A stretch of 25,762 nt of DNA from IMG/VR virus record IMGVR_UViG_3300027810_000057, positions 1 through 25,762 of that record. One strand, written 5' to 3'. Within the stretch, counting starts at the first letter, position 1. Each line of letters begins with the position of its first letter. The translations under genes and the position numbers were made by a program. The notes beneath the pieces are model-generated. The model had not been told where the DNA came from and did no database searches. It worked only from the letters and a program-made list of their open reading frames with translations. Positions 1 through 25,762 of this stretch are shown here, piece after piece. The DNA is from a virus.

Positions 1-2
1 CG

Positions 3-1709
3 GGTAACGTAACAGGTAATTTAACAGGGTCTGTAACAGGTAATGCTGATACAGCTTCTACTCTAGCGACTGCACGTACAGTACAACTGACAGGTGATGT
101 AATTGGTAGTGCTTCTTTTGATGGCTCCGCTAGTATTGCCATCACAGCTACAGTACAGGATGATTCACACGCCCACATTATCGCTAACGTAGATGGGTTA
201 CAGACTGCACTTGATGCTAAGGCTGATGATAGCACAACTATTACAGCAGGTAATGGCCTTACTGGTGGTGGTAGCTTAGGTGCTAACCGTACTATTAGCC
301 ACTCAGATACTTCTTCACAAGCAAGTCTTGTAGCTCTAACAGGTGCCGCTGTAGTAAGTGATGTTGATCTAGATACGTATGGACACGTTACAAATCTTAC
401 AACACGCAACCTTACACTAGCTAACTTAGGCTATACGGGTGCCACTAACGCTAACAACTTCACATATACTCACCCTACTCATCCTGGTGATGATGCTGGT
501 ATAGACACAGGCGTTTTAAGCGGTGCTACAGTTATCTCTGACTTAGACCTTAACATCTTCACAGATACTCTTGGTCACGTCACAGACGCTAACGCTACGG
601 TTGGTACACGTAACCTTACACTAGCTGACCTTGGGTACACGGGCGAGACTAATGCCACAGCAGACCAAACAGCCGCACAGCTACTAACAGCAGTTAAGAC
701 TGTTGATGGTGCAGGCTCTGGACTAGATTCTGATACTGTTGATGGCTTACAGGCTAATCAATTCTTACGTAGTGATTCTAGTGACACACATACAGGCACA
801 TTAACACTAGATGTCGTTGAGGTTGGTAACGAACTCAGGTTCCCTAATAACACATCTGTTGCAGACGTATCTTTGACAGGCACTAGCGATCAAGACACAG
901 GTTTTAACTGGTCAGGTTCTAATGCTGTTAACTATGTCTCAGGTGGTGTACTCAAGTATAACCTTAACAACGTATGGCACTCAGGCAATGATGGCTCTGG
1001 CTCAGGCTTAGATGCTGATACTGTTGATGGTGTACACGAGTCCACCTTCATGCGTAGGAGCGCAAACTCTCAGCTAGACATGAACAACGACAACATTGTT
1101 GGTGTGAACGCACTTATTCATGAGGGCGACAGCGACACATACATCCAGTTCCACGCATCAAACGAGTGGCGTGTCGTTACTGGCGGAGTTGAACGTCTTG
1201 AGGTGAACAACGCCAACATCACTATGGCTGCGACGTTGCAGATGGCTTCCCATAATATCGACATGAATAACAACCACATCGTTGGCGCACGCAATATCTA
1301 CCACGAAGCCGATAGCGACACATACATGGGGTTTCACGCAGCAGACCAGTTTCAGGTTGTTACAGGCGGTACTGAACGCTTAGAGGTGAACAACTCGGCG
1401 GTGACTGTAGCTGGAACCTTTAATAACACCTCTGATGCACGACTAAAGGAAAACGTAGAGCCTCTGACTAACGCTTTGTCTGATGTGTGCAAGCTAGAAG
1501 GTGTATCCTTTAACTGGATCGACGGCGGTAAGAAATCAACGGGCTTCATTGCTCAACAGGTTGAACCTATTCTGCCAGACGTTGTGACTACAAACGAAGA
1601 TGACGGTATTAAATCTGTCAACTACGTGGGTATGATTGGCCACTTAGTAGAGGCAATCAAAGAACAACAGGCTCAGATTGATGAGCTTAAACAGAAACTT
1701 AATGGCTAA
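3..1709 (+). CDS. Tail fibre protein, C-terminal part, with peptidase S74 chaperone (5' end outside window)
   Basis: The frame is open from base 3 to the TAA at 1709, so the N-terminus lies left of the window; an internal TTG at 873 is not a start. The protein is rich in Gly, Thr, Asn and Asp and begins with VTGN-type repeats. Two GLD(S/A)DTVDG motifs (about 719-740 and 1002-1030) are typical of phage fibre shafts. The last 93 residues (from codon 1431) match the S74 intramolecular chaperone: SDARLKEN, then GFIAQQVEPILPDVV, then a C-terminal helix. In this family the Ser of SDxRLK and its Lys form the self-cleavage dyad; here they are Ser (codon 1431) and Lys (codon 1446), predicting cleavage just before 1431 after trimer folding. 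It probably works as a receptor-binding fibre with the adhesin gene that follows. Fibre identity is secure; host receptor is unknown. Confidence 0.9.
   Translation, partial: GNVTGNLTGSVTGNADTASTLATARTVQLTGDVIGSASFDGSASIAITATVQDDSHAHIIANVDGLQTALDAKADDSTTITAGNGLTGGGSLGANRTISHSDTSSQASLVALTGAAVVSDVDLDTYGHVTNLTTRNLTLANLGYTGATNANNFTYTHPTHPGDDAGIDTGVLSGATVISDLDLNIFTDTLGHVTDANATVGTRNLTLADLGYTGETNATADQTAAQLLTAVKTVDGAGSGLDSDTVDGLQANQFLRSDSSDTHTGTLTLDVVEVGNELRFPNNTSVADVSLTGTSDQDTGFNWSGSNAVNYVSGGVLKYNLNNVWHSGNDGSGSGLDADTVDGVHESTFMRRSANSQLDMNNDNIVGVNALIHEGDSDTYIQFHASNEWRVVTGGVERLEVNNANITMAATLQMASHNIDMNNNHIVGARNIYHEADSDTYMGFHAADQFQVVTGGTERLEVNNSAVTVAGTFNNTSDARLKENVEPLTNALSDVCKLEGVSFNWIDGGKKSTGFIAQQVEPILPDVVTTNEDDGIKSVNYVGMIGHLVEAIKEQQAQIDELKQKLNG
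342..656 (+). repeat. Internal duplication in fibre gene (TRNLTLA-LGYTG unit)
   Basis: Two related in-frame units lie here. The first runs from about 342 and contains VVSDVDL, GHVT and TRNLTLANLGYTG (402-440). The second runs from about 522 with VISDLDL, GHVT and TRNLTLADLGYTG (606-644). The second copy carries a 24-base insertion between SDLDL and GHVT. The similarity is visible in both protein and DNA, consistent with intragenic duplication of a shaft module. Confidence 0.75.
1077..1427 (+). repeat. 61-residue tandem repeat in fibre shaft
   Basis: Two consecutive units start DMNNDNIVG (1077) and DMNNNHIVG (1260), exactly 183 bases (61 codons) apart. Shared landmarks in order are DMNN, IVG, HE(G/A)DSDTY, FHA, VVTGG, ERLEVNN. 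The second unit runs straight into the S74 chaperone domain. Such repeats commonly form beta-strand shaft segments in trimeric fibres; that structural reading is inference. Confidence 0.88.
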
Positions 1710-1727
1710 TAGTAGAGGAATACGAAG

Positions 1728-2546
1728 ATGGCTATACAAGTAAACGGCACAACCGTTATTGATAACAGCAGGAACCTGACTAATGTAGGTGGATTAAAGA
1801 CCATAGGCGGCACAGGTATCATTGGTAGTGGTGATATTGCTGTAGGTCAGACTATTCCCGCTTTTGACCCTAGTGCTACGCCCAACTGGTCGCGAACCTC
1901 ATCTGGTACATGGACAAAGCCGACCCTTGCATCAGGTGTTTGGGTGGTCATCCATCTGGTTGGGGGCGGCGGTGCTGGTGCTGGCAGCACGTGGAACTCA
2001 GGAGGTAACGGCGGAAATGCTTTAGTAGTAGGTGCTATAGCAAGCACCCTCCCTTCCAGTATTGCTTTTACCTTGGGAGCAGGTGGCGCTGGCACAGGTG
2101 GCGACAACGCGGACGGTGGAGGTAGTTCCTCTTTTACTGTTTCGGGACGGACCTTCACGGCTGCGGGTGCTTTGGGCAATGAGACATCTAGTTCTAACTA
2201 CAGCGCTTTAACCAATCCACTCCAACCAAGTGGCGTTTATCTTATGGTTAACAGTGGCCAAAGTCCTTTCTTGTATGATGGGTCTGGCTGTTCAGGTGGT
2301 GCAACTACAAAAAATGGCACCAACTATACCCCTCAAAATGCAGAGTTCGGCGGCGGTGCTGGAGCGGGTCTGCCATTCTCCGCAAGGCCTCAAGGCGGCG
2401 GCACTGCAGGTACCTCTTCGTTTGCTGGCAACGGAGGTACCTTTGGCAATAATGGTCAATCTGGAGGAGGAGGCGGCGGCGGATTTAGCGACGGGGATGG
2501 CGGCGACGGCGGAGCTGGCATAGTAAAAATCTGGTATATAAGCTAA
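1728..2546 (+). CDS. Glycine-rich tail fibre tip / adhesin-like protein
   Basis: This 272-aa protein starts at an ATG preceded by an AGAGGAA ribosome site, 18 bases after the S74 fibre. Residues 1-50 (MAIQVNGTTVID..NLTNVGG) resemble the attachment segment of phage fibre-tip proteins. From about residue 78 it is dominated by poly-Gly stretches (VGGGGAGAG, GAGGAGTGG, GGGAGAG, a seven-Gly run near the C-terminus) ending GIVKIWYIS. Polyglycine blocks of this kind are known from T-even gp38-type adhesins, where they pack as polyglycine-II helices exposing variable loops. I infer a receptor-binding tip bound to the preceding fibre. Local GC content looks higher than in neighbouring neck genes, suggesting separate acquisition. 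Exact receptor is unknown. Confidence 0.75.
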   Translation: MAIQVNGTTVIDNSRNLTNVGGLKTIGGTGIIGSGDIAVGQTIPAFDPSATPNWSRTSSGTWTKPTLASGVWVVIHLVGGGGAGAGSTWNSGGNGGNALVVGAIASTLPSSIAFTLGAGGAGTGGDNADGGGSSSFTVSGRTFTAAGALGNETSSSNYSALTNPLQPSGVYLMVNSGQSPFLYDGSGCSGGATTKNGTNYTPQNAEFGGGAGAGLPFSARPQGGGTAGTSSFAGNGGTFGNNGQSGGGGGGGFSDGDGGDGGAGIVKIWYIS

Positions 2547-2559
2547 AGGGGCTACAAAA

Positions 2560-2871
2560 ATGACTAAAACATTCTTTCATCGACAGACAGGCAACGCATG
2601 TGTTTTTGACGATAGTGAAGTCCTTGCGAACTGGCCAGATTTTCAGGAATTTCCGTTTCCTGAGATAACTACTTCGGGAAGTGTATTAGGTATTCGCAAG
2701 AAGGCCCTAGAAGTGTCTGATTGGATGGCGGTACAAGACCGCACCATGACCCAAGAGCAACGGGATTATCGTCAGGCTTTAAGGGATATTCCGCAGCAAA
2801 CAGCCTTCCAAGACGGGCGTTACGATGACGTAGTGTGGCCCACAAAGCCTGCTGATACGAGTTCTCTTTAA
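2560..2871 (+). CDS. Tail assembly chaperone-like protein (Phage_tail_APC type)
   Basis: A 103-aa protein with an AAGGGG ribosome site upstream of its ATG. The C-terminal half has the signature WMAVQDRTMT..QRDYRQALRDIP..VVWPTKP, the W-x-YRQ-LRDIP-WP-KP pattern of the tail assembly chaperone family linked to fibre gene clusters of many phages (Pfam family of the PF16778 type, by recall). Its position directly after an adhesin gene fits a fibre folding or assembly helper. Its stop codon TAA shares its last base with the ATG of the halogenase gene, so the two are probably translationally coupled. Family assignment is fairly good; the precise client protein is inferred. Confidence 0.72.
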   Translation: MTKTFFHRQTGNACVFDDSEVLANWPDFQEFPFPEITTSGSVLGIRKKALEVSDWMAVQDRTMTQEQRDYRQALRDIPQQTAFQDGRYDDVVWPTKPADTSSL

Positions 2872-4019
2872 TGCTCAAAAAGGTTTCAATATTAGGGCGT
2901 GGCACTGCTGGTACTCTAGCCTATCTAAGGATGCTACAGCTACGCTCTAATACGGAAGGGCCGCTGGATATTGAGTGGTACTACGATTCAAGTACTAAAG
3001 CTATGGCTGTAGGGGAAGGTACAACACCCACCTTCCCAAAATCTCTTATGCACGTCAAAGGTCTATCTATGGGCACGGACATGCACAAGCTGGACGCTCG
3101 GCCAAAGCACGGTATCGAATATGAAAACTGGGGCAAGTCTGATTTTGTTCACCCCTTCGGTATGGGGTATCACGGCATTCACTTTAACGCCTCAAAGTTT
3201 CAACAGCATGTCTTTGACAACTGTACAAACGAACCAGACGTATCGCTGATAGACGCACACGTATCACACGATCAAATAGATAGCGATGTCATCATTGACT
3301 GCACAGGCGCTCCTAAGAGCTTTGAGGATTATGACATCCCTAAGTATATACCTGTGAATGCCGTACATGTTACGCAGTGTTCTTGGCCTGACGGCCCTAA
3401 AGGTTTGCACACGAAGACTATAGCCCGTCCTTGGGGCTGGGTATTTGTTATCCCTTTGCTCACTAGATGCAGCGTTGGCTACCTGTACAACCGCGATATT
3501 ACATCTCTAGATCAGGTTAAGGCAGACGTTGAGAATGTATTTGATGAGTTAGGCGTTATGCCTACAGACACCACGAACAGCTTTCCCTTTAACAACTACG
3601 TCCGTAAAAAACTTATCGACGGACGTGTGGCGTATGCAGGGAACTCTGGGTTTTTCTTAGAGCCAATGGAAGCTACAACACTCGACTGTGTTGATAGAGT
3701 TTTAAACTGCATTGGTCGCAATCCTCTAGAGGAAATGTGGAACCCCTTTTTAAAGCTGCTCTTCCAAGAGGTAGAGTATTTCATTATGGTGCACTACGCA
3801 GCTGGTAGTAAGTGGAACAACGAGTTCTGGGATTTTGCAACAGAGCGTGGAAGGTTGGCAATGGAAGAGGCTTATAGCCGTCCGTTCTTTAACGATCTCT
3901 ATACCCACGGAAAGCCTCTTCAGGAGGTTGGGTATGCTCCTTACTTTGGTGCTGAGAGCTACAAACTAAACCAAGAGGGCTTGGGGTTAAACCCACCCTT
4001 CGCAATAGCTGCAGAATAA
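2871..4019 (+). CDS. Flavin-dependent tryptophan halogenase homologue
   Basis: This 382-aa protein aligns by eye with PrnA-type FAD-dependent halogenases. It has the FAD motif GRGTAG (9-14), VGEGTTP (48-53, VGEATIP in PrnA), RPKHGIEYENW with Lys79 matching PrnA catalytic Lys79, VHPFG with His94, DVIIDCTG (139-146), GWVFVIP (189-195) replacing the family GWxWxIP, FLEPMEAT with Glu267 matching PrnA Glu346, and VHYAAGS..FW. It is about 130-150 residues shorter than classic tryptophan halogenases, mainly at the C-terminus. No flavin reductase is visible nearby, so the host would have to supply FADH2. It overlaps the chaperone-like gene by one base and has no clear ribosome site of its own. Viral halogenases are known from marine cyanophages. 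Substrate here is unknown; a free small molecule or a virion protein are both possible. Confidence 0.85.
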   Translation: MLKKVSILGRGTAGTLAYLRMLQLRSNTEGPLDIEWYYDSSTKAMAVGEGTTPTFPKSLMHVKGLSMGTDMHKLDARPKHGIEYENWGKSDFVHPFGMGYHGIHFNASKFQQHVFDNCTNEPDVSLIDAHVSHDQIDSDVIIDCTGAPKSFEDYDIPKYIPVNAVHVTQCSWPDGPKGLHTKTIARPWGWVFVIPLLTRCSVGYLYNRDITSLDQVKADVENVFDELGVMPTDTTNSFPFNNYVRKKLIDGRVAYAGNSGFFLEPMEATTLDCVDRVLNCIGRNPLEEMWNPFLKLLFQEVEYFIMVHYAAGSKWNNEFWDFATERGRLAMEEAYSRPFFNDLYTHGKPLQEVGYAPYFGAESYKLNQEGLGLNPPFAIAAE

Positions 4020-4041
4020 CCCGTAGGAGAGGTCACATAAC

Positions 4042-4665
4042 ATGCTAGGTTTTACTACCTTATCACAGACCCCTCTGTCGCAGAGTGCCAGTGCATTATT
4101 TGCTAACGCATTTATGCCTGGTACAGCTGCACAGTTTAGCACGAGTAACCTACTCTATGAGGCTATAGCATTTCGCACCCTAAGCAGTGTGGCTGCTAAC
4201 TTAAACGTGGCCATAGAGTTTGATGCTAAAGCTAATACAACAGTAGCAGACACTATTGCTTCTACTGTTATTAATGCTATACTTACAGATGCACAGGCTA
4301 GTACAGTACCTACGTCTGTTACAGCTTCCTTCAGTATTAATGACTTCTTTGATGTTGATGCTAAAGCTGTTATAGCTTTCTCTGATGTATCTGCTACAAC
4401 AATAACAGAGGTAGTATACCCTGAAGCCCAAGGCGTAGTAGGGATAGAAGGCGTAGCTTTAACGCTAAACAACTATGACTTTACTGATGAAGATGCACAG
4501 GCTAATATATTACTTAGTGAAGTTACTGCATCCTTTACCGTAGAATTAGCAAACCCTATAGCTGTGGTATTCCCTTACCAAGACTACGCAGATCAGTATA
4601 ACAAACAGCGTACTCTGTTTATTGGTAATCAAGATAAAAGCAATACTGTACATATTACAGCGTAA
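4042..4665 (+). CDS. Probable virion protein of unknown function, 207 aa
   Basis: A strong ribosome site (GGAGAGG) precedes the ATG. The protein is Ala-, Thr-, Val- and Asp-rich and nearly lacks Cys. It has imperfect repeats around DAKA, EDAQA and DVxA followed by hydrophobic strand-like stretches (IAFSDVSATTI, ILLSEVTASFTVEL), suggesting a beta-rich repeat protein. The C-terminus is more polar (YADQYNKQRTLFIG). It is followed nine bases later by a fibre-tail adaptor-like gene, so a neck or tail-associated role is likely. I do not recognise the family. Confidence 0.6.
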   Translation: MLGFTTLSQTPLSQSASALFANAFMPGTAAQFSTSNLLYEAIAFRTLSSVAANLNVAIEFDAKANTTVADTIASTVINAILTDAQASTVPTSVTASFSINDFFDVDAKAVIAFSDVSATTITEVVYPEAQGVVGIEGVALTLNNYDFTDEDAQANILLSEVTASFTVELANPIAVVFPYQDYADQYNKQRTLFIGNQDKSNTVHITA

Positions 4666-4674
4666 GGATTAGAT

Positions 4675-4992
4675 ATGTCATATAAATGGCCCGATAAAGA
4701 TAAGGATGAGGTTGTAGACTACAGTGTAGACTGGTCTCGCTTCATAGGTGATGACACGGTAGCTGCAACTGTATGGTACATTAAAGACGTTACTGGTGTT
4801 AAGACATTGGTAGAGGATGCAGGCATGGTTAATGGCCTGCAGTTTGTTGCGGGTACATTGTCTGGTAAGGTTTCTACTGCTAGGTTTTCCTTAGGTACAA
4901 ACAACATTCGTTACACCGTGGTATGCAGTATCACTACAGGTTTAGGCCTACAGTATGAGCGTAGCATCTTCCTGCGTGTAAAGGAGAAGTAA
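4675..4992 (+). CDS. Phage fibre-tail adaptor-like small protein
   Basis: This 105-aa protein has an AAGGA ribosome site and starts MSYKWPDKDKDEVVDYSVDWSR. That opening, together with an Ig-like beta pattern (ATVWYI..GLQFVAGTLSGK..NIRYTVVCSITTGLGLQYERSIFLRVKEK), is typical of small proteins annotated as fibre-tail adaptors in many proteobacterial phages. It sits just before the head-tail adaptor gene, which agrees with a role joining fibres to the tail tube. Function comes from family resemblance and context; no catalytic residues are expected. Confidence 0.65.
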   Translation: MSYKWPDKDKDEVVDYSVDWSRFIGDDTVAATVWYIKDVTGVKTLVEDAGMVNGLQFVAGTLSGKVSTARFSLGTNNIRYTVVCSITTGLGLQYERSIFLRVKEK

Positions 4993-4995
4993 GAC

Positions 4996-5685
4996 ATGGC
5001 ATATGATTACATAAGCTTAGTTAATGACATCAACCGCCGTCTTAATGAAGTAGAACTTACTGCTACTAACTTTCCTACTGCTACAGGTTACTATAGCTTT
5101 GCTAAGGACTCTGTAAACGCTTCTATTCGTCATATCAACCAAGAAGAGTATGAGTGGCCTTGGAACCATGTTGAAGAGACAGAGGTTCTAGCTGTAGGTG
5201 AAGTACGCTACAGTATGCCTTATGATAGTAAAACAATTAATATGAATACCTTTCGTGTTAAGCGTGATGCGGATCTTAACGTAGAAACGGTTAAACTTAA
5301 AGTTATGAGCTATGAAGAATGGCTTGACAAATACGCCGACTCTGAGTATAACTCATCATCAGGTACATTCGGTATTCCTATGTACGTTGTACGTACTCCT
5401 AGCAGAGAGATTATCTTTTACCCTGCACCTGATAAAGAGTATGAAGTAGTATATGAATACTTCCGTACAGGATATGATCTAGAATCCTCTACAGACGTGC
5501 CTACCCTACCTGATCAGTATCGTTATACTATTGTAGACGGTGCTATGTATTATGTGTACCAATTCCGTGGCGATACTCAGGCAGCACAATTAGCACTGCA
5601 GAAGTTTGAGCAGGGCATTAAACAATTACGTAGCTTACATATTAATCGCACTGAATACTTGCGAGATACGAGAGTACATTTCTAA
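4996..5685 (+). CDS. Head-tail adaptor / tail tubular protein A-like
   Basis: A 229-aa protein with a perfect AAGGAG ribosome site. The helical N-terminus (MAYDYISLVNDINRRLNEVE) is followed by EEYEWPW, the strand-rich SYEEWLDKY..GIPMYVVRTPSREIIFYPAPDKEYEVVYEYF, and a C-terminal helical segment (YRYTIVDGAMYYVYQFRGD..AQLALQKFEQGIKQL). This order of helix, PAPD-type beta core and helix matches adaptor proteins of SU10- and T7-like podoviruses, which form a dodecameric ring between portal and nozzle. The next gene, a nozzle homologue, begins on the last base of its stop codon, as expected for partners in one complex. Family placement is good, the subfamily less certain. Confidence 0.75.
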   Translation: MAYDYISLVNDINRRLNEVELTATNFPTATGYYSFAKDSVNASIRHINQEEYEWPWNHVEETEVLAVGEVRYSMPYDSKTINMNTFRVKRDADLNVETVKLKVMSYEEWLDKYADSEYNSSSGTFGIPMYVVRTPSREIIFYPAPDKEYEVVYEYFRTGYDLESSTDVPTLPDQYRYTIVDGAMYYVYQFRGDTQAAQLALQKFEQGIKQLRSLHINRTEYLRDTRVHF

Positions 5686-7223
5686 TGGCTACACAATGGC
5701 AGACATTTCCTATTGAGTTTAGAGGTGGGTTAATCTCTAACCTTAGCCCTCTTCAGCAGGGTACTAACGCCGTGGGTTCTGCTACCATCTTACAGAACTT
5801 TGAAGCTACTAAAGAGGGTGGCTACTCTAAGATCAAAGGCTATGAAAAGTATAGCACTACAACGGTACCTGGGTCTGGCCCTGTCTTAGCAATAAAGGTT
5901 ATTAGCTCTGGTCGCATTATTGTAGCTAGACAGAATGCTTCTAACGTAACTGAGTACTACTTTGGTACAGGTACTACGTGGACTTCAATGGGCGCTAGGC
6001 CTCTGCTAGGCGGAAAGGCCCAACATGTTCTGTATAACCTTGATGGTGATGACAAAGTTTTGTTTGTTGACGGAGTTAACTATCCAGGAAGCTACAATAC
6101 ATCAGGTAACACCCTCACTGCACTATCGTCTTCTACTGACGTTTTAGGTGCTGAGCATGTAGCTGTATTTAAGAACACCGCGTTCTATGCTAAGGGCAAT
6201 AACGTATTCTTTACTGCACCCTTTACTGTAGATGATTTTAGCTCAGCTAACGGCGCAGGTGCTATTAATGTAGCCTCTGACATCACAGGCTTAGTTGTCT
6301 TTCGTGATCAACTAATCATCTTCACTACAGACAGCGTTAAACGTCTTACAGGTAACACTGCTGCTGACTTCCAAGTAGCACCTATTACAGACCGCATTGG
6401 CTGTATCAATGGTGATACTATCCAAGAGGTTGGTGGTGACATTATGTACCTAGCGCCTGATGGGATTAGGCTTCTAAGTGCTACTGACCGTATTGGTGAC
6501 TTCGGACTAGACATTGCATCTGATCCTATCTCTAAGGATGCTAGTACATTCCTTGGCAGTACCCCTAACTTCACTTCTATATTGATGCGTGAGAAGGCTC
6601 AGTATAGGATCTTTGCTTACGTTGAATCAGAACAAGCAGAAGTGGCTAAAGGTCTTATCGCTACTAAGTTTGTATCACAGGGTGCATCAGGTATTAGCTG
6701 GTCTACTACCTTTGGCATTAAAGCATATGTAGCAGACAGCCGTTATTCAGGTACCGCTGAGACTATCGCCTTTGCTAACACAGACGGGTATGTATACATA
6801 CTAGACACAGGTTCTAGCTTTGACGGCGCTTCTATTGATGCTATCTTTGAATCCCCTTACATGCCTTTATCAGACCCACAGGTACGTAAGTCATTCTACA
6901 AGGTAGCACTATACGCTGAACCTACGGGTAGCATGAACCTAAATCTCAATGTTAAGTATGACTTTGGTACAGGTACAAACACTGGTATAATTCAACCTGC
7001 TACACAAACCATTGAGAGCACAGGCTCTGCTGTATTCTTGTATGGTGCATCTGGTGCTGTATTTAACAGCGCTACTTACGGTGGTGCGCTAGACGTAGTA
7101 TACAATACAAACATCGTAGGCTCAGGCAAGACTATTGCATTGCGTGTAGAGGATCTCTCTACTAACCCCACATTCACTCTAGATACAGCCCTGTTAGAGT
7201 TCAGGCAAAATGATAGACAGTAA
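5685..7223 (+). CDS. Tail nozzle / tail tubular protein B-like
   Basis: This 512-aa protein starts MATQWQTFPIEFRGGLISNLSPLQQGTNAVGSA, then NFEATKEGGYSKIKGYEKY, the usual opening of podoviral nozzle proteins in which a contiguous coating of loops leads into a beta-propeller. Repeated strand motifs (GADHVAV-like blocks, FRDQLIIFTTDSVKRLTG, GGDIMYLAPDGIRLLSATDRIGD) fit propeller blades. The C-terminal third is beta-rich (VALYAEPTGSMNLNLNVKYDFGTG). It starts by a 1-base TAATG overlap with the adaptor gene. At 512 residues it is much shorter than T7 gp12 (about 790), closer to compact nozzles of marine podoviruses. It would form the distal tail conduit and bind the fibres encoded next. Confidence 0.75.
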   Translation: MATQWQTFPIEFRGGLISNLSPLQQGTNAVGSATILQNFEATKEGGYSKIKGYEKYSTTTVPGSGPVLAIKVISSGRIIVARQNASNVTEYYFGTGTTWTSMGARPLLGGKAQHVLYNLDGDDKVLFVDGVNYPGSYNTSGNTLTALSSSTDVLGAEHVAVFKNTAFYAKGNNVFFTAPFTVDDFSSANGAGAINVASDITGLVVFRDQLIIFTTDSVKRLTGNTAADFQVAPITDRIGCINGDTIQEVGGDIMYLAPDGIRLLSATDRIGDFGLDIASDPISKDASTFLGSTPNFTSILMREKAQYRIFAYVESEQAEVAKGLIATKFVSQGASGISWSTTFGIKAYVADSRYSGTAETIAFANTDGYVYILDTGSSFDGASIDAIFESPYMPLSDPQVRKSFYKVALYAEPTGSMNLNLNVKYDFGTGTNTGIIQPATQTIESTGSAVFLYGASGAVFNSATYGGALDVVYNTNIVGSGKTIALRVEDLSTNPTFTLDTALLEFRQNDRQ

Positions 7224-7233
7224 GGACTAAAAC

Positions 7234-8715
7234 ATGGCAGGTTATACACGTCAAGACACAGGCAACAACATTTCTAACGGTAGCGTTATTGATGCTGACG
7301 ACTTTGATGCAGAGTACAATGCTGTTGAAGCAGCCTTTAACGCATCTACAGGTCATGCTCATGATGGTACAGCGGGTGAGGGTGCTCCTATCCTTAAAGT
7401 AGGTCCAGCGCAAGATCTTATTGTGTCTTCTACAGCAATACTCCCTAAAACAACTAACACGTTAGACTTAGGCTCTGCAGCGGTACAGTACAAAGATGCT
7501 TTCTTTGATGGCGCTGTAGACACAGATGCTTTAACTGTATCTGCCAATACTACTATGGGCGGCACCCTTGGTGTTACAGGTGTAATCACCGCTACTGCAG
7601 GTGTCGTAGGTGATTTAACAGGAGCAGTGGTAGGAGCAGTAACAGGTGACGTAACAGGTAATCTTACAGGTGACGTAATCGGTGACGTGACAGGTACAGT
7701 CTCAGATGTATCAAACCACGACACAGACGATATTACTGAAACCTCTGCCAACCAATACTTTACTACACAAAGAGCACGTGATTCTGTATCAGCTACAGGT
7801 AGCTTAGGTTACAACTCTGGTACAGGCGTCATTAGCTTTGCTCAGGGCAACACAGACACTGTAGCAGAAGGTTCAACTAACCTTTACTATACCACAGCCC
7901 GTGCTACTACAGACGCTAAGGCTGCTATCTCTGTAACGGATGCAGGCGGTGACGGTAGTGTTACTTACTCAGCAGGGACAATCACCTATACAGGCCCAAG
8001 TGCTGCAGAGACTCGTGCCCACTTCAGTGCAGGTACAGGTGTAGCTTATGCAGGCGGTGCTTTCTCTATCGGTCAAGCTGTAGGCACGTCTGATGATGTA
8101 ACATTCAATAACACTATCGTGAACGGCACCCTTACAGTTAATGGTACAACAACTACTGTTAACTCTAATGACGTAAACATTGGTGACGCTACTCTTACCC
8201 TTAACTCGGATGAGACAGGTACACCTAGCCAAGACGCAGGTATTACTATTGAGCGTGGCACTGCGGATAACAAGTCTTTCCACTGGGATGAATCAGAGGA
8301 TGAGTGGTCAACCTTTGGTGAGCGTATTAAAGCGGGTACATTTGAGGGTGACGTAACAGGTAACATAACTGGCAACGTAACAGGCAACGTAACTGGTACT
8401 GTTTCTAGCATTAGTAATCACAACACAGGCGACCTATCTGAGGGTAGTAACCTGTACCACACAACAGTTAGAGTAGATGCTCGTATTGCTGCTGCGTCTA
8501 TTACAGATCTATCAGACGCCAATCAAACAGTGCGTACTACAGACAGTCCTACCTTTGTAACCATTAACGCTACTACGGTAGACTTAGGTGATTGGACCAT
8601 TACAGAGAGCAGCGGTGTACTACACTTTGCTACGGGTGGCACAAACAAGATGAAGCTAGACGCCTCAGGCAACTTAACTGTCGTAGGTGATGTAACAGGG
8701 TTTGGAACTATCTAA
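7234..8715 (+). CDS. Tail fibre protein (second fibre)
   Basis: A 493-aa protein with an AAGGA ribosome site. Residues 1-55 (GYTRQDTGNNISNGSVIDADDFDAEYNAVEAAFN) look like the virion-attachment domain found on marine podovirus fibres. Next come NTLDLGSAAVQYKDAFFDG, a VTG-x repeat block (7609-7719), the modules ANQYFTTQRAR (about 7750) and TNLYYTTARA (about 7876), a TVNGTTTTVNSNDVNIGDATLTL strand region, a second VTGN block (8347-8421), a third SNLYHTTVRV module (about 8444), and a C-terminal beta segment NKMKLDASGNLTVVGDVTG. It shares VTGN repeats with the fibre at the left edge. No S74 chaperone is present, so it may rely on the downstream glycine-rich protein for its tip. It ends one base into the next gene (TAATG). 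Confidence 0.85.
   Translation: MAGYTRQDTGNNISNGSVIDADDFDAEYNAVEAAFNASTGHAHDGTAGEGAPILKVGPAQDLIVSSTAILPKTTNTLDLGSAAVQYKDAFFDGAVDTDALTVSANTTMGGTLGVTGVITATAGVVGDLTGAVVGAVTGDVTGNLTGDVIGDVTGTVSDVSNHDTDDITETSANQYFTTQRARDSVSATGSLGYNSGTGVISFAQGNTDTVAEGSTNLYYTTARATTDAKAAISVTDAGGDGSVTYSAGTITYTGPSAAETRAHFSAGTGVAYAGGAFSIGQAVGTSDDVTFNNTIVNGTLTVNGTTTTVNSNDVNIGDATLTLNSDETGTPSQDAGITIERGTADNKSFHWDESEDEWSTFGERIKAGTFEGDVTGNITGNVTGNVTGTVSSISNHNTGDLSEGSNLYHTTVRVDARIAAASITDLSDANQTVRTTDSPTFVTINATTVDLGDWTITESSGVLHFATGGTNKMKLDASGNLTVVGDVTGFGTI
7609..7719 (+). repeat. VTG-x repeat block 1 in second fibre
   Basis: Short in-frame repeats of the form G(D/N)VTG / G(D/N)LTG, about four residues each, run into GTVSDVSNHDT. 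The same block recurs at 8347-8421 ending GTVSSISNHNT, and a related block opens the window at 3-50. DNA identity among the units is high, making them likely recombination points. Confidence 0.8.
8347..8421 (+). repeat. VTG-x repeat block 2 in second fibre
   Basis: The units GDVTGNITGNVTGNVTG lead into GTVSSISNHNT, matching block 1 at 7609-7719 in both repeat and tail motif. Each unit is 12 bases with near-identical DNA. A related block lies at the left edge of the window. Confidence 0.8.
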
Positions 8716-9680
8716 TGGCAATACAGGCATCAGGAGCAGTATCTATATCTGATATACAATCAGAGTTTGGTGGGGCTAACCCTATCAGCCTCTCTGAGTA
8801 CTACCGCAATGGTGCTTATATCCCCTCAGGTGCTACTAGCGTACCTACCAGCGGTGCTATAGATATTAGTGACTTTTACGGTACATCTAACTCTTATGGC
8901 TTTTCTATTGCTGCCAACACACTGAATGCAGACGTTAGAGCATTGGCTATTACAGATGGGTGGGATGCATCTACACCTCTTCTTGTCACTGTTAACGCAG
9001 GTGTATGGTGTTACTCGAATACTACATCAACAGGTGGTATGGTACTAGCAGGGTCATTTCCTGGAGGCGTCACTGTAACTAACAGTGGTAACATTATTGG
9101 TATGGGCGGTTATGCGGGACAAGCAGGTGGTCCTGCTCTACAGATCACTACATCTGACACAGTAAGTATAACCAACAACTCTGGAGCCTACATTGCAGGC
9201 GGCGGTGGTGGTGGGAGCATTACTTATAACGGCATAAATGTAGGCGGCGGTGGCGCTGGTCAGAGTGGTACTTTTGGTGATACATCAGCACGAATTGGCG
9301 GCTATGTTCCATATTACGTAAACGGCTTTTTAGGCGCTGGCTGTACTAGCTCTCGCTCTAACCAAGGCTTCCAAGCGCCTGCTAGTACCGTTAGAGGTTA
9401 CGGTTATGGCGGTGGGGGTGGATCAGGGCAAACTGGACAGCAATCTTACGTCTGCTTGACGCCTTCTTCAAGCCAAGGCAATGTTGAGACAACTTACTAC
9501 ACAGCGTCGGGTGCCCTTGGTGGTCGTGCTTTGACGGGCGGCTCCAACGGTTCACCTGGCGTTGGCGCTGGTGGTTTCTGGGGTCAATCAGGTTCTGGTG
9601 GTGGCGCAGGTGGCGCAGCTATCGACGGCCCATATGCGACATACACAAATAATGGTACTGTATATGGAGCCATAGCGTAG
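8715..9680 (+). CDS. Glycine-rich tail fibre tip / adhesin-like protein (second)
   Basis: This 321-aa protein is coupled to the second fibre by TAATG. The N-terminal part (MAIQASGAVSISDIQSEFGG..PISLSEYYRNGAYIPSG..GAIDISDFYG) is a module recurring in tail proteins of marine phages, where SLSEYY and ISDFYG are landmarks. A beta region with GVWCYSNT and GGVTVTNSGNIIGMGGYAG follows, then Gly-rich blocks (AGGGGGGS, VGGGGAGQSG, GYGGGGGSGQTG, GSGGGAGGAA). Four Cys at WCYS, AGCTS and YVCLT (two further apart) are unusual for this class. By analogy with polyglycine adhesins it would form the receptor-contacting tip of fibre two. It ends TAG, overlapping the GTG of the zinc-ribbon gene. Confidence 0.75.
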   Translation: MAIQASGAVSISDIQSEFGGANPISLSEYYRNGAYIPSGATSVPTSGAIDISDFYGTSNSYGFSIAANTLNADVRALAITDGWDASTPLLVTVNAGVWCYSNTTSTGGMVLAGSFPGGVTVTNSGNIIGMGGYAGQAGGPALQITTSDTVSITNNSGAYIAGGGGGGSITYNGINVGGGGAGQSGTFGDTSARIGGYVPYYVNGFLGAGCTSSRSNQGFQAPASTVRGYGYGGGGGSGQTGQQSYVCLTPSSSQGNVETTYYTASGALGGRALTGGSNGSPGVGAGGFWGQSGSGGGAGGAAIDGPYATYTNNGTVYGAIA

Positions 9681-9853
9681 TGGTATTCTTTGAGCGCATT
9701 GGCCCTATGTCTAAAGAGCGGATGTCTATCTGTGGAGGTTGTGAGTATCTGACCCCTGTAAAAACATGCAAGCTTTGCGGGTGCTTTATGCCAGTTAAGG
9801 TCGCTGTCTTTTCTGTATCCTGCCCTGACGGTAAATGGAAAGAAGAAGTATAA
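9680..9853 (+). CDS. Small zinc-ribbon protein (DUF6171-like), GTG start
   Basis: A 57-aa reading frame from GTG at 9680 to TAA at 9853. The start is supported by GGAG about ten bases upstream and a 1-base TAGTG overlap with the adhesin gene; the next ATG (9707) lacks a ribosome site. The protein has C18-x2-C21, C30-x2-C33-G-C35, then C48-P-x2-KW. The pattern CxxC ... CxxCGCFM..K...CP.GKW is typical of tiny phage zinc-ribbon proteins. Two Cys pairs could bind one zinc. It ends by TAATG overlap with the next gene. Function is unknown; its place between fibre and lysis/internal genes is common for this family. Confidence 0.8.
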   Translation: MVFFERIGPMSKERMSICGGCEYLTPVKTCKLCGCFMPVKVAVFSVSCPDGKWKEEV

Positions 9854-10110
9854 TGCCACGAGTAACATTGACACCAGAAGAGTTAGAGGCTATGCTTGAT
9901 CGTGCGGCTAGGCGTGGTGCTAAACATGCATTGGCATCCATTGGATTGCACGATGAGTCAGCCGCAAAAGATATACATGAAATGCGAGATCTACTTGATG
10001 TGTGGCGCGATACACGTAGAGGTATATGGACTACATTTATCAAGGTAACAACAATCGCTATTATAACATTCATTGCTGGTGCAGTGTGGATGCAGCTAGG
10101 GAATAAGTAA
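9853..10110 (+). CDS. Small membrane protein (DUF6127-like), possible lysis accessory
   Basis: This 85-aa protein starts at the ATG at 9853 that overlaps the preceding TAA by one base; an upstream in-frame ATG at 9835 would overlap the zinc-ribbon gene and is less likely. It begins MPRVTLTPEELEAMLDRAARRGAKHALASIGL, then a helical segment DIHEMRDLLDVWRDTRRG, and one transmembrane helix (about 60-81) with a short polar tail. The GA..AL..IGL.D and DI.E.R.LL..WR pattern matches a small membrane family found mostly in alphaproteobacteria and their phages. A holin-like or membrane-anchoring role is possible but unproven. Confidence 0.7.
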   Translation: MPRVTLTPEELEAMLDRAARRGAKHALASIGLHDESAAKDIHEMRDLLDVWRDTRRGIWTTFIKVTTIAIITFIAGAVWMQLGNK

Positions 10111-10112
10111 TT

Positions 10113-12341
10113 ATGACTAAGAAATTTGCAGGGTTCAAGAGAGACGCTATGGAGAAGAAGATTCTCCCTGCGTTAGGTTACACGGGTTCTATGGACCAGA
10201 AGATGATCAATGCTTTTCTTGCAGCTAACCCACGAGCAGCAGCTAAGATGGGTAAGTATACCCTAGCAGCACGTCAACGTATTGAAGGTACTAAGGGCAT
10301 GGCTGAGGGTGGTGTTGTTGAATCTGCTGTAGCACCTTTCCCAAGTGTTAATGATACTCAAGCTGCAGAAGCAACGACTTTTGAAATCCCTGACATGGAG
10401 GCACAAATACCATTGCAGGGCGAAGGCGTTTCGTCTTTGCTACCTACGATGCCTCAACTGCAAGAACGTAACCCTGCACTAGTTGACTTTGACTTGAAGA
10501 CAGCAGATGTTGTATCCAAGCGAGACACGTTGTCACAGGCTCGACAAACCCTAGCAAATGCACCTACAGATGAAGCTGCTAAGAAGGCTATGGAAGATGC
10601 ACAGCTAGCTCTTACACAAGCACAAGCTGCAGCATCAAGTGCAGGCAACAGCCTACAAGACTTAACAAACCCTACAGGAACCACAGCTAAAGCAATCCTT
10701 GATCCTGGATCATTAGTAAGCAAGGCTGAAGTAGACACTATCTCAGAAACAGATAAGGCTGCAGGTACTATTGCTGCTGGTACAGGTGAGATGGGTCCAG
10801 TTACGGAAGCTACGGGCACAACTGCAGAAGCTGTTGCAGATGTAGAAGCTCCTGCTGATATGACTGCTAACACGTATGATGCTACAACAGTGTCTGCAGA
10901 TGTAAAGACTACACTAGAAAAGCTATCAGCTGCTACAGGTAAACCTAGCGATGAAGCTTTAGCTGATGCTGCTACCATGAAACCTGGTGACTTAGCTGCT
11001 CTAGGCCTTACTGTAGAACAGATTGCTGAAGCCCGTAAGGTTGTGGCTCCTGCTGCCCGTAAGATTGAAGACGGTGAATTGATTTCAGGCTCTACTGTTG
11101 ACATGGATCGTGTCAAGAAAGAGACTAACTTCGAAGCTGCTACAGGTGCACCATCTAGTGATGCTACTGTACAAGGCCAACTTACTGGTCTAATGGAACA
11201 GTTTGAGGGTAATGAACCTCCTTCATGGGCCGCTGGCGCTATGAGGGCTGCTGCTTCACAGATGGCAGCACGTGGTTTGTCTGCCTCATCTATGGCTGGA
11301 CAGGCTGCTATTCAAGCTGCCATGGAATCAGCTATGCCTATTGCTGTACAAGATTCACAGACAGCTGCCAGCTTTGAAATGCAGAACCTTAGCAATCGTC
11401 AACAGTCTGCAATGTTTGCTGCTGAGAAACGTGCTGAGTTCCTTGGCCTAGAGTTTACGCAGGAGTTCCAATCCCGTGTTACTAACGCTGCTAAGATCAG
11501 TGACATTGCTAACATGAACTTTACAGCTGACGTACAGATTGCATTAGAGAATGCACGTATGGCACAGTCAGTAGACATTACTAACCTTAATGCTACTAAC
11601 GCTAAGATCATGGCAGATGCTGCAGCTATGACTAACGTTGATATGACTAACCTAAACAACCGCCAACAAGCTGCTGTACAAACAGCTAATGCATTCCTTA
11701 ATATGGATATGAAGAACCTAGACAATGAGCAACAGACTGCCACGTTTAAAACGCAGGCTCTCGTTAACACTATGCTTAGTGATCAGGCTGCTGCAAATGC
11801 TTCGGCACAGTTTAACGCTACATCACAGAACCAGACTGATCAGTTCTTTGCTAACCTAAGTAATAGTGTTGCACAGTTTAATAACGAACAAGCAAATGCT
11901 ATGAGTCGTTTTAATGCTGGTGAAACTAATGCACTGTCACAGTTTAATGCACTACAGAATAATGCTGCTGATCAATTCAATGCTAAGAACCAGCTAGTTG
12001 TAGCTCAGGCTAACGCTCAGTGGTTCCAGAACATTACAACTACAGAGAACGCAGCCAACAACCAAGCTAACCGTGATGAGGTGTTGGCATCTAATAACCT
12101 CACCATGACAGCATACAATAACATAGTTCAGCGCGAAAGAGACTTACTGTCTTGGGCATGGCAATCAGCAGAGAATGCACAATCACGTGACGCAGACATT
12201 CTTGCAGCTAAGATTTCAGCAGAGGCTTCGATAAGTGCAGCAGAGGCAAACAAAGGGGAAACAGAAGATGGGTTCTCCAAGGCTTCTGGTGCGTTCCTTA
12301 CTAAGCTTGCAGTTAGTGCTGCTGAGCAGTTCTTTAAATAG
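10113..12341 (+). CDS. Probable internal virion / ejection protein with long 11-residue repeat
   Basis: A 742-aa Ala-, Asn- and Gln-rich protein. The N-terminus (KFAGFKRDAMEKKILPALGYTGSMDQKMINAFLAANPRAAAKMGKY..MAEGGVV) resembles the small globular starts of structural proteins in marine phages. Residues 120-300 are low-complexity and helical. From residue 421 to 640 it is built of eleven-residue units in unbroken register (see repeat entry). The C-terminal part (SAENAQSRDADILAAKISAEAS) stays helical. No enzymatic motif is visible. Position between fibre genes and the lysozyme, ahead of a 1159-aa protein, suggests an ejected inner-core or trans-envelope conduit protein analogous to T7 gp14-16, an inference from gene order. 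Confidence 0.62.
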   Translation: MTKKFAGFKRDAMEKKILPALGYTGSMDQKMINAFLAANPRAAAKMGKYTLAARQRIEGTKGMAEGGVVESAVAPFPSVNDTQAAEATTFEIPDMEAQIPLQGEGVSSLLPTMPQLQERNPALVDFDLKTADVVSKRDTLSQARQTLANAPTDEAAKKAMEDAQLALTQAQAAASSAGNSLQDLTNPTGTTAKAILDPGSLVSKAEVDTISETDKAAGTIAAGTGEMGPVTEATGTTAEAVADVEAPADMTANTYDATTVSADVKTTLEKLSAATGKPSDEALADAATMKPGDLAALGLTVEQIAEARKVVAPAARKIEDGELISGSTVDMDRVKKETNFEAATGAPSSDATVQGQLTGLMEQFEGNEPPSWAAGAMRAAASQMAARGLSASSMAGQAAIQAAMESAMPIAVQDSQTAASFEMQNLSNRQQSAMFAAEKRAEFLGLEFTQEFQSRVTNAAKISDIANMNFTADVQIALENARMAQSVDITNLNATNAKIMADAAAMTNVDMTNLNNRQQAAVQTANAFLNMDMKNLDNEQQTATFKTQALVNTMLSDQAAANASAQFNATSQNQTDQFFANLSNSVAQFNNEQANAMSRFNAGETNALSQFNALQNNAADQFNAKNQLVVAQANAQWFQNITTTENAANNQANRDEVLASNNLTMTAYNNIVQRERDLLSWAWQSAENAQSRDADILAAKISAEASISAAEANKGETEDGFSKASGAFLTKLAVSAAEQFFK
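11373..12032 (+). repeat. About twenty tandem 11-residue (hendecad) units
   Basis: Residues 421-640 divide into 11-residue units without a gap. Examples in order are FEMQNLSNRQQ (first), VDITNLNATNA, VDMTNLNNRQQ, MDMKNLDNEQQ, VAQFNNEQANA, MSRFNAGETNA, LSQFNALQNNA, ADQFNAKNQLV. The third or fourth position is usually hydrophobic or Phe, followed by N and Q/N-rich polar positions. Hendecads usually make long right-handed or near-straight helical bundles. The register was counted by hand across the stretch; early units are more divergent than late ones. Confidence 0.8.
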
Positions 12342-12363
12342 CGGCACCTTCAAGGATAATAAC

Positions 12364-14115
12364 ATGGCAACGTATAATACAAATGGGGTAACAAGTGTAC
12401 CCGCTGATGAAGAAGATAAGATCGTTAGCAGTGGCTTAGGTTCTAAACCAAGTAGATCCTCTCGTGCACGTACTGCAGACGTTAGTGACAACGAGGTTAA
12501 CCCTGTAACAGCAATGTTTAGAGATATTGCTGCTAGGTTTACTTCTGCTGGTGCTACGCTGTCTGCACCTACACGTCCTAAAGCTTCTACATATAGACCT
12601 GACTCAGGGGGGTCTATCTATGATGGCGGAATGTTTGATGTACCTGCTGGTGTTCCAGCACCTCTAGATAGAAATGTAGATGTCTCTGCTATAGATAGCG
12701 CACTGGAAGACGCCTTCAGTAACGCAGCTGTACCTCAGTTGTACTTAGCCACCTTAGGTGACCCACAGCCAGAGACTACGATTGATGTGGCTGCACTCCA
12801 AGCACCTGCCCCTATTACGGTTACAGAGATTACTGTTAAAGCAGGTGACACACTCACCGCTATTGCAAAAGATAATGGTGTACCTGTACAGGATGTCATT
12901 GATGCTAATCCACAGATCAAGAACCCTGACATGATTCGTCCAGGTGATGTCGTGTCTATACCTGATCCGCGCTTTGAGGATGTACCTAAACCACGTGGTG
13001 TACCAGATAGCCCACGCTTGTCAGACAGTACAGTTACTCCCACAGGCACAACAACAGAACCTAGGGATGGGCCTGTAGGTCTTATGTCTCCTCCTGCACA
13101 GGATGCTGTACCAGAGGTTGATACGGATACTGCTGAACTAGGTACGCCTGCAGAACCATCATCTCGTTTAGATGCTAAAGGTAGTGAGGTAGCAGGCGTT
13201 ACGACTAAGGCTTATGACTTCTTAACTAAGACTGGGTTCACTCCACCAGAGAACCAGCTGATCTCTGATAAGATGGCTATAACTTCGAACACACGCGGTA
13301 CTCAGTTTACGAACAGAGCAGATGCTCTGGAGTTTATCGACAACTCTTTGACTCTTGAGCCTACTCGTAAGGCTGCTTTCAGTGCTACTGTAGCTGCAGA
13401 ATCAGGGTCAGGTCTGGTGGAAGGGACTAACTACTCTAAGGATGGTGCCATCGCGGTATTGGGTGGTGGTGACGCCGATAGGATAGCAAGCATACGCCGT
13501 CTGTATGGTAACCGTAATAGACTTACTGCAGATGAGCAAGTAGAACTGTTTAATATTGCATACGGTGGTAGGATGGATAATTCTGCAACTGAAGGCCATA
13601 AGTTTAGAGGCAGAGGCCTGATCCAAATCACAGGTAAAACCAACTATCTTAAATATGGTAAAGCTATAGGTGTAGGAGATGCCTTAGTAAGAGACCCTGA
13701 CATCTTGATAAGAAACCCTTCTGTAATGCTAGCTGTAACAGAGGCATACTTAAAAGATAAACTACCTGAAAGAGAAGATGGCCTGAGTGCTAACGACTTG
13801 AAAGACGCTATAGGACACTCAGGAGAGGTGCCACGTGGGGTTACTTGGAACGGTACAGGTAGTGCTTATAAAGGTAATCAGCGATGGCTTGATGTAGTAG
13901 GTCGCCTTGAGGATGCTGGTAAACAGGATGAGGCAGATGCTGCAAGGTTAAACAATGAGTTTACAGCACAAGAAAAAGTAGGGACTTACATCGACGGGGA
14001 CATTGGACCTGGTAGCCTTAGATCTATGAGAAGCTGGCTTACAGAGCGAGGGGTAACCATCCCTGAGGGCACTAGCGCAAGAGCGTTGGTACGCCTTGTG
14101 AATGAGACTGAATAA
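12364..14115 (+). CDS. LysM plus GH19-type lysozyme (peptidoglycan hydrolase)
   Basis: I start this 583-aa protein at ATG 12364, which follows AAGGATAA; an earlier in-frame start at 12235 would overlap the previous gene by over 100 bases. Residues 1-150 are low-complexity. A LysM domain spans about 155-200 (VKAGDTLTAIAKDNGV..VIDANPQI..IRPGDVVSIP). After a Pro/Thr-rich linker, residues 285-500 match chitinase-like (GH19) phage lysozymes: AAESGSG with probable catalytic Glu346, NYSKDG, then KFRGRGLIQITGKTNY (413-428). The tail YIDGDIGPGSLRSM..WLTERG resembles a degenerate peptidoglycan-binding motif. It could be the endolysin or a virion-borne lysozyme; its setting among internal virion genes and next to a candidate holin allows both. 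The holin gene overlaps its stop by one base. Confidence 0.82.
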   Translation: MATYNTNGVTSVPADEEDKIVSSGLGSKPSRSSRARTADVSDNEVNPVTAMFRDIAARFTSAGATLSAPTRPKASTYRPDSGGSIYDGGMFDVPAGVPAPLDRNVDVSAIDSALEDAFSNAAVPQLYLATLGDPQPETTIDVAALQAPAPITVTEITVKAGDTLTAIAKDNGVPVQDVIDANPQIKNPDMIRPGDVVSIPDPRFEDVPKPRGVPDSPRLSDSTVTPTGTTTEPRDGPVGLMSPPAQDAVPEVDTDTAELGTPAEPSSRLDAKGSEVAGVTTKAYDFLTKTGFTPPENQLISDKMAITSNTRGTQFTNRADALEFIDNSLTLEPTRKAAFSATVAAESGSGLVEGTNYSKDGAIAVLGGGDADRIASIRRLYGNRNRLTADEQVELFNIAYGGRMDNSATEGHKFRGRGLIQITGKTNYLKYGKAIGVGDALVRDPDILIRNPSVMLAVTEAYLKDKLPEREDGLSANDLKDAIGHSGEVPRGVTWNGTGSAYKGNQRWLDVVGRLEDAGKQDEADAARLNNEFTAQEKVGTYIDGDIGPGSLRSMRSWLTERGVTIPEGTSARALVRLVNETE

Positions 14116-14537
14116 TGTTCGGCCTACCTCTAGAACTCATCACAATGTTATTCTCCACCGTGCTAGGTGGGGTGATGTCTTTGATAGGGCAGAACGCTAA
14201 GAACAAAGCCGAACAACAGAAAGCTTTAATCGGTGCAGCAAGCCAAGCTAGAGAGCACGGCAAGACAGATGTACACTTTGCATGGACACGCAGACTGATA
14301 GCACTATCTGCAATCTTTTCTATTATAGTCTTGCCAAAGCTGGTTGCTGTGTGGTATCCTGAGGTCAGCGTTATCGTAGGTTACACTGAAGTAAAGGGTG
14401 GCTTATTTAACTGGCTCTTTGGTGGTGATGGCACAGTACAGTGGCAGTCAGCACAAGGCTTCGTAATAACTCCCCTAGACACACATATCGTATCAGCTAT
14501 CGTAGGTCTCTACTTTGGCGCAGGATTCACTAAGTAA
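14115..14537 (+). CDS. Candidate holin, three transmembrane segments
   Basis: A 140-aa membrane protein beginning on the last base of the lysozyme stop codon. Hydrophobic helices lie at about 5-25 (LELITMLFSTVLGGVMSLIG), 60-80 (IALSAIFSIIVLPKLVAVWY) and 118-137 (ITPLDTHIVSAIVGLYFGAG). A charged helix (QNAKNKAEQQKALIGAASQAREHGK) separates TM1 from TM2. Three-TM topology and direct coupling to a peptidoglycan hydrolase gene argue for a holin, similar to three-TM holins of alphaproteobacterial phages and gene transfer agents. The family match is by pattern only, so a virion membrane-interacting protein remains possible. Confidence 0.6.
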   Translation: MFGLPLELITMLFSTVLGGVMSLIGQNAKNKAEQQKALIGAASQAREHGKTDVHFAWTRRLIALSAIFSIIVLPKLVAVWYPEVSVIVGYTEVKGGLFNWLFGGDGTVQWQSAQGFVITPLDTHIVSAIVGLYFGAGFTK

Positions 14538-14546
14538 GGTAATACA

Positions 14547-15101
14547 ATGGCTGAACTATTTAATAAACCTATTCCAGGGATGTCACTCACAGGTGAACCT
14601 CGTAACGTTCCGTGGGAACAACCTTCTCAGATGTCTGACATGAATGACATTACAAAGTATTATATTGAACGCTTAGCAGATGAAGATGTCATTGATGACT
14701 TCGGTGCTATGTGTCAATCAGGCATAGCTCTAGCGCCAATCGTTGAGAGCCTATACATGCAGGGTGTTATGCGTGGCTTGCACACTGTTGATGCAGGTAT
14801 GCTTGTAGCCCCTATCATCCACACCTTTCTGAAGCAAGCTATTACTGAGCTAGGTATCGAAGTAAAGGACGTTAGTGGTGACCCACAGAAACGTGCTGAA
14901 CAGAAAGAGATGGATCGCTTTATGCTCTTGGCAACACGCTACCTCACTGAGGAAGGTGATGATGCATCAGATCCGGGCAAGGCTATGATCAGTGAGATGA
15001 TTAATGAGACTGATCCTACTGATATGGAAGAGCCTGTAGAAGAACCTATGGAAGAAACAATGACACAAGAAGAGCCTTCGGGTTTGATGGCAAGGAGCTA
15101 A
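14547..15101 (+). CDS. Marine-phage virion structural protein, 184 aa
   Basis: It starts MAELFNKPIPGMSLTGEPRNVPWEQPSQMSD. The PIPGxSLT..P.N.PWE.P opening, followed by a helical GIALAPIVESLYMQGVMRGLHTVDAGMLVAPIIHTFLKQA segment, recurs in structural proteins of many marine T4-like and podoviral phages. The C-terminal 50 residues are strongly acidic (EEPVEEPMEETMTQEEPSG), probably flexible. The gene lies between the holin candidate and the internal protein genes with gaps of 3-9 bases. A role in the internal core or head-tail region is likely; no specific function can be assigned. Confidence 0.65.
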   Translation: MAELFNKPIPGMSLTGEPRNVPWEQPSQMSDMNDITKYYIERLADEDVIDDFGAMCQSGIALAPIVESLYMQGVMRGLHTVDAGMLVAPIIHTFLKQAITELGIEVKDVSGDPQKRAEQKEMDRFMLLATRYLTEEGDDASDPGKAMISEMINETDPTDMEEPVEEPMEETMTQEEPSGLMARS

Positions 15102-15104
15102 GGC

Positions 15105-16592
15105 ATGGCATTTAACTGGAGAGATTTCGCTACAGGTGCGCTAGAGCAAGCCAATGTTGAGATAGATGAGAACCAAGCTGAAGCAAAGGCGTTCAAAGAA
15201 CAACAACGTGCGGCTGCTGCACGAAACTCTTCTGTAGTACAGACACGTAAAGCTAGAGCACAGCAAGCTGCTGCCTATGGTAAGCAAGCAATGGAGCTTA
15301 TGAAGAACGTACCTAACGCTACCAACATCGTACAGACAGCTATGGCTTCTGGTATGGGTAGCATTACTGAGTTGTATGACAAGCTTAACAAAGCAGCAAA
15401 TCAACCAGGACAGGGTGGTACTCTAGGTGTTGATGACATTGAGGCCATCATTAGTATGCCTAACATACCTACTACTGTGTATGAAGAGTTTGCTGATTTA
15501 AGCCTAGAAGAATTTGCTAGCCGTACCTATGGTGCTACACCTACAGCAAAAGTAGAGACCCCAGAAGAGATGGGTCTGATTGGTAAGCTGTTTGGTTTTG
15601 ATGACATGAACCAAGCTAAGCGTGACCTAGCTAAGGAGCAGTATGGTGGTGGCATGTCTATTGCAGAGGTCAACCAACTAGCTGCAGGGTCTGAGTACAA
15701 CTCTTTAATTCCAGATGCTACTATGACGTTCCGTGACTTACCTACTTACACTGCTGTGCAGCGTGATGGACTAGCAACAGATCTAACTAGCATAATCTCT
15801 GACACGCTTACAGCTAAAAAGGCTATGGTCGATGCTATCCAAGACAACATAGAACTATCAGCAGAGCAAAAGGTAGCACAGATTAAATCCCTCACAGATG
15901 AGGCTGCTAAGAGTGTTATTGAACGTAAGATACAAGGCTTCTCTGAGAGCGGTACTGTAGATAAAGCACTTGAAGATCCTATTACACAGCGCATGATCAT
16001 TGATGCTGTAGGTGCGGACTACTTACTCAAGCTGCAGATTACTCATGGCGTTAAGAGCCAAGAGGATGTAGACGCAGCGCTTGCAGCGGCGGAAGCTGCA
16101 GCAGCAGAGGCAGCTAGGAAAGCAGAGCAAGAGGCAGCAGACGCAGAAGCAGCAGCTAAGATAGAGTCCAATACACCAGAAGCACTATCAGTAAAACTAA
16201 CTGAAGCAGACGAAGCAGACGATATTAATACACTGGTTGATCTACTGGATAAGAATGTAGAAGGCGAGATTGGTAACGGTAAGATCTTTGGCTTTGGTGG
16301 TCCCGTACCTCTCTCTGAAGAAGCCTTAGTAGAGCGCTTTGGTCCCGGCCCAGTGAGTGATGCTATGGCTAGACTGGATCGTATTAAGAAGATGGCAGGT
16401 GGCACCTTTGTAATTGGTGAGGATGACACTCCTACAGAAGCTAAGATACGTGCAGACATTAAAGCAGGCGAACAGGAAACACCAGAGAAACGTAGAGCTA
16501 TGGCCGAAGAGTACGGACCTGGCCCTGTAGGTGATATGTTTGATAAGATTAGACGTGAAGAAGAAGAGCAAGGGTTAGCTGATGAATACTGA
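15105..16592 (+). CDS. Probable internal virion protein, helical, 495 aa
   Basis: AAGGAGCTAAGG precedes the ATG. The N-terminal 70 residues form a charged helix (QAEAKAFKEQQRAAAARNSS..KARAQQAAAYGKQAME). A short module GLIGKLFGFDDMNQAKRDLA lies near 152-175. Residues 325-355 form an Ala/Glu coiled-coil-like stretch (AALAAAEAAAAEAARKAEQEA). The C-terminus holds two copies of a (F/Y)GPGPV(S/G)D motif at about 412-419 and 470-477. Its last 11 bases overlap the start of the 1159-aa gene, which suggests the products are made in fixed ratio and act together. I recognise no enzymatic family; context suggests an ejection protein. Confidence 0.62.
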   Translation: MAFNWRDFATGALEQANVEIDENQAEAKAFKEQQRAAAARNSSVVQTRKARAQQAAAYGKQAMELMKNVPNATNIVQTAMASGMGSITELYDKLNKAANQPGQGGTLGVDDIEAIISMPNIPTTVYEEFADLSLEEFASRTYGATPTAKVETPEEMGLIGKLFGFDDMNQAKRDLAKEQYGGGMSIAEVNQLAAGSEYNSLIPDATMTFRDLPTYTAVQRDGLATDLTSIISDTLTAKKAMVDAIQDNIELSAEQKVAQIKSLTDEAAKSVIERKIQGFSESGTVDKALEDPITQRMIIDAVGADYLLKLQITHGVKSQEDVDAALAAAEAAAAEAARKAEQEAADAEAAAKIESNTPEALSVKLTEADEADDINTLVDLLDKNVEGEIGNGKIFGFGGPVPLSEEALVERFGPGPVSDAMARLDRIKKMAGGTFVIGEDDTPTEAKIRADIKAGEQETPEKRRAMAEEYGPGPVGDMFDKIRREEEEQGLADEY

Positions 16593-19500
16593 AGAAATCC
16601 TAGCATACGAAGCATCTCGTAAAGCAACCCTTTCTCCTACGTCTTTGACATCAGGAGCGAGTGTAGTTGAGGATGACTTTGTTATTGATACTAGCACCAC
16701 TCTGAAGAAGGATGATCTACAGAATGGTAAATACTTAAACCATATCCGTGACTACATGGTAGAGCGTAAGGGTGTAAGCTATAATGAAATAGGTGATGAG
16801 AAGGTTGTTGATGATTTTGTAGAGCACATGCGCTACTTCAACGCCAACACAGTATCTACTGCTGGTGAGGTACGCTTCGTAAGTAAAGCAAATGAAGCAC
16901 AGAAAGTTAAGGCTAAGAAAGCCTACCAGATCTATGACCAGCTTGGTAACGTCTTTGTTAATGACGGTGCTATGGGTGCGGTAGATGGTGTATGGGATTA
17001 CATTAGTGCTGCTGCTAAAGACCCTACAAACTATTTAGGTTTGATTACAGGTGGCGGTGCAAGGGCAATCGCTGGTGGTGTATCTACTGCTGGTAAGATA
17101 GCTGTAAAAGAACTGGTTAAGAAGGCTGGCCAAGAGGCACTAAAGAATGGTGCTACAAAAGAAGCAGCACAGCTAGCTGCAAAGAATGCTGGTATTGAAG
17201 CAGTCAGCAGAGCTATGTCTAAAGGCTACACTAAGCAGCAGGCGACTAAGATCGCAGCTAAGGTAGAGGCAAAGGTAGCAGAAGAAGGACAGGCCGTTCT
17301 ACGTGAAGCTGCTGAGCAAGGGTTCTTATCAGGACGTAAAGACTTGTTCGCTAAGAAGTCCCTCTATGCTACTACTGCTTTGGATTCAACTACTGCTGTA
17401 CTTCAGGATGTAATGAATCAGAATGCTATGCTTGAAGTTAACGCTCAAGAATCTTATAGTGCAGCACAGACAGCTTTCTCATCCTTCTTAGGTGGTGTTG
17501 CTGGTGCAGCACAGCTAGGCTTTGGTAAGTTTCGTGGTGCGTCAGGACTAAAGGATGTAGGTGATCCTCTTGAAAACCTAGCCAACACAACCATCGAAGC
17601 TGCTACTCCCTTCCTGAAGAACAAGGATACAAGCAAGGCATCAAAGGCTATGGTTGATGCTGTGAAAACATGGGCTGATAAAGTAGAGGCAGGTAATCTC
17701 TTTGAGGATGAAGGCGGTGTAACAGCGCAACTACTCAAGCATATTATTATTGGTGAAGATGGTAAGGGCGGTATTGGTAAAGTAATCAAAGATGAAGGTT
17801 ACAAGATAGACCGTAACATGAAGACATCAGACTTTGTTACTAACGTCATTAGGTTTATGCCCTTTGAGGATGTTGAGAAAGCAAACGCTCTGATTAAGAA
17901 GCATACATCTATTAACCTAGGTGACTTTGATGAGGTAGGTATTAACCTTAGTGACTTGGTTGCTGCACGTATCAGTGATGCAGGTAAACAACTCAACGTC
18001 ATGTCTCAGCTACGTAAGACACTAGACGTATCCCTTGTAAGAGCAACTACTTCTTTAGATGCAACGCTAGAGAACGTAGAGAAAAACACAACAGTATCTG
18101 AGAAGAAAGAATACTTAAAGTATACTCAGGGTGTATGGAAGCGTCTATTGGTTTCCTCCCCTGCAACAACAGCACTTAACGTTGTAGGCTTTGGGCAGTT
18201 TGCTGTAGGCCAGACCCTAGCTGATATGTTTAACGCTGGTACCTATGGGCTGCAAGGCCTAGCCAAGCTAAGCATAGGCGACCAAGCTGCTGCTCTGACA
18301 GACTTCAGAAGAGCACGGTCCCTGACAATGTTGCAAGGTCAAAAGATTAAGAACCTTCTAGATCCTTACACAACACGTGATGCATACATTGATTTCCTAG
18401 AGAAGAACGAAGACATTAAGAAGGCTCTGTTTGAAACCATGGCAGGTGGTGTTGAAGCTAATGCTAAACGCTACGGCATCAACCCTGATAGCAAGGTGTA
18501 CAATCAGATTGAGGCTGTTACTAATGCAGCTAACACCATTACAGGTGTACGTATTCAAGATACCTTTACTAAGTCACAGATGTTTATGGCTGAGATGGAT
18601 AAGGCAGTACGTCTTAAACATGACAAGACACTTAGAGAAGTTTTAAACTCTGGTGACTCTGCTCTGTTAGACGATGACGTGATGCAGTCAGCACTGGACA
18701 CTACTCTAAAGTCTGTGTTCTCTAAGGACTATACTGCTAAGGATCAACCAGAGATGACTCGACAGCTTGCTAAGGTTGTAGAGGTAATATCAAATACGCC
18801 GGGTCTGGGTACCATCCTTCCATTCGGACGCTTCTTTAACAACGTACTAGCTACTGCTGTTCAGTGGTCACCTCTTGCTAGTGTAGACCTACTTACTAGG
18901 TTTGCATCTAGAGCAGGCAAACGTGCTCGTGGAGAGAAGGTAACACAGTCACTGTCAGAACAGGAAGTCTTTGCACGTATGACTGTAGGTACTACTGCTC
19001 TAGGTATGGCTGCACTGTACGATCAAGAGCGCCGTGAAAAAGGCTTAGCTTATAACGAGATTGAAGTGAGTGGCGGTGCTGTAGTAGATGCTAAGAACAC
19101 GTACCCCTTCTCTGCATTTCTTGCAGCGGGACGTATCATTAACATGTATGCACGTGATGAAGATGTACCCCCTGAGCTACTACAAGAGATGGGTACACAG
19201 TTGGCTGTTGGCCAGTTTGCCCGTGATGCACAGTTTGGCAGTGACATTAATAACCTGATGGACATCCTAGTAAACCAAGATCAAGCAGCACGTAAGGCGT
19301 CCTTCGTTGGCCTAGCCAAGATAGGCGGTAACTTTGCGTCTGGTTTCACTAGGCCTCTAGATGCTGTCAATAAGATAGCTGGCTTTGCTATGGGTACTGA
19401 TGCTGCTAAAGATGTACGTCAGGCAGAGGGTGCAGGAGAAGTATTCTCACTATCAGCAACCAAGTATGTAGACAATTTGTTTGAGTTGTTTGATGATAGG

Positions 19501-20061
19501 ATTGATGGTATAACAGGTGAAGAACTAAATGTTGCTACACGTGAGGGTCAGATCTATGACGCTAACCCTTTCGCCCGTATCTTTGGCCTTACTATTAAAC
19601 CTGGAAAAACTGCTACTGAGAAAGCTTACTCTATGGCAGAGATGTTTCCTTGGCAAGCAAGTGAGCGGACACAACTACCGGGATATGATAAAACCTTTAA
19701 TGCTCTTCTAGCACCTATCTTAGAGAAGCAGACTCAGAAACTAATTGTTACCAAGGCCTACAAAGAAGGTGACCTAGCTAAAAAGAGAACTGCTCTGAAG
19801 AAGATCCTAAAGGATTCTAGAGCGTCTGTCAGAAAGCACATGTCATCAGGGCACTCAGGACGTGAGGCTGCTATGGATGCACTTGTAGTGTCAGCTGAGA
19901 GGAAGGCTACCAAAGATATACGGAGAGCAGCTAAGAAGCTATTCAAAGAGCGTGAGGGGGTTGATGCTAGCCCTAGAGATATGAATTACCAAGAGCTATC
20001 ACGCTACATAGAATACATAGACTATCTAAAAGATATATACGAAGCAGCAGGTGACGTATAG
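16582..20061 (+). CDS. Large internal virion (DNA ejection) protein, 1159 aa
   Basis: The largest gene in the window, overlapping its predecessor by 11 bases and ending just before the convergent terminator. The N-terminus is acidic and helical; VWDYISAAAKDPTNYLGLITGGGARAIAGG (about 134-163) is a Gly-rich hydrophobic stretch found in big inner proteins of marine podoviruses. Long Ala/Lys helices follow (KKAGQEALKNGATKEAAQLAAKNAG), then hydrophobic patches around 515-560 and 735-760 that could insert into membranes. The C-terminus is basic (KKILKDSRASVRKHMSS..RKATKDIRRAAKKLFKER), suited to DNA contact. Size and last place in the structural block parallel T7 gp16, but no transglycosylase motif was found. 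Ejection role is inferred. Confidence 0.65.
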   Translation: MNTEEILAYEASRKATLSPTSLTSGASVVEDDFVIDTSTTLKKDDLQNGKYLNHIRDYMVERKGVSYNEIGDEKVVDDFVEHMRYFNANTVSTAGEVRFVSKANEAQKVKAKKAYQIYDQLGNVFVNDGAMGAVDGVWDYISAAAKDPTNYLGLITGGGARAIAGGVSTAGKIAVKELVKKAGQEALKNGATKEAAQLAAKNAGIEAVSRAMSKGYTKQQATKIAAKVEAKVAEEGQAVLREAAEQGFLSGRKDLFAKKSLYATTALDSTTAVLQDVMNQNAMLEVNAQESYSAAQTAFSSFLGGVAGAAQLGFGKFRGASGLKDVGDPLENLANTTIEAATPFLKNKDTSKASKAMVDAVKTWADKVEAGNLFEDEGGVTAQLLKHIIIGEDGKGGIGKVIKDEGYKIDRNMKTSDFVTNVIRFMPFEDVEKANALIKKHTSINLGDFDEVGINLSDLVAARISDAGKQLNVMSQLRKTLDVSLVRATTSLDATLENVEKNTTVSEKKEYLKYTQGVWKRLLVSSPATTALNVVGFGQFAVGQTLADMFNAGTYGLQGLAKLSIGDQAAALTDFRRARSLTMLQGQKIKNLLDPYTTRDAYIDFLEKNEDIKKALFETMAGGVEANAKRYGINPDSKVYNQIEAVTNAANTITGVRIQDTFTKSQMFMAEMDKAVRLKHDKTLREVLNSGDSALLDDDVMQSALDTTLKSVFSKDYTAKDQPEMTRQLAKVVEVISNTPGLGTILPFGRFFNNVLATAVQWSPLASVDLLTRFASRAGKRARGEKVTQSLSEQEVFARMTVGTTALGMAALYDQERREKGLAYNEIEVSGGAVVDAKNTYPFSAFLAAGRIINMYARDEDVPPELLQEMGTQLAVGQFARDAQFGSDINNLMDILVNQDQAARKASFVGLAKIGGNFASGFTRPLDAVNKIAGFAMGTDAAKDVRQAEGAGEVFSLSATKYVDNLFELFDDRIDGITGEELNVATREGQIYDANPFARIFGLTIKPGKTATEKAYSMAEMFPWQASERTQLPGYDKTFNALLAPILEKQTQKLIVTKAYKEGDLAKKRTALKKILKDSRASVRKHMSSGHSGREAAMDALVVSAERKATKDIRRAAKKLFKEREGVDASPRDMNYQELSRYIEYIDYLKDIYEAAGDV

Positions 20062-20069
20062 AAACAAAG

Positions 20070-20100
20070 AGGGGCACCGTTGAGTGCCCCTTTTCTTATT
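20070..20100 (+). terminator. Rho-independent terminator at convergent junction, probably bidirectional
   Basis: The inverted repeat AGGGGCAC (20070-20077) / GTGCCCCT (20084-20091) encloses a six-base loop and is followed by TTTTCTTATTTT. It lies 9 bases after the stop of the rightward structural block. Read leftward the same hairpin is followed by CTCTTTGTTTC, a weaker U-rich tract, so it may also stop leftward transcripts. The stop codon of the 70-aa leftward gene lies inside the T-rich tail. Confidence 0.9.
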
Positions 20101-20308
20101 TTATACCATGTGTTTCTGCGCAATGCCTAGACCAGAGTAATGCTTCTGTCAGGCTTTCCATTGCTAAGTCCCTCTCGTGGGAATTGTATAAGTTGTCCTC
20201 AAGGTATTGCTCTAGAGGAGCAGTGTACTCTGATAGAGCCTCAAGGAATTGTGTCTGCTTACCTGACTTAGATGCCATACGGGCTGCAGCTTCTTCTTCT
20301 AGCTTCAT
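20096..20308 (-). CDS. Small helical protein, 70 aa; possible Acb2/Tad1-type hairpin
   Basis: Last gene of the leftward operon, one base after the PhoH stop, with GAAGG upstream of the ATG. It is all-helical and charged: MKLEEEAAARMASKSGKQTQFLEALSEYTAPLEQYLEDN, then SHERDLAMESLTEALLWSRHCAETHGIK. The closing pattern S.ER.LAM..L.EALLW.....G resembles small phage helical-hairpin proteins now grouped with Acb2/Tad1-like sponges, some of which bind cyclic nucleotides to block CBASS or Thoeris immunity. I see only a loose resemblance to the last helix, not the ligand-binding residues. A generic hypothetical protein remains the safe call. Confidence 0.6.
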   Translation of the reverse strand: MKLEEEAAARMASKSGKQTQFLEALSEYTAPLEQYLEDNLYNSHERDLAMESLTEALLWSRHCAETHGIK

Positions 20309-20309
20309 T

Positions 20310-21026
20310 TTATAGACCTTCTTTCATGAACACCTTAACCCACTCAGCACAGATGCCACTACGCACAATGTCGTCTACACCAAACTCAACAACAGGGACA
20401 TCAAGCATGTGTTTCTTAGCGAGATGGATGACCTTAGCTAGGCCAGACGTTCCCTTCAAGTCAGACTGCTGGATGTCACCGTTAAGAACAATGGTACTAC
20501 CTTCGCCAACACGTGTCAACAGCATCTTGATCTCAGGTATCTCAATGTTCTGTGCTTCATCTACAATAATAAAGGCGTCATCAAAGCTACGGCCACGCAT
20601 CAAAGCTAAGGTAGCAACTTCAATGTTACCACTCTTTAACCCTGTATCAACAGCACCACGGCCTAGATGTTTAACCAGTACATCCAGAACAGGCAACGCC
20701 CAAGGTTGAGCCTTCTCCTCAAGAGTACCTGGCAAGAACCCAATGTCTTTGCCTACTGCTACGTGAGGTCGTGTGATAACAATCTTGTCAATCTCTTTGA
20801 GGGTATACAAGTCTGCAGCACATGTAGCAGTAACGTAAGTCTTACCTGTACCAGCAGGACCAAGGATCATTACCTGCTTACTCATCTTGATAGCGTTGAT
20901 AAGCTTGCCTTGGTTGTATGTCTTGGGTATGATACCCGACACAGGTTTAGTTGATGCCCCCTTGTACGTAGTCTTACGGCGTGATCTTGTTTGTTTCTTT
21001 GGTGGCTCGTTATCATTAGCGTTCAT
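20310..21026 (-). CDS. phoH: PhoH-like ATPase
   Basis: A 238-aa P-loop NTPase. The N-terminal 30 residues are basic and disordered-looking (KKQTRSRRKTTYKG). Walker A is GPAGTGKT at 56-63, ITRP follows at 84-87, Walker B is FIIVDEAQN at 152-160, and the NGD sensor is at 182-184. This order is the PhoH core seen in E. coli PhoH and widespread in marine phages. PhoH proteins are ATPases tied to RNA metabolism; phage versions are often linked to phosphate stress, although that link is not shown here. No Pho box was visible upstream, since its start overlaps the endonuclease VII-like gene by 11 bases. Assignment is very secure, in vivo role less so. Confidence 0.95.
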   Translation of the reverse strand: MNANDNEPPKKQTRSRRKTTYKGASTKPVSGIIPKTYNQGKLINAIKMSKQVMILGPAGTGKTYVTATCAADLYTLKEIDKIVITRPHVAVGKDIGFLPGTLEEKAQPWALPVLDVLVKHLGRGAVDTGLKSGNIEVATLALMRGRSFDDAFIIVDEAQNIEIPEIKMLLTRVGEGSTIVLNGDIQQSDLKGTSGLAKVIHLAKKHMLDVPVVEFGVDDIVRSGICAEWVKVFMKEGL

Positions 21027-21438
21027 AATGTGCCTTTAAATATTTGAGTGCCTGTTCTATACCTGTTATGTCATCCCCTAGATGACCTATACCTGTGTTA
21101 CAAGGAGGACAAAGCCACCCTCTAAACTCGCCTGTGTTATGGTCATGGTCTAGGTTATGTTTCTTACCAACAAGGGAAGTACCACAACACTGACATGATT
21201 CAGTAACAGGAGGTGCAGTCTTTTTAGCATAGTATATAGCTGTGTATACTTCATTGTAACAGTCTTTACATCTACTATGATGGGAAACTGTATCTTCTTT
21301 TGTACCTTGGTTTTTTTTACGGCTGGCCACATAGAAGTTTTCTAGAGGGTGCTCCTCATTACAACTCCTACATATTTTAGTGCCCTCACTAATAAAGTTA
21401 CTAAACTTTGTACCCGCATCAAACATGTTTAATTGCAT
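21016..21438 (-). CDS. Endonuclease VII-like HNH nuclease
   Basis: This 140-aa protein has two parts. Residues 20-62 carry C23-x2-C26 and C57-x2-C60, a probable extra zinc knuckle. The C-terminal half matches T4 endonuclease VII-type His-Me nucleases: C82-x2-C85, LDHDHNTGEFRG (96-107), then C110-x2-C113-N114, corresponding to the T4 zinc cysteines, DHDH metal site and Asn62. It could resolve branched replication intermediates before packaging, or be a free-standing homing-type nuclease. Its placement inside a tightly overlapped operon favours a domesticated role. A strong AAAGGAAG site precedes the ATG, which also overlaps the previous stop (TGATG). An A8 run lies at codons for KKN (about 40-44). 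Confidence 0.85.
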   Translation of the reverse strand: MQLNMFDAGTKFSNFISEGTKICRSCNEEHPLENFYVASRKKNQGTKEDTVSHHSRCKDCYNEVYTAIYYAKKTAPPVTESCQCCGTSLVGKKHNLDHDHNTGEFRGWLCPPCNTGIGHLGDDITGIEQALKYLKAHYER

Positions 21439-21638
21439 CAGGCTTCCTTTGGTGTTGGGTTACACATATATACAAGAGATACCTTGCCCTTTGATCTGGA
21501 TGGTAAAGAGCTATAGACATCTGACATTACCCTAGATGCCGCAAACACACAGGCATCACGTGTATTATACAAGTCTGGCGAAGCCTTTACTATAGCAGCC
21601 TCGCCAGCTAAGTATGCTATGATAACCAAAACATACAT
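21438..21638 (-). CDS. Tiny membrane-associated or secreted protein, 66 aa
   Basis: The protein opens with a hydrophobic stretch (MYVLVIIAYLAGEAAIVKAS) that could be a signal peptide or membrane anchor. The remainder is polar with two Cys (DACVFAAS and YMCNP) spaced so that a disulfide is possible if exported. Its ATG overlaps the stop of the 61-aa gene (TAATG) and has only an A-rich leader, without a good ribosome site. It might therefore be translated by re-initiation, or as a -1 frameshift fusion with the 61-aa protein (see slippery site). No family is recognised. The two-small-gene arrangement recalls spanin pairs, but no lipobox is seen and this is a metabolic operon. Confidence 0.65.
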   Translation of the reverse strand: MYVLVIIAYLAGEAAIVKASPDLYNTRDACVFAASRVMSDVYSSLPSRSKGKVSLVYMCNPTPKEA

Positions 21639-21823
21639 TAGTTTTTTTCTTCTGTACCTAGCTTGTCTTTAACGTAGTCAATGCCCTCTGTTACCTTAGG
21701 CTCTACGTATTCAACAGCTTGTGTTACCTTAGGTTGTACATAGGTAATTGCTTTACTGCCTACATCAGCTGTGACGCTAATTGCTGCGATGCCGATTGCA
21801 AACATTGCTAATAGTTCAATCAT
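21638..21823 (-). CDS. Small membrane-anchored repeat protein, 61 aa
   Basis: Residues 3-20 are hydrophobic (ELLAMFAIGIAAISVTA), a probable transmembrane or signal segment. Three 11-residue repeats follow: ITYVQPKVTQA (26-36), VEYVEPKVTEG (37-47), IDYVKDKLGTE (48-58). The repeats are amphipathic with Tyr-Val and Lys-Val/Leu at fixed places. The gene overlaps the glutaredoxin stop by four bases (ATGA) and has AAAGGAAC as ribosome site. It ends in an A AAA AAC run before TAA. Function is unknown; it may be an inner-membrane protein with a short peripheral amphipathic tail. Confidence 0.68.
   Translation of the reverse strand: MIELLAMFAIGIAAISVTADVGSKAITYVQPKVTQAVEYVEPKVTEGIDYVKDKLGTEEKN
21641..21647 (-). 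other. Candidate -1 ribosomal frameshift heptamer A AAA AAC
   Basis: On the leftward strand the 61-aa gene ends GAA AAA AAC TAA. The heptamer A AAA AAC is in the X XXY YYZ phase and sits directly before the stop. After a -1 slip the next codons are CTA ATG TAT, the exact frame of the 66-aa gene, giving a fusion of about 128 residues. No obvious stimulatory hairpin was identified by eye. Confidence 0.45.
21650..21748 (-). repeat. Three tandem 11-residue repeats in the 61-aa protein
   Basis: Units ITYVQPKVTQA, VEYVEPKVTEG and IDYVKDKLGTE follow each other without gaps. The first two share YV-x-PKVT; the third loses the Pro. The 33-base unit is also visible in DNA (gta...cct aag gta aca), so this is a recent tandem duplication. 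Confidence 0.85.
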
Positions 21824-22047
21824 TCTAGATGTTCCTTTAGTTCATTATAGCCACCAATGTGATGGCCCTTGCTGTCCCAGATTTGGGGTACCGTAGTCAT
21901 ACCTGACTGTTTGAACAGTGTCAATAGCCATTTACTACTAGGTGAGTTTAAAGAGTAGTCCGTGAAGACTACCCTCTTTTCTTTTAGTAGCTGCTTAGCT
22001 TTAGTACAGAACCCACAGTTGTCTGTGCCTATTACTACGTAGCTCAT
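21820..22047 (-). CDS. Glutaredoxin
   Basis: A 75-aa protein with the compact glutaredoxin fold signature: redox site C11-G-F-C14 after VVIGTDN, cis-Pro motif TVPQIW (52-57), and GGYNEL (64-69) for glutathione and substrate contact. It is slightly shorter than bacterial glutaredoxins (80-90). CGFC replaces the usual CPYC, which tends to alter redox potential. It starts by an ATGA overlap with the ribonucleotide reductase, its likely client: it would reduce the C-terminal CxxxxC of that enzyme in the cytoplasm. Class II reductases classically use thioredoxin, so the pairing is noteworthy but not unusual in phages. Confidence 0.92.
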   Translation of the reverse strand: MSYVVIGTDNCGFCTKAKQLLKEKRVVFTDYSLNSPSSKWLLTLFKQSGMTTVPQIWDSKGHHIGGYNELKEHLE

Positions 22048-23942
22048 ACTAGATCTACAATCTCACAGCTGTCACCAGAGCAAGCCATAGTTTGCATAGA
22101 CACTGTGTTATCTTCACTCTCATAGTCAGACAATTCGGACCAATCAATACGGCTAGGCATTAGCTCAGACATAGCTTGATACTCCTCCTTAGTGCAGTCT
22201 TGATAAGGAGCCTGTTGGTATGTATGATCTGAGTGTGGTAAGAAGGACACACCTGACATCTCATCAAAGTGTTTATATACAAATGCACCCACTTCCATCC
22301 ACTCACCATCACGTACTGAGATAGTCACACTAGGTTTATGTTCACACCAATGGCGCTGATAGGTAAGCCACAACTCCAACTGCTCTACAGCTGTCATGTC
22401 ATTACGTGTTACTGCTAAGCTAGGAGACTTAACAGGGAAGCTGAACACAACAGTAGAGTCAGGCTTCATAACACACGGCTCGTTAGGGATACCTCTATCA
22501 ATCATAAACTGTGTTAGCGGATCTTTAGTATCCCCACGTACAGTACGAATATAGTAGGGGCTGTGTCGGGCGTGGATTCCGCTGGCGCTATCAACCAGCT
22601 GTGAAACCGTGCCGCTTGGCTTGACACAGCTAATAGCTGTAGAAGCAGGGATGTTAAGAAGCTCAGCCCACTCAGCATTAGTTTCAACAGCGATGGCACG
22701 TAGGTGCTCAAGAGTCTTAGACAGCCCTTGATTACGGTTAGTCATTAGTGGGTTGTCCATGATACCCGTCATAGACACACCTAGTAGACGTTCCTCTGCT
22801 GTATTATTCTGCCATACCTTACGTAGATAAGGGAACTTAATCATTGTAGACTGTATAGTACCTAGGATTGTAGCCAGTTTAACCTTACGTTCAAGGTCTT
22901 CCATAGTATCTGTTGCACGTACTACACACTCGGTTAGGTTGCAAAACTGGTATGGGCGTAAAATTATCTCGCTGCAAGGGTTGCAACCGAACTCATGATT
23001 AGGATCACGCCGCCCATTCTTAGCAGCCTGTACCTTGGATGCCTGGCGATTAAAGATACCACGCTCTCCTGACTTGGACTCAACAAGAGATAGCCACTCA
23101 CGCATGTACGTTTCCATGTCAGGCTTCTCAGTGTATGCCACGGAGTTGTTAGCTAGGGCACGGTGGCCTGCTGTTTCCCACCACTGACCTGACTTAGCAT
23201 GGCGCATACGATCATCAGACAAATTTGACAAACTGATCATAGCCGAACGCCGAACTCCACCGACGACAACTACCTGACCAATGAAGCACATCAAGTCGTG
23301 ACACTCCATAGAAGATAGCTTGCGTCCTTGTGCACCTTTAAATACAGACGCAGCAAAGTTAAACAGTTCTACAAGAGGCGCTGGGCCTGATGCTCTACCG
23401 CCAAAAGTTTTAAGCCGTGCCCCTGCGGGACGCACTTGAGACACATCCCACTTAGGGATTTCACCAGCCCAGAGGAGTGCCAGAACTTGCCTGAACCCTT
23501 TAGCCCAGCCTTCCTTACTGTCTTTAACGACGACGACAGACTCGCTCTCAAACAAATCAGGGACTTCTGGGAGCTTGCTGACGAACTGGCGCTCGACACT
23601 GAACCCGACTCCAGTACCACAGAGGAGAATGTACATAGCCTCATCGAAGGACTTAGGGTCATCTACGGGTAGGTAGCTACAATTATATCCTGCCGTATTG
23701 TCTCGGTCTAAAGCTGGACCGCTTGTCATCATTGCTCTCATACTGGGCATGATGTCTTGGTTAAGGATAGCCTGTTCAATGTCACGGATGTAAGAGCTAT
23801 CACCTGTGACTTTACGTACTACGTTATCCATGTAACGTTCTACTGTTTGGCCCCATGATTCACGGCCCTTACCATCAAAGTACTTAGCGTACCGTGACTT
23901 GTGAATGAATGCTTGGTAGTCTGTTGCTAATTCGTTGCTCAT
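22044..23942 (-). CDS. nrdJ: Class II (adenosylcobalamin-dependent) ribonucleotide reductase, monomeric type
   Basis: This 632-aa enzyme reduces ribonucleotides to deoxyribonucleotides using a thiyl radical generated from B12 coenzyme. Key residues match the Lactobacillus leichmannii enzyme: C88 in GYNCSYLP (its C119), C323 in NPCSEI (catalytic C408), C334 in FCNLTE (C419; the 11-residue spacing is identical), and the C-terminal pair C621-x4-C626 (C731/C736). Other landmarks are MPSMRA, LLCGTGVGFSVE, VRPAGARLKTFGGRASGP, GGVRRSAMISL and VKPSGTVSQL. No small radical subunit gene is present, as expected for class II. It is about 100 residues shorter than the bacterial prototype. AGGAG precedes the ATG; it overlaps the MazG-like and glutaredoxin genes by four bases each. 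Host must provide cobalamin. Confidence 0.95.
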   Translation of the reverse strand: MSNELATDYQAFIHKSRYAKYFDGKGRESWGQTVERYMDNVVRKVTGDSSYIRDIEQAILNQDIMPSMRAMMTSGPALDRDNTAGYNCSYLPVDDPKSFDEAMYILLCGTGVGFSVERQFVSKLPEVPDLFESESVVVVKDSKEGWAKGFRQVLALLWAGEIPKWDVSQVRPAGARLKTFGGRASGPAPLVELFNFAASVFKGAQGRKLSSMECHDLMCFIGQVVVVGGVRRSAMISLSNLSDDRMRHAKSGQWWETAGHRALANNSVAYTEKPDMETYMREWLSLVESKSGERGIFNRQASKVQAAKNGRRDPNHEFGCNPCSEIILRPYQFCNLTECVVRATDTMEDLERKVKLATILGTIQSTMIKFPYLRKVWQNNTAEERLLGVSMTGIMDNPLMTNRNQGLSKTLEHLRAIAVETNAEWAELLNIPASTAISCVKPSGTVSQLVDSASGIHARHSPYYIRTVRGDTKDPLTQFMIDRGIPNEPCVMKPDSTVVFSFPVKSPSLAVTRNDMTAVEQLELWLTYQRHWCEHKPSVTISVRDGEWMEVGAFVYKHFDEMSGVSFLPHSDHTYQQAPYQDCTKEEYQAMSELMPSRIDWSELSDYESEDNTVSMQTMACSGDSCEIVDLV

Positions 23943-24295
23943 CTGTTGTCTCCTGAACCTTTAATAACACCACGCTTGTAGCGGCTGTCTAGTTTTTCCA
24001 TGTTTGCTTGCATTACCTCTCCTAGATTACTGTAGAAGTAGTTAGACAAGGCTGTAGTATAAAACAATACATCCCCTAACTCCTTAATAATATCTTGCTG
24101 ACTAACCTTAGTGCCGTCTCGCATGTACTTTTTTATTTTCTCTGCTACTTCCCCTGCCTCACCACACATACCAAGTACATTCTCTATAAGGCGTGTGTCT
24201 CCTTCAGTAATAATCTTTTCTTCTACCCAGTAGGAGTACTCCATTGGTGTTACCTTTACTATATTAAAGGCATCAATGTCCTGCTTAGTAATCAT
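23939..24295 (-). CDS. MazG-like nucleotide pyrophosphohydrolase
   Basis: A 118-aa all-helical protein with the MazG metal-binding signature: GEAGEVAEK giving E46-x2-E49, and KELGDVLFYTTAL giving E72-x2-D75, separated by 22 residues. The length equals a single MazG domain. Such enzymes hydrolyse NTPs or dNTPs to monophosphates and pyrophosphate; phage versions may clean modified dNTPs (dUTP, dCTP) or recycle host nucleotides. Its place directly before the reductase, with a four-base overlap, suits dNTP supply. AAGGAG ribosome site precedes ATG. Substrate cannot be read from sequence. Confidence 0.9.
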   Translation of the reverse strand: MITKQDIDAFNIVKVTPMEYSYWVEEKIITEGDTRLIENVLGMCGEAGEVAEKIKKYMRDGTKVSQQDIIKELGDVLFYTTALSNYFYSNLGEVMQANMEKLDSRYKRGVIKGSGDNR

Positions 24296-24459
24296 GCTCT
24301 CTCCTTAACGTATAAGTTATTTATGTCTACATCATCTATGTCGTACACAACGTCTGTTATTAAATCATGAATGTCTTGCTCATGACTGTCTTCATATGAG
24401 GATAGAATATTATTACTATCGTCTATCTGCAACACAAAGGTAACACTAAACTTTTTCAT
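24292..24459 (-). CDS. Small acidic protein, 55 aa, unknown function
   Basis: A short frame running from ATG at 24459 to TGA at 24292, supported by a strong GGAGGG site and four-base ATGA overlaps on both sides (with the 117-aa gene and the MazG-like gene). It begins MKKFSVTFVLQIDDSN and is then acidic (HDLITDVVYDIDDVDINNLYVKERA). The strand-then-helix pattern could be a small alpha/beta fold. Without it the operon would have a 160-base gap, unlike every other junction. No family is recognised. Confidence 0.8.
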   Translation of the reverse strand: MKKFSVTFVLQIDDSNNILSSYEDSHEQDIHDLITDVVYDIDDVDINNLYVKERA

Positions 24460-24809
24460 GCATTACCCTCCGTCTTAGTCCAGCGCTCAAGCTTGTATAC
24501 GTTTCCTTCTACTCTAACTTTGCTACCTTCTTCTAGTTCTTTCTCAGCATCAGTGTACTCAGAAGGGAACATCTCTCTTAGTATTTCTGATCTGATGTCC
24601 GCGAAGTCTTCCCATGTCTCAGGGAATAGCTCTAAGAACTTTTGTGCAGCGGCCATAGTAAGAGCCTCATCTAGTGCTGCCCTCATACCTTCTTCAGAAC
24701 CCTGCGTACCAAATATTAAACCTGACTTAATACTACCTGTCCATTCCCCATCTTCTATTATGGGGTGGAGTACAATAGCTACTTCACCTTCTTTGATTTC
24801 GTAAGCCAC
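24456..24809 (-). CDS. Hypothetical protein, 117 aa (GTG start)
   Basis: I choose the GTG at 24809 because it overlaps the TAG of the preceding gene by one base (TAGTG) and has GAGGAG about 8-10 bases upstream; an ATG at 24872 would give 138 aa but a 64-base overlap. The protein starts VAYEIKEGEVAIVLHPIIEDGEWTGSIKSGLIFG, a beta-rich portion, then a helical EEGMRAALDEALTMAAAQKFLELFPETWEDF, and ends with a small beta segment SKVRVEGNVYKLERW. It is acidic. Similar short proteins sit beside endonuclease I genes in marine podoviruses, but I do not recognise a named family. Confidence 0.72.
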   Translation of the reverse strand: MAYEIKEGEVAIVLHPIIEDGEWTGSIKSGLIFGTQGSEEGMRAALDEALTMAAAQKFLELFPETWEDFADIRSEILREMFPSEYTDAEKELEEGSKVRVEGNVYKLERWTKTEGNA

Positions 24810-25252
24810 TACTCTCTCCTCTTTACTTTGATACGCTGGTCTTTCATGCGACTGCCTTTTTCTTTTAGCCATTCCTCAGGGATCGTGCGGTGTGCCCACT
24901 TGAAACCTTTCTGATCACACCAATCGCAGTAACGGCTTTTGGCTCCCTTGTAAAGCCTAGACTTTGCATTACTAAATACAAATCTTATGTCCAGTGTAGG
25001 GTGCTGACGCTGTACCTCAATATGTTTACGCCTATCATCTGAAGAAAACAAACCCTTCATTTCAATTATGATACCGTTGTCTAACTCAAAGTCTGGTGTG
25101 TACGTGCGATACTTTAGATCTTCCCATTCTATCTTTAACTTTTCATATGATACAATCTTCTGCCTATCTTTGAGGTATGCAGCAGCCTCAACTTCAAGGC
25201 CACTGCGATACAAACGAGAGTTATGCTTTCTAACTGTTATCCTTTTACCCAT
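24809..25252 (-). CDS. T7 gp3-like endonuclease I (Holliday junction resolvase)
   Basis: This 147-aa protein is nearly the size of T7 endonuclease I (149 aa) and has the PD-(D/E)xK site at matching positions: SGLEVEAA with E20, YTPDFEL with D54, and IIIEMKG with E64 and K66 (T7 has E20, D55, E65, K67). The YRSGLE opening and NAKSRLYKG...YCDWCDQKGFKWA tail are typical of the family. It cuts four-way junctions and branched DNA, helping concatemer processing and degradation of host DNA. GGGGAG precedes the ATG, which overlaps the upstream nuclease gene by eight bases. Assignment is very secure. Confidence 0.94.
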   Translation of the reverse strand: MGKRITVRKHNSRLYRSGLEVEAAAYLKDRQKIVSYEKLKIEWEDLKYRTYTPDFELDNGIIIEMKGLFSSDDRRKHIEVQRQHPTLDIRFVFSNAKSRLYKGAKSRYCDWCDQKGFKWAHRTIPEEWLKEKGSRMKDQRIKVKRRE

Positions 25253-25762
25253 CAGGCTCCCCTATAGAAACGTAATCAATCATAGGTGGGTTCTTAGCCT
25301 TAGAGTTAGGCGAGGGTAGTGTCTGTAATGTAGGCCAGCACTTGTGCTTGAACGCACAGAAGCCACACTCTACACCAAGCTTAGTGTTGCCTGTCTTCTT
25401 ACGGTAGAATGTTTCCTCGACAGCCTCAAAGCAACGCTCAAAGGGTTCGTCATTGTCGATGTAATCAGTCAAGTCTTCGATGTCTTTTAGTACAGCACCC
25501 TTATCAACACCCTCTGCTGAGACGTACTTAAACTCACCGTTAGCCTTGTTGACTACCCACCACCCACCAACGTCCTTACCTGCGCCCTCTGCGTAGCCTA
25601 CAAGCTGTGGGATGTACCCGAAGCTATCACCTGTAGCTAACGCATCAAAGGATGCAAACTTATTCTGGTATGACCAAGGCGAGGCAGACTTAACGTCATC
25701 AACCTTACCGTCCAACACCATGTCATACTCACCACGGATCTCTTTACCGTTACCTAACTTGA
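25245..25762 (-). CDS. Cas4/RecB-family PD-(D/E)xK nuclease, C-terminal part (5' end outside window)
   Basis: The frame stays open to the right edge; the visible part is 172 residues, so the N-terminus (which would hold a possible first cluster Cys) is missing. Near the edge GEYDMVLDGKVDDVKSAS supplies the acidic and D-x-K elements of the PD-(D/E)xK core. A GYIPQLVGYAEGAG segment follows, similar to the QxxxY helix of RecB nucleases. Near the C-terminus C-G-F-C-x5-C (VECGFCAFKHKCW) matches the three-Cys [4Fe-4S] motif of Cas4 and AddB-type nucleases. A DNA-end exonuclease acting in replication or recombination is likely. The pairing with endonuclease I by an eight-base overlap fits this. Confidence 0.82.
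   Translation of the reverse strand, partial: KLGNGKEIRGEYDMVLDGKVDDVKSASPWSYQNKFASFDALATGDSFGYIPQLVGYAEGAGKDVGGWWVVNKANGEFKYVSAEGVDKGAVLKDIEDLTDYIDNDEPFERCFEAVEETFYRKKTGNTKLGVECGFCAFKHKCWPTLQTLPSPNSKAKNPPMIDYVSIGEPDG

Follow-up and report, generated by a model that had tools for sequence, protein, structure and literature searches.

Ever since halogenases were first seen in cyanophages, it has been asked what these phage enzymes act on in nature, and an earlier proposal assigned them to antibiotic-like protection (PMC2984593). The locus described here raises the question in a specific form: on what does a halogenase homologue act when its gene lies in a tail-adhesin cassette? The sequence analyzed, called the window below, is a virus fragment of 25,762 bp taken from a larger collection record.

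Gene order of the adhesin cassette

The cassette genes are all on the plus strand. The first encodes an S74 tail fiber (ORF 3-1709, part 1..1709), which matched PF13884 Peptidase_S74 (E = 1.1e-15) and many phage tail-fiber PHROGs; its 5' end is cut by the window, and its C terminus is an intramolecular chaperone. It is followed by a Gly-rich adhesin of 272 aa (1728..2546), the proposed substrate, which matched PF21722 Gly_rich_2 (E = 6.8e-10; 39.8 bits against a cutoff of 24.3). Next comes the tail-fiber assembly chaperone APC, of 103 aa (2560..2871), which matched PF16778 Phage_tail_APC (E = 8.3e-13), this C-terminal domain profile scoring 48.4 bits against a cutoff of 26.6. The fourth gene (2871..4019) encodes HAL, a short flavin-dependent halogenase family protein of 382 aa, with matches to PF04820 Trp_halogenase (E = 7.6e-26; 91 bits against a cutoff of 21) and phrog_2928 (E = 5.1e-65). 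These profile matches agree with the first-pass annotation, which had placed a fiber, a Gly-rich adhesin, a chaperone-like gene and a halogenase homologue in one run at these positions. The one-base overlap that it described between the last two genes was also confirmed, base 2871 being common to the chaperone stop and the HAL start (TTTAATG). The right-hand boundary of the cassette is o207 (4042..4665), a virion-region gene without assigned function whose homologue in another contig (L105) comes straight after the chaperone.

Downstream of HAL, the window carries virion and tail genes, and no biosynthetic partner for HAL was recognized in it. Because the tail protein at 5685-7223 is 85% identical to its counterpart in Roseobacter phage CRP-207, the host of the window phage is most likely a marine member of the Rhodobacteraceae. 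In addition, positions 12358-14115 encode a LysM domain with a weak chitinase-like domain, a probable endolysin or virion lysin, and positions 20310-25252 hold a minus-strand block with genes for PhoH, endonuclease VII, glutaredoxin, B12-type ribonucleotide reductase, MazG and endonuclease I.

Fold and motifs of the halogenase homologue

HAL is predicted to have a flavin-dependent halogenase (FDH) fold in which the catalytic residues Lys79 and Glu267 are kept. Its AlphaFold model (pLDDT 91, pTM 0.89) had BrvH (6frl, E = 1e-24) as the best PDB match, and the top matches were FDHs, among them the peptide halogenase MibH (5uao). TM-scores by query length were 0.78 to 0.82 against 6frl, 9lu2 and 2pyx, with E values of about 1e-23 to 1e-24. 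The GxGxxG flavin motif is present as GRGTAG at residues 9-14. Lys79 (codon 3105..3107) aligned with the catalytic Lys79 of PrnA and does not vary among 57 phage homologues, and Glu267 (codon 3669..3671) aligned with the catalytic Glu346 of PrnA and is kept in at least 90% of them; Thr269 aligned with Thr348. NCBIfam holds no family for HAL.

Two further motifs are altered. In place of WxWxIP, HAL has WVFVIP (WxFxIP; residues 190-195, 3438..3455), where Phe192 replaces the second Trp and is found in at least 90% of the 57 homologues, and the FxxPxxSxG tunnel motif reads FLEPMEATT (FxxPxxAxT). Most of the phage HAL family has both motifs altered, with changes of Trp to Phe, Ser to Ala and Gly to Thr or Ser. 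Because of these alterations, halogenase activity cannot be assumed for HAL; it is presumed here, and it could be lost or changed. The same alterations favor a reading in which HAL is a halogenase-derived flavin-dependent monooxygenase that oxidizes, for example hydroxylates, a Trp at the adhesin tip, so that the adhesin would be modified without halogenation. A role in preventing monooxygenation has been ascribed to WxWxIP (PMC8407142), and oxidation would fit the Trp covariation described below equally well. However, the retention of both Lys79 and Glu267 would be unexpected for a bare monooxygenase, and some active FDHs have no WxWxIP motif (PMC8407142). We consider oxidation by HAL quite unlikely.

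The HAL profile aligned to PrnA residues 6-90 and then 160-448, leaving PrnA 91-159 without a counterpart. This segment, with the H101/F103 region, contributes to the Trp pocket. The Trp-pocket segment of a free-Trp halogenase is thus absent from HAL; that loss takes away a portion of the pocket and suggests an open active site.

Linkage of HAL to the adhesin and chaperone genes

Nine IMG/VR contigs encoding HAL at 82-84% identity formed the close-relative set. The order Gly-rich adhesin, APC and HAL was found in all nine, one of which (L005) shows only the adhesin C terminus. The chaperone is directly upstream of HAL, with a spacing of -4 (overlap) to +9 nt, and the S74 fiber is present in the run in most of these contigs. 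Fusion of HAL to the chaperone or the adhesin was not seen among the loci listed. In L010/L011 and L003, the flanking genes are unlike those of the window and the cassette order is kept. Another contig (L006:119-3379) carries two adhesin and chaperone units, and HAL is present behind the Gly-rich unit only, with none behind the non-Gly-rich one; the Gly-rich domain is there fused to the fiber end, which has no S74 domain. The backbone of L105 matches that of the window (adaptor 90%, tube 85% and Gp77 81% identical), and this contig encodes a different adhesin and lacks HAL, with about 10 nt separating the chaperone gene from the o207 homologue. The cultured phage CRP-207 (tube 85%) also has another adhesin and no HAL, with 20 nt from the chaperone to the next gene. 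Because the cassette is kept on different backbones and these backbone-matched phages have no HAL, HAL tracks the adhesin cassette and not the phage. Gly-rich adhesins with a chaperone and without HAL are common.

Between the window and its relatives, HAL showed a dN of about 0.12 and a dN/dS of 0.04-0.07 wherever this ratio could be calculated; its synonymous sites were nearly saturated. The adhesins were 43-66% identical. By these estimates, HAL is under strong purifying selection. The linkage of HAL to the cassette is real, and it is old because synonymous sites are near saturation.

HAL homologues in other genomic settings

A scan with the HAL profile gave 70 loci. A second arrangement recurred among them, consisting of a fiber, a Gly-rich adhesin, a phrog_7759 protein beginning with MAHYA or MAHFA, and HAL, often with genes of about 230 aa without assigned function on either side, one of which is phrog_7084. 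The HALs of this arrangement form a distant clade apart from that of the window, and the well-supported branches of the HAL tree require that adjacency to an adhesin has changed three times or more. The co-occurrence of halogenase, chaperone and Gly-rich adhesin, for which the first-pass annotation had recommended a search, was therefore found in nine of nine close relatives and, as the second arrangement, in distant ones. Next to the HAL of L024 (61%) are an adhesin rich in Trp and a protein of 78 aa that resembles the chaperone at its end; that of L028 (44%) has an adhesin-like gene on one side and a chaperone gene on the other; and those of L012/L013, L025 and L026 (54-59% identical) are beside packaging-like genes. 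An adhesin or chaperone feature was present within 4 kb at 32 of the 64 nonredundant loci and absent at the other 32, a count in which the HALs of S-ShM2 and S-RIM4 escaped the 4-kb markers yet adjoin annotated fiber genes. Conserved linkage in related phages, which mattered to the first-pass proposal, thus holds throughout the relatives at 82-84% identity but for only half of the wider set.

Several other features of these loci were observed. The phrog_7759 protein, which has no Pfam family, is found behind Gly-rich adhesins in many phages (L172-L251, L055:5698-5994 and L059:4888-5307) and is probably an undescribed adhesin chaperone. The two families of about 230 aa that flank HAL in the second arrangement are exemplified by L059:5322-6011 and L059:7142-7849, the latter being phrog_7084. 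Three contigs (L034, L035 and L049) carry a tandem pair of HAL genes, and in L047, L014 (S-RIM4) and L020 (HTVC008M), HAL has at least one oxygenase of 2OG-Fe(II) or phytanoyl type in its vicinity. A search of prokaryote genomes with two peptide patterns, a weak negative, found no cellular HAL relatives.

Because half of the related phage HALs have no adhesin nearby, a small-molecule role has to be weighed. HAL may halogenate a small molecule, a host-surface component or a sugar component, whether as a metabolic gene, in superinfection exclusion or for an antibiotic-like product, the tail site being an insertion hotspot. In L027, L038 and L052, HAL is near nucleotide-sugar, glycosyltransferase or FkbM methyltransferase genes, and these neighbors suggest a different role there. 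A cyanophage cluster of a halogenase, 2OG oxygenases and carbamoyltransferases has also been proposed to serve a secondary metabolite or capsule decoration (PMC7824862). However, the window has no recognized biosynthetic partner, and a hotspot passenger should neither track the adhesin type and the tip Trp nor hold its close spacing to the chaperone through near-saturation and on different backbones. A small-molecule substrate is therefore regarded as unlikely for HAL of the window.

Tryptophan covariation in the adhesin

The AlphaFold model of the adhesin was of moderate quality (mean pLDDT 68; better at residues 50-150). It matched the Bxb1 tail tip (9d93), the cyanophage Pam3 fiber (7ypx) and, more weakly, the glycine-rich domains of ALK/LTK; a sequence search with the adhesin profile against solved structures gave no match. 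In the Pam3 structure, the Gly-rich domain of that fiber is distal and its loop tips are proposed receptor sites (PMC9608196). By analogy, the tip of the first glycine-rich loop of the window adhesin (GGGGAGAGSTWNSGGNGG, residues 79-96, 1962..2015, delimited by alignments), which carries Trp89, would be distal and receptor-facing.

Trp89 (codon 1992..1994) is the best candidate target residue. It is present in all seven nonredundant enzyme-linked adhesins and in none of 15 unlinked ones, which makes it the top discriminator of 273 alignment columns (Fisher p = 5.9e-6). Among the unlinked adhesins, that of L087 carries a Trp at a different position of this loop, so that the loop-Trp count, a measure defined after the linked sequences had been seen, is 7/7 versus 1/15. 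When Gly-rich adhesins of both arrangements were clustered at 70% identity (20 enzyme-linked and 56 unlinked clusters, which are non-independent), Trp in a Gly-rich context was the most enriched of the 20 residues, at 1.65 versus 0.69 per protein (p = 1.9e-5, or about 4e-4 after correction for 20 residues). At 50% identity (12 versus 34 clusters), Trp still ranked first (p = 6.7e-3) and was not significant after the same correction. Within the second arrangement alone, Gly-context Trp was found in 13 of 14 linked and 17 of 45 unlinked adhesins (p = 4e-4), the unlinked phrog_7759-type adhesins being drawn from the best 80 of a longer list. The covariation may reflect shared ancestry, that is, a single origin of the enzyme-linked adhesins.

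The first-pass annotation had suggested Trp or Tyr of the adhesin or fiber as the target and had pointed, for example, to Trp residues between 53 and 72 of the adhesin and to its C-terminal IWY. Its Trp proposal gains from the covariation, at a residue that it had not named, and Tyr was rejected, being no more frequent in linked than in unlinked adhesins (p = 0.93). Trp54 is not conserved, and Trp62 was rejected since it occurs in the linked and unlinked sets alike. The columns of Trp72 and Trp269 are both within the first nine discriminating columns; Trp72 separates the sets only partly and worse than Trp89, and the IWY motif was rejected because Trp269 is replaced by Tyr or Phe in two enzyme-linked lineages (L003 and L010). 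In these alignments, none of residues 54, 62, 72 and 269 fits as well as residue 89.

The substrate could also be another virion protein of the cassette, either the S74 fiber, given its presence beside HAL in most close relatives, or the chaperone itself. However, HAL of L006 is behind a fiber that ends in a fused Gly-rich tip and not in an S74 domain, and the covarying residue belongs to the Gly-rich adhesin, the only protein compared for such covariation. We regard another virion protein as a very unlikely substrate.

Other enzymes behind the chaperone

In two unlinked relatives with full-length chaperones, the place that HAL occupies in the window, immediately after the chaperone gene that goes with a Gly-rich adhesin, is taken by a sulfotransferase (PF13469; L086:1685-2482 and L087:3100-3946). 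A 2OG-Fe(II) oxygenase is found directly behind a tail-fiber chaperone in L146:5157-5711 and in L159-L163 (for example, L160:6153-6698). The fiber of L159 has collagen-like GPT repeats, and its oxygenase and fiber are possibly a prolyl hydroxylase and its substrate. In some loci, what follows the phrog_7759 gene is a 2OG oxygenase or a glycosyltransferase-methyltransferase. These cases, which come from browsing neighbors with no background rate for comparison, suggest a general place for enzymes acting on the adhesin or fiber; in the majority of such slots no enzyme was recognized. Tentatively, and with somewhat less than an even chance, phages may have a modification slot downstream of the chaperone that goes with Gly-rich adhesins and with some others, filled by the halogenase family, a sulfotransferase, a 2OG-Fe(II) oxygenase or a glycosyltransferase/methyltransferase, each editing the adhesin or fiber that it accompanies; the edit in the window would be halogenation of Trp89.

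Tail-fiber cassettes recombine as blocks. This block recombination keeps neighbors together, and HAL might accordingly have hitchhiked for a long time in an adhesin cassette that is mobile, with no functional link to it. Against this stand the strong purifying selection estimated for HAL, the fact that neighbors of this kind accompany two distinct HAL clades, and the other modifying enzymes that fill the slot after the chaperone in relatives. Hitchhiking is very unlikely on this evidence.

Proposed modification of the adhesin

We give a probability of about 0.5 to the reading that HAL modifies the Gly-rich adhesin of its own phage during tail assembly, most likely at Trp89 in the first tip loop, either ahead of or during folding of the adhesin by the APC-type chaperone. 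The product would be a modified indole at the tip, probably chlorinated or brominated, which may alter receptor binding or tip stability. This reading is preferred because the gene order is conserved and HAL co-segregates with Trp-bearing adhesins. It is also favored by the predicted FDH fold with its catalytic residues, the presence of MibH among the structural matches and the missing PrnA 91-159 segment. Furthermore, the slot enzymes of relatives are of a protein-modifying type, and the Pam3 chaperone embraces and binds the Gly-rich fiber domain (PMC9608196). The adhesin as substrate, Trp89 as site, halogenation as chemistry and presentation of the substrate by the chaperone are all inferred. 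Action of the halogenase on the adhesin, as the first-pass annotation had proposed, is thus supported by conserved linkage, by co-segregation with adhesin type rather than backbone and by Trp covariation. Against it stand the altered WxWxIP and FxxPxxSxG motifs, which put halogenation in doubt, the half of the HAL loci with no adhesin or chaperone feature nearby, the many Gly-rich adhesins that have a chaperone and no HAL, and the possible shared ancestry of the linked adhesins.

Searches of the open-access literature turned up no account of halogenation on virion proteins. The Trp covariation gives phage halogenases a concrete candidate substrate and residue, and it reduces the question to one for mass spectrometry. 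If the reading is true, some receptor-binding proteins are edited post-translationally by phage enzymes, an editing that sequence-based host-range prediction ignores, and HAL-type enzymes are natural protein halogenases.

Comparison with known systems

Pam3 gp24 with its gp25 chaperone and the T2-type gp38 adhesins resemble the window adhesin in having a Gly-rich tip domain with variable distal loops, and Pam3 also pairs a Gly-rich fiber with a partner assembly chaperone (PMC9608196, PMC12892980). Unlike for the window cassette, no modifying enzyme is described for them in the accessible parts of these sources.

The prnA genes of cyanomyoviruses (phrog_2928, T4-GC 212) belong to the same protein family as HAL. 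They are located in the gap between talC and the fiber genes in S-ShM2, upstream of fiber genes in S-RIM4 and elsewhere in S-SSM5, S-SSM7 and Sf-CH8. VirX1 of cyanophage Syn10 (6QGM) is likewise a phage FDH with an aligned catalytic Lys, and a wide active site has been reported for it (PMC8407142). In contrast to HAL, which has 382 aa, altered motifs and a place in an adhesin cassette, VirX1 is a chain of 531 residues that keeps WVWNVP and FIEPLESNG. HAL has the fold of PrnA, RebH and BrvH and keeps residues equivalent to Lys79, Glu346 and Thr348, but it has no counterpart of the PrnA Trp-pocket segment. MibH, SrpI and MppI are also of the FDH family and act on Trp of a ribosomal peptide in RiPP pathways (PMC12615548). 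Their peptides belong to biosynthetic clusters, whereas HAL is in no such cluster and its proposed substrate is a phage adhesin.
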